Below are positions 1-46,132 of a stretch of 46,132 nt of DNA, piece by piece. A program made the position numbers and the translations under genes. The stretch comes from a virus, in the IMG/VR virus record IMGVR_UViG_3300030117_006500, positions 1 to 46,132 of that record. One strand, written 5' to 3'. Position 1 is the first letter of the stretch, and every line of letters begins with the position of its first letter. Below the pieces are notes generated by a model. It searched no databases and had not been told where the DNA came from. It saw only the letters and a program-made list of their open reading frames with translations.

Positions 1-339
1 GACTTAACAATAGTTGAGGGAGCCTTTGACGCTATTGTGGCTGGCCCTAACGCCGTTCCTATTCTAGGGTCAACCCTGAATGAGCGGTCTAAGCTGTTCC
101 AGGCGATTGTTAGGCATGACACGCCAATATATATTGCTCTTGACCCTGACGCAGAAAAGAAATCGAATAAGCTTATTTCAGCGTTGTTGAAGTATGATGT
201 TGAGCTTTATAAGGTTGACATCTCTGGCTATGATGATGTAGGGTCAATGACCAAGCAAGAGTATCAAAAGCGAAAAAGCAACGCACTCTTCATGTCTTCG
301 GACAATTATCTTTACTATCGCGCCTTAAGCGCGGTTTAG
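1..339 (+). CDS. DNA primase, C-terminal TOPRIM part (5' truncated by window edge)
   Basis: The reading frame is open from the first base, so this is the 3' end of a longer gene. The visible part has the two TOPRIM hallmarks: an acidic VEGAFDAI strand near the window start, and IALDPDAEKKS about 40 residues later, which supplies the paired aspartates that bind metal in DnaG-type primases. The enzyme would make RNA primers for lagging-strand synthesis. It ends 7 bases before the SbcD-SbcC fusion gene, consistent with one replication operon. The N-terminal zinc-binding and catalytic core lie outside the window. A TOPRIM helicase-primase or another TOPRIM protein cannot be excluded, because the diagnostic domains are not visible. 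Confidence 0.72.
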   Translation, partial: DLTIVEGAFDAIVAGPNAVPILGSTLNERSKLFQAIVRHDTPIYIALDPDAEKKSNKLISALLKYDVELYKVDISGYDDVGSMTKQEYQKRKSNALFMSSDNYLYYRALSAV

Positions 340-346
340 GAGCCTT

Positions 347-3300
347 ATGACATTCAAAATCGCACACTGTGCGGACGTGCATATTAAAAATCTCAAGTAT
401 CATTATGAGTATAGGCACGTTTTTGCACAAATGTATGATATTTTACGTGATGAAAACGTAGACTGTATCTATATTGGGGGCGATATTGCCCACACAAAGA
501 CACAGATTTCACCTGAATTTGTTGAAATTTGCTCTGACTTTTTTACAAATCTGGCCAATATCGCTCCAACTTATGTGATTCTTGGCAATCACGACGGAAA
601 TTTGCGTAATTCAACCAGACAAGATGCAATTACTCCTATTGTAAAGGCGCTTAAAAATCCAAACCTATATCTTCTTCGTGGATCGGGGGAGCATCAAGTA
701 AATGATGATATTACTTTTAACGTATTGTCTATCTTTGATGAGGACGGTTGGATTAAACCAAGCGACCCCAGTAAGATTAATATTGCTCTTTATCATGGTG
801 CCATTGCTGGTGTCGAAACAGATACGGGCTTTGTCCTAACTCATGGAGATCATGATTGCTCAATCTTTGAGGATCATGACTTTGCTATGCTTGGGGACAT
901 ACATAAAACAAATCAAATTGTAGACACCGAGGGACGTGTAAGGTACTGCGGCTCAATCGTACAACAAAATCATGGTGAGACTAATGATAAAGGATTCTTG
1001 ACTTGGGAAATTGATAGTAAAGATGATTTTACCGTCAAACATCACAAGCTTATTAATCCTAAGCCTTTTGTGACACTCAACTTAACTCCAAAGGGTAGAC
1101 TTCCAAATAAGGCACAAGTGCCTCCCAACGCTCGTCTACGGCTGATTGGAAACAACAATATTCCGATCGATAAGCTTCGAAAAGCGATTGATACGGCAAA
1201 GCACAAGTATTCTCCTGAAAGTGTGACTTTCCTTAACAAGTCTCTTGACTCACGAGGTAACGTTGAAAAACTTACGAGTGGCCTCAATAAAGAAAACTTA
1301 AGAGACATGGCAGTCCAGGAGAAGCTAATCGCAGAATATCTAAAAGATTTTGAGATTAACCAAAAGACTCTTGATCAAATATTTGCCTTAAACCGCAAGT
1401 ATAATTCTATGATTAATACTGAAAACGAGGTTTCACGGAATGTTAGTTGGAAGTTAAACTCTTTGGAGTGGGATAATCTTTTTAACTATGGTGAAGGAAA
1501 TAAGATTGACTTTGATAAGCTAAATGGCATCGTAGGTATTTTTGGTAAAAACTACTCCGGTAAGAGCAGCATTATTGATAGCCTTCTCTATGGCATGTTC
1601 AACTCGACCTCAAAGAACGAACGAAAAAATTTAAATGTCATTAATCAAAATAGAGATGATGGCAATGCTGTGCTTGTGGCCACCATTGGTGATGATAAAT
1701 ACAAGATAACCAGAGACTCAGAGAAGTACACTAAAAACGTTAAAGGTAACGAGGTTACTGAAGCCAAAACTAACGTAAACTTTGTCAGGATAGATGGCGA
1801 CGATGAACAGAGTCTAAATGGTATGACACGAGCAGAAACGGACCATAATATCAAAAAGACTTTTGGAACAATGGAAGATTTTCTTTTAACATCGATGGCT
1901 GCTCAATTTGGGGCCCTGTCTTTTATTGGCGAAGGGTCAACAAAAAGAAAAGAGATTCTTGCCAAGTTTTTAGATTTGGTTGTATTTGAAGACAAGTTCA
2001 AGCTCGCCAAGAAGGACTCAGCGGATCTTAAGTCTGCACTAAAACGCCTAGAGGGAAACGACTACACAGAGAGGATTACGGAAGTATCATCTAAATTTCA
2101 AGAGAACAAAGGCCTTTTAGATTCTTGCTCCGAAGAGTCAGAGAACCTTAAGAGGCAGTTGGCATCCAAAAACTCTGAGCTGTCCGAGTTAAAGTCACGC
2201 ATCGCTGCAGTACCAGACTCAGCATCTAAGTTGGTTATGGCACGAGAGCGTCTTGGGTACTGTGATAAAGAAATAGATTCACTAACTAAGAAGGAACAAC
2301 AGCTGTCAGAAAAGGTCGCCACTAAAAATGATGCTCGAACAAAGATTGCACAATTTTTAAGCACCCTCAACATCATGGACTTAAGAGAGCAACAAGAGTT
2401 TCTTGAGGTTAAGACTGAGGAACTTCAAGGTCTTCTGTCCCAAATTAAGAAAAGTGAAGGCTTAATTAAAAATGATGAAAAGAAGCTAAAGCTCCTTTCT
2501 GAAGTTCCGTGCGGAAACGAGTTTCCTAAGTGTAAATTTATCAAGGACGCTCACAAAGCAAAGGGCACGCTTGAAGGTAATAAAGACAACCTAGCAGATC
2601 TGAATAAGAAATATGACTCAGTTTCTGCTGAAATAGGTGTCTCCGACATTGATAATATTCGTGGTCTTATACGAAAGCACGAACAGCTTTCTCTAAAAAA
2701 CGAACAGCTAGAAAAAGATCTAGAGGATATTTCACTAGAGATACAGACAGTTGTTTCTCGCAGGAACGAATTACTTGTAAATCGAGAGGGTCTGCTTAAA
2801 GAAGTTGAATCTCTTGAGAAGGACAAAGAGGGTCTAAAAAAAGCCAAAAATTACAATGCAGAAAAATCATCTCTAGACTCTGATATCAAAAGGTTAAGCA
2901 AGAAATTAGAAAGTTGCGAAATTCGTTTAAGAGATTTTTATCTTCAACATGGCTCATATGAACAAAAGTTGATTAATCTTCGCGAACAAAAACAAGAGTT
3001 AGAAGATCTAAGAACTGAATATTCTGCGTATGATCTTTATATGAAGTGCATGCATAGCAATGGAATTGCTTACGATATTATCAAAAAGAAGCTACCTGCT
3101 ATTAACGAGGAGATTTCAAAAGTTTTAACAAATGTGGTAGACTTTGAAGTGTACATGGAAAGTGGAGATAAAAGGCTAGATATTTTTATTAAACACCCGC
3201 GTTATATTGGCAGGCCAATTGAGATGGGCTCTGGAGCAGAAAAGACTGTGGCCTCGATGGCAATTAGGCTCGCGTTGCTAACAGTGTCTAGCTTGCCTAA

Positions 3301-3499
3301 GAGCAATGTGTTTATTTTAGATGAACCTGGCACCGCTTTAGACAAGGATAATATGGATGGATTTGTTAGAATTTTAGATATGATTAAATCAAAATTTAAA
3401 ACAATTCTACTTATCTCACATCTTGATTATTTAAAGGATTGCGTAGACACAGAGGTGGTTATTGATAAGCAAGATGGGTATGCTTTAGTTAATAACTAA
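347..3499 (+). CDS. Fused SbcD/Mre11-like nuclease and SbcC/Rad50-like ATPase (T4 gp47-gp46 fusion)
   Basis: One continuous 1050-residue frame carries both subunits of the recombination nuclease. Residues 1-340 are a calcineurin-type phosphoesterase with its metal motifs in order: CADVHIKN (8-15), GGDIAH (44-49), GNHD (80-83), YHGAI (149-153) and GDIHK (183-187). Residues 365-1050 are a Rad50/SMC-type ATPase: Walker A GKNYSGKS (400-407), a long coiled coil interrupted by a possible zinc hook (Cys722 and Cys729), signature MGSGAEKT (960-967) and Walker B VFILDEPGTALD (988-999). In T4 these are separate proteins, gp47 and gp46, that resect DNA ends for recombination-dependent replication. The hook spacing, CX6C rather than CXXC, is unusual. 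The downstream gap holds the start signals of the next gene. Confidence 0.93.
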   Translation: MTFKIAHCADVHIKNLKYHYEYRHVFAQMYDILRDENVDCIYIGGDIAHTKTQISPEFVEICSDFFTNLANIAPTYVILGNHDGNLRNSTRQDAITPIVKALKNPNLYLLRGSGEHQVNDDITFNVLSIFDEDGWIKPSDPSKINIALYHGAIAGVETDTGFVLTHGDHDCSIFEDHDFAMLGDIHKTNQIVDTEGRVRYCGSIVQQNHGETNDKGFLTWEIDSKDDFTVKHHKLINPKPFVTLNLTPKGRLPNKAQVPPNARLRLIGNNNIPIDKLRKAIDTAKHKYSPESVTFLNKSLDSRGNVEKLTSGLNKENLRDMAVQEKLIAEYLKDFEINQKTLDQIFALNRKYNSMINTENEVSRNVSWKLNSLEWDNLFNYGEGNKIDFDKLNGIVGIFGKNYSGKSSIIDSLLYGMFNSTSKNERKNLNVINQNRDDGNAVLVATIGDDKYKITRDSEKYTKNVKGNEVTEAKTNVNFVRIDGDDEQSLNGMTRAETDHNIKKTFGTMEDFLLTSMAAQFGALSFIGEGSTKRKEILAKFLDLVVFEDKFKLAKKDSADLKSALKRLEGNDYTERITEVSSKFQENKGLLDSCSEESENLKRQLASKNSELSELKSRIAAVPDSASKLVMARERLGYCDKEIDSLTKKEQQLSEKVATKNDARTKIAQFLSTLNIMDLREQQEFLEVKTEELQGLLSQIKKSEGLIKNDEKKLKLLSEVPCGNEFPKCKFIKDAHKAKGTLEGNKDNLADLNKKYDSVSAEIGVSDIDNIRGLIRKHEQLSLKNEQLEKDLEDISLEIQTVVSRRNELLVNREGLLKEVESLEKDKEGLKKAKNYNAEKSSLDSDIKRLSKKLESCEIRLRDFYLQHGSYEQKLINLREQKQELEDLRTEYSAYDLYMKCMHSNGIAYDIIKKKLPAINEEISKVLTNVVDFEVYMESGDKRLDIFIKHPRYIGRPIEMGSGAEKTVASMAIRLALLTVSSLPKSNVFILDEPGTALDKDNMDGFVRILDMIKSKFKTILLISHLDYLKDCVDTEVVIDKQDGYALVNN

Positions 3500-3507
3500 C
3501 TATTTAT
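3500..3507 (+). promoter_or_regulatory. Recurrent CTATTTAT motif, candidate late promoter element
   Basis: CTATTTAT lies in the short gap before the holin-like gene, 20 bases upstream of its ATG and just before the CGGAGG ribosome binding site. The same octamer occurs at 21106, 24152 and 24869, and a one-base variant at 27934, each time in the gap before a late virion gene. Function as a promoter is inferred from position and recurrence only. Confidence 0.4.
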
Positions 3508-3527
3508 TAATTGTCTACGGAGGCAAT

Positions 3528-3734
3528 ATGACAGAAGCACAAATACAAAAAGCTCCTTTGGCTGATAGAATTCTTGGCAAATTAACTTCAAGAAAGCTGT
3601 TGGTTTGGGGCACGGCCACGGCCCTGGCATTTCTAGGGTTTGTGACATCTGGTGATTGGGTGACAATTTCAGTAGTATACATCGGCTCTCAAGGCGTTGT
3701 TGATACTGTGGTTGCCCTGAAGAATGCGGGTTAA
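3528..3734 (+). CDS. Small membrane protein, holin-like
   Basis: This 68-residue protein has a short charged N-terminus, a hydrophobic segment at about residues 28-46 and a second, weaker hydrophobic stretch at about 48-66 ending in a charged tail. Small size, one or two membrane spans and charged ends are typical of phage holins, which permeabilise the inner membrane at lysis. A CGGAGG ribosome binding site precedes the ATG. It is followed, with an 11-base overlap, by a gene for a membrane-anchored coiled-coil protein, an arrangement like holin-spanin cassettes. No endolysin is visible nearby. I do not recognise a specific family; it could be another small membrane protein. Confidence 0.4.
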   Translation: MTEAQIQKAPLADRILGKLTSRKLLVWGTATALAFLGFVTSGDWVTISVVYIGSQGVVDTVVALKNAG

Positions 3735-4143
3735 TGTGAGTTTGCTCACAATAAAAACTCTCCTATTAAAAGCATGGGCATGGATCAAAACCCATTGGTA
3801 CGTGCCCGTGCTTTTTATTATCGCTGCCTTACTTACCATTCTAACAAAAGGTGATTCTGTTGGGCCCATTTTGGATCTAATGGACAAGAGCCGCAAGAAC
3901 TATGAAGATAGAGTTAGAGTTCTTGAAGAAAATCGTGAGAATGAAATAAGAAGGTCAGAATTAGTCAGGACAAAATTTGATGAAACGATACGACAGATTG
4001 AGCGACAACATAATGAGTCTAGTAGTTCACTTGATAGAAAAAAGCGTAAAAGGGTTAAGGAGATTGTGGAAAGCTTTCATCAAGATCCTCGATCCCTCTC
4101 AGAAGCTTTAGAAAAGGAATTTGGGTTCAAAAATGTTGAGTAG
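3724..4143 (+). CDS. Membrane-anchored coiled-coil protein, possible spanin-like (Rz-type)
   Basis: The product has one transmembrane segment near the N-terminus (about residues 22-41, VPVLFIIAALLTILTKG) followed by a highly charged heptad-rich region (about 55-125). This is the topology of inner-membrane spanins such as lambda Rz, which help disrupt the outer membrane at lysis. The ATG at 3724 overlaps the previous gene by 11 bases; GTG at 3736 or TTG at 3742 would also keep the membrane segment. The function is inferred from topology and from the adjacent holin-like gene. Another structural or envelope-associated role is possible. Confidence 0.4.
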   Translation: MRVNVSLLTIKTLLLKAWAWIKTHWYVPVLFIIAALLTILTKGDSVGPILDLMDKSRKNYEDRVRVLEENRENEIRRSELVRTKFDETIRQIERQHNESSSSLDRKKRKRVKEIVESFHQDPRSLSEALEKEFGFKNVE

Positions 4144-4588
4144 AATCTTAGTATTGATATTAATTTTCACCTTACTTCCATCAGAATTATTGGCACAAGA
4201 AGAAGAGCCACAGTTCACTCAGCTAGAAGAAGGTGATCCCGCGCCATTTGCAGGCACCCTCTTTAATCCCACTGCAACCGCACAATTAATTGCAGATAGT
4301 GAGTTTCGACTCACCGACTGTGACTTGCGTGTAAATTATGAGATTAATCTCTTAACGGCTCGCCATGAGTTAGAATATAATCTTTTACAAGTACGGTATG
4401 ATTCGCTTGAGGAGCGTAGCACAGCTCTATCTACCTTAAGGGAACAGGAGATTTCTGATCTTCAAGAGATGGTACGTAAGCACCCAAACCGCCATAGCCA
4501 TTGGTTTTTTGCAGGTGGATTTATTGCAGGAGCTGTTACTTCAATTGCGATCTTCTTTGCCGCACGAGAGATTAATCAGGGGTCATAG
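4133..4588 (+). CDS. Exported protein with signal peptide, coiled coil and C-terminal membrane anchor
   Basis: I place the start at ATG 4133, with AAGGAA at 4114-4119 upstream, rather than TTG 4121, which would sit directly on that site. The product (151 residues) begins with a typical signal peptide (MLSRILVLILIFTLLPSELLA, likely cut before QEEE). It has a charged helical centre and a C-terminal membrane span around FFAGGFIAGAVTSIAIFF. It overlaps the upstream coiled-coil gene by 11 bases, and the next gene begins on the last base of its stop codon. An embedded or overlapping second spanin gene is usual in phages, but there is no lipobox cysteine, so it is not a classical outer-membrane spanin lipoprotein. 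It may be a lysis accessory protein. Confidence 0.45.
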   Translation: MLSRILVLILIFTLLPSELLAQEEEPQFTQLEEGDPAPFAGTLFNPTATAQLIADSEFRLTDCDLRVNYEINLLTARHELEYNLLQVRYDSLEERSTALSTLREQEISDLQEMVRKHPNRHSHWFFAGGFIAGAVTSIAIFFAAREINQGS

Positions 4589-4980
4589 TGAGCAATAAAG
4601 ACTGGAACAGGATAGCAAAAATAGAGGAAGCTATTAGCAAAAAGTACGGCGAAGATGCAATCCAAAACCCAAGAGCTAATTGGGACGACGAAAAAGAAAA
4701 AGAATATCTTGAACAAATTAAAAATTTAACTCAAAAAGAATACGAACTAACTGAGAAAAACGACAAAGTGAATGTTAATGGTATTTTAGTACCTAAGAAA
4801 CTACTTAATAAAGAGTCCAATCGTAGCTGCCCAGTGTGCGGTGTGTATTCTTTTAGCCCTAAAGATGATGTTTACATGAATAAATATCATTGCTGCTTTA
4901 AGTGCTATGTCCAATGGGTAGAAAAGCGAGAGGAAAGATGGCAATCTGGATGGAGACCAAATAATGGCAACGGTACTTGA
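4588..4980 (+). CDS. Zinc-ribbon protein of unknown function
   Basis: The gene starts with GTG at 4588, sharing one base with the preceding TAG; CAGGGG just upstream serves as ribosome binding site. The 130-residue product has a charged helical N-terminal half and a C-terminal four-cysteine zinc-ribbon pattern: CPVCG near residue 81 and CCFKC about 22 residues later. The end is rich in Trp and Arg. The fold suggests a nucleic-acid or protein-binding adaptor. It overlaps the next gene by 17 bases and lies just before the packaging genes. I do not recognise a named family. Confidence 0.55.
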   Translation: MSNKDWNRIAKIEEAISKKYGEDAIQNPRANWDDEKEKEYLEQIKNLTQKEYELTEKNDKVNVNGILVPKKLLNKESNRSCPVCGVYSFSPKDDVYMNKYHCCFKCYVQWVEKREERWQSGWRPNNGNGT

Positions 4981-5473
4981 AATCATTAACGGAATTTCAC
5001 AAGCAGCGGCTAACATAGGTTATGATGGGGCCCACGAAGGCATTTTAGGGGACGGAGAACCTAGAAGTGCTGGCCTTCGAAGAGAAGAGGGGCACCTAAT
5101 TAACGATCGTCGCGTTATCGACGGATTTGGTGTAAAGTTTATGGGAGATGTGCTTTGTATTACTTACCACGGTGAGGTACAGCTAAAGGAAGTTTACGCT
5201 AATGGTTTTGAGTCAGAAATTGAAGAAACAATAGTTCAAGTTGCCAACTTTTTAAAAAAGGAATACAAAGCTATTACTGGAAACACTCTATCTTTAACAA
5301 AGCAAGGAGAGTCTGATATCCTTGTTCAAAACAGATCCAGAGTGTGGACTTGGGTTCAGGCACAATGCTTATTTAAAATTGGCGGCATTAATGAAGTTGT
5401 GGCAGTGGACGAGGAAGAAGACGGCCTCAGAGATCGGTTCAAGGATTTCCTTAGCTTAGGAAGCAATAAATAA
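4964..5473 (+). CDS. Conserved phage protein preceding the terminase, probable virion or packaging role
   Basis: The 169-residue product has an N-terminal part rich in Gly and Asp (LGDGEPRSAGLRREEG), then a mixed alpha/beta region (FGVKFMGDVLCITYHGEV, FLKKEYKAITG) and an acidic linker before a short C-terminal helix. From memory, proteins of this type occur just upstream of terminase in T4-like marine phages and are annotated as structural or hypothetical. Its position would suit a small terminase or a head-completion protein, but I see no helix-turn-helix or known gp16 feature. It starts inside the zinc-ribbon gene and ends 9 bases before the large terminase. Confidence 0.5.
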   Translation: MATVLEIINGISQAAANIGYDGAHEGILGDGEPRSAGLRREEGHLINDRRVIDGFGVKFMGDVLCITYHGEVQLKEVYANGFESEIEETIVQVANFLKKEYKAITGNTLSLTKQGESDILVQNRSRVWTWVQAQCLFKIGGINEVVAVDEEEDGLRDRFKDFLSLGSNK

Positions 5474-5482
5474 AGATGAAGA

Positions 5483-7081
5483 ATGGGTTATCAACTTACT
5501 AAAAAAGAGATTTATAGAGAAGTTATAAAATGTGGTAAGGACCCAGTTTACTTTATAAACAATTACGCAAGAATATCTCATCCGCAAAAAGGCCTAATAC
5601 CCTTTAAAACATATGACTTTCAGTCTCAGCTGCTGCAAGATTTCAGTAATTATAGATTCAATATAATTTTAAAAGCTAGACAATTAGGTATCTCAACAAT
5701 TACAGCGGGATACATTGTCTGGTTAATGCTTTTTCATCGTGACAAAAATATTCTTGTTATAGCAACTAAGTTTGGAACTGCCTCAAATTTAGTTAAAAAA
5801 GTGAAACACATACTAAAAAACGTCCCGGATTTTTTACAAATTTCTCAAATAACAATCGACAATAGATCTTCGTTTGAATTGTCTAATGGTTCTCAAATCA
5901 AGGCGTCATCAACGTCTGGTGATGCGGGACGTTCAGAGGCGCTATCTTTACTAGTTATTGATGAGGCCGCGCACGTTGAGGGGCTAAAAGAATTGTGGAC
6001 TGGCCTTTACCCGACGCTATCTACTGGTGGGCGCTGTATAGCGCTCTCTACACCAAACGGAGTTGGAAACTGGTTTCATAAAACGTATACAGAATCCGAA
6101 CAAGGGGTAAATGATTTTTATCCAACAAACCTTCCATGGCAAGTCCACCCAGAAAGAGACGGCGAATGGTTTGAAAAAGAGACAAGAAACATGTCTCGTA
6201 GGCAAATTGCACAAGAGCTTGAGTGCAATTTTAATACATCAGGTGAAACAGTAATACACCCAGATGATATAAAAAGAATATTTGATGGTGTAAAAGATCC
6301 AAAACATAGAACAGGTTTTGACAGGAATTATTGGATCTGGGAGGAGCGCAAAGATAATTTCAATTACATGCTTGTTGCAGATGTTGCTCGTGGGGACGGA
6401 AAAGATTACTCCGTGTTTCATATTATAAAACTTGAGACAATGGAAGTCATAGCGGAATATCAGGGGAAACCCGCGCCGGATGTATACGCTAGCATGCTAT
6501 ATTCGGCAGGCAAAGAATATGGAGACTGCCTTCTAGTGGTTGAAAACAACTCCGTTGGTTTTGCTGTTTTAGACAAACTGAGAGATCTGGAATATCCAAA
6601 TATTTACTACTCCATTAAATCAACACATGAATATGTTAATCAAATTGAAGCAGAATCAATTACAAATTCTGTAGCTGGATTTACAACATCGCAAAAGACG
6701 CGCCCACTAATCGTTGCAAAATTAGAAGAATTCATAAGAAATAAACTAATTACTCTATATTCATCGCGGACAGCCAATGAGTTTAAGACATTTGTCTGGA
6801 ATAACGGACGTCCACAGGCCATGAGGAGCTATAACGACGATTTAACAATGGCTTTGGCAATCGCATGTTGGGTCCGTGACACAGCACTTGAAACAAGCCA
6901 AAGAGATATAGAATATCAAAAGGCATTTTTAGGATCAATGATTGTATCAAATACTAAAATAAATACTACAATTCCTGGCATGCAAGGATATAGTCCTAAG
7001 TATGATTTTGAATCTGATCTAAAAAAGAAGGACAATGTTGGCCAAGTTAATGAAGAATTTGTTTGGCTACTTAAAGGATAG
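5483..7081 (+). CDS. terL: Terminase large subunit (T4 gp17-like)
   Basis: This is the DNA packaging motor, which cuts concatemeric DNA and pumps it into the prohead through the portal. The N-terminal ATPase has a deviant Walker A (KARQLGIST, residues 64-72), Walker B with catalytic acid (LLVIDEAAHV, Asp160/Glu161) and coupling motif ALSTPNG (about 187-193). The C-terminal RNase H-like nuclease has its first aspartate in VADVARGDGKDYS (Asp300), a glutamate in VVENNSVGFAV and the final acidic pair in YNDDLTMALAIA. The length of 532 residues is slightly below T4 gp17. It is followed 7 bases later by the portal gene, the usual packaging partner. The preceding purine-rich sequence gives only a weak ribosome binding site. 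Confidence 0.96.
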   Translation: MGYQLTKKEIYREVIKCGKDPVYFINNYARISHPQKGLIPFKTYDFQSQLLQDFSNYRFNIILKARQLGISTITAGYIVWLMLFHRDKNILVIATKFGTASNLVKKVKHILKNVPDFLQISQITIDNRSSFELSNGSQIKASSTSGDAGRSEALSLLVIDEAAHVEGLKELWTGLYPTLSTGGRCIALSTPNGVGNWFHKTYTESEQGVNDFYPTNLPWQVHPERDGEWFEKETRNMSRRQIAQELECNFNTSGETVIHPDDIKRIFDGVKDPKHRTGFDRNYWIWEERKDNFNYMLVADVARGDGKDYSVFHIIKLETMEVIAEYQGKPAPDVYASMLYSAGKEYGDCLLVVENNSVGFAVLDKLRDLEYPNIYYSIKSTHEYVNQIEAESITNSVAGFTTSQKTRPLIVAKLEEFIRNKLITLYSSRTANEFKTFVWNNGRPQAMRSYNDDLTMALAIACWVRDTALETSQRDIEYQKAFLGSMIVSNTKINTTIPGMQGYSPKYDFESDLKKKDNVGQVNEEFVWLLKG

Positions 7082-7088
7082 ATAAAAA

Positions 7089-9068
7089 ATGGCAGATTAT
7101 AAAAAGAATCCACGAAACTCTCAAAATAGATTATTTAAACAACTAACAAGAGTTTTTTCTGGCCCAATCATCAGATACAGAAGCCAATCTGGTAGAAGAA
7201 TTAAGCGCAGAGATCTAGATGACTATGCCACACGCTTTAGATCTGCTACGGGGCAACAATTTAAAAAATCAGAATATCATGCTTACGAGAAGATGCAGGC
7301 AAATGCATATGTAAACCAAAACAGATCTGAAAGATATACTGATTTTGATCAAATGGAATACATGCCAGAAATAGCTTCAGCGCTTGATATATATGCCGAT
7401 GAAATGTCTACTTCGTCCGAGTTAACTCCACTATTGAATATACGATGTCACAACGACGAAATAAAAGCTGTTTTAGAAACTCTCTATCACAACGTATTAA
7501 ACATTGATTTCAACCTATTTGGGTGGTGTCGATCAATGTGCAAATTTGGAGACTATTTTCTTTACTTAGACATTGATGAGGATCACGGCGTAAGATCAGC
7601 AATAGGGCTACCCTCCGAGGAGGTTGAGAGGCTAGAGGGAGAGGATAAGACCAATCCAAATTATGTACAGTATCAGTGGAACTCCGCTGGTATGACGTTT
7701 GAAAACTGGCAGGTGGCTCACTTTAGAATTCTTGGCAATGATAAATACGCACCGTATGGCACGTCAGTCTTGGAGCCTGCCCGTCGTATCTGGCGTCAAT
7801 TAACTTTACTAGAAGATGCGATGATGGCATATAGGATTGTGCGATCTCCTGAGCGTAGGGTGTTCTACATTGACGTTGGAAATATTAATGCAACGGACGT
7901 CGAACAATATATGCAAAAAGTTATGACTCAAATGAAAAGAAATCAACTTGTTGACGGAGAGACTGGCAGGGTTGATTTACGATACAATCCCATGTCAGTT
8001 GAAGAAGATTATTTTATTCCCGTTCGAGGAGGCACGTCCTCTAAAATTGAAACGTTAGCTGGTGGTTCTTTTACAGGTGATATTGATGACGTAAAATATT
8101 TGCGTGACAAACTATTTTCAGCTCTAAAGATACCTCAGTCTTATTTAACACAAGGTGAAGAGGGATCTGAGGACAAAACAACATTAGCACAAAAGGATAT
8201 TAGATTTGCTAGAACTATCCAAAGACTACAAAGATCTATCGTTTCAGAATTAGAGAAGATTGGAATTATACACCTTTACACCCTTGGGTTTAGAGGCGAT
8301 GATATTATCTCTTTTGATTTATCACTTAATAATCCCTCTAAACTTGCTGAACTTCAAGAGCTGGAGTATTGGAAAACAAAGTTTGATGTTGCAGGCTCTG
8401 CGACTGAAGGATTCTTTAGTCGCCGTTGGATTGCTGAGCACTTATTCCACCTATCTGAGGATGAGTTCCTGCGCAACAGTAGAGAGCTTGTTTATGACAA
8501 GAAGTACGACGCAGTGCTTCAGGCCCAATTTGAGGCTGCGACTGCTGAGGCTGCGCAGACACCTGCCGGAACACAGGACCCACTTGATCAAGGAACTGAC
8601 AACTTGGGGGGTGATTTGGGTGTAGACACTCCTGATGCTGGTGCTGCAGAACCGGCTGCTGAGACCGCTCCCGCGCCGGAAGAAGGTGAGATTCCTCTAA
8701 TAACACCAGAGACGGAGGCAGCTGGCAAAAGAGACGTCTCTAAAATGATGAGACAAGATGGCATGACAACCACATCAAAGTCTAAAGGAAAGTGGTACCT
8801 ACCAGTTTCCAATGATTCAAGAAAAGACAGTGGTCCCAGAACCCGCAGCTATAAAGCAAAATGGGGAAATGAAAAAACCAAAGCAACGATGAGAAATATC
8901 GCTCCTGGCGCCCTAGAATTGTTAGGCCTTGGAAAAGGTATTTACGAAAATGTAGACTCTACTTATGATATGGAAGAGAAAAAAATCATTGAATCCAATA
9001 TTGAAATAAGAAGGTTAGTTGAAAATTTGGAGCAAATTAAAGATGTTAACGAAGACCAGACACAATAA
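7089..9068 (+). CDS. Portal protein (T4 gp20-like)
   Basis: This dodecameric ring at the capsid vertex is the channel for DNA packaging and ejection and the nucleus of prohead assembly. The 659-residue product carries the T4-type portal signatures: MEYMPEIASALDIYADEMST near residue 100, an APYGTSVLEPARRIWRQL segment (about 221-238), VRSPERRVFYIDVGN, and GDIDDVKYLRDKLFSALKIP before the crown region. The C-terminal 150 residues form an Ala/Pro/acidic tail unlike the well-ordered core. Length is longer than T4 gp20 (524), mostly because of this tail. It lies directly after terminase and its 3' end overlaps the next gene by 26 bases. Confidence 0.94.
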   Translation: MADYKKNPRNSQNRLFKQLTRVFSGPIIRYRSQSGRRIKRRDLDDYATRFRSATGQQFKKSEYHAYEKMQANAYVNQNRSERYTDFDQMEYMPEIASALDIYADEMSTSSELTPLLNIRCHNDEIKAVLETLYHNVLNIDFNLFGWCRSMCKFGDYFLYLDIDEDHGVRSAIGLPSEEVERLEGEDKTNPNYVQYQWNSAGMTFENWQVAHFRILGNDKYAPYGTSVLEPARRIWRQLTLLEDAMMAYRIVRSPERRVFYIDVGNINATDVEQYMQKVMTQMKRNQLVDGETGRVDLRYNPMSVEEDYFIPVRGGTSSKIETLAGGSFTGDIDDVKYLRDKLFSALKIPQSYLTQGEEGSEDKTTLAQKDIRFARTIQRLQRSIVSELEKIGIIHLYTLGFRGDDIISFDLSLNNPSKLAELQELEYWKTKFDVAGSATEGFFSRRWIAEHLFHLSEDEFLRNSRELVYDKKYDAVLQAQFEAATAEAAQTPAGTQDPLDQGTDNLGGDLGVDTPDAGAAEPAAETAPAPEEGEIPLITPETEAAGKRDVSKMMRQDGMTTTSKSKGKWYLPVSNDSRKDSGPRTRSYKAKWGNEKTKATMRNIAPGALELLGLGKGIYENVDSTYDMEEKKIIESNIEIRRLVENLEQIKDVNEDQTQ

Positions 9069-9879
9069 AAAAAGAAATACTGCTTTTCTTTATGAGGCTC
9101 TTGTCAGGGAGCTTACTAAAAGCATTGTGGCCAAAGATAACAATAAAAAAAATAAGATAATTTCAATAATTAAAGAATTTTTTAGCGCCGGCAAGCCTTT
9201 AAAGAAAGAGCTTGATCTGTATAAAGATTTATATGAAAATTCATCTCTACATCCCTACATGTGTGAAAAATTAATTCATGAGATTAAAAAATCACACTCT
9301 CTATTAGATAAAAAAGAGATATTTAATGAGCAAACTTCGCTAATAAACAAAATAAACAAGCTCTTATCAAAGCAGGTCTTTTCGAATTTTGTTCCAAACT
9401 ATAAAAACCTAGCCACGATATCTCAGATTTTAAATCCAGATGTTTCTGCTAAGAGTAGAGTTTTATTAGAAAGTAAAATAGTTGAAAGTCTTTCGTCTAA
9501 CACCGATCCCTCCAGCGGAGCAATGGTTCCAATTGATAATATCGTTTACTCCACCTTTGTTAAAAAATTTAATGATCAATATGGTGACGGTCTTCTCGAC
9601 GAACAGAAGGAGTTGTTAAGCAAATATATTGCCTCTTTCCATGATGATTCAGTTGACTTAAAGATTTTCTTAAATGAAGAAATTTCAAGATTAAATAATT
9701 CTTTGGCTAACGCAAAAAGTCGTGCATTAGAAAACAACAATGCTCTATTAGCAGAAAACGTTGATAAAGTCTTAAACGTATTAGGTAGTTTTGCTAGTTC
9801 CGAAGTGGATCTAGATGCTATACGACAAATTTTAAAGATACAAAACCTTGAAAGGGAACTTGTAGCAAATGACGATTAG
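9043..9879 (+). CDS. Conserved T4-like phage protein next to portal, unknown function
   Basis: I choose ATG 9043 as start, 26 bases inside the portal gene, over TTG 9019. The product is then 278 residues, Lys- and Asn-rich and mainly helical, beginning MLTKTRHNKKRNTAFLYEAL. The N-terminal NTAFLYEALVRELTKSIV motif is, from memory, conserved in proteins encoded beside the portal gene in marine T4-like phages. In T4 the portal is followed by small prohead core proteins (gp67, gp68), so a prohead core or assembly role is plausible, but no motif shows it. It overlaps the next gene by 11 bases. Confidence 0.6.
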   Translation: MLTKTRHNKKRNTAFLYEALVRELTKSIVAKDNNKKNKIISIIKEFFSAGKPLKKELDLYKDLYENSSLHPYMCEKLIHEIKKSHSLLDKKEIFNEQTSLINKINKLLSKQVFSNFVPNYKNLATISQILNPDVSAKSRVLLESKIVESLSSNTDPSSGAMVPIDNIVYSTFVKKFNDQYGDGLLDEQKELLSKYIASFHDDSVDLKIFLNEEISRLNNSLANAKSRALENNNALLAENVDKVLNVLGSFASSEVDLDAIRQILKIQNLERELVANDD

Positions 9880-10438
9880 GGTAAAAGTAGGAGATTTGCC
9901 AGCAGAGGGCAGCACTGCTGCACAACTGGCAGATATGCCTCACGTAAAAGTCCGCCTTGATATTAGGAAAACAATAGACGGAAATTATATAATTTCTGAT
10001 CATTCTGATATCGTTATTGTTTTGATACCAAAATCTAGTAAGATTCTCTCGTTGGCTAAAAATTTAAATAGTGGAGTGGTTTATGGGGCTCAAGACAGGC
10101 TGTTTAATTTTTTAATTGATAAAGGGGTTGTAGACTGCACTTCCGTTCAGGGAGGTTCTGTATATGCATCTATGGAGGGCACAATCCTACAGGCGCCTGA
10201 TGTTCCGGTAACAAAAGTTGTTATTATAAATATTGCTAAGTGGCTTGAAACAGAAAAACCAAGCATGGATTTTCTTGACAATTACGAAGACGCCTACGTA
10301 CAAGACCTGACAAGCCCTGACAAGGCTCACTCAACAGAGCTTGGGCAAGTGCCTCAATCAGCAGATAAGGGATCAATAAAGCCATCTTTAGCTCGTGGTC
10401 CATATGGCCTATCTCTTTATAATTACTATGGATATTAG
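9869..10438 (+). CDS. Conserved phage protein of the prohead gene cluster
   Basis: The 189-residue product starts at ATG 9869, overlapping the previous gene by 11 bases. It is predicted to be mostly beta (NYIISDHSDIVIVLIP, VPVTKVVIINIAKWLE) with a C-terminal disordered tail ending in an aromatic LSLYNYYGY. No catalytic motif is visible. The location between the portal and the prohead protease suggests a head-assembly or minor virion component. I do not recognise a named family. Confidence 0.55.
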   Translation: MTIRVKVGDLPAEGSTAAQLADMPHVKVRLDIRKTIDGNYIISDHSDIVIVLIPKSSKILSLAKNLNSGVVYGAQDRLFNFLIDKGVVDCTSVQGGSVYASMEGTILQAPDVPVTKVVIINIAKWLETEKPSMDFLDNYEDAYVQDLTSPDKAHSTELGQVPQSADKGSIKPSLARGPYGLSLYNYYGY

Positions 10439-10446
10439 AGGGTGAA

Positions 10447-10770
10447 GTGAATCTAATATATTTTATTCTATGTGCTTTTGGGTTGACTAATATTTTAGTC
10501 TATGGCTCCATCTTCAATAAAATAAGACCAAAACACCACTTCTTTCATTGCCCTATGTGTGTTGGCTTCTGGGTCGGTGTTTTTTTGTTGGTGACTAACC
10601 GTTTAACAGAACTATTTACGTTTGAGCATAGTTTATACAATGCTTTTGTATTGGGGTGCTTAAGCTCTGGTACATCATATATACTTGCCATGCTAGTTGG
10701 CGACAAAGGAGTAAGAAGTGAGGTTCATAAACCTGAAGTGGGGACTACAACCAGTCCGCCGCTGCTGTAA
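10447..10770 (+). CDS. Small integral membrane protein, DUF1360-like
   Basis: The frame starts with GTG at 10447, 8 bases after the previous stop, with GAGGGTGA close upstream. The 107-residue product has about three hydrophobic segments (residues 2-20, 35-53 and 65-83). The first loop contains the distinctive FFHCPMCVGFWVGV sequence. A CP-x-C-x-x-FW motif in a small multi-span protein resembles the DUF1360 family, whose function is unknown. It is odd to find a membrane protein between prohead genes; a role at the cell envelope or in assembly at the membrane can only be guessed. Confidence 0.5.
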   Translation: MNLIYFILCAFGLTNILVYGSIFNKIRPKHHFFHCPMCVGFWVGVFLLVTNRLTELFTFEHSLYNAFVLGCLSSGTSYILAMLVGDKGVRSEVHKPEVGTTTSPPLL

Positions 10771-10785
10771 AGGATCAAAACTCAT

Positions 10786-10800
10786 GCGGGTGGCGCCCGC
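10786..10800 (+). other. Short GC hairpin before the prohead protease gene
   Basis: A 5-bp GC stem (GCGGG/CCCGC) with a 5-base loop lies in the 46-base gap between the membrane-protein gene and the protease gene. It has no following U-tract, so it is not a typical terminator. It may mark a processing site or be incidental. Confidence 0.3.
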
Positions 10801-10816
10801 GATATAGGTATTAAAA

Positions 10817-11416
10817 ATGGCTAAACAATTATTAAGAGAATATTACGAACTTTGTGATGGTGGAATTTGCCAGGACCTCTTAACAGAGTCCGAAAAGAAA
10901 ATGGTCCGTGAAGGACACATGATCCTTACAGGCATTTGCCAACGGGCCATGGTTGAAAATGGAAATCGTCGAATCTATAGTGAACGAATTCTTGCAAGAG
11001 AAGTTGAAAAGTATCAATCACTGATTCAACAAAAGAGATCTCTTGGTGAACTTGACCACCCTGATAGCTCAGTTGTTAGCCTTGAGAAGGTGTCTCACAT
11101 GATCATTTCCCTCTGGATGGAGGGCAATGATGTGTATGCAAAACTACTAGTGCTACCAACACCAGCGGGCAATATTTTAAAAGCCCTTGTTAACAGTGGA
11201 TGCTCAATTGGCATTTCATCTCGTGGGATGGGCTCTGTTAGAGAACAGGGTGGTAAGACAATTGTTGAAGATGACTTTCAATTAATTTGCTTTGATATGG
11301 TTTCTGAGGCCTCCACACCTGGTGCCTACATGGAGCATAAGCATGAGGGAGTGTCCTCTTTGAGAGAAGGCGGAAATAAGCTAAATCAATTGTTTAATGA
11401 AATCCTAGGTGGTTAG
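10817..11416 (+). CDS. Prohead core protease (T4 gp21-like, peptidase U9/S77)
   Basis: This serine protease cleaves scaffold and capsid proteins during head maturation. The 199-residue product is about the size of T4 gp21 (212). It has the catalytic histidine in LGELDHPD (His81) and the nucleophilic serine in IGISSRGMGS (Ser134 or Ser135), in the order and spacing of this herpesvirus-protease-like family. A further conserved segment is FDMVSEASTPGAYM near residue 160-173. It is encoded upstream of scaffold and major capsid genes as in T4, although several fibre-like genes intervene here. The stop overlaps the ribosome binding site of the next gene. Confidence 0.92.
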   Translation: MAKQLLREYYELCDGGICQDLLTESEKKMVREGHMILTGICQRAMVENGNRRIYSERILAREVEKYQSLIQQKRSLGELDHPDSSVVSLEKVSHMIISLWMEGNDVYAKLLVLPTPAGNILKALVNSGCSIGISSRGMGSVREQGGKTIVEDDFQLICFDMVSEASTPGAYMEHKHEGVSSLREGGNKLNQLFNEILGG

Positions 11417-11417
11417 C

Positions 11418-13376
11418 ATGTCTGAGTGGTCGTCCTTTAAAATTCAAAAGTCTCAATTTGATGGCTGGAGATCTTTCCTAGCAGAACAAAAGGAATTTTA
11501 CGCTGCCGGGATCGATAGCGTGGAAATGGAAGATTCACTTGTAAACTTTTTAAAAAAAATTAAAGAGCTTACCCCTCAACAAATTGATACCATCATTATC
11601 TTTCTCAAAGAAAAAGCAAAAGAAGAAAATGTTTTACTTGAGGTAGAGTTGGGAGACCCAGGCGGGCCTAATAAAACTTTCTCAACTCAAACAACAAAAG
11701 AACTAATGAGCTTAATTGCGAAGCTTGACAACCCAGCACCAACGCCGGCTACTATAAATAAAGTTATTCGAACAATTAATACGTGGGCTAAAACAAATCA
11801 AGTAAAGTTTGACAGGCCCCCCGCACCTGCATCTAAGCCCGCCCCAGCAGCCACGCCTGCTGCCACTCCTGCTGATAAGGCAGAGCCAGAGACAGGGCCA
11901 ACTGCCCCTGCAGCAGACAAGGCAACTGAGCCAGAAAAGGAAGAGTCTTTAGACAAGGATGCAATTCTTCGCGACCTAAGAGGTAGGATGAATAGCCCAT
12001 TCTCTGTGAAGACGGCAGGCGGGCGGGCCCGACCAACTAAAATGAAATCAGTTCCAGAGAAACTACGCGATGTTATTCTTCAATCTGTTGAAAAGAAGTT
12101 AGATGCTGGTGAAAACAAAATATCAATAAGCGATATTTTTAAAGATTTAGGTTCAAAAGTAAAGCTTACCGATGATGAGACAAAGATAGCCGGCACCGTG
12201 GGTAAAGAGGGGCTAGAGAAAGCCGGTGATACGCAATTAGAAAGACTCTCAAAGGCCCTAGAGGAGGCCGGTATTAGTATTGTGGATGATGGACAAGACA
12301 TTGATTCAGAGAGTCTTTCTGTTATTCAAGCATTGTCTGCTGGCCGAGACGTCCGCGCAGAACTAGAAGTAGGTACAACAAACAGAACTATTGCTCGTCA
12401 GTCAGTTCAGGCCAAAGGTGAGGAAATTAAAGTTGCAGGGGCCACTCCAAGAGCTAACAAAGCCAAGGCTAGAGAAGAAATAGTTGATAAATTACGGGCC
12501 TCTAATTCAGAGGACGATATAAGAGCAGCATTAGACTTGCCAGAAGATAAGAGCATTGATGAGTACCTCAGAGAAATTGAGAGAAAAAGAGGCACTAAAA
12601 CAATTCGAAATGCGGTCGTAAATGCAAGGCTGAGGTTAAAGGCCGCAGCTGCACCACCAGAGGTGCCTGCAAATCCAGTCACCGTAGTAAAGACACAAAG
12701 AGATTCTCCAAAGGCTGATGTTCGTGTTTCAAAAACAGCGACTCGTAGTGTTGTTAAGAGGCTAGCGGACAAGCCCGTCGTATCTAAAGAAGAGGAGGCA
12801 TTCCTAGACAGGGCCACAGTGCCAGCAGCTGATTTGTCTCCGGAGCAAGAAAACAATTTACAACAAAAAATGGAACGTCGCCCAAAGGATGTTGAGATTG
12901 TAATGGATGAGTTTACCTTTGATACTGCGATTAAAAGATTGAGACAAATTTATAAGCCACCCGGCGACGATTCGGAAGAAGCTAAAAAAGAATTTGAAGA
13001 TGAAGTAAAAAAAGTTATCTCTTTTTACCAGGAGACTGGGAGCCGGACAAAAACAATAGACAAGGCACTAGAGATTCTCGGAAAAAAATATGGTGCGGTC
13101 AATATGAACTCTGTGATGAATATTATCACCAAAGCAACTAAAATTGAAAAAGATGACAGCGCCCCAGGCCTGGCAGGCTTAGCTTCTAGGTTGGCCAGCC
13201 TAAGACGTGAATTAGAAATGGGAAGATTAGGTACATCGGATAATGACGATAGCACCGAGGATGATGATCGCCAAGAAATACCAGCGCTGGAGCCAGGAAG
13301 AAGGTCAGTTCAAGACTATATAAATGAAAGTCACGAAGATAAATTTAACAAACTACTGAAAGCATTTACAAAATAG
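11418..13376 (+). CDS. Large charged protein of the prohead cluster, unknown function
   Basis: ATG 11418 is preferred over GTG 11409 because TAGGTGG sits 5-6 bases upstream of it. The 652-residue product begins MSEWSSFKIQKSQFDGWRSF. It then has a helical region to about residue 130, an Ala/Pro low-complexity stretch (about 137-180) and long Lys/Glu-rich helices. It ends in SVQDYINESHEDKFNKLL, a short motif I associate with virion proteins of this phage group. Position after the protease suggests a head-internal, scaffold-associated or cleaved virion protein. No enzymatic motif is visible. The true gp22-like scaffold is probably the acidic protein just before the capsid gene, so this would be an additional component. 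Confidence 0.5.
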   Translation: MSEWSSFKIQKSQFDGWRSFLAEQKEFYAAGIDSVEMEDSLVNFLKKIKELTPQQIDTIIIFLKEKAKEENVLLEVELGDPGGPNKTFSTQTTKELMSLIAKLDNPAPTPATINKVIRTINTWAKTNQVKFDRPPAPASKPAPAATPAATPADKAEPETGPTAPAADKATEPEKEESLDKDAILRDLRGRMNSPFSVKTAGGRARPTKMKSVPEKLRDVILQSVEKKLDAGENKISISDIFKDLGSKVKLTDDETKIAGTVGKEGLEKAGDTQLERLSKALEEAGISIVDDGQDIDSESLSVIQALSAGRDVRAELEVGTTNRTIARQSVQAKGEEIKVAGATPRANKAKAREEIVDKLRASNSEDDIRAALDLPEDKSIDEYLREIERKRGTKTIRNAVVNARLRLKAAAAPPEVPANPVTVVKTQRDSPKADVRVSKTATRSVVKRLADKPVVSKEEEAFLDRATVPAADLSPEQENNLQQKMERRPKDVEIVMDEFTFDTAIKRLRQIYKPPGDDSEEAKKEFEDEVKKVISFYQETGSRTKTIDKALEILGKKYGAVNMNSVMNIITKATKIEKDDSAPGLAGLASRLASLRRELEMGRLGTSDNDDSTEDDDRQEIPALEPGRRSVQDYINESHEDKFNKLLKAFTK

Positions 13377-13384
13377 GATTTTAA

Positions 13385-13816
13385 ATGAAGAAACAAGAAT
13401 TAAAAAAGCTTTTAAAGCCACTTATTAAAGAATGTATTAAAGAGGTGATATTTGAGGACGGAGTTTTGTCAGGGGTGATTGCTGAAGTCGCCCAAGGCCT
13501 TTCTGGGACGCCCGCAAAAACAGAACTGGTTAGCGATAACTCTATTCAAATTTCGGAGGCCAGACAGGAAGCAATAAATAGGCGAAAAACTCAATTAGAT
13601 GAGCAAAAGAACAAACTACTAAAGGCAATAAATCAGGAAGCTTACGGTGGTGTCGATATTTTTGAAGGCACAGAAGCATTGTCTAGTGGGGGATCTTCTA
13701 AAAATAATTTAGAGGCTCCTGGACCTCTTTCAAATACTGAAGCTAACGACCCTGGAGTTGATATAAATGGAATTCTGGGCATCGCTGGCGATCGATGGGC
13801 CGCACACTTAAAATAA
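13385..13816 (+). CDS. Conserved small virion-cluster protein
   Basis: The 143-residue product has a strongly amphipathic N-terminal helix (MKKQELKKLLKPLIKECIKE), a central charged helix, and a Gly/Ser-rich C-terminal part ending in DPGVDINGILGIAGDRWAAH. From memory, the DPGVD...G..G.A...W ending is typical of small proteins encoded in the structural cluster of T4-like marine phages. A head-assembly or minor capsid role is inferred from position. It follows the previous gene by 8 bases and precedes the bS21-like gene by 10. Confidence 0.5.
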   Translation: MKKQELKKLLKPLIKECIKEVIFEDGVLSGVIAEVAQGLSGTPAKTELVSDNSIQISEARQEAINRRKTQLDEQKNKLLKAINQEAYGGVDIFEGTEALSSGGSSKNNLEAPGPLSNTEANDPGVDINGILGIAGDRWAAHLK

Positions 13817-13826
13817 CGGAAGTAAA

Positions 13827-14081
13827 ATGACAATTAATGTAAAAATAACACCAAAAAACAGACATGAATCTTCTGATCGAATGATCAGGAGATTTATCAA
13901 GAAGACAAAAAAGATAAAACTGATGGATCAATTACGAGAGCGTAGATATTATATTAAGAAATCAGAATTAAAAAGAACAGAAAAAAGAAGAAGAATAGCA
14001 GAAAACGCAAAACGTGTCCAACAGGAGAAGACTATTTTGCTTGAAGAGTCTAATTACAATAACAAGCGTAGAAGAAAGTAG
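13827..14081 (+). CDS. bS21-like ribosomal protein encoded by the phage
   Basis: The 84-residue product is very basic and aligns without gaps to the core of bacterial small-subunit protein bS21. Its RRF (21-23) matches the RRF of E. coli S21, its LRERRYYIKK (36-45) matches the VRRREFYEKP segment, and both are followed by a Lys/Arg-rich helix. bS21 sits at the 30S platform near the anti-Shine-Dalgarno region and helps initiation. Phage copies are known in pelagiphages and in very large phages, where they are thought to replace the host protein and favour viral mRNA. Here the gene lies within the virion operon, 10 bases after one structural gene and 8 bases before another, so it should be made late. 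A generic basic nucleic-acid-binding protein is the main alternative. Confidence 0.72.
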   Translation: MTINVKITPKNRHESSDRMIRRFIKKTKKIKLMDQLRERRYYIKKSELKRTEKRRRIAENAKRVQQEKTILLEESNYNNKRRRK

Positions 14082-14089
14082 GTTTTAAA

Positions 14090-14581
14090 ATGAGTAATAA
14101 CGCATCAAATACAATGAGTGTGTACCAACCTGTTAGTGGCGGAAGAACGAGAAATGTAGTCAACACTGCTGATCCAGGAGCTTCTGGGTCGAGGGCTTAT
14201 AGTTTTACTGCTAATTTTGACGCGCCGAGCAAACCGACCGATGGTTTCGCTAATTTTCGTCGTCAGCGATATTTGCATTTGCAGCTCAAATCTGAAGGAT
14301 TTGACAATGCCAGCGATAAGGCAGTGCTTTATTTGTACCTATATAATTCGATGTCGGAGAAGTGGTCACTATTGCAAGTTCCTGGCTCCGTTGATGATGA
14401 TGGAGAGGAACGATATTTTGATTGGAAGGTTGAATTTTCCGGCGATGGTGCAAACCATGATCGATATTATATCATAGACATTAACGGCGCGGAGCGTGTA
14501 GCGCTAGAGGTTTCAAGTTACAATAACGCCGCCGGCGACACGGCTAAGGTAACCGCTTGGATGGGCGTCAATAGTTTTTAG
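14090..14581 (+). CDS. Putative virion structural protein (beta-rich)
   Basis: The 163-residue product is rich in Ser, Gly, Asn and aromatic residues and predicted to be mostly beta strand (YLHLQLKSEGF, KAVLYLYLYN, KWSLLQVPG, RYYIIDINGAERVALEVSS). It ends MGVNSF. This composition fits a beta-sandwich decoration or fibre-attachment protein. It lies immediately before the 1283-residue fibre-like gene (9-base gap), which suggests the two products act together. I do not recognise a family. Confidence 0.5.
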   Translation: MSNNASNTMSVYQPVSGGRTRNVVNTADPGASGSRAYSFTANFDAPSKPTDGFANFRRQRYLHLQLKSEGFDNASDKAVLYLYLYNSMSEKWSLLQVPGSVDDDGEERYFDWKVEFSGDGANHDRYYIIDINGAERVALEVSSYNNAAGDTAKVTAWMGVNSF

Positions 14582-14590
14582 GAGTATCTA

Positions 14591-17500
14591 ATGCCAGATT
14601 ATGGATGGGCATATATAAATTTAAATGTTCTACAGAGCAATCTTGGAACAACTGGCTCGGTTTGCTTTAAAGTAAACGACACAACAATTTCTGGCACAAG
14701 TGCTTTTATCTATGCCACAGCCTCACATAAGGTAGGTATTGGTATTAACCCTCCTGGCAATCCCGTAGCTAGAGTCTTGCCAGCATACCAGCTAGACGTA
14801 TCCGCCAGTGCGGGAGAGGCCACAGCAGCTAGGTTTATTGGTGATGTTATCGTAAGTGGAAATCTTTCTGCTGATCAAATAATAGCTGCAACCATCGTAT
14901 CTTCTAGTCATTTGGTGGTATCTGATAACGTTATAGGCCTAGGACTTGGAAGCTCAAGCGCAGAAACAGGTTCCGTTGGCGATAGAGGCTTTATACTTGG
15001 ACTCGCAGGAAACAATAACCAAGCCATAATTTGGGATCAAAGCTCTGGTAGTTTTGTCATAGGCAAGGTTGGCGCACAAGGACCAGAGAGAACGTCTTTT
15101 GATATACCAGACACAAATCTTAGCACAGTTAAAGCAGGAGCCATAACCGGATCAGTTGGACTTAGTGGTTCAATAGGCCTATTTGGCTCTTTGACAGTTA
15201 GAGATAACACGGTTGCAAACGTAGCTGGAACACCCTCAAATAATCAAGTGGCCACCTTTGCTGATGCAGATACCATACAAGGGGAGGGTAATTTAACTTT
15301 TGATGGGTCTACGCTAACAGTTGCTGGCGCCATTACAGGCTCTAGCACATTAAGGGTTCATGGGAATGTCACAGCTTCCCACACTTTGTTTGTTGAACAA
15401 GCTACGAACAGGGTTGGTATTAATGCCAGCCCTCCTCTTGGGGATTTACATGTTAAATCTAGTGGAGGCGATGCATTATTTATTAAATCTGGAGGGGTAA
15501 CAGTTGGTAGCGCTGATGACCCCAACGCCCAGTTATATGTAAACGCTGAAAACAACAAGATGCTACAAGTACGTTACTCTGGAGGTGGGGGGCAGGAATG
15601 CCTGTTTGTTTCGGGGTCCGGAAAAGTAGGTGTAAATACTACTGCTCCCGAACACACTTTATCAGTTACTGGTACACTTGGAGTACGAGATTCTATAACA
15701 GGGTCTAGCACCCTAACAATTGCTGGCGCAATTACAGGCTCTTCCACATTAACAATTGGCGGAGATACCTTATTGTCAAACCAGACAATGTTTATTGATG
15801 CGTCAGCCAATAGAGTTGGAATTAGCACAACTGTTCCAGAGCACACATTGTCAGTCACTGGTACGCTTGGAGTGTCTAGTAACGCAACAGTTTCTGGTGA
15901 CTTACAAGTCGTTGGCGCGCTATATGGCGGCTCCCCTCTGTCAATCTCCGGATCCTCCCCCAGCGCTGGTGCTCTAGAGGTTACCGGTTCCACCACCATG
16001 TCGGGGTCCGGAGACGTGCTCATAGTAACCGGCTCAATTAGCGTTTCTGGCTCAAGCCCAGCGATTACCCTCACATCAGGAGATCTTATAGTATCTGCTG
16101 GTGATGTCTATGTCGCAAGCAAAATAATCCACGATGGCGATACTGACACCTTTATCAACTTTACAGATGATGACATAAACTTCCAAGCCGGCGGCGTTAA
16201 TTTTCTAGATCTCACTGAGGATGATTCTCAAGACGAAGTAACCTTTAATGAGGGTGGCGTTGATATTGACTTTAGAGTTGAAACTGCCGATGAATCCCAT
16301 ATGCTCTTTATTGAGGGCTCTTCCAATAGGATGAGCATAGGCGACAGCACAAACAGTCCTGCCGCCACACTGGAGATTACCAATCATGCTTCTGCCGGCG
16401 CTACTGGGGTGCCTCTTGTACAACTAAACAACAATGACACGGACAAGCAATGTCTTGATATTAATGCTGGCAATATTGATGCGAATGTGGTCAATATAAC
16501 AGCAAACGATGTAACAACAGCAAGAGTCCTTGCTATTGGGGCCGATGGCTTAACAACTGGCAATGCTCTTTATGTTGATGACAATTCAGGAGACACGGGA
16601 ACAAGAAACACCGCGCTCATAATTCAGAATCATACTGGGGCAATTAACGCCAAGGCGCTCGCAATTCAGTCAGATGGCGGAGTCACCGGAGTAAAATTAG
16701 ACAAGAATTATTCAGACACTGCTGAAGCTTCAGTGGTTGGTTTGGATATAGACTGGGATAAAACCGGCGCGTCCACGACAAACAACACCATGTTTGGTAT
16801 CCAACTTGATATGGATAATACCACAGCCACCAACGGCAACAACACCATGACTGGCTTGCAGGTCACGCCAACACTGACACATGCAGCAGATGCCGGAACT
16901 CCCAAGGTAAAGGGCGCGGTCATCACTGCAACTGGCGGTACAAATGGAACCTCTACCGCAACTGGTATGGAGCTTACTGCAACTGGCGCAGACACCAATG
17001 AGGGCTTGGTAATCAATTGCGCAGATGGAGGCAAAGACCTTAAGATTGTAAGCTCTGCTGATACTGGCGATTTTTTCCAGATTGAGACCACCACCCACGG
17101 TGCGACCACGATCACAACAGTTGATGATGACGCTACTGCTGCTGATCTTACATTTACTATTGATGGAGATATTACCTTAGACCCTGCGGGAGGTGATGTT
17201 TTCGTTGACGGCAATGTTTCAGGCTCAGCCATCCTCAGAATTCACGGTGACATTACAGGCTCCGACACTTTGTATGTTGAGCGAGCTACGAACAGGGTCG
17301 GCGTTAACGCCAGTCCCCCTCTTGGCGAGTTGCATGTTCGATCGGACGGCAGTGACGCGCTCTTTGTAAAGCAGGGCAACGTATCTATCGGCTCCACAGA
17401 CACAAATGCACAATTGTATGTAAACGCCCAAAACGACAACATGTTCCAGGTTCGCCATAGTGGCGGCGGGGGCACTGAGTGTTTCTTTGTCTCTGGTTCC

Positions 17501-18442
17501 GGGAAGGTTGGTTTAGGCACAACATCTCCAAATTCACTTTTGGATGTTCGTGGAGATATTAGTGCATCTTCTACCCTAAAAACAGATGGAGATACTGTCT
17601 TATCTAAAGATACAGTGTTTATCAAAGCATCAAATAACCGAATTGCTATTAATCATGATGATCCAAAAGCTACTATTCACCTATCGGAATCAAAAGCGCA
17701 CCCACAACCTCTAGCTGTACCTATGTTAAGAATTGATCACCCCGGTGATGCTAACAAACTATTGCAACAATCAATGTTTGTTGTTACTGGTGGCGTTCCT
17801 GATGACTTCTTTGAAGGCAGGGTGGGCATCAATACATCCGATCCAAATGGAGTATTGCATGTTAAGTCAAAGGAGGGGACGGAAACTATTTTTGCTGACG
17901 GCGGTAAAGTATGTATTGGTAACAACAATGCGTCATCCAAGTTCCAAGTTTATTCAAGTGACCAAAAGAATATTCTAAGAATTACAAACGCCCTAGATTC
18001 TGACAACCCCACAAACGTGTTCTATGTTTCCGGGTCAAATGATGGCCTTGGAGGTCGATTCGGGAGTGATGTAACCGGCAGTCATTTTAATGTTTCAGGT
18101 TCCACAACGCTTACAAATGTTAGCCTTAAAGGGTTTACAGGAGGCTACACTGGAAGCATAAGCGATGGCGCTTACAATGTAAAAGACACAGATTATATCT
18201 TGGGAGTTAGTACCGTTAGTAATACAGTACAAATTAACTTACCCGCAGTTGCTGGTACAGCAGGCCGAGTATTAATTATCAAAGATATTGGTGGCAATGC
18301 AAATAACAATAACATTACAATTGACGCGAATAGTTCTGAAACTATAGACAGTGCAACGAATAAGACAATCAGTGCGGCAAGCGGGTCTATGACTATATTC
18401 TCCAATGGAGCTGGCTGGTCAATAATAGGAGTTACAACATAG
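14591..18442 (+). CDS. Giant repeat-rich fibre-like virion protein
   Basis: This 1283-residue product is low in Lys/Arg and very rich in Gly, Ser, Thr and Asp. It contains many TGSSTL and ITGSSTL units and several NRVGI...P...LHV motifs, a pattern common in trimeric phage fibres and their adhesin-like shafts. A segment of about 100 residues occurs twice (see the repeat entries). The last 90 residues form a module (INLPAV...IIKDIGGNANNNNITID...ETIDS...NGAGW) also found at the ends of the next two proteins. The gene sits between prohead protease and scaffold genes, so head-attached fibres are as likely as tail fibres. Receptor binding or capsid decoration is inference. GGAG lies 7 bases before the ATG. 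Confidence 0.75.
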   Translation: MPDYGWAYINLNVLQSNLGTTGSVCFKVNDTTISGTSAFIYATASHKVGIGINPPGNPVARVLPAYQLDVSASAGEATAARFIGDVIVSGNLSADQIIAATIVSSSHLVVSDNVIGLGLGSSSAETGSVGDRGFILGLAGNNNQAIIWDQSSGSFVIGKVGAQGPERTSFDIPDTNLSTVKAGAITGSVGLSGSIGLFGSLTVRDNTVANVAGTPSNNQVATFADADTIQGEGNLTFDGSTLTVAGAITGSSTLRVHGNVTASHTLFVEQATNRVGINASPPLGDLHVKSSGGDALFIKSGGVTVGSADDPNAQLYVNAENNKMLQVRYSGGGGQECLFVSGSGKVGVNTTAPEHTLSVTGTLGVRDSITGSSTLTIAGAITGSSTLTIGGDTLLSNQTMFIDASANRVGISTTVPEHTLSVTGTLGVSSNATVSGDLQVVGALYGGSPLSISGSSPSAGALEVTGSTTMSGSGDVLIVTGSISVSGSSPAITLTSGDLIVSAGDVYVASKIIHDGDTDTFINFTDDDINFQAGGVNFLDLTEDDSQDEVTFNEGGVDIDFRVETADESHMLFIEGSSNRMSIGDSTNSPAATLEITNHASAGATGVPLVQLNNNDTDKQCLDINAGNIDANVVNITANDVTTARVLAIGADGLTTGNALYVDDNSGDTGTRNTALIIQNHTGAINAKALAIQSDGGVTGVKLDKNYSDTAEASVVGLDIDWDKTGASTTNNTMFGIQLDMDNTTATNGNNTMTGLQVTPTLTHAADAGTPKVKGAVITATGGTNGTSTATGMELTATGADTNEGLVINCADGGKDLKIVSSADTGDFFQIETTTHGATTITTVDDDATAADLTFTIDGDITLDPAGGDVFVDGNVSGSAILRIHGDITGSDTLYVERATNRVGVNASPPLGELHVRSDGSDALFVKQGNVSIGSTDTNAQLYVNAQNDNMFQVRHSGGGGTECFFVSGSGKVGLGTTSPNSLLDVRGDISASSTLKTDGDTVLSKDTVFIKASNNRIAINHDDPKATIHLSESKAHPQPLAVPMLRIDHPGDANKLLQQSMFVVTGGVPDDFFEGRVGINTSDPNGVLHVKSKEGTETIFADGGKVCIGNNNASSKFQVYSSDQKNILRITNALDSDNPTNVFYVSGSNDGLGGRFGSDVTGSHFNVSGSTTLTNVSLKGFTGGYTGSISDGAYNVKDTDYILGVSTVSNTVQINLPAVAGTAGRVLIIKDIGGNANNNNITIDANSSETIDSATNKTISAASGSMTIFSNGAGWSIIGVTT
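15339..15640 (+). repeat. Internal repeat, copy 1 in the giant fibre gene
   Basis: This roughly 300-base segment encodes a unit of about 100 residues running from GSSTLRVHGN through ATNRVGINASPPLG and NAQLYVNAENN to VSGSGKVGVN. It corresponds to copy 2 at 17220-17520. Protein similarity is high, while many synonymous sites differ. Confidence 0.8.
17220..17520 (+). repeat. Internal repeat, copy 2 in the giant fibre gene
   Basis: This is the second copy of the unit at 15339-15640, read as GSAILRIHGD, ATNRVGVNASPPLG, NAQLYVNAQND and VSGSGKVGLG, with one codon fewer in the middle. The two copies lie about 1.88 kb apart in the same frame. Confidence 0.8.
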
Positions 18443-18446
18443 CACG

Positions 18447-18902
18447 ATGGCACGAGGTAGGGCAAAATATAGAGCTATGAGTCCAGTTGTTACTGGAGAG
18501 GGTTTTGCAAAGCCAGCCAATGCGTCCATCCCAGGCTTAGACTTCTTTGAACCAATTAAGTTCGTAGACCCACAAACAACTACTGAGGCTGCACCTGTTG
18601 ATGAAGCATCGAAGCTTATTACATATTCATCCAACACTTCACTAACAAATGAAGATCATTTTGTTGGAGTGGATACTAGTGCAAGTGCTGTAACAATCAC
18701 TTTACCTGCGTTGAACACCATTAGTTCTGGGAAACAATTGGTGATAAAGGATGAAGGTGGAAATGCGGGCAACAACAATATTACAATAAGACCAGCTGTT
18801 TCTGATGGTGCTACGATAGATGGCAACCAAACTGTAGAAATAGTTTCAAACTTTGGTGCACTAAATCTCTACTATAATGGTAGCGGGTGGCACATCTATT
18901 AA
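18447..18902 (+). CDS. Small fibre-module protein, paralogue of neighbouring fibre C-termini
   Basis: The 151-residue product starts four bases after the stop of the giant fibre gene. Its N-terminal 55 residues (GFAKPANASIPGLDFFEPIK) look like a flexible attachment arm. The remaining part, from TSLTNEDHFVGV to NGSGWHIY, is nearly a whole copy of the C-terminal module of both flanking fibre-like proteins: ITLPAL, then LVIKDEGGNAGNNNITI, then TIDG and IVSNFGALNLYYNGSGW. A free-standing module could cap fibres, decorate the capsid or act as an assembly factor. It is followed by a 112-base gap with a terminator-like hairpin. The family name is unknown to me. Confidence 0.65.
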   Translation: MARGRAKYRAMSPVVTGEGFAKPANASIPGLDFFEPIKFVDPQTTTEAAPVDEASKLITYSSNTSLTNEDHFVGVDTSASAVTITLPALNTISSGKQLVIKDEGGNAGNNNITIRPAVSDGATIDGNQTVEIVSNFGALNLYYNGSGWHIY

Positions 18903-18962
18903 CATAAATTTAACAAAAATATTTAAATCTATTCCTCGATAGCCCGTCTATATACCATTGCC

Positions 18963-18992
18963 AGGTCTGGGGTTCGCCTTAGATCTTTTTTT
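18963..18992 (+). terminator. Terminator-like hairpin with T-tract
   Basis: AGGTCT pairs with AGATCT (one G-U pair) around a 12-base loop and is followed directly by seven T. It lies in the 112-base gap between the small fibre-module gene and the highly biased fibre gene. The stem is short, so termination may be partial. The remaining sequence of the gap is AT-rich. Confidence 0.5.
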
Positions 18993-18999
18993 AACTCAT

Positions 19000-19006
19000 A
19001 GGAGGG
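19000..19006 (+). promoter_or_regulatory. Strong ribosome binding site AGGAGGG deciding the start at 19015
   Basis: AGGAGGG lies 8 bases before ATG 19015 and sets this start over an upstream in-frame extension from 18958. A very similar leader, AAGGAGGGTTTTT, precedes the gene at 24247, suggesting a shared strong-expression leader. Confidence 0.75.
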
Positions 19007-19014
19007 TTTTTTTA

Positions 19015-21030
19015 ATGGCTTATAAAACTATTATCGGTACGATGAAGACTGCCGGTACTCTCGATATTTCCTCTGGTGATATCGATCTAGCAGCGGGTTC
19101 TGTTGACAATGCAGACCTTGCTGGCTCTATTGCTAACTCCAAGCTAGCAAATTCTTCCGTTACGGTTACTGCCGGTGACGGCCTCTCTGGTGGCGGCTCT
19201 GTCTCTCTTGGCGGATCTGTATCTGTCGCCGTTGATCTTAACGAGCTAACTGCTGCTACGCTAGCTGTCGACGAAGACTTCATTGTTTTTATCGATAACG
19301 ACGGCAATGCCTCTCGCAAGGAGGCTTTCTCCGACGCAATTTCCGCTGTTGCAAAAAGCAACTATGGTCTTGCCGCTGGTTCTGGACAATTGGCTCTTTC
19401 CTCTTCCGCCATGCCTGACGGTACCGTTGCTGTCGCATCTGACAAGTTTATCTTCTTTGATGCTGATGGTTCACCCAAGTCTGAGGCAGTAGCCGATCTC
19501 GCTGACGCATTCGCTGGTGACGGCCTCCAGGCCTCTTCTGGCGTTCTAGCTCTTAAGCTTGAGAGCAACACCGGCCTTGTCGTCTCTGGCGATAAGCTTC
19601 AGATCTCCGGATCCGCTCTAGGCGCCGGCGCTCCTACCCTTAACAAGGATACTTTCATGTATTTCAAAGAGGATGGTTCTGTAAAGCAAGAGTCCTTCGC
19701 TGACTATGCTACTGCCATCGCTGGTGACGGCCTTGCTGCTTCTGCTGGTGTCCTCGCTGTTGGCGTTGACGACAGCACCGTTGAGCTAGACTCTGATGCT
19801 CTTCGTGTCAAGGCTGCTGGTATTAACGTGTCTCACCTCAACGCCGCAGTTGCTGGTGATGGCCTCTCTGGTGGTGCAGGTTCTGCTCTAGCTCTAGACC
19901 TTAACGAGCTAACCGCTGCTGCTGTTGCAGTCGGCGCTGATAGCATCGCCATCATTGATGCCGATGACAACAGCTCCAAGAAGGAGAGCATTGCCGATCT
20001 CGTCACTGCCATGGCTGGTGATGGCCTAGAGGCTTCCTCTGGCGTTCTTGCTATCAAACTTGAGAGCAATGCTGGTCTAGCCATTGATGGCGATAAGCTC
20101 CAGATCACTGGTTCTGCCCTAGGTGCTGGCGCTCCCACCCTTAACAAGGACGGCTTCATGTACTTCAAGGAGGACGGCTCTGTCAAGCAAGAGAGCTTTG
20201 CTGATTATGCTACTGCAATTGCTGGCGATGGTCTTGCTGCCTCCGCTGGTGTTCTTGCTGTTGGTGTTGACGATAGCTCCATTGAGCTTAACTCTGACGC
20301 CCTCCGTGTGAAGGCTTCTGGTGTCACCAACGCAATGCTCGCTGGTTCCATCGCGAACGCCAAGCTTGCTAACAGCACAATCACTGTTGGTAGTACCTCT
20401 ACAGCCTTGGGCGGTACGACTACTGCTTTCTCTGGCCTAACCGGTCTTGACTTCACCGCTGCTAACGCCAGCATTGCTGCTAGCCTAGGTGCAAACACCC
20501 TAACCATCGGTGGTGCCGCTTCACACGTCAGAATTGCTGGCGACCTTGAGGTCGTTGGTTCACTTGACACTGTTAGCGCCACAGAGCTTAAGGTTGAGGA
20601 TCTAACCATTCAGTGCGCGAGTGGCTCTGCCAACTCTTCCGCTTCTAATGGTGCTGGTCTAAAGATTGATGGTGCTGATGCCAGCTTCCTATGGAGCCAC
20701 GCTGGCCAGTTCATGGAAGTGAACGAGGACACTAAGCTTAATGGTCTGACAGCTGCACTCGCTGCTATCACCAGTGACACCACTCTAACCCAGAATCACT
20801 TCTTGGTCAAGGTTACTACCTCTGGTGGTGCCGTTACAGTGACTCTACCCAGCAGCATGCCTACTGGTAAGGTCTTCGTGATCAAGGACGCTGGCGCTGC
20901 TAGCACCAACGCTATCACAATCGATACCGCTGGTTCAGAGACCATTGATGGTGCCGCGAGCATCCAGATTATCTCTAACTTTGGTGCTGCGAACCTTATG
21001 TTTGATGGCTCTAACTACCTAGTCTGGTAA
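19015..21030 (+). CDS. Abundant repeat-containing fibre-like virion protein
   Basis: The 671-residue product is Ala/Gly/Ser/Asp-rich and built from repeated units containing AGDGL.ASSGVLA, GAGAPTLNKD, FMYFKEDGSVKQESFADYAT and DSDALRVKA. A block of 167 residues is present twice in tandem (501-base period). The last 85 residues are the module shared with the two preceding genes (VTLPSS, FVIKDAGAAS, ETIDGA, IISNFGAANLMFDG). Codon use differs from most neighbours: C-ending codons, CTA/CTT leucine and GGT/GGC glycine prevail, as in the capsid gene. With the strong ribosome binding site and downstream terminator, this suggests very high expression. A capsid-decorating or fibre-shaft protein is inferred. 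Confidence 0.7.
   Translation: MAYKTIIGTMKTAGTLDISSGDIDLAAGSVDNADLAGSIANSKLANSSVTVTAGDGLSGGGSVSLGGSVSVAVDLNELTAATLAVDEDFIVFIDNDGNASRKEAFSDAISAVAKSNYGLAAGSGQLALSSSAMPDGTVAVASDKFIFFDADGSPKSEAVADLADAFAGDGLQASSGVLALKLESNTGLVVSGDKLQISGSALGAGAPTLNKDTFMYFKEDGSVKQESFADYATAIAGDGLAASAGVLAVGVDDSTVELDSDALRVKAAGINVSHLNAAVAGDGLSGGAGSALALDLNELTAAAVAVGADSIAIIDADDNSSKKESIADLVTAMAGDGLEASSGVLAIKLESNAGLAIDGDKLQITGSALGAGAPTLNKDGFMYFKEDGSVKQESFADYATAIAGDGLAASAGVLAVGVDDSSIELNSDALRVKASGVTNAMLAGSIANAKLANSTITVGSTSTALGGTTTAFSGLTGLDFTAANASIAASLGANTLTIGGAASHVRIAGDLEVVGSLDTVSATELKVEDLTIQCASGSANSSASNGAGLKIDGADASFLWSHAGQFMEVNEDTKLNGLTAALAAITSDTTLTQNHFLVKVTTSGGAVTVTLPSSMPTGKVFVIKDAGAASTNAITIDTAGSETIDGAASIQIISNFGAANLMFDGSNYLVW
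19493..20340 (+). repeat. Tandem 501-base (167-residue) repeat in the fibre-like gene
   Basis: Matching landmarks fall 501 bases apart: the GCCGATCTCG segment at 19493 and 19994, and the LGAGAPTLNKD segment beginning near 19618 and 20119. The protein repeats are nearly identical, but synonymous codons differ at many positions. Two partial units flank the pair. Confidence 0.85.
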
Positions 21031-21054
21031 TTTAAGCTATCACTTAGCTTGGGG

Positions 21055-21084
21055 GGGCGTCCATTTGGGCGCCCTTCTTTTTTT
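21055..21084 (+). terminator. Rho-independent terminator after the fibre-like gene
   Basis: GGGCGTCC pairs with GGGCGCCC (8 bp, one G-T) around the loop ATTT, followed by TTCTTTTTTT. It lies 25 bases after the stop at 21030 and separates the fibre unit from the scaffold-capsid unit. A CTATTTAT motif follows 22 bases later. Confidence 0.9.
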
Positions 21085-21105
21085 GGACTTTAAAGCAGCA
21101 AAGCA

Positions 21106-21113
21106 CTATTTAT
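21106..21113 (+). promoter_or_regulatory. CTATTTAT motif, candidate late promoter element
   Basis: The octamer lies between the terminator at 21055-21084 and the scaffold gene, 49 bases before its ATG. A unit beginning here, directly after a terminator, would need its own promoter, which strengthens the case for this repeated motif. Confidence 0.45.
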
Positions 21114-21161
21114 CATTGATACAATACGTATATCACTGAGTTTTCTAATAGGAGATTATAA

Positions 21162-22265
21162 ATGTCATCAATGCTGGAACAAGCAATAGTGGATGCAGCA
21201 GCATTAAAGGAAGCCGCTTTAAAGAATGCTGAGGCTGCTATTATAGAAAAATATGCACCTGAAATCAAGAGTGCGGTTGACTCTTTGCTTGAGCAAGAAT
21301 TAGGACTTGACACAGGCATGGAGGAGGCAGGCCAAGAAGCTTCCGCCACAGAAGATGAAGAAGACATGGTTGAGGCCCCTGCTGCATTTTTAGAAGATTT
21401 GGGTGGGAATCCAAAAAACGGAGAAAATGTTGAGCTAGAGCTTACACTAGAGGCCCTTACAGAGATGGCCAAAGAACTCACAACAGAAGAAGAGGATGAA
21501 ACCCTGGAGGAAGGCGAAGAGGAAGTCCTTGAAGAGGACGAGGAAACTCTAGAAGAGGTGGACGCTGATGATCTTGCTGTCGTAGATGGCCCAGGAAAGG
21601 GCAAAAAAAACTTTAGTATCACCAGAAGTGGAAAGATGGTAAATAACCCTATGGAGGAATCCACTGAATCTGATGATGTCATTCTTGATCTTGACGAAGA
21701 TGACATTACAAAACTAGTCGAAGAGCTTGTTGTTGACATTTCACCTCAAAAGAGCGGGTGGGCCGGAACACCGGAAGAAATTATGAAATATAATGAAGAG
21801 CTAGCACTAGCTCAAGCCGCCGCCACAGAGGCTAGAGAAGAAAACGAAGAGCTAAGGAAAGCCGTTGAAGAACTTTCCGAATCCAAAGAACGCCTTAGTG
21901 GATCTAATAAGATCCTTAAGGAGACAGTTATGAAAATGAAAAACGCATTTGACGAAATGAGTGTTTCAAACGCAAAACTGTTGTATACGAATCGTATTTT
22001 GAGTAGCCCCTCCTTGAATGAGCGACAAAAAGAAAAAATTGTTGAAGCTATATCCAAAGCCGGTTCGGTAAATGAAGCGAAGGTCATTTATGAGACACTT
22101 CAAAGCACGGGGGGCGCAGCGGGCAAAAAACCGATGCCAAAATCCCTAAGCGAAGCGATTGAAAGATCTTCATCTACTGTTCTTCCCAGACGTCAGTCTG
22201 AAAGAAGAACTGCCGATACTGCTATTGACAGATTGCAAATTCTTGCAGGTATTAAACATAAATAA
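21162..22265 (+). CDS. Prohead scaffold / core protein (T4 gp22-like)
   Basis: The 367-residue product is rich in Glu and helical. It has an N-terminal helix (SMLEQAIVDAAALKEAALKN), a strongly acidic stretch (about residues 95-135), and a long coiled coil (about 205-270) followed by a basic C-terminus ending ILAGIKHK. These features and its position directly before the major capsid gene match T4 gp22, the core that shapes the prohead and is degraded by the gp21 protease. No catalytic motif is present. AGGAGA lies 7 bases before the ATG. It is separated by 23 bases from the capsid gene, whose ribosome binding site lies in the gap. Confidence 0.8.
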   Translation: MSSMLEQAIVDAAALKEAALKNAEAAIIEKYAPEIKSAVDSLLEQELGLDTGMEEAGQEASATEDEEDMVEAPAAFLEDLGGNPKNGENVELELTLEALTEMAKELTTEEEDETLEEGEEEVLEEDEETLEEVDADDLAVVDGPGKGKKNFSITRSGKMVNNPMEESTESDDVILDLDEDDITKLVEELVVDISPQKSGWAGTPEEIMKYNEELALAQAAATEAREENEELRKAVEELSESKERLSGSNKILKETVMKMKNAFDEMSVSNAKLLYTNRILSSPSLNERQKEKIVEAISKAGSVNEAKVIYETLQSTGGAAGKKPMPKSLSEAIERSSSTVLPRRQSERRTADTAIDRLQILAGIKHK

Positions 22266-22271
22266 ATTAAT

Positions 22272-22282
22272 AAGGAGGTGAT
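22272..22282 (+). promoter_or_regulatory. Near-perfect Shine-Dalgarno AAGGAGGTGAT of the capsid gene
   Basis: This 11-base stretch is complementary to the full 3' end of bacterial 16S rRNA and lies with ideal spacing before ATG 22289. It is the strongest ribosome binding site I noticed in the window and fits the need for very high capsid protein synthesis. Confidence 0.85.
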
Positions 22283-22288
22283 ACTTTT

Positions 22289-24079
22289 ATGTCTGTTTTA
22301 AATAAATTAACTGAAGGTATCGTTAACCGTGATCTAAAGAAGGAAGGCGCTGCTCTTCTCTCCAAGTGGGAAAAGACTGGTCTTCTCGAAGGTCTCGAAA
22401 ACGATAACCAAAAAAATGGCATGGCTCGTCTATTAGAGAACCAAGCCAAAGAACTACTACGTGAGGCCAGCACAATGTCTGGTGGTGACGTTGAGGGTTT
22501 TGCTGCTGTAGCATTCCCGATCGTTCGTCGCGTATTCGGTGGTCTCATTGCTAACGATCTTGTGTCCGTGCAACCCATGAGCCTACCTTCCGGTCTAATC
22601 TTCTTCCTAGACTTTACATATACTATGACGAAGCTAGGAAATGCTGCCGGCACATCACTATACGGCGGCGGCGTTGTTGGACGTGAGTTGACGGGTGGTG
22701 TTAACCTTTCTTCTGGATCTAATCCAGAGAGAGGCTTCTACGCTCTAAACAATGGTTATTCCGCAGCCACGGGATCATTTGTGAATATGCACGTTGTTCT
22801 CCAATCTTCAGGTACTGTTGGTCTAGGAGGAGTTCCCAACTTCGGAGCTGGTGCTCGACCTGGTTGGATTCACGCCAGTAGTAGTACCAACAAGTATGCT
22901 CTTGAGAGAATGCTTCAATTCGATGCTGATTTGACCAGTGGCTCTGCATTCTGCATAGGCACCATCGCCAAGTCTAACTTCGTGACAGCAAACGGAACTT
23001 CGTTTGACTTTGATAACTTGATTGCACTTGACACTGATCCGTTGAGCCCTCTCCCTGGTGGTAGACTTGTTCGTCGCCTAACCCGTGAGGACCCCAACAA
23101 TTCAGACAACATTATTCTCACTTTTGAGGCTTACGCTGAACCCGGAGACACAACCGCAGCTGCCTTAGCTTTGGCTGTTGCTCGAAATGCGACTACCTTC
23201 CATGGCCCCATTGTTGATCAATTCAATGGCCGAAGTGCCGCTGATGATGCACAGGGTGCTGTCGTTGGTGCTGTCGATTGGGCATTAGAGAACAACGCCA
23301 ATATCCCCGAGATTAACATCAAGGTGGATAGTGTCGCTGTTACGGCTGTCACCAAGAAGCTCAAGGCCAAGTGGACCCCTGAGCTTGGTCAAGACCTTAA
23401 CGCCTATCATAACCTAGACGCTGAGGTTGAGCTTACAAGCATCCTATCTGAGCAAATTGCACTAGAGATTGATCGCGAGATTCTCACCGATCTAATCCGT
23501 GGTGCTGAGGCTGGTACGCTTTACTGGTCACGCGCACCTGGATTGTTTGTCGATCGTGAAACAGGTGAAGAAATCGGTCAGTCTTCTGCTGCCCCTGACT
23601 TCACAGGCACTGTTTCTGAGTGGTATGAGACCCTTCTAGAGACAATTAATGACGTCTCTGCTCGTATCCATCGTAAGACTCTACGTGGTGGCGCTAACTT
23701 CATCGTCTGCGGACCAGAAGTTGCTGCCATTCTTGAGTTTACCGCTGGATTCCGTGCTGCCGTCACAGTCGGAGAGGATCGTGGAACAGCCGGTGCGGTT
23801 AGAACTGGAACACTTTCTAAGAAGTTGGATGTCTATGTTGACCCCTACTTCATTCGTAACGTGATCCTAGTTGGACGTAGAGGCGGAAGCTTCCTAGAGA
23901 GCGGATATGTTTACGCTCCCTATGTCCCGCTACAAGTCACTCCCACCATCTTCGGTGTCGAGGACTTCGTACCCCGTAAGGGCGTGATGACACGCTACGC
24001 TAAGAAGATGGTCCGTCCTGATATGTACGGTCTAGTCATCTGCCGTGGCCTAGTTGGCGAGGCTGGTGCAACCAGCTAA
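22289..24079 (+). CDS. Major capsid protein (T4 gp23-like)
   Basis: The 596-residue product carries the T4-family N-terminal signature: LLENQAKELLREAST, then AFPIVRRVFGGLIANDLVSV and QPMSLPSGLIFFLDF. Residues 100-600 form the HK97-type capsid fold, ending in YAKKMVRPDMYGLVICRGL. Proteolysis by the gp21-like protease is expected. LRE followed by Ala (Glu59/Ala60) resembles the T4 cleavage site consensus of Leu/Ile-X-Glu and lies close to the T4 position (65); this is inference. Codon use is strongly biased, and the gene is bracketed by a perfect ribosome binding site and a strong terminator, fitting the most abundant virion protein. It is somewhat longer than T4 gp23 (521). Confidence 0.96.
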   Translation: MSVLNKLTEGIVNRDLKKEGAALLSKWEKTGLLEGLENDNQKNGMARLLENQAKELLREASTMSGGDVEGFAAVAFPIVRRVFGGLIANDLVSVQPMSLPSGLIFFLDFTYTMTKLGNAAGTSLYGGGVVGRELTGGVNLSSGSNPERGFYALNNGYSAATGSFVNMHVVLQSSGTVGLGGVPNFGAGARPGWIHASSSTNKYALERMLQFDADLTSGSAFCIGTIAKSNFVTANGTSFDFDNLIALDTDPLSPLPGGRLVRRLTREDPNNSDNIILTFEAYAEPGDTTAAALALAVARNATTFHGPIVDQFNGRSAADDAQGAVVGAVDWALENNANIPEINIKVDSVAVTAVTKKLKAKWTPELGQDLNAYHNLDAEVELTSILSEQIALEIDREILTDLIRGAEAGTLYWSRAPGLFVDRETGEEIGQSSAAPDFTGTVSEWYETLLETINDVSARIHRKTLRGGANFIVCGPEVAAILEFTAGFRAAVTVGEDRGTAGAVRTGTLSKKLDVYVDPYFIRNVILVGRRGGSFLESGYVYAPYVPLQVTPTIFGVEDFVPRKGVMTRYAKKMVRPDMYGLVICRGLVGEAGATS

Positions 24080-24102
24080 TCACTGATTAGTCAAAAAATA
24101 GT

Positions 24103-24144
24103 AAAACCCTCAGTTCTTTTCGGAGAGCTGAGGGTTTTGTCTTT
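24103..24144 (+). terminator. Rho-independent terminator after the capsid gene
   Basis: CCCTCAGTTCT pairs with AGAGCTGAGGG (11 bp, one G-T), extended by flanking A4/T4, around a short TTTCGG-type loop and followed by TTTTGTCTTTAT. It lies 23 bases after the capsid stop and should strongly end transcription there. Confidence 0.93.
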
Positions 24145-24151
24145 ATATAAT

Positions 24152-24159
24152 CTATTTAT
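24152..24159 (+). promoter_or_regulatory. CTATTTAT motif, candidate late promoter element
   Basis: The octamer follows the capsid terminator immediately and precedes the structured leader of the gene at 24247. The preceding TTTATATAA resembles the TTTATAAAC found before the copies at 24869 and 27934. Confidence 0.45.
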
Positions 24160-24175
24160 CAGTGTGTAGTTACTA

Positions 24176-24193
24176 GGTGGGTTAAAACTCACC
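24176..24193 (+). other. Leader hairpin upstream of the gene at 24247
   Basis: GGTGGGT pairs with ACTCACC (7 bp, one G-T) around the loop TAAA. The descending CTCAC arm can instead pair with GTGAG at about 24207-24211, so two exclusive folds are possible. It is in the 5' leader about 55 bases before the start codon. It may stabilise the mRNA or be regulatory. Confidence 0.4.
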
Positions 24194-24246
24194 CCCGTCT
24201 TGCTTAGTGAGGCGCGGACATGATTATAAAAGGAGGGTTTTTAACT

Positions 24247-24783
24247 ATGGGAAGTAAAAGAATAGGCTTGGCTAGAACCCAAGCATTGATTGAGAATTTG
24301 AAAAGAGAGTTGCAACTTGCTGGGTCAACTTTGGCCGGCCCAGGCTTGAGGTACAAGGTAACCAAACTAGGCGATGGTATCTCAGAGAGGCAGCTTACTG
24401 AGGCAGAATGTGGCATTGTCACTATCGGTGTTGTCGGAGCACAAACAGCGGCGACCAAGGGGTTTAACATTGATCTACCAAAACCAGCCAGTGGTTTGTG
24501 GTACAAGGTTATTTTTGTAGGAACCTCAATCGCCGACAACTCGAATGCAGCGATCACAATAACGTCTAATTCAGATAATGCCTCTACGGCAGCTAACTTA
24601 ATAGTTGGTTCTGTTTTGGGCTCAGGAGACGACCAGGGTGCTAATGTGGTCGCAGTTGCAGATGTGGTTACATTTGTGCATGACAAGGCAACAGCTGGCG
24701 ATTTCGCAGAATTGTGGTGTGATGGTACAAACTGGTTTCTAGAGGCCCGTTATGATGTTGACGCTGCAATTACTTTAGGCTAA
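24247..24783 (+). CDS. Putative capsid-associated structural protein
   Basis: I place the start at ATG 24247 because AAAGGAGGG lies 9 bases upstream of it; ATG 24220 lies before this site and has none. The 178-residue product begins with a helix (ARTQALIENLKRELQLAG) and continues as a beta-rich domain (NIDLPKPASGLWYKVIFVG, AITITSNSDN, WCDGTNWFLEARYD). Its pattern of LP...G...I...ITI...DGTNW resembles, loosely, the C-terminal module of the fibre genes. It forms its own transcription unit between two strong terminators directly after the capsid gene, fitting an abundant decoration protein such as T4 Soc or Hoc in role. That role is inferred. Confidence 0.55.
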   Translation: MGSKRIGLARTQALIENLKRELQLAGSTLAGPGLRYKVTKLGDGISERQLTEAECGIVTIGVVGAQTAATKGFNIDLPKPASGLWYKVIFVGTSIADNSNAAITITSNSDNASTAANLIVGSVLGSGDDQGANVVAVADVVTFVHDKATAGDFAELWCDGTNWFLEARYDVDAAITLG

Positions 24784-24825
24784 TATCTAATAATTGTTGA
24801 GTAAAAAGATAATTTAATATCTTTC

Positions 24826-24860
24826 AAAGCCCCCTTCCAGCCGGTTGGGGGTTTTGTTTT
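24826..24860 (+). terminator. Rho-independent terminator
   Basis: AAAGCCCCC pairs with GGGGGTTTT (five G-C, one G-T and three A-T pairs), with a partly paired CC...GG inner loop, and is followed by a T-rich tail. It closes the unit of the putative capsid-associated gene. Confidence 0.9.
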
Positions 24861-24868
24861 ATAAACAA

Positions 24869-24876
24869 CTATTTAT
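24869..24876 (+). promoter_or_regulatory. CTATTTAT motif, candidate late promoter element
   Basis: The octamer lies between a strong terminator and the basic-protein gene, 19 bases before its ATG, so any promoter for that gene must be here. The context TTTATAAACAACTATTTAT is almost repeated at 27922-27940. Confidence 0.5.
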
Positions 24877-24894
24877 TATATTACGGAGGACCCC

Positions 24895-25242
24895 ATGGGT
24901 AAGAAAAGAAGATATCGCATTAGACAAAAAAAGTTCGCAACCAAATATGCTAGCAAGTACGGATTTGGAAAAAGCACTGAGCAAGCAGACTCGCCCACTG
25001 AGACAATTTTAAAAGCTGAGTCTGTTACTCTGGCTGCCCCAGAGGCTGTCGCTGAGGCTGTTGTTGAGCCTGTTACTAAAATGGTCCCAGTGGTAGAACC
25101 CCCAAGAGAAGACACGGTGGTAAAGGCTGTTAAAAAGAAGACAACCAGCCGTAGAACAACAAGAAAAACTGTTAAAACAACTACGACTACTCCAACAAGA
25201 ACTCGAAGAAAAAGAACTCCTAAAGCAAAAACATCAAGCTAG
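24895..25242 (+). CDS. Histone-like basic protein, probably virion-internal
   Basis: The 115-residue product has a basic N-terminus (GKKRRYRIRQKKFATKYASK), a short acidic and Ala/Pro/Val-rich middle (about residues 28-75), and a C-terminal tail of Lys, Arg, Thr and Pro (TTSRRTTRKTVK) resembling histone H1 or bacterial histone-like tails. Such proteins bind DNA or RNA without sequence preference. Its place in the late capsid block, with its own upstream terminator and motif, suggests a DNA-condensing internal head protein. A role in binding host nucleic acid after ejection is equally possible. GGAGGA precedes the ATG. Family identity is uncertain. Confidence 0.55.
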   Translation: MGKKRRYRIRQKKFATKYASKYGFGKSTEQADSPTETILKAESVTLAAPEAVAEAVVEPVTKMVPVVEPPREDTVVKAVKKKTTSRRTTRKTVKTTTTTPTRTRRKRTPKAKTSS

Positions 25243-25292
25243 TCGTGCTTTCTATTTCTCTTTACTAATTATCTAGAGGAGAATTCTAAGCA

Positions 25293-26561
25293 ATGGCCAT
25301 CCCAAATTTGTCGCCCAAACAAAATACAAGTCCAGTTGTGCTACCTTCAACTGGAAGCTATGATAAGGTTTCTGCGGCACTGCCGTTGGGTGCGTATGCA
25401 AACTCAGTTGACTTTTTATCAGGAGCAGCTGCACAGGTAAAATATACCTACAGGAAACTGGGTGGGGATGTTCTAGATATAGAACTCACACCAGAGAATG
25501 TGTATGCTAATTTTGAAGAATCTGTTTTGGAGTATTCTTATTTAGTTAACACTCATCAAGGAAAAAATATCCTTTCTACAGTTCTGGGAAATGCTACAGG
25601 AACGTTTGATCACAAGGGCGATATGAAGTCTGGTGTTCTTTCGTCTAGCCTAGGGACCAGGCGTGTTGAGCTATCTTATCCTGAAATTAGATTTGAATAT
25701 TCTAGAAGGGTTGGCAACGCTGTTGCCTTTGACGCTGGCCTTGGTGGAACTATTAGAGAATATTCTGCCTCTGTTGATATTGTTGAGGGCCAACAAGACT
25801 ATGACTTGCAGGCAGCAGTTTCATCCTCAGCCGCTGAGGGAGGTGTTGATTATGCCTCAATAGACAGGGATAGAAGAATTATTATTAATAGAGTTTTCTA
25901 TAAGACGCCACGATCAATGTGGAGGTTCTATGGATACTATGGTGGTTTAAATGTTGTGGGAAATCTAGCAACATACGGACAGTATGCTGATGATTCAACG
26001 TTTGAGGTTATACCTGTATGGCAAAACAAGCTTCAAGCAATGAACTTTGAAGATATGATCTATACTCGTACTTCACACTTTTCTTATGAACTCCGCGATA
26101 ACAGACTTAGAATATTTCCGCGACCAGTAACAAAAGAGATAGAAAAAATATGGTTCACTTTTCAAGTCATCGATGATGCCTGGTCTGTCGATAGTTCTAG
26201 AGTTGATGGCACTGAAGGGGTGAACAACTTAAACACCATTCCGTTCGCAAATATACCGTATGAAAATATTAACTCAGTTGGCAAACAGTGGATTCGAAGA
26301 TTTGCACTTTCTCTTTCCAAGGAGACTTTAGGACAGATTAGAGGTAAATTTAGCACAATACCGATTCCTGGCGAGAACTTAACACTGAATGCATCTGATC
26401 TTTTGTCTCAAGCGCAAACGGAGCAAGCAGCTCTAAGGGATGAGCTAAAAGCCGTCTTGGATGAAATGGTTTATGCAGCACTTGCTGAGAGGGATGCCGC
26501 AATGGCTAATAGTGTAACTACTATCAAGCAACAGGCTCCCTTGCCAATTTTCCAAGGATAG
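25293..26561 (+). CDS. Neck protein, T4 gp13-like (head completion)
   Basis: The 422-residue product has a YRKLGGDVLDIELTPENVYA segment near residue 53, typical of phage head-completion proteins that dock to the portal. It also has a C-terminal region (QWIRRFALSLSKETLGQIRG, then IPIPGENLTLN at about residues 333-367) that I associate with the gp13 family of T4-like phages. In T4, gp13 and gp14 form the neck that seals the filled head and joins it to the tail. Three neck-type genes follow each other here. AGAGGAGA lies before the ATG. It is longer than T4 gp13 (309), with extra sequence in the middle. Confidence 0.68.
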   Translation: MAIPNLSPKQNTSPVVLPSTGSYDKVSAALPLGAYANSVDFLSGAAAQVKYTYRKLGGDVLDIELTPENVYANFEESVLEYSYLVNTHQGKNILSTVLGNATGTFDHKGDMKSGVLSSSLGTRRVELSYPEIRFEYSRRVGNAVAFDAGLGGTIREYSASVDIVEGQQDYDLQAAVSSSAAEGGVDYASIDRDRRIIINRVFYKTPRSMWRFYGYYGGLNVVGNLATYGQYADDSTFEVIPVWQNKLQAMNFEDMIYTRTSHFSYELRDNRLRIFPRPVTKEIEKIWFTFQVIDDAWSVDSSRVDGTEGVNNLNTIPFANIPYENINSVGKQWIRRFALSLSKETLGQIRGKFSTIPIPGENLTLNASDLLSQAQTEQAALRDELKAVLDEMVYAALAERDAAMANSVTTIKQQAPLPIFQG

Positions 26562-26572
26562 GGGGGTAAAAT

Positions 26573-27064
26573 ATGGCAAACAATAAATGGAAGCAGCCAG
26601 ATAATCCGCCGCCACCACTATTTGTTGGTAAGAAAGAGCGTGACTTAATAAAACAAGTAAATGATGAGCTTATAGAGCGAGTTGTTGGCCAAGCAATATT
26701 GTATTACCCTATAGATACAGAGGCAACAAATTTCCACCCCATATACGGTGAGGCTATAGAAAAAACATTTCTACCCCCTATTCGGGTGTATGCCTTGGTT
26801 GAATGGAATGCATATGGGACTGAGTATTCAGAAAACATTGGTGTTGATCAGAGGGTTGAAATAACAGTTCACTTTCACGAAAGAAGATTACAAGAGGACC
26901 AAAACATTTATGTCAGAGCTGGTGATTTTGTTTCTTATGGTGGAATTTATTACGAATTGGTTGATTGGGCAGAGCCTAGAAAAATATATGGCCAAGTTGA
27001 ACATAGTATAGAAATTTCAGCTAAATGTGTGAGAGCACGCCCAGGAGTATTCAATGGGAGCTAA
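26573..27064 (+). CDS. Neck / head-closure protein, gp14-position
   Basis: The 163-residue product is predicted to be a beta-barrel-like protein with conserved-looking segments VNDELIERVVGQAILYYPID, FHPIYGEAIEKTFLPP and IYYELVDWAEPRKIYG. It lies between a gp13-like and a gp15-like gene, where T4 encodes gp14, and its size is that of head-closure (connector) proteins. The assignment rests on position and fold impression; direct similarity to T4 gp14 (256 residues) is not evident by eye. The 3' end overlaps the next gene by 11 bases. Confidence 0.55.
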   Translation: MANNKWKQPDNPPPPLFVGKKERDLIKQVNDELIERVVGQAILYYPIDTEATNFHPIYGEAIEKTFLPPIRVYALVEWNAYGTEYSENIGVDQRVEITVHFHERRLQEDQNIYVRAGDFVSYGGIYYELVDWAEPRKIYGQVEHSIEISAKCVRARPGVFNGS

Positions 27065-27908
27065 GACAGAAAAAATCATGCCGTCCACATTGGAGACAAT
27101 TGACAAGGCGTTCTATGATTGGCTTAATGAACAATTAAACATTTTTTCTACAACCAACACTGGTTGGAAAAAGGTGCCTCTTATTTGGGTATCCGCAGAA
27201 AGAGCATTTCAAATTAAGGCTGATAAAGATCTGAGGGATGATTATGGGGTTCTAAAGTTGCCTCTAATGACCATAGAAAGAACGTCGATTGTAAAGGATC
27301 CAGCTAGAAAAGGTATTTATCAAGCAAACATACCCCCCGTAAACGATGCCAAGGGAGGCTCTATTGTTTTAACGAAGAGAATAAATCAAGATAAAACCGG
27401 TGATTTTGCTAATGCTGATTCATATAAAACGAAAGCAAGCTTTTATTCGCAAGGAAAAGGATATGGTCAATTAAATTTTAAATTTAGAAATAAAAAGGTT
27501 GTTTATGAGACTTTATCTATACCAACGCCAACTTATGTTAACGTAACATATTCTGTCGTCCTAAAGGGAGAATACTTTCAACAGATAAACGAAATGCTTA
27601 CGCCATTTCTTGTTAAGACTGGGCAAATAAATAATTTCTTTATTAATTCGGATGGGCACAAATTTGAGGGGTTTTTGCCTCAAGATTTTTCACAAAACAA
27701 CAACGTTGCTAATTTAGGTGATGATGAAAGAGTTTTTGAGACAAAAATGGATATTAGAATTCTAGGCTATCTTCTAGGGGCAGGGAAGAATGAAGAGAGG
27801 CCAAAGATATCTGTTAGAGAAAATATTGTTGAAGTTAAAATTCCTAGAGAACATGTAATCTTAGGCGACATACCCACAGCAGTCTCCGGGGCCTTTTATC
27901 GAGAGTAA
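27054..27908 (+). CDS. Tail completion / sheath terminator protein, T4 gp15-like
   Basis: The 284-residue product starts at ATG 27054 inside the previous gene. The segment PTYVNVTYSVVLKGEYFQQI followed by NEMLTPFL resembles the gp15 family, in which a YTVxxRxEYQxQMNExxxPF pattern is recognisable. T4 gp15 forms the hexameric ring that caps the tail, stabilises the sheath and binds the neck. Its place directly before the sheath gene supports this. Length is close to T4 gp15 (272). The C-terminal third (RVFETKMDIRILGYLLG) also fits. Confidence 0.65.
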   Translation: MGAKTEKIMPSTLETIDKAFYDWLNEQLNIFSTTNTGWKKVPLIWVSAERAFQIKADKDLRDDYGVLKLPLMTIERTSIVKDPARKGIYQANIPPVNDAKGGSIVLTKRINQDKTGDFANADSYKTKASFYSQGKGYGQLNFKFRNKKVVYETLSIPTPTYVNVTYSVVLKGEYFQQINEMLTPFLVKTGQINNFFINSDGHKFEGFLPQDFSQNNNVANLGDDERVFETKMDIRILGYLLGAGKNEERPKISVRENIVEVKIPREHVILGDIPTAVSGAFYRE

Positions 27909-27933
27909 ATTTGGAGTTTGCGTTTATAAACTA

Positions 27934-27941
27934 CTATTTAC
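27934..27941 (+). promoter_or_regulatory. CTATTTAC variant of the recurrent motif before the sheath gene
   Basis: The sequence differs from the other copies in its last base. Like the copy at 24869 it is preceded by TTTATAAAC. It lies in the 92-base gap before the sheath gene, 59 bases upstream of the ATG, with GCAAGGAGAAG as ribosome binding site in between. Confidence 0.45.
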
Positions 27942-28000
27942 TACGAGAAGTCCAAAGTAACAATTACTGTGGTGCGAAAAAAGCAAGGAGAAGTTAAATA

Positions 28001-31000
28001 ATGGCAAGCGGAGCAAGAAGATTTAAATTCATTTCCCCAGGCGTCTATCTTAACGAAATTGATCGTTCACAATTGCCAGCTGAGCCAACAGCTATGGGAC
28101 CGATTATTATAGGTAGAACTGAAAAGGGGCCTGGAATGGTCCCCATTAGGGTGGCTTCTTTCGAAGAGTTTACCAGAGTATTTGGAGCACCCAACCCTGG
28201 AGGGGGCGGCGGCGATAACTGGAGAGAGGGTGATTTTGATGGGCCCACTTATGCAAGCTATGCCGCACAAGCTTGGCTAAGATCTGGTGAAGCTCCCGCA
28301 ACTATTGTTAGACTTCTAGGAGCACAACACCAAGATGCAACTACAGCAGGACTTGCTGGTTGGGATGTCACTGGTGCTCCCACTAAAGACTTAAATTCAA
28401 ATGGCGGGGCTTATGGGTTGTTCTTGATTTCCTCTGGCTCCGTTGGTGTAGGGGCAACAGCCACAATCACCACTGTAGCCGAATCATCCCTAGTTGATAC
28501 AAGGGACTTTACATTAACAGATGCTGCTGGCACCACAACAACATACAACATATCAACAGGACTAGCAGTTAGCAACAACACGGACGCTTACACGCCCGGC
28601 GGCCAGGATGGAAAAGGCCCAGCAGGTACAATTACAATTGGTATGCTTGGTGCCACCTCTCGCGGAGATGTTCGTGATCAAATTGTCGCAAGAATTAACG
28701 CGGGTACCGCGATAGGCTTTACAGCCGCAGCATCAGGCGATGACGTTCTTATTACACAGAATACTCTCGGCACCGCCGGAAACACAACAATCACACAGCC
28801 AGACGGCTCAACTGGTCTGACTATACCCGCAGCCTTTGCTGGCGGCGTGGGCCCTGATGGTGGGACATTCCAAGACAATCTTACTGGTAGTCTTGCTGCT
28901 ATATGGTATATGAACCAGGGAACTTCCATTCGAATAAGCGGCACTCTTTTGAATGAAGTGGCAACAGAAGCCAAGGCTGGAACTGCAAAGTTTTTCAAAA
29001 ACAATGGTTCTGATGCTGAATTTGTTGCAGAAGTCTTCACTGGTGGCGATGTACCCAAGCTTTCCGAGAAAATCTGCTTCAACTTCAATAGAGATAGTGA
29101 GAAATACATTAGAAAAGTTTTCAATACTAACCCTTCTCAAACAAACTCAAACATTGTTAGTGCGGCTGATAATCCAAACTATTACACTTATTGGCTTGGA
29201 GAAACATTTGATCAACATGTTACATCAAAGATCTCATCCACTGCCGCTGGCGACACATATGGCGTGATGCTTGGTCTTATATCCGGCTCTAAAGAGTGGG
29301 CCGATCATCAAAAGGGTTTCCAAAATGCTGAAACTCCTTATTTTAGAGGCCAAGACCTTGGAGATAGAACAAACTTTGATGTAGCAGCGATGCCTCCATT
29401 GTTTAAGTTGGTTTCCTTGGAGTTTGGAGAGTGGGCTAACAGAAATATCAAGGTGTCAATTGAAAACCTAAGACACCCCGACTATCCTACAATAAATCCA
29501 TATGGTTCCTTCTCAATCGTACTGCGTCATGCGAAAGATCGCGATGAGGACGTAAAAGTATTAGAAAGATTTGACAATCTTGATTTGAACCCCAACTCAG
29601 AGAACTATGTTGCTCGCAGAATTGGAGATATGTACCTGAAGTGGGACGGAGAAGAGAGAAGACTGCGACAATATGGCAATTACCAAAACCGCTCAGATTA
29701 TGTTCGAGTGGTTGTAGATAATAATGTTGATCAAGGAGCGGTGGAGCCAGAGCTTCTACCCTTTAGTTGCCTTGGCCCCCCCAGATTCAAGGGATTCTCG
29801 CTGCACTCTGGGTCAAATATTGCTAATACATTTGGCGTGCACACATTGAGAGGGGATCAAGTAGACGCCTCTATCGTCAAGGGTGGCGTCGATGTAGCTT
29901 ACAGTGGCTCGGAGGCAGGAGTCAGTCTTGCTGGCGCCATGTTAAGTCAAATGACTGCAAGTTTTGAATTTGCATCTGTTCGCCTACGACTTAGCGCTAG
30001 CGATGGAGGGCTAACAAGACCTACAGACGCCTACTTTGGTATTCAAACAACAAGAGATGCTTCAAGCACTCTGTTTGATCCTAGCTACTATGACATGGTT
30101 AGAGCCCTTCCCGATGACACGAACTCTTTCTCGGTGGGTACGTACACTGAGCATTCATTCAAGTTCTCAATGGACGATGTTGTATCTGGCTCTAGTGGGT
30201 ACTACTACCTATCTGGCTCAAGAAGGTCTGGAAATTCGTATACCGCTCAAAGCGCCACAACATACAAGAGTCTTATAGACGCCGGATATAACAAGTTTAC
30301 AGTTCCAATGTTTGGAGGATTTGACGGCCTAGATATTACCGAAAAAGAACCCTTCAGAAACTCAAGACTTGACGATGCAGGAGAGTTAGGAAACTACACA
30401 TTCAACACTGTCAAGAGAGCTATTGATACTATAGCTGACCCAGAATTTGTTGAGGCAAACTTGATGGTGATCCCTGGAGTTAAAAACTCTACACTTACAC
30501 AACAGCTGGTTGACGTCTGCGAAACAAGAGGAGACGCCTTGGCAATTATCGACATTGAGAACGATTATGTGCCATACACAGAAAATACCGCTGATCTAAC
30601 CGCTAGATTGCCAAATGTTAAAAACGCAATTTCTAGTATGAGGACAAGAGGTATAAACTCTAGCTACGGATGTTGCTTCTTCCCTTGGGTACAAATTAGG
30701 GACACTGGAAATGGTCGACTTGTAAATGTGCCTCCTTCAGTCGCTGCCCTTGGAACCTTTGCAAGCTCGCAAGCTCGCACAGAGGTCTGGTTTGCTCCAG
30801 CAGGATTTGTAAGAGGCGGATTGTCCAATGGCGCTGCTGGTATTCCCGTGACAAACGTCAAACTTAGACTAACGTCTAAGAATAGAGACGATCTATATGG
30901 TGCTAATATTAATCCAATCGCGACATTCCCGAATGAAGGCATTGTCATCTTTGGACAAAAGACTCTCCAAGTAACCAGATCAGCCTTGGATAGAATTAAC

Positions 31001-31306
31001 GTTCGTCGCCTAATGATCTTTGTTAAAAAGGAGATTTCTAGAATTGCTAACAGCATTCTATTTGAGCCCAATGTCCAAGCGACTTGGGATAGATTTACAT
31101 CTGCAGTAAATCCGTTCTTGGCTGACGTCAAGGCAAGGTTTGGCTTAACAGACTTCAGAGTTGTTCTCGACAATACAACAACAACTGATGAGTTAATTGA
31201 TAGAAATATCTTATACGCTAAGATCTACCTAAAGCCCGCTAGAGCAATTGAATTTATTGCACTAGACTTCATCATCACGAGGACTGGTGCCTCATTTGAT
31301 GATTAA
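28001..31306 (+). CDS. Tail sheath protein (T4 gp18-like), enlarged
   Basis: This protein forms the contractile sheath. The N-terminus FKFISPGVYLNEIDRSQLP and the segment GPIIIGRTEKGPGMVPIRV are classical for T4-type sheath. The C-terminus has the conserved core LQVTRSALDRINVRRLMIFV, ATWDRFTSAVNPFLADV and the final beta strand IEFIALDFIITRTG. At 1101 residues it is much longer than T4 gp18 (659). One insertion, at about residues 150-285, is a Thr/Gly/Ala-rich beta domain (FTLTDAAGTTTTYNIS) likely to decorate the tail surface; more extra sequence lies at about residues 600-760. It is followed 44 bases later by the tube gene, as in T4. Confidence 0.95.
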   Translation: MASGARRFKFISPGVYLNEIDRSQLPAEPTAMGPIIIGRTEKGPGMVPIRVASFEEFTRVFGAPNPGGGGGDNWREGDFDGPTYASYAAQAWLRSGEAPATIVRLLGAQHQDATTAGLAGWDVTGAPTKDLNSNGGAYGLFLISSGSVGVGATATITTVAESSLVDTRDFTLTDAAGTTTTYNISTGLAVSNNTDAYTPGGQDGKGPAGTITIGMLGATSRGDVRDQIVARINAGTAIGFTAAASGDDVLITQNTLGTAGNTTITQPDGSTGLTIPAAFAGGVGPDGGTFQDNLTGSLAAIWYMNQGTSIRISGTLLNEVATEAKAGTAKFFKNNGSDAEFVAEVFTGGDVPKLSEKICFNFNRDSEKYIRKVFNTNPSQTNSNIVSAADNPNYYTYWLGETFDQHVTSKISSTAAGDTYGVMLGLISGSKEWADHQKGFQNAETPYFRGQDLGDRTNFDVAAMPPLFKLVSLEFGEWANRNIKVSIENLRHPDYPTINPYGSFSIVLRHAKDRDEDVKVLERFDNLDLNPNSENYVARRIGDMYLKWDGEERRLRQYGNYQNRSDYVRVVVDNNVDQGAVEPELLPFSCLGPPRFKGFSLHSGSNIANTFGVHTLRGDQVDASIVKGGVDVAYSGSEAGVSLAGAMLSQMTASFEFASVRLRLSASDGGLTRPTDAYFGIQTTRDASSTLFDPSYYDMVRALPDDTNSFSVGTYTEHSFKFSMDDVVSGSSGYYYLSGSRRSGNSYTAQSATTYKSLIDAGYNKFTVPMFGGFDGLDITEKEPFRNSRLDDAGELGNYTFNTVKRAIDTIADPEFVEANLMVIPGVKNSTLTQQLVDVCETRGDALAIIDIENDYVPYTENTADLTARLPNVKNAISSMRTRGINSSYGCCFFPWVQIRDTGNGRLVNVPPSVAALGTFASSQARTEVWFAPAGFVRGGLSNGAAGIPVTNVKLRLTSKNRDDLYGANINPIATFPNEGIVIFGQKTLQVTRSALDRINVRRLMIFVKKEISRIANSILFEPNVQATWDRFTSAVNPFLADVKARFGLTDFRVVLDNTTTTDELIDRNILYAKIYLKPARAIEFIALDFIITRTGASFDD

Positions 31307-31350
31307 GAAAAAAAAATGAGACTATATAAGATATAAGGAGAAAATAAAAG

Positions 31351-31947
31351 ATGCCATTCTGGAGTTCTGGACAAGTTGAACCAAAGAGACAATTTAGATT
31401 TTTGGTGAGTATCCCAAATATGTCTGATGCTGCTCAGTTTTATGCTCGTAGCGTTACAAAGCCTGCTTTTACTGTTACACAATCACAGCATAAATTCCTA
31501 AACCACACCTTCTATTATCCTGGTAAGGTTGAATGGAACACGGTTACAGTCTCCTTGGTCGATCCAGTCAGTCCAGATGCGACTGGAGATATTCTATCTA
31601 TCCTAAGAAGAAGCGGATATAATGTTCCATCAAACTTGGACGCTACTTCAGGCAACCAATCTCTATCCACAATTGGCAAAGGCAACGCAACTGCCCAGTT
31701 GGGAGAAGTATTCATTAGAGCACTTGATGAAGACGGAAACTTCTTAGAAGAGTGGAAATTAAATAATCCATTTATTGTTGGTGTTACTTTCAACAATTAT
31801 GATTATACTGCTGAAGAATTGTCTACAATTGATGTTGAGTTCAGATATGACTGGGCCTCTTATGTCATCCCGGATGGACGTCCTCAAGCTCCTGGTAGTA
31901 CAGTATTGAGAAGACTATTTACGCCGGATAATCCAACTCCTATTTAA
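31351..31947 (+). CDS. Tail tube protein (T4 gp19-like)
   Basis: The 198-residue product has the tube-protein pattern: QFRFLVSIPNMSD near the N-terminus, KPAFTVTQSQHKFLNHTFYY, WNTVTVSLVDPVSPDATGDI, and the C-terminal YTAEELSTIDVEFRYDWASY. It would polymerise as hexameric rings inside the sheath and conduct DNA during ejection. It follows the sheath gene, as in T4, and AAGGAGA precedes the ATG. Slightly longer than T4 gp19 (163). Confidence 0.93.
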   Translation: MPFWSSGQVEPKRQFRFLVSIPNMSDAAQFYARSVTKPAFTVTQSQHKFLNHTFYYPGKVEWNTVTVSLVDPVSPDATGDILSILRRSGYNVPSNLDATSGNQSLSTIGKGNATAQLGEVFIRALDEDGNFLEEWKLNNPFIVGVTFNNYDYTAEELSTIDVEFRYDWASYVIPDGRPQAPGSTVLRRLFTPDNPTPI

Positions 31948-31996
31948 ATAAAACTTTTTAATAAGTTATAATGCCATATTAACTACGAGGTAAAAA

Positions 31997-32854
31997 TTGG
32001 CAAGAAATAATCAAAGGCGCACAAAGAGCGCTAAAAGTGATCAGACTCCTACAGAGACGGCACCACCACCTAGCAAAAGGTCTGTGCTGGACTTTGTAAC
32101 CCCAACAGAATTTGTTGAGTTACCAAGTGAAGGTAGGTTCTATAATACCTCACATCCTTTGCATCGTCAAGAAGCAGTTGAAATTCGTTTTATGACAGCG
32201 AAGGATGAAGACATTCTTACAAGCCAAACGCTGCTTCGCAAGGGAATGGCACTAGAGAAATTTCTTGAGAGTGTACTAGTTGATAAGACAATAGACCCTG
32301 GTAGTCTTCTTGTTGGGGATCGTAACGCTATTTTGGTTGCAGCAAGGATCACTGGATATGGGTCAGATTATGAAACCAACACCTCTTGCCCATCGTGCGG
32401 TAACAAAGCGCCGTTTTCTTTTAACTTAAATGATAGCACCATTTATACTGGCAAGGAAAAAGGAGATGTAGAAGTAACAGCTACCGACCACGGAACATTT
32501 ACAACCACTCTTCCAATGACAAAGGTGCAAGCAGAGTTTCGCTTATTAACTGGCGAAGATGAGGCATTTATCGCCAAGAACAACGCCAGAAGAAAAAAGG
32601 CATCTGCACTTGAGACAAACCTAACAACTCAAATGGCAAGATGTATCGTTGCTCTTAACGATGACACAGATCGATCTATTATAAATAAATTCGTTGAGCT
32701 AATGCCAGCCTTTGATTCACGACATGTCAGGAACGCTATTAAAACAGTAACTCCAAATATAGACCTTACGCAAATTTACAACTGCTCAGAGTGCGGCTAC
32801 GAGCAAGAAATGGAGGTTCCGTTTACAACGGACTTTTTTTGGCCTAACAGATAG
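31997..32854 (+). CDS. Baseplate hub assembly protein, T4 gp26-like
   Basis: The start is TTG at 31997, preceded by CGAGG; no earlier ATG exists in frame. After a charged 30-residue N-terminus comes the family core: FVTPTEFVELPSEGRFYNTS, RFMTAKDEDILTSQTLLRKG, then KTIDPGSLLVGDRNAILVAA. Two cysteine pairs, CPSC near residue 132 and CSEC near residue 266, would bind zinc. This matches the T4 baseplate protein family that includes gp26, required to assemble the central hub. The product (285 residues) is longer than T4 gp26 (208). The small gene following it by 4 bases probably belongs to the same unit. Confidence 0.78.
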   Translation: MARNNQRRTKSAKSDQTPTETAPPPSKRSVLDFVTPTEFVELPSEGRFYNTSHPLHRQEAVEIRFMTAKDEDILTSQTLLRKGMALEKFLESVLVDKTIDPGSLLVGDRNAILVAARITGYGSDYETNTSCPSCGNKAPFSFNLNDSTIYTGKEKGDVEVTATDHGTFTTTLPMTKVQAEFRLLTGEDEAFIAKNNARRKKASALETNLTTQMARCIVALNDDTDRSIINKFVELMPAFDSRHVRNAIKTVTPNIDLTQIYNCSECGYEQEMEVPFTTDFFWPNR

Positions 32855-32858
32855 ATAC

Positions 32859-33062
32859 ATGGAGAGTGTTTACGAACAATTCTTCTTCTTAATGTATCAT
32901 GGAAAATGGGACTTTCAACAGTCATACAATCTGCCGGTTGGTCTAAGAAAGTGGTTTACTGAAAGACTTACAAAGCAGTTAGAAGATGAAAGAGAGGCAC
33001 AACAAGGTGCCTCAAGTAACAAGAAAACTCACACAATACCATCTAACTTGCCTGATTACTAA
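32859..33062 (+). CDS. Small tail-assembly protein of unknown function
   Basis: The 67-residue product (MESVYEQFFFLMYHGKWDF) has an aromatic, helical N-terminal half with a LPVGLRKWFTERL motif, and a charged C-terminal tail ending NLPDY. It lies between the gp26-like gene and the tape measure gene, where T4-like phages often encode hub or tape-measure assembly chaperones. A chaperone role is inferred from position. Its stop codon overlaps the stem of the following terminator. Confidence 0.5.
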   Translation: MESVYEQFFFLMYHGKWDFQQSYNLPVGLRKWFTERLTKQLEDEREAQQGASSNKKTHTIPSNLPDY

Positions 33063-33092
33063 GCCGGAATACATGTTCCGGCTTTATTTTTA
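33061..33092 (+). terminator. Rho-independent terminator before the tape measure gene
   Basis: AAGCCGGAA pairs perfectly with TTCCGGCTT (9 bp) around TACATG, followed by TATTTTTATTT. It starts within the preceding stop codon and should end the sheath-tube-hub transcript. Confidence 0.93.
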
Positions 33093-33136
33093 TTTAAAAC
33101 TAATTACTTAAAGCACCACAGTTTGGTTTATTTATT

Positions 33137-34837
33137 ATGGACGAAAAACAGTTAGAAAGATTACAGAAAGCAGCAGAGATAAGCAGGGACAGGCTTCAGA
33201 CTGAGGAGGATAGCCTTAAGAAACAAGGTGATATTTCTGATAGACTGGAGAGGACTCTGAAGACTCAACAAGAGGAGTTAAAAGTTCTTTCTTTAAAGCT
33301 GCAGCGGGGCTTGGCGACAGCCCAGGCTTATGATGATCAAAATGCAAAAGTAGAGCAGCAGCTAAAACTTCTTAATAATATAAAAGAGGTTGAAAAAGAA
33401 ACAGAGTCCATCGTTACCAGCATTGCAGCTAAGTTTGGTTTAGTTGAGTCGGGGGCTACTAAATTTATTAAAAAACTATCAGAAGGAGGAGATCAGTCAA
33501 AGGCAATGAGTGCCTCTTTTTCCAAGGCTTTTGGTACAATAAAATCGCTAGCGTCTCCCCTTAATTTAGCAGTATTAGCGGTCACCGCCATAGCCACAAA
33601 GACTGCGGAAGTGGTGGTTGAGGTTGACAAGGTAAGAGCCGGTTTTGTGGGCGTAACAGCAGACACATCAGATGCTATGAGAATGGCGGAAAGATTAACT
33701 CTTAGTAATTTAAATTTAGCAATATCCTTTGGCGAGATGTCAAAAGCACAAATTAATCTTAGGACACAGTTTGCACAATTCGGGTTTTTGTCCGATAGTG
33801 TGAGGGAAAGCGTAACCCTGCAGGCGGCTCAGTTACAAAAACTTGGTGTAGATGCTAATACAACAGCCTCCATAATGAACACCTTAACAATGTCGTTTGG
33901 CCAAACTGCATCAGAAGCAGCCGCAACGCAAAGAGATATTATTGGCCTAGGGCAGGCATTGAAAATACCCCCTGCGGTTATTGCTCGCGATTTTGCTCAA
34001 GCGCTCCCTCACTTGGCACAATTTGGTGAACGAGCAATACAGGTTTTTGAGGAACTTAGTGTTGCAGCCCGTGAGTCAGGCGTTTCAGTCTCTGACTTGA
34101 CTGCCATATTTGGAGACCAATTTAATACCTTTGAAGGTGCAACGACTGCAGCAGGAAGATTAAACCAAGCACTAAGAACAGATGTCTTTAGCGGAATGGA
34201 GCTATTGATGGCAAATGATGCTGAAAGACTAAGAATTGTTAAAGAAGGGATACAGTTATCTGGAATAGAGTTTCGGAATCTAGAGAGATATGAGCAACTA
34301 TACATAGCAAATGCCGCAGGCATAAGAGATGTTGCACAAGCTCAAGCTATTCTAGGAGACACACAGGCAGATGTTGCCATGAGAATAGGCGATACCAGCT
34401 TCTCAGTGGCAGAGATGGAAGACATGGCACAAAAAGCAACTGCAACAATGGATAAGATGAAATTTATATTCATGCAGCTGGCCGTTGCGGTATCCCCACT
34501 TGTTGATATGTTTGGCAGTATTGTCCAGGGTGTTCTTAATGTTACTGCTCCAACGAGGGCTAGCGGTGTTCCAATTGGTGATGCACACTTTGGACCTGGG
34601 GAAGTAAAGGGTATTGTTACAAATAGCGGAGTTGCTGTACCAAATCAAATGGATACAATTAGTGCAGCAAAAGATAAACCCCTAGAAATGATTAATGAAC
34701 TAAAAGCAATAAAAAACGCTATTCTGCAGAACAATGGCGGCAACTTTAATATAAATATTGATGGACAGGCACTTGACGCCAAGATAAAAAAGGTTGCAGG
34801 TAGACAACTTCGTGATACTACTTTGGGTCCAATCTAG
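33137..34837 (+). CDS. Tail tape measure protein (T4 gp29-like)
   Basis: The 566-residue product is almost entirely helical, with a charged N-terminal coiled coil (about 1-100), a hydrophobic segment around residues 137-155 (SLASPLNLAVLAVTAIATK), long alternating helices, and a second hydrophobic patch near residues 435-465 before a Gly/Asn-rich end. This is the layout of tape measure proteins. The length, similar to T4 gp29 (590), predicts a tail of about T4 length. It follows the strong terminator at 33061, so it needs its own promoter. No Shine-Dalgarno sequence is visible before the ATG, which sits directly after TTATTTAT. Confidence 0.85.
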   Translation: MDEKQLERLQKAAEISRDRLQTEEDSLKKQGDISDRLERTLKTQQEELKVLSLKLQRGLATAQAYDDQNAKVEQQLKLLNNIKEVEKETESIVTSIAAKFGLVESGATKFIKKLSEGGDQSKAMSASFSKAFGTIKSLASPLNLAVLAVTAIATKTAEVVVEVDKVRAGFVGVTADTSDAMRMAERLTLSNLNLAISFGEMSKAQINLRTQFAQFGFLSDSVRESVTLQAAQLQKLGVDANTTASIMNTLTMSFGQTASEAAATQRDIIGLGQALKIPPAVIARDFAQALPHLAQFGERAIQVFEELSVAARESGVSVSDLTAIFGDQFNTFEGATTAAGRLNQALRTDVFSGMELLMANDAERLRIVKEGIQLSGIEFRNLERYEQLYIANAAGIRDVAQAQAILGDTQADVAMRIGDTSFSVAEMEDMAQKATATMDKMKFIFMQLAVAVSPLVDMFGSIVQGVLNVTAPTRASGVPIGDAHFGPGEVKGIVTNSGVAVPNQMDTISAAKDKPLEMINELKAIKNAILQNNGGNFNINIDGQALDAKIKKVAGRQLRDTTLGPI

Positions 34838-34878
34838 GTTATACTTAGAATTTTTTAAACTTTAGATTATATACTATT

Positions 34879-35784
34879 ATGGCACAACAAATATTTACAA
34901 ACGGTGATGCCTCTGACGCATATGCCAACAAAAGATCATTATATCTAAGTTTTTTTCACTTGGCAAGCAGACTTGAAGTAAATTTCAAAGCATTTATAAC
35001 AAATTACAGCGAAACATTTTCCACTGATTGGAATTTAGAACAAGTTTTTGGACGAAATGATCCAATAGCTACGTTTAAATCCACAGCAAGGAGAATCTCA
35101 GTTAGTTGGGACATACCGGCAGCTTCTCTTGAAGAAGCTAAGCAAAATTTAGGAAGATGTAACAGACTTTCGCAATTTATGTACCCAGCGTACTCAGCAG
35201 AGGGAGGTGGGCCTTCTAATTCTACAACTTTATCAAAGCCTCCGCTTATGAAAATAAGATTTGCAAATTTAATAAAAAACTCCTCTAGAGGAGGAGACCC
35301 AGGAGCCAGAATTGGAGGCCTGCTAGCCGCTGTTAATGCTATAAGCATTGTTCCCGCCTTTGATGACTCGACTGGGTTTTTTGATCCCGGCATAGGGGTT
35401 CTATATCCAAAATTAATTAGGATTAATTGTGATTTTACCGCACTCCATGAGCATGAAGTGGGTTGGGGTACAAATAGAGGGTTTAATCAATCAAACCTAG
35501 AACAATACCCATTTGGACAGTCAACATTACCAGTGAGACCTCCAGATCCAGATTTTGATGACCCTTCATCGGACCAAACGCAGGAACAAATCAACGCACT
35601 TGAAGAGCTTGGGGGGAGAGACGATACTGATAGGTCAGCTAGAAGCTCGGTTGAAAACGATAGGCGACAGGGACAAGTTTCAGCGGCACAATTCCGTGGT
35701 GGAGTAGGCGGAGGAGCGGCCTCTCTGCAAGCAATGCGCGACCGAGGCGAAGATCCCTATGATCTTTCAGAGTTTGAGAGTTAA
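34879..35784 (+). CDS. Tail tube / baseplate junction protein (gp48/gp54-position)
   Basis: The 301-residue product has a conserved-looking N-terminal domain: FKAFITNYSETFSTDWN, VFGRNDPIATFKSTARRISV, and SWDIPAASLEEAKQNLGRCN with FMYPAY. This pattern recurs in tail proteins of contractile phages that cap or initiate the tube. The C-terminal 100 residues are polar, Asp/Arg/Gly-rich and probably flexible. Position between tape measure and a gp53-like wedge gene suggests a role like T4 gp48 or gp54, tube initiators on the baseplate. The exact equivalent is uncertain. Confidence 0.55.
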   Translation: MAQQIFTNGDASDAYANKRSLYLSFFHLASRLEVNFKAFITNYSETFSTDWNLEQVFGRNDPIATFKSTARRISVSWDIPAASLEEAKQNLGRCNRLSQFMYPAYSAEGGGPSNSTTLSKPPLMKIRFANLIKNSSRGGDPGARIGGLLAAVNAISIVPAFDDSTGFFDPGIGVLYPKLIRINCDFTALHEHEVGWGTNRGFNQSNLEQYPFGQSTLPVRPPDPDFDDPSSDQTQEQINALEELGGRDDTDRSARSSVENDRRQGQVSAAQFRGGVGGGAASLQAMRDRGEDPYDLSEFES

Positions 35785-35786
35785 TT

Positions 35787-36125
35787 ATGTCTAGATACAC
35801 AAACGAAGTGCCAATCATTAATAATTCTTCCTTCTATGAGGAATTTTTTAAAGAGCGGGGCGTTAAGTACATTAAACAATTTAAAACAGGCAGATTAAAA
35901 CACCCAACAGTTGAAGAGATGGCGTCTCTAGAAAGAGTTAGACATGTTTGGACAGTTGGCGATAGGTATTATAAATTAGCACACAAATATTACGGCGACC
36001 CAACTTTGTGGTGGGTTATTGCATGGTTTAATTTAAAGCCGACTGAAGGGCATTGTAGAGCGGGGGATATTATCCGCATACCCCTTCCATTAGATAGGGT
36101 CTTGGAAATGCTGAGGTACGTGTAG
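35787..36125 (+). CDS. Baseplate wedge protein with LysM-like domain (T4 gp53-like)
   Basis: The 112-residue product carries a LysM-like domain at about residues 50-105: HVWTVGDRYYKLAHKYYGDP, then LWWVIAWFN and DIIRIPLP. In T4, gp53 uses a LysM-like fold to join wedges to the central hub of the baseplate, and short wedge proteins of this type are common in contractile tails. Its position among tail genes favours this over a cell-wall-binding enzyme. It begins 2 bases after the previous stop and ends 1 base before the GTG of the next gene. Confidence 0.75.
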   Translation: MSRYTNEVPIINNSSFYEEFFKERGVKYIKQFKTGRLKHPTVEEMASLERVRHVWTVGDRYYKLAHKYYGDPTLWWVIAWFNLKPTEGHCRAGDIIRIPLPLDRVLEMLRYV

Positions 36126-36126
36126 A

Positions 36127-39100
36127 GTGGCTCACGAACCTGACCATAGTGATGATTCATCCTCGCGTGCGCTTCCTGGAAGGGTGGGGGGGCGTACCGA
36201 GGAACAGTTTATTATAGATTCTGGGTATGGAGAACAATATCTTTTAAGCAACATACAAGAGCGCTTATCGCAAGTGCAGGATGAGTTAAGGGAAATTAGA
36301 TCTGATGTTTTGCGCACTGCTGATAACTGGTTTGATAATCAAGTAAGGACCAACCAATATCCAAGGTGGATAGGGGAGCCATCTGCTTATTTAGAAACTG
36401 TCCCACCTCGAATTTTTAGATATGTAGATTTGTTTGATACCGCTAACGCCCCAATGGCAAACATGGTGCAACAACTTCGTTCCGTTATTATTAATGGGTA
36501 TGTTTTCTATACAATAAGGAGCGGTCTACCAAGCCCTAGAGATACACAAAATGCACCCCTGCAAGCTAGGCCCTTAACTGATCAAGATCGACAGACCTTG
36601 CGTGACATGTATCAAAGTGCCGAGGGGCTTTTAAGATCAACGGACACGCTTACAACCGAAGCAAAAAGCAGCCTATCAGCCAGGCTTGTAACATTCGGTG
36701 TTGATACAAGATTGCCAACTTCCAACGAAGCTCAGCAAAGGCTCCTTCAAGAGGGTCTTGGAGAAGATTTTGGGGGAGGAAGGTTAGCCTCTGCTACGCT
36801 AGCAACCCTCCCATATGAGGCAAAGATAGCATTAAATATTTATATAAACCAGTGGATCTGGGTTTATAGTGTGCTCCAATCACAAGATAACATACTACCA
36901 GTAGAGCCCCCTGCTATTGAGCCTCTAGCGTTGCTTGAAAAAATAGCCACAATTTATAAAGATTCCAGGTTTAGACAATTAATAATAGAATCAAGAGATC
37001 AAGCTATAAGGGAAGTGCGGGGCGAACGTAGCTTCGACATACAGTTGCCCGAGGAGGTGTTACGTGGTGAATTAGAGGCGACTGAAGATTGGGTCGTGGA
37101 AAGGTCAAGAGATATACTAGAGGACCTAGTAGAGGCCCAATTTGACGACGGACCTGAACAATCTCCTGCCGAAAGGGCACAACAAAGGCGGCTTGCTGAA
37201 CAAACATTCTTATTAGACTTTTTAGACCAATATTCTGAAATGAATCAAAAAAGGGCTGTTCAACACATTAGTGATGGTGGAGAGCCTCATTTTATTATGG
37301 TCCATGGGCAGACTGACACTATTGTAAATAGGTTGATGTACAACCCTTCAATGGAGAGCTTGGACAATATAAAAACTTCTGAATTATCGGGGCTTGTCCC
37401 AAAGATAAAAATTTTTAAATCAACTTACCTACCAAGCGAAGATTATCTTAGTGGTAGAGAAATAAGACACGAGATACCATTTAGCAGCTTTATAAGAGAG
37501 GCCGAAATAGAATCAATGTTAGAGCGTTCTTTTGAAAGAGGGCGTGGCGTAGGTATTAAAAGTTTTGAGTGGAGACTAGAGGGTAGAGACCCATTTGCGG
37601 CACGTAGAGATATTTTTGCAAGGTTGGAATTATACTTTCAAAGCATGGATGAATTGATCAGGACCAGATATGTTCCAACAGGGCAAGCGAGGTACGTTGA
37701 CAATAATGAGACATATGGTGATAGGGATAATAGGCTAAGCTATAGATACGTAGATTTGGTTAATATTGGAATAGCCCACCCGGAGAAGAGCTTTGTATGG
37801 AATCCAAACTATTACAAAATTGAGGTGGAGGCTGGCTGGTATTTACCAGATGGTACTGGAGATGCCAGCACATTTCAAAGTGCTGGGACCAGGGAGGCAA
37901 TTAAAAATTCAACCATAATTTTACACCTAGCAGCATATGACCACGATATTCAAATAAACGATCAAGGCAACGTGACACTGACAATAGAGTATACTGCATG
38001 GCAGGAAGGGTTATATCTGGGTCCAGATTCGGACATCTTGACAACTCCCGAAAGAAGAAGAGACAGGCTTAGATATATAAAAACCTTATCTGATAGGCAG
38101 AGATCAAGATGTCCTCAAGAATATATAGCAGACTTGCAGGAAGCGTACAAAAGAACAGTTAGAAGGCAAAATCTCGAAAGTTGGGGAAGAATATTAAATA
38201 CGTTATATGACCAGGATAAGGTATTCTACACAAAAATGAACACTGATCTGTTGGATACATATCTTTCTGACGGTAGAGCAGCTTTTGCACAACCAGCCCT
38301 ACAAGAACTGGGGCTAAGATCGCCTGTGCAAGAGTTTGATCCTACTGAGAATTCAAATGTGGAAAACCCCCCTTCACGAAGAGAGATTGATAGAAGAACC
38401 GGACAGGATATAGGTGGAGCAAACATCATAGCCTCTGGGAGTGCGGGAATACTAGAATCGCTAAAGGAACTTCAGTATGGAAATGATGACGATAATTATC
38501 ATTTACAATTTATGTATTTTGGGGATTTATTAGAAGCCGCTTTAGAAGTTGTACATTCAGACATGCCCCCAGTGCAAGGTAGCTATGGGTCAGAAAGCAA
38601 ACTAAAAGAAAATACAAGAATAATTTTAGGTCCAATTTCTTACAATATAAATAAGAGAATTAAAGATGACCCCCCAGAGTATACCCAGGAAACAGTATAT
38701 GATATAAACTTGGCAGACATACCTATATCAGTAAATTACTTTATTGAGTGGTTTATATCAAAAGTTGTAGGACAAGAGAGGGCCATATATCCTGTTTTGT
38801 CGTTTATTCGGGAGGTTGCTAGCGACTTAATAGCAAATTCTGTGAGACTCGGCGGCGGAGAGAGAAACCTTGCAACTCAAGATTTAAAGCTTAGGACAAA
38901 CTTTTTTACTGGTGGTGGTACCGATCGAGGCGATGAAGAGAAACTATACACACTTAGAAATGCAGTTGTTTCGAATGAGGGTGGCAGTCAAGATTCAAAC
39001 TTTGTTGAAGCCGATACATCAGCAACTTACACAAGAGTAGACCTAGACACCTTGGATTCAAATTCAATGCCTGTCCTGTCAGCCCCCGAACGGGGGAGAA

Positions 39101-39678
39101 AATCTTATGATTATATGTTGCTATATGCAATAAATGATGGGGCTGTGGCGCCTTTAGATGGAAACCGAAACAATGACAAGGAAAGAGGGATATATCATTT
39201 TGGTATTGGTAAGCCAGAGGGAATAATAAAAACAATCAATTTTACAAAAACTGACATACCGTTTCTAAGAGAAAACAGGCTAGAACAAGAATTTCTTGGT
39301 CAGATAACAGGACTAGCTGTCCTCGCAAACGTATACAATATAAAAGTACAGTGTTACGGCACTACAATGTTTTTCCCTGGAATGAAAATTTACTTAAACC
39401 CAATTGGACTCTCTCCTAGTTTTGGATCACCAATCGCCCAGCCTGGGCGCAGATCCCCTGCCAGTGTACTGGGAATTGGAGGATACCACGTCATAACTAA
39501 AGTTCAATCATACATTGAAAGGGGAACGTATACAACAGAACTAACTGCAATATGGGAAGCAGCTGGAACATCCTTGGGGGATCCTGCTGCTGGAGATGCA
39601 AGTGCGGAGCCAACACAAAATGAAGAGTGCAGGGTTCAGAGAAAAGAAATAAGATCTCTAATAACAAAAATGGCCTAA
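36127..39678 (+). CDS. Very large baseplate / tail structural protein
   Basis: The gene starts with GTG 36127. The 1183-residue product has a helical, polar N-terminal part (1-380), a centre with beta-rich domains (IPFSSFIREAEIESML, YVDLVNIGIAHPEKSF, IILHLAAYDHDIQIND), and a C-terminal domain. The last contains NVYNIKVQCYGTTMFFPGMK and GIGGYHVITKVQSYIERGTY followed by TTELTAIWEA. This last pattern is typical of hub or tube-tip proteins in contractile tails. Adjacent genes are baseplate components, so a hub or wedge scaffold is likely. No lysozyme or carboxypeptidase motif is seen. It has no counterpart of this size in T4 that I recognise. Confidence 0.6.
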   Translation: MAHEPDHSDDSSSRALPGRVGGRTEEQFIIDSGYGEQYLLSNIQERLSQVQDELREIRSDVLRTADNWFDNQVRTNQYPRWIGEPSAYLETVPPRIFRYVDLFDTANAPMANMVQQLRSVIINGYVFYTIRSGLPSPRDTQNAPLQARPLTDQDRQTLRDMYQSAEGLLRSTDTLTTEAKSSLSARLVTFGVDTRLPTSNEAQQRLLQEGLGEDFGGGRLASATLATLPYEAKIALNIYINQWIWVYSVLQSQDNILPVEPPAIEPLALLEKIATIYKDSRFRQLIIESRDQAIREVRGERSFDIQLPEEVLRGELEATEDWVVERSRDILEDLVEAQFDDGPEQSPAERAQQRRLAEQTFLLDFLDQYSEMNQKRAVQHISDGGEPHFIMVHGQTDTIVNRLMYNPSMESLDNIKTSELSGLVPKIKIFKSTYLPSEDYLSGREIRHEIPFSSFIREAEIESMLERSFERGRGVGIKSFEWRLEGRDPFAARRDIFARLELYFQSMDELIRTRYVPTGQARYVDNNETYGDRDNRLSYRYVDLVNIGIAHPEKSFVWNPNYYKIEVEAGWYLPDGTGDASTFQSAGTREAIKNSTIILHLAAYDHDIQINDQGNVTLTIEYTAWQEGLYLGPDSDILTTPERRRDRLRYIKTLSDRQRSRCPQEYIADLQEAYKRTVRRQNLESWGRILNTLYDQDKVFYTKMNTDLLDTYLSDGRAAFAQPALQELGLRSPVQEFDPTENSNVENPPSRREIDRRTGQDIGGANIIASGSAGILESLKELQYGNDDDNYHLQFMYFGDLLEAALEVVHSDMPPVQGSYGSESKLKENTRIILGPISYNINKRIKDDPPEYTQETVYDINLADIPISVNYFIEWFISKVVGQERAIYPVLSFIREVASDLIANSVRLGGGERNLATQDLKLRTNFFTGGGTDRGDEEKLYTLRNAVVSNEGGSQDSNFVEADTSATYTRVDLDTLDSNSMPVLSAPERGRKSYDYMLLYAINDGAVAPLDGNRNNDKERGIYHFGIGKPEGIIKTINFTKTDIPFLRENRLEQEFLGQITGLAVLANVYNIKVQCYGTTMFFPGMKIYLNPIGLSPSFGSPIAQPGRRSPASVLGIGGYHVITKVQSYIERGTYTTELTAIWEAAGTSLGDPAAGDASAEPTQNEECRVQRKEIRSLITKMA

Positions 39679-39692
39679 AGGGAGGTTTACTT

Positions 39693-40907
39693 TTGAGTAA
39701 CTTTAATGCAAAAAACAATCTTAATACAAAAAAGTTATTTTTTGAAAGGTTAAAATATGCCTCACAGGCCCTAACAGAGGGTGGCCCCAAAGGCACGTTT
39801 AAAAACTTTAGTTTTTCAGAAAGGGTTATGTATGGCAGAATAAAAAAAGACCATAAAGCAATATCTTTAAACCCGTCTTATTTGAAAAATATTAAATCAA
39901 GAAATAAACCAAAAAAACAGTTAAGAGCAATAAATTTTGTTGCGGATGCTTTTGAAAAAGTTGTGCTTGAATTTGAAAAAGCAGCTATTTCAGGAAAACT
40001 CGATGATACTGATCCCTATCTTTACAAGGTAACTGCACACCGTGCTTTTGTCGATCCAGTAAAAAGTTATAGAACATATAATAATAGATTAATTAATTTA
40101 TTTACTAATAAGTTTTTATCAAAAAAAAGAAAAGAACAAATATATAATTTTTCTTCTTTTTTAGATTTTTTTAATACCTTTATCTTACAATCTTCTAAAA
40201 CTTTGCCGATAACTTATACATCTTTTATTACAAGTAACTTTTGTGGGCCTTTAAACTCTGGACTAGCCATACATATAGCAGATTTAGATGCTTCTAACGA
40301 TTCACAAAAAGAACAGTTTATTAATAGTAAAAATTTTAAATTTTATAAAATTATAGCTGAAAAGCATGGGTTTTCAATTAACAAAAACGTACCATGGGTT
40401 TTAATTGCTGACATAGCTAGCCCACCCATGTTAAGATATGCATCTTTATATGGATTTTCATCTGACAATTCAATATTAGATGGGTGTTATTTCCTAGCTC
40501 ACACTAAAGATATAGAAAATTTACAGTCCTTAACCTTAAGGGCTTACAATAATCTGATAAGACTTGAGCCTAAAAATATAAAAATTAATGATTTTGGGAT
40601 TAGACATAGTGTTTGCCGTGTGCCAATATCTGCTGAGCAAGTCTTAGAGGAGTATCCAAATAAAAATTGGGTTGACATCTATATTGATATTCGATATATT
40701 GAGCAGCGTAATCCTGGAAGCTTGGCTAATTTAAGCACAATTAAAAGAAATGCAAAAGCTATACAGGCAGCACAAGGGACTTTGCAAATGCAGGAATATG
40801 TAAATAATTCAATTTTTGGTTTTGATAACTTTAATGGATCATATTCTAAAAACTTTAGTAAAAAGTTTCTAAATGATACCGGAATCCAAACTAAGCCAAC
40901 ATATTAA
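39693..40907 (+). CDS. Conserved AT-rich late protein of unknown function
   Basis: I choose TTG 39693, preceded at 7 bases by GGGAGG, over the GTG at 39627 inside the upstream gene. The 404-residue product begins MSNFNAKNNLNTKKLFFERL. It is rich in Lys, Asn, Phe and Ile and contains INFVADAFEKVVLEFEKAAI, YLYKVTAHRAFVDPVKSY and PWVLIADIASPPML. From memory, similar proteins occur beside the baseplate genes of T4-like marine phages, without assigned role. Base composition is distinctly more AT-rich than its neighbours. It touches the polymerase gene (shared base at 40907), forming the border between late and replication genes. Confidence 0.5.
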   Translation: MSNFNAKNNLNTKKLFFERLKYASQALTEGGPKGTFKNFSFSERVMYGRIKKDHKAISLNPSYLKNIKSRNKPKKQLRAINFVADAFEKVVLEFEKAAISGKLDDTDPYLYKVTAHRAFVDPVKSYRTYNNRLINLFTNKFLSKKRKEQIYNFSSFLDFFNTFILQSSKTLPITYTSFITSNFCGPLNSGLAIHIADLDASNDSQKEQFINSKNFKFYKIIAEKHGFSINKNVPWVLIADIASPPMLRYASLYGFSSDNSILDGCYFLAHTKDIENLQSLTLRAYNNLIRLEPKNIKINDFGIRHSVCRVPISAEQVLEEYPNKNWVDIYIDIRYIEQRNPGSLANLSTIKRNAKAIQAAQGTLQMQEYVNNSIFGFDNFNGSYSKNFSKKFLNDTGIQTKPTY

Positions 40908-42103
40908 TGATTTTTCAAACACTAGACAACAAATCAGAGTGTGTAGGAGTATTTGTTGATGGGGAGCTTCACTTTGACTCTCTACCAGGCGACCTAACCT
41001 CTACATGGAATTACTCGCAGTTTCTCGAAAATCGAGATGATATTGAGTATGCTTTTCTGTATGCGCAGAAGTCGCTTGATGAAGTGTGCCCTCGACATCT
41101 TGAAGACACTTGGTCCTCTATCAACGATAGGCTCAAGGCTTTCCTAAAGGCCTTTGCTGCTGCTAAGGTTGACCTAAACAAAAATTGCTTTTTTGACCTT
41201 GTGCACGACAGGTTCTTGAAGGAGTATTGTAAAGTTCGAAACGACATTACAAAATACGTTCTGTCGAGTTATTTCAAACCTGCTAATTATGACTTCTTGG
41301 TAGACCTAACAAAAATCCTTCATAATATGAAGTATCGCGATTTGAACATTGACACTACCGAACTCAGAGATTTCATGCATGAGGCACGAACTAGAAAGTT
41401 TGCACAGAAGTTAAACCACACTTCAGTATCGTGTGATTATAATATCTTTGGAACCAAGACGGGGCGCCTAACAACAAAGAGAGATAGCTTCCCTATCCTA
41501 ACGATGGATAAGAGATATCGTAAAATTATTAAGCCCACAAATGATTGGTTTGTGTCCCTTGATTTTAACGGTGCTGAATTGCGTACCTTTTTGGCCTTGG
41601 CAGGGTTAGAGCAGCCAGAAGTGGACGTGCATGAGTGGAATCGCGAGAACGCCTATAGGGGTGTTGGCACCCGTGATGAGGTGAAGGAAAGATTCTTTGC
41701 ATGGCTATACAATATGCAGTCCAAGGACCACCTCTCAGACAGGGTGTACGGTGACAATAGAAGCAAGGTTATTAATGAATACTTTAGCGGCAACAGCGTA
41801 AAGAATCCGTTTAACCGTAGTATTCCTTCTGATGAATATCACGCCATGAGCTATCTGATTCAAAGCACATGCTCAGACGTAGTTCTGCGACAGATGATTA
41901 AGGTAAATAAGTTTCTACAGAGTAAAGAATCTTTTGTTGCTTTCTGTGTGCATGATGAGGTCGTCCTAGACGTGACCGACTCTGAATGTAAATTGATCAA
42001 TGATTTTATTGAACAGTTTTCAAATACTGCTTTAGGAAAGTTTAAGGTTAATGTAAAATACGGCAAGAGCTATGGAGAGATGAGAGAATGCAAACCATCA
42101 TAG
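40907..42103 (+). CDS. Family A DNA polymerase, polymerase domain only
   Basis: The 398-residue product has the three motifs of PolA palm and fingers. Motif A is SLDFNGAELR (Asp219, Glu224). The O-helix R-x3-K-x3-F-x3-Y is Arg256, Lys260, Phe264 and Tyr268. Motif C is FCVHDEVVL (His349, Asp350, Glu351). FGTKTGRL (181-188) and YLIQSTCSD also fit. The residue equivalent to E. coli Phe762 is Phe. There is no 3'-5' or 5'-3' exonuclease domain; the first 150 residues have no motif I recognise. A separate 5'-3' exonuclease lies 3.2 kb downstream. T4 itself uses a family B polymerase. The product is likely the replicative polymerase of this phage, with proofreading supplied by another gene outside the window or absent. 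Confidence 0.88.
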   Translation: MIFQTLDNKSECVGVFVDGELHFDSLPGDLTSTWNYSQFLENRDDIEYAFLYAQKSLDEVCPRHLEDTWSSINDRLKAFLKAFAAAKVDLNKNCFFDLVHDRFLKEYCKVRNDITKYVLSSYFKPANYDFLVDLTKILHNMKYRDLNIDTTELRDFMHEARTRKFAQKLNHTSVSCDYNIFGTKTGRLTTKRDSFPILTMDKRYRKIIKPTNDWFVSLDFNGAELRTFLALAGLEQPEVDVHEWNRENAYRGVGTRDEVKERFFAWLYNMQSKDHLSDRVYGDNRSKVINEYFSGNSVKNPFNRSIPSDEYHAMSYLIQSTCSDVVLRQMIKVNKFLQSKESFVAFCVHDEVVLDVTDSECKLINDFIEQFSNTALGKFKVNVKYGKSYGEMRECKPS

Positions 42104-42912
42104 GCCTCGGCGCAGCTGGGTGTAATATCGCAGATAAGTTTTCCTCTTATCCCCAGTACGCAGTATACAAGATGGACAGTGGACTGAAGAGGACTCCAGC
42201 TACCTATGGAGTAAAACAATGCAAAACTCCAGAGGAATATGAGGAATCTGTTGGTAGTTTAAAAAGGTTTTTCAAAAATATCTCAGGAGATGTATTGTTT
42301 ATTGTATCGGCTAGTGGCCTCATATCTGGGGCGTCTCTAAGCATTCTAAAGTATATTAAGCACTGCAAATTGCATTTAATGTGCGTGTACTCAGATGCAG
42401 ACTTGCTTGGGGAGGTTGGAAAAATGCAGCAAAGATTGACATCCAACGTTTTCCAAGAGTATGCTAGGTCCGGTGTGTTTGAACGCACACTTTTAATTGA
42501 CAACGTGTCGCTTGAAAAGGTAATTGGAGATGCTCCTATTATCGGTTTTTATGATAAACTTAACACATTGCTAGTCTCTACAACACATATGATAAATGTA
42601 TTTGAAAACTCTGATAGTGTAATGGATAATATTTCTCCCCCACATGAAATCAGCAGGATAGCGACGTATGGCTTTGTTGATTTTGAGTCAGGCGAAGAAA
42701 AACTATTTTTCCCTATTGACAATATAAGGGAAAAGGTGTATTATTACGCCATCAATGAGAAGAAACTTCGAGAGTCAAGTGACATTCGAAAGAAAATAAT
42801 TTCTCAAGTTAAAGAGAATTCTGTTGACACCAAAGTATCATATGGAATATACTCTACTCAATACGATGAAGACTATGTTTATTGCGTAGCATATTCATCT
42901 ACAGTACAATAA
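42088..42912 (+). CDS. Putative divergent FtsZ/tubulin-superfamily protein
   Basis: The 274-residue product begins with IIGLGAAGCNIADKF (4-18), like the first strand-loop-helix of FtsZ, and a strand ending in an acidic residue follows (YAVYKMD, 24-30). LFIVSASGLISGASLSIL (70-87) occupies the place of the FtsZ signature strand and GGGTGTG loop but lacks its glycines. Further on, a pair of strands and a helix (LLIDNVSLEKVI, then DKLNTLLVSTTHMINVF) follows the order of the FtsZ core. The C-terminal 80 residues end in a beta pair. It overlaps the polymerase gene by 16 bases and precedes SSB, so a role in the replisome, replication centre or cell-division interference is possible. GTP binding is doubtful. 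The assignment rests on pattern recognition; unknown function is the safe label. Confidence 0.42.
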   Translation: MQTIIGLGAAGCNIADKFSSYPQYAVYKMDSGLKRTPATYGVKQCKTPEEYEESVGSLKRFFKNISGDVLFIVSASGLISGASLSILKYIKHCKLHLMCVYSDADLLGEVGKMQQRLTSNVFQEYARSGVFERTLLIDNVSLEKVIGDAPIIGFYDKLNTLLVSTTHMINVFENSDSVMDNISPPHEISRIATYGFVDFESGEEKLFFPIDNIREKVYYYAINEKKLRESSDIRKKIISQVKENSVDTKVSYGIYSTQYDEDYVYCVAYSSTVQ

Positions 42913-42917
42913 TAAAA

Positions 42918-42945
42918 TAACCAGAGGTTGGGGATATTTGCCCAA
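42918..42945 (+). promoter_or_regulatory. Structured leader of the SSB gene, possible operator
   Basis: Two short overlapping helices can form in the 55-base gap: AACC with GGTT, and TTGGG (42928-42932) with CCCAA (42941-42945). An unpaired AT-rich stretch and the ribosome binding site AAGGAG follow. T4 gene 32 is translationally autoregulated by binding a structured leader followed by an unstructured AU-rich region, so this layout is suggestive, no more. Confidence 0.3.
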
Positions 42946-42967
42946 TTTACTATACAAGGAGAAAACA

Positions 42968-43723
42968 ATGGGAATCAATCTAGACAAGATGCGAGAGAAG
43001 CTTGCCGCAGTACAGAACCGTGGCGATTCAAGCAAGAGTGCTTTCTGGCGACCAGAGGACGGCGACCAGACTATCAGAATCATCCCAACAGAGGATGGAG
43101 ACCCTTTCAAGGAGGTGTATTTTCACTATAACGTAGCTAAGGGTGGAATTGTTTGCCCAAAGCGTAACTATGGTGATGATTGTCCAATCTGCGAGTTTGC
43201 CTCTAATCTGTGGCGAGAGGGGTCGAACAATAACGACGAAGCCTCCAAGAAGATGGCAAAGAGCCTATTTGCTAGGCAACGCTTCTTTAGTCCAGTGATG
43301 GTTCGAGGAGAGGAGCAAGAGGGTCCTCGTTGGTGGGGATATGGCAAGATGGCCTATGAGACACTTCTTAGTCTTGTCCTGAATCCTGACTACGGTGACA
43401 TCACCGACCCAGAAGAGGGAACCGATATTGTGCTTAGCTATGGAAAGCCTCCTGGGGCCTCATTCCCACAGACAAAGCTGCAACCTCGTCGTAGAACATC
43501 TCCTATGATGGAAAGCGAAGAGACAATTACTGAAACTCTAAATGCCATTCCTGACGTTGAAGAGCTTTTTGAGCGCAAGTCGACACAAGAGGTTCAGGTA
43601 ATTCTTGATGAATTTATGTCTAAGGATGTAGATGCAGAATCTTCTTCTTCGGAATCTGTTCACTATAACAACAATAGCGGAAATTCCGTTGATCAGGCAT
43701 TCAAAGAGCTAATGAACGCATAG
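42968..43723 (+). CDS. Single-stranded DNA-binding protein (T4 gp32-like)
   Basis: The ATG at 42968 follows AAGGAG at good spacing; the in-frame ATG or alternative at 42938 has no site. The 251-residue product has a basic N-terminal helix (self-interaction), then FWRPEDGDQTIRIIP leading into an OB-fold. Its zinc site is His53, Cys63, Cys72 and Cys75, close in spacing to the His-Cys-Cys-Cys site of T4 gp32. The aromatic-rich core (RWWGYGKMAYETLLSL) fits DNA binding, and the C-terminus is acidic, Ser-rich, ending QAFKELMNA. It coats single strands and organises polymerase and recombinase. Neighbouring genes are polymerase, recombinase and exonuclease. Slightly shorter than T4 gp32 (301). Confidence 0.88.
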   Translation: MGINLDKMREKLAAVQNRGDSSKSAFWRPEDGDQTIRIIPTEDGDPFKEVYFHYNVAKGGIVCPKRNYGDDCPICEFASNLWREGSNNNDEASKKMAKSLFARQRFFSPVMVRGEEQEGPRWWGYGKMAYETLLSLVLNPDYGDITDPEEGTDIVLSYGKPPGASFPQTKLQPRRRTSPMMESEETITETLNAIPDVEELFERKSTQEVQVILDEFMSKDVDAESSSSESVHYNNNSGNSVDQAFKELMNA

Positions 43724-43740
43724 TTCAAAACATTTGACTT

Positions 43741-43763
43741 GGGGCCCTTTGGGCCCCTTGTCT
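43741..43763 (+). terminator. GC hairpin between SSB and recombinase genes, possible attenuator
   Basis: GGGGCCC pairs perfectly with GGGCCCC (7 bp) around TTT, followed by TTGTCTT, an imperfect U-tract. It lies between the SSB stop and the GGAGGA of the recombinase gene. It could terminate part of the SSB transcripts so that SSB exceeds recombinase, or protect 3' ends. Confidence 0.6.
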
Positions 43764-43773
43764 TGGAGGAATA

Positions 43774-44889
43774 ATGGCAAGAGCGAGAAAAGTAACTACT
43801 GGTAAACTATCGATGAGTGATATGCGTGCTTTAATTAATAAGCAGGCTGGATGCGAAGTCGCGTTTAATTTAAATGAAGATAACCCTACGGAGGTCGAGG
43901 AGTGGATTCCAACTGGTTCTAGGTGGCTTGATTCTATTGTTTGTCGAGGTCGTTTAGCTGGAATTCCTGTTGGAAAGATTGTAGAAATTGCCGGTCTAGA
44001 AGCTACTGGCAAGTCTTATATGGCCGCACAAATCGCTTCTAATGCGCAGAATATGGGAATCGATGTATTTTATTTTGATTCTGAGTCAGCCATCGATCCG
44101 ACGTTCCTAGTCCGAGCGGGTTGCGATCTTGATAAGATGATGTACATTCAAGCGTCATCTGTAGAGTTTGTGCTAGAAACTATCGAAACACTTTTGGCGT
44201 CTAACGACAATCGAATGCTGTTCATCTGGGATTCTTTAGCACTAACCCCAGCGATTAGTGATATTGAGGGAGATTTTAATCCTCAATCATCCATGGCGAT
44301 GAAGGCACGTATTCTTTCAAAGGGAATGGCAAAACTCACTCAACCGATTGCTAATTCTAAATCAACATTTCTTGTTCTTAACCAGCTAAAGTCAAATATC
44401 ACTAGAGTTGCGGCTGAAGCATTAACTACGCCGTATGTTACCCCAGGTGGTAAGTCAATGATCTATGCTTATTCTCTAAGGATTTGGCTAACTAGGAGAA
44501 AGGCAAAGAATAGCTTTGTTATGGATGAGAATGGATTCCGAGTTGGATCAGAAGTAAAGGTTAAGCTAGAAAAGTCAAGATTTGGAACCCAAGGAAGGCA
44601 ATGTACTTTCAAGATTCTCTGGGGTAATGAGATTGGCATTCAAGATGATGAGAGTCTTTTTGAAGCTATTAAATCTTCTAAATATCTTGACCAGCGAGGT
44701 GCCTGGTATGATCTTGATATGGGAGACGGGGAAAAGCAAAAATTCCAGTCCTCTAAGTGGATGGAAATGATGGAATCGGATGCCTTTAGGCAGAGGGTAT
44801 ATGACATCATGGATGAAGAAGTTATTTTTAACTTTGAAAAACGCGAAGGAAACGCTGAGGACTACTATAATATTGATCCCGAAGAGTAG
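43774..44889 (+). CDS. UvsX/RecA-family recombinase
   Basis: The 371-residue product is a RecA-type strand-exchange ATPase. Walker A is GLEATGKS (74-81). A conserved glutamate follows in FYFDSESAIDP (Glu104, equivalent to the catalytic RecA Glu96). Walker B is MLFIWDSLALTP (148-159), and LVLNQLKSNI is followed by a TPGGKSMIYAYSLRI core. C-terminal residues are acidic. T4 UvsX drives strand invasion, feeding recombination-dependent replication together with SSB and the gp46/47 nuclease, all of which are encoded in this window. A GGAGGA site precedes the ATG. Length is close to T4 UvsX (391). Confidence 0.93.
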   Translation: MARARKVTTGKLSMSDMRALINKQAGCEVAFNLNEDNPTEVEEWIPTGSRWLDSIVCRGRLAGIPVGKIVEIAGLEATGKSYMAAQIASNAQNMGIDVFYFDSESAIDPTFLVRAGCDLDKMMYIQASSVEFVLETIETLLASNDNRMLFIWDSLALTPAISDIEGDFNPQSSMAMKARILSKGMAKLTQPIANSKSTFLVLNQLKSNITRVAAEALTTPYVTPGGKSMIYAYSLRIWLTRRKAKNSFVMDENGFRVGSEVKVKLEKSRFGTQGRQCTFKILWGNEIGIQDDESLFEAIKSSKYLDQRGAWYDLDMGDGEKQKFQSSKWMEMMESDAFRQRVYDIMDEEVIFNFEKREGNAEDYYNIDPEE

Positions 44890-44901
44890 ACTAAAAAAGC
44901 G

Positions 44902-44930
44902 TTGACTTTGGCCCCTCCTTGATATATATT
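44902..44930 (+). promoter_or_regulatory. Sigma70-like promoter overlapping the deaminase leader hairpin
   Basis: TTGACT (44902-44907) and TATATT (44925-44930) are separated by 17 bases. Transcription should start near 44937, inside the descending arm of the hairpin at 44912-44950, so transcripts from this promoter would lack the ascending arm and have a free ribosome binding site. Confidence 0.55.
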
Positions 44931-44950
44931 TGCTTTATATCGAGGAGGGG
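44912..44950 (+). promoter_or_regulatory. 15-bp hairpin sequestering the ribosome binding site of the deaminase gene
   Basis: CCCCTCCTTGATATA (44912-44926) pairs over its full length with TATATCGAGGAGGGG (44936-44950): 14 Watson-Crick pairs and one G-T, loop of 9. The descending arm contains GAGGAGGGG, the Shine-Dalgarno sequence two bases before ATG 44953. Read-through RNA from the recombinase gene should therefore be poorly translated. No U-tract follows, so it is not a terminator. T4 genes such as e are known to be silenced in early transcripts by this kind of structure. Confidence 0.8.
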
Positions 44951-44952
44951 TT

Positions 44953-45348
44953 ATGCTTATTACCGGAAGAACAAAGCGGCATATTAGCCTGGCAAAGAGG
45001 GTTGCATATCAGTCTGACTTTCATGAATATCGCCATGGTGCGGTGCTAGTGAAAGGCAACCGTGTTCTAAACACATCCTCAAACAAAAATAGTTATAAGG
45101 TCTGGGGTCAAAGATTCCGTCATCGTGATTGTGGATATGCGACCCACCATGCAGAGCTAGGGTGCATTCTTGGTGTTGATAGATCGATCACACAAGGAGC
45201 TACTGTTTATGTGGCTAGAATTGGAAAGAAGGGAGACCTTAGAATGTCTAAGCCTTGTTCAATGTGTGAGTCAGCCATGAGGCACGTAGGCATAAAGAAG
45301 GTTATCTATACTATAAACGACGAAGAGGTGGGTTCTTTGAAGCTATGA
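44953..45348 (+). CDS. Zinc-dependent cytidine/deoxycytidylate deaminase-family protein
   Basis: The 131-residue product has the zinc-deaminase motifs HAE (His66, Ala67, Glu68, catalytic) and PCSMC (Cys102 and Cys105). The N-terminal strand HGAVLVKGNRVLN is typical of the family. It probably deaminates a (deoxy)cytidine nucleotide to feed dUMP and hence dTTP synthesis, as dCMP deaminase does in T4, but the substrate cannot be read from the motifs. At 131 residues it is shorter than T4 dCMP deaminase (193) and seems to lack regulatory extensions. The leader hairpin suggests translational control. Its stop overlaps the start of the exonuclease gene in ATGA, indicating coupled translation. Confidence 0.8.
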   Translation: MLITGRTKRHISLAKRVAYQSDFHEYRHGAVLVKGNRVLNTSSNKNSYKVWGQRFRHRDCGYATHHAELGCILGVDRSITQGATVYVARIGKKGDLRMSKPCSMCESAMRHVGIKKVIYTINDEEVGSLKL

Positions 45349-46132
45349 CAAAAAGAGTATTGGTAGTTGATGCTCTTAATGCATTCGTAAGAGCATATAT
45401 AATGGACCCCTCTGTCTCTATGGGTGGGGATCCAATTGGAGGAATTAAGGGTTTTATAAAGATACTGCAAAAACTATGCAGAGAGACTAAGCCAAATAGA
45501 ATTGTTATTTGCTGGGATGGTCCCGGCGGCAGTGCAAAGAGAAGAATTAAAAATAGTAATTATAAGTCTGGTCGCCGACCTTTGACGCTTAACAGAAACA
45601 TTCATGTTTTGTCTGAGGAGCAGGAACTAGAAAACAGAATATGGCAACAAACTGAGCTGGCCGAAATGCTGAACTACATGCCTGTTATTCAACTATTGTT
45701 TCCAGAAGTAGAAGCAGATGATGTTGTAAGTTGTGTTGTGCAGTCTCCGGTATTTTCTGGTTGGCAAAAGATTATCGTATCATCAGATAGAGACTTTATT
45801 CAGTTATGCAATGATGATGTGATTTTGTATCGAGCTGCACAAAAAGAAGTTTTAAATAAACTAAGAATTATTGATACTTACGGAATTCATCCTACTAATT
45901 TTGCCCTGGCTAGAGCAATGGTAGGCGATGCTAGTGATAATATAAAAGGTGTTAAGGGAGTGGGCCTTGCTACGGTAGCAAAAAGATTCACTTTTTTAAT
46001 AGAAGAAAAGTCTTTTACTTTTAATGACATATACAATCAATGCCTAGAAGTAGATAAAAAACTTAAAGTTCATACATCTATTTTAGAGAACAAAGATGTG
46101 ATAGAAGATAATTACAAATTGATGCAGCTCTA
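45345..46132 (+). CDS. 5'-3' exonuclease / flap endonuclease (FEN, T4 RNase H-like), 3' truncated
   Basis: The frame runs from ATG 45345 (ATGA overlap with the deaminase stop) without a stop to the window end, giving 262 visible residues. Motifs of the FEN superfamily are in order: LVVDALNAFVRAY (Asp9), VICWDGPGGSAKRR (Asp58), PEVEADDVV (Glu123, Asp125, Asp126), IIVSSDRDFIQL (Asp148, Asp150), and MVGDASDNIKGVKGVGLATV (Asp195, Asp198, helix-3-turn-helix). It removes RNA primers and flaps during lagging-strand maturation. In bacteria this is the N-terminal domain of Pol I; here it is a separate gene next to a polymerase-domain-only PolA. Confidence 0.93.
   Translation, partial: MTKRVLVVDALNAFVRAYIMDPSVSMGGDPIGGIKGFIKILQKLCRETKPNRIVICWDGPGGSAKRRIKNSNYKSGRRPLTLNRNIHVLSEEQELENRIWQQTELAEMLNYMPVIQLLFPEVEADDVVSCVVQSPVFSGWQKIIVSSDRDFIQLCNDDVILYRAAQKEVLNKLRIIDTYGIHPTNFALARAMVGDASDNIKGVKGVGLATVAKRFTFLIEEKSFTFNDIYNQCLEVDKKLKVHTSILENKDVIEDNYKLMQL

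Follow-up and report, generated by a model that had tools for sequence, protein, structure and literature searches.

What would a relative of FtsZ and tubulin be doing between the DNA polymerase and single-strand DNA-binding protein (SSB) genes of a phage? The question is raised by an uncultured virus genome (IMG/VR record IMGVR_UViG_3300030117_006500; the whole stretch of 46,132 nucleotides that we analysed is herein referred to as the window), which its terminase, portal, major head protein, sheath, tube and baseplate families mark as a contractile-tailed, T4-type phage, and which also encodes gp46/SbcC-like and UvsX proteins. The original prediction, made from the sequence alone, was of a possible degenerate FtsZ/tubulin-like protein with a broken GTP signature at this position, either repurposed, perhaps non-polymerising and tied to the replisome, or acting as an inhibitor of host FtsZ. 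The open reading frame is a real, conserved gene whose extent, strand and neighbors are as predicted (table 1), and the sequence features on which the prediction was built can all be located in its product: the glycine-rich N-terminal loop, a second strand that ends in Asp30 (YKMD) and, within the region of residues 70–87 where a divergent second loop had been read, SASGLISGA at residues 74–82. As these features are conserved in 133 distinct homologues, they are not due to chance.

Table 1. Positions of the tubulin-like gene, its sequence elements and its neighbors in the window.
Feature	Position	Strand	Evidence
Degenerate tubulin/FtsZ-fold protein (TUB), 274 aa	42088..42912	+	ORF, fold models, at least 133 distinct family sequences
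T1 glycine loop GLGAAGCN (residues 6–13)	42103..42126	+	Alignment; matched to FtsZ T1 by hhalign
T4-equivalent loop SASGLISGAS (residues 74–83)	42307..42336	+	Alignment, hhalign
End of helix H5, QEYARS (residues 123–128); Q123, R127 and S128 invariant	42454..42471	+	Alignment of 133
Asn139, aligned to FtsZ nucleotide-contact Asn at the end of S6	42502..42504	+	hhalign, alignment
H7 core helix (residues 154–173), with Asn159 and HMINV motif	42547..42606	+	Model, hhalign, alignment
Coil 174–190, at the place of FtsZ T7 loop and helix H8; no NxDxxD	42607..42657	+	Model, alignment
C-terminal tubulin/FtsZ-type domain (residues 191–274), without H9	42658..42909	+	Model, structure match
Mini family-A DNA polymerase of 398 aa with conserved motifs A, B and C	40907..42103	+	PF00476 (E 7.5e-16), motif alignment
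gp32-type single-strand DNA-binding protein	42938..43723	+	PF08804 (E 6.6e-18)
UvsX/RecA-like recombinase, member of the conserved block	43774..44889	+	Domain match, synteny

Related stretches number at least 583 among uncultured viral contigs (not deduplicated), and the family analysis rests on a set of 133 distinct sequences (effective number 71 at 70% identity). Annotated sequence space is empty by comparison: tblastn with three family members found no relative in 50,697 annotated phage records, single-sequence searches of Pfam, PHROGs and PDB sequences gave no significant match to the protein, a profile search of PDB sequences with the family gave none either, and we found no paper in the open-access literature that describes such a tubulin family. 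The family is large and belongs to the core gene set of its phages, and we could find no description of it. The sole match in a cellular genome, the WOR-3 MAG CP070664, was discarded as unreliable host evidence; it is an N-joined pseudo-chromosome with scattered phage fragments, several of which (L128 and L227–L246) lie separately between runs of N, and these stretches are binned virus rather than a clean prophage.

Structure prediction supports the FtsZ-like order of strands and helices that had been proposed. The AlphaFold2 model of the window protein (alignment of 98 sequences; pLDDT 94.6, pTM 0.92) runs S1-H1-S2 ... S4-H4-S5-H5-S6-H6-H7-S7-S8-H10-S9-S10 (names by analogy to FtsZ), with an H7 helix of 20 residues. 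All 50 of the 50 PDB chains listed by Foldseek for this model are FtsZ, TubZ, CetZ or tubulin (best E about 4.3e-12, to FtsZ), and VIA-align places the archaeal CetZ chain 3zid_B first (Z 25.0, rmsd 3.0, 253 residues, spanning 1–274). A second model, of a 32%-identical relative from the most degenerate subclade (pLDDT 93.6), has the same best match (Z 25.3), and for both models FtsZ, TubZ, CetZ and tubulin top the lists over the full length. Both also possess the superfamily architecture of an N-terminal Rossmann-like domain, the long core helix H7 and a C-terminal two-layer domain; the outcome set beforehand as refuting, namely a different Rossmann fold lacking H7, was looked for and the reverse was found. 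Profile comparison by hhalign matches the family to 13 FtsZ sequences over residues 3–166, the GTPase domain (E 3.2e-4, score 36.6; E 1.6e-4 with the 133-sequence family), whereas reversed, shuffled and unrelated controls score 11–22 with E values of 0.04 or worse. Taken by itself this sequence match is modest, and against a single PhuZ sequence the E value is 0.07, which is not significant. In a viral structure library the best match is an FtsZ-like protein of an uncultured phage at 14% identity, and phage PhuZ models appear at TMq 0.55. Because the structural matches of two models and the profile match agree, the tubulin reading is well established at the level of predicted fold, and prediction together with profile comparison shows that in both fold and ancestry the protein belongs to the FtsZ/tubulin superfamily, of which it is a divergent, shortened and previously undescribed member.

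A glycine-rich loop followed by an acidic residue can also be read differently, as the site for a dinucleotide of the NAD type or another nucleotide in an enzyme or metabolite sensor with a tubulin fold. The GLGxAGC loop, with Asp30 closing strand 2 behind it, does resemble a dinucleotide fingerprint, but the loop of FtsZ is similar and conservation of Asp30 reaches only 84%; likewise, the weak Pfam matches of some members to TrkA_N and saccharopine dehydrogenase (E ~0.015) are balanced by a similarly weak score for PF00091 (Tubulin; 0.018), and the whole two-domain structure matches tubulins. An NAD-binding Rossmann protein, as GxGxxG...D might suggest, was rejected on that whole-fold match; dinucleotide binding by a tubulin fold is not excluded, although nothing requires it and we consider it improbable.

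How much of a working GTPase survives within this fold can be judged element by element. The T1 loop is strongly conserved (weighted frequencies over 133 sequences: G6 97%, G8 100%, G11 93%, C12 86%), and hhalign puts Asn139 and Asn159 on or next to guanine-contact residues of FtsZ, which we take to be N165 of E. coli FtsZ for the former and N/D187 (E. coli N187) for the latter. Both are present in the window protein and in 118/133 sequences, are lost in a 12-sequence subclade and three single sequences, and are probably guanine-contact asparagines, if the alignment is a guide. Much of the nucleotide-facing surface formed by T1, S6 and H7 is, in sequence and models, retained along with the two-domain tubulin body. 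The same sources show that features of GTP hydrolysis and cycling, namely the T4 signature, the T3 loop, the T7 acids and helix H8, are missing from the aligned sequences and predicted structures. At the T4 position a family consensus of GGSGxISGAS replaces GGGTG[ST]G, and GGGTG[STA]G occurs in 0/133 family sequences; with the T3 glycine loop missing, S2 to S4 spans ~36 residues in the window model, compared with ~55 in FtsZ; an NxDxxD-like pattern, as in the T7 acid motif, occurs in only 1/133 sequences; and helices H8 and H9 are modelled in neither of the two AlphaFold models.

The claim of a broken GTP signature holds only in part: the letters GGGTGTG are absent, but this absence alone does not show that GTP binding is lost, since phiKZ PhuZ also lacks them (GGASGSTIG). 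Indeed, because PhuZ nevertheless hydrolyses GTP (PMC3678025), the T4 change alone is weak evidence of degeneracy; the loss of T7 and H8 is stronger evidence.

Comparison with known relatives does not place the protein in any described group. It shares with FtsZ the strand and helix order including H7, and the profile match over the GTPase domain, but lacks GGGTG[ST]G, the T3 loop, T7 NxDxxD, H8 and H9. CetZ, an archaeal FtsZ/tubulin-like protein, is the top structural match of both models, but with 12–17% of aligned residues identical; going by the titles of their PDB entries, CetZ structures have GDP or GTP-gamma-S bound, and we know of no phage or replication link for CetZ. TubZ/RepX, the plasmid partition tubulin, is also a high structural match (Z 23) and likewise serves the DNA of a mobile element, but the matched TubZ chains have 380–414 residues. 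TubZ works with TubR, and no TubR-like partner was identified beside the tubulin gene. PhuZ of the nucleus-forming jumbo phages (phiKZ gp39 and 201phi2-1) is alike in being a phage-encoded tubulin fold, in having a strand that ends in Asp after its T1 loop, and in the departure of its T4 loop from the canonical letters, and is a GTPase that forms filaments (PMC3678025, PMC4244570). However, PhuZ has 327 residues, carries a C-terminal tail and uses a catalytic Asp in T7, whereas the window protein has 274, lacks T7, H8 and H9, and is tied to a polymerase gene. The subunit-bridging C-terminal tail of the PhuZ type is absent; the window protein ends at the last domain strand and other family members have at most ~20 extra C-terminal residues. 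Tests for the features that define FtsZ (the T4 signature and T7) and PhuZ (the C-terminal tail) were negative, and the protein should not be filed as FtsZ or PhuZ, and there is no evidence for TubZ or CetZ either. Further strongly diverged families of the FtsZ superfamily are known in FtsZl1 and FtsZl2, of which FtsZl1 also lacks recognisable T6–H7 elements; but these are cellular, larger, retain GGGTG(S/T)G, and their link is to membrane remodelling rather than replication (Makarova and Koonin 2010, PMC2875224).

The most constant residues of the family are Y24, Q123, R127 and S128, invariant in 133/133 sequences and inferred, from secondary structure only, to lie at the C terminus of H5 and within the H1–S2 loop, at the N-domain end opposite the nucleotide. 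In the 12-sequence pocket-loss subclade, K/R/Q139, S159 and A167 replace N, N and H while all four invariant residues are kept; the constant part of the protein is hence not the guanine pocket. Loci of this subclade among L203–L220 (such as L208, L211, L219 and L220), where both guanine-contact Asn and His167 are lost and T4 reads GGDPISGA, amount to a natural experiment in pocket loss.

These patterns bear on the main rival to the interpretation that we favor, a phage filament of the PhuZ or TubZ kind, which we regard as less likely. The protein would form a head-to-tail polymer, with or without rapid GTP turnover, that positions or organises replicating phage DNA, and its gene would sit with replication genes because the protein acts on replicating genomes. 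A fold closest to CetZ and TubZ suits such a polymer, as do the T1 loop and the two guanine-contact Asn kept in most members, but one subclade has lost these Asn; conserved residues both at the nucleotide end and, by inference from secondary structure, at the opposite end of the N-domain are what head-to-tail contact needs, but the T7 acid motif is absent in 132/133 sequences, H8 and H9 are in neither model, and there is no extra PhuZ-like C-terminal tail, the window protein stopping at the domain end. PhuZ remains a precedent for an active phage GTPase without GGGTGTG (PMC3678025).

The genomic context of the family is far more uniform than its sequence. Across 128 loci the recurrent order is orf426 - polA - tubulin - gp32 - uvsX - exonuclease, the last encoding a 5'-3' enzyme, with polA found in 120, gp32 in 123 and uvsX in 93, absences being mostly contig ends. 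A survey of homologues thus confirms the anticipated linkage to SSB, and linkage to the polymerase is tighter still: in searches that start from the polymerase, the tubulin gene comes next in 45/45 loci with sequence beyond the polymerase (a count that leaves out three contigs, L224–L226, ending inside the polymerase gene), demonstrating that the coupling of the two genes is obligatory. Polymerase stop and tubulin start codons overlap in 105/164 loci, and overlap or lie within 20 nt in 130/164 (in the window they overlap by 16 nt), an arrangement that points to coupled translation, as far as gene layout can tell. The partial distance correlation of tubulin over 56 phages is largest with polA (0.46), followed by uvsX (0.29), orf426 (0.20) and gp32 (0.14); being modest and uncorrected for shared phylogeny, the polA value is only suggestive, as related sequences are not independent. 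Of the neighboring genes in the window, the one encoding the gp32-type SSB likely has its true start at ATG 42968, after AAGGAG, and the 426-aa protein at 39627–40907, without a Pfam or PHROGs match, is fast-evolving and syntenic upstream of the polymerase in most loci.

The mini polymerase itself is conserved in at least 119 distinct phage sequences, with the family-A motif residues intact (D219, E224, R226; R256, K260, F264, Y268; H349, D350) and no exonuclease domain recognised in its 398 residues. Since 5/6 larger relatives examined encode a DnaE-type polymerase, the family-A enzyme is probably not their sole replicase, and gap filling, primer removal or repair are inferred as its natural roles. 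No sliding clamp of the T4 gp45 or DnaN families was found in six relatives, although divergent clamps can escape such searches. One relative of 186 kb (G041, L161–L170), in which neither a T4-type nor a DnaN-type clamp was recognised, encodes DnaE polymerase, DnaB helicase, DnaK, GroEL, IMP dehydrogenase, a Mom-like protein and a ClpP-like protease. Among cultured phages, a related polymerase was found only in Flavobacterium phage immuto (MW353176; L171:1346-2318), at 27% identity; its order polA-x-y-SSB-RecA-exonuclease-DnaB is that of the tubulin phages, with two small unknown, unrelated-looking proteins of 151 and 171 aa in the place of the tubulin.

This coupling weighs on the second function originally proposed, in which the protein would be a poison or decoy, using its FtsZ-like face to bind or cap the filaments of host FtsZ and thereby stop division. 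An FtsZ fold that has lost the elements needed for a cycling polymer would suit a poison, and phage inhibitors of FtsZ do exist; the known examples considered here (T7 Gp0.4, lambda Kil and T5.008) are, however, small proteins or peptides and not tubulin homologues. Moreover, no contig of sufficient length has the tubulin gene without the polymerase, their codons overlap or adjoin across phages with tubulin identities down to ~30%, and tubulin divergence tracks the replication proteins. As there is no evident reason for a poison to stay coupled to a polymerase through such divergence, we disfavor an FtsZ inhibitor as a long shot, without excluding it.

The first proposal, of a repurposed, perhaps non-polymerising and replisome-tied protein, fits the evidence best, its function being inferred. 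We hypothesize (with a probability of about 0.42) that the protein is a degenerate, probably non-hydrolysing and non-cycling tubulin that serves as an accessory or scaffold of the module of mini-polymerase, SSB, recombinase and exonuclease. It would be a stable scaffold, nucleotide-binding or nucleotide-free, whose invariant Y24/Q123/R127/S128 patch probably contacts the mini-polymerase, and perhaps SSB, so as to keep the polymerase in place at gaps, at Okazaki junctions or at recombination intermediates; it would act as a monomer or short oligomer rather than as a dynamic filament. The degeneracy of the protein is demonstrated, but the loss of hydrolysis, the contact with the polymerase and the role in synthesis are inferred, as is the status of GTP binding and polymerisation, there being no interaction, nucleotide-binding or replication data. 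Against an accessory role, shared gene order and overlapping codons speak for co-expression and not for contact; the retention of T1, N139 and N159 in most members suggests, at the level of sequence, that nucleotide binding still matters there; and the best-studied prokaryotic tubulin relatives (FtsZ, TubZ and PhuZ) polymerise. More tentative still is the narrower proposition that a tubulin fold, no longer a cytoskeletal GTPase, has become an obligatory accessory subunit of a minimal family-A polymerase in a large lineage of uncultured phages.

Described prokaryotic tubulin relatives are known mainly as polymers with roles in cell division, cell shape or DNA movement. Here, the machinery of hydrolysis has been shed while the gene stays locked to a DNA polymerase. 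That the gene of a tubulin relative always immediately follows that of a small DNA polymerase suggests that viral DNA replication or repair has co-opted a cytoskeletal fold. If the protein is a true partner of the polymerase, it would be the first case, as far as we know, of a tubulin inside DNA synthesis; if it instead forms a filament, it would show polymerisation by a minimal tubulin that lacks the T7 acids and would test what is essential to tubulin assembly.
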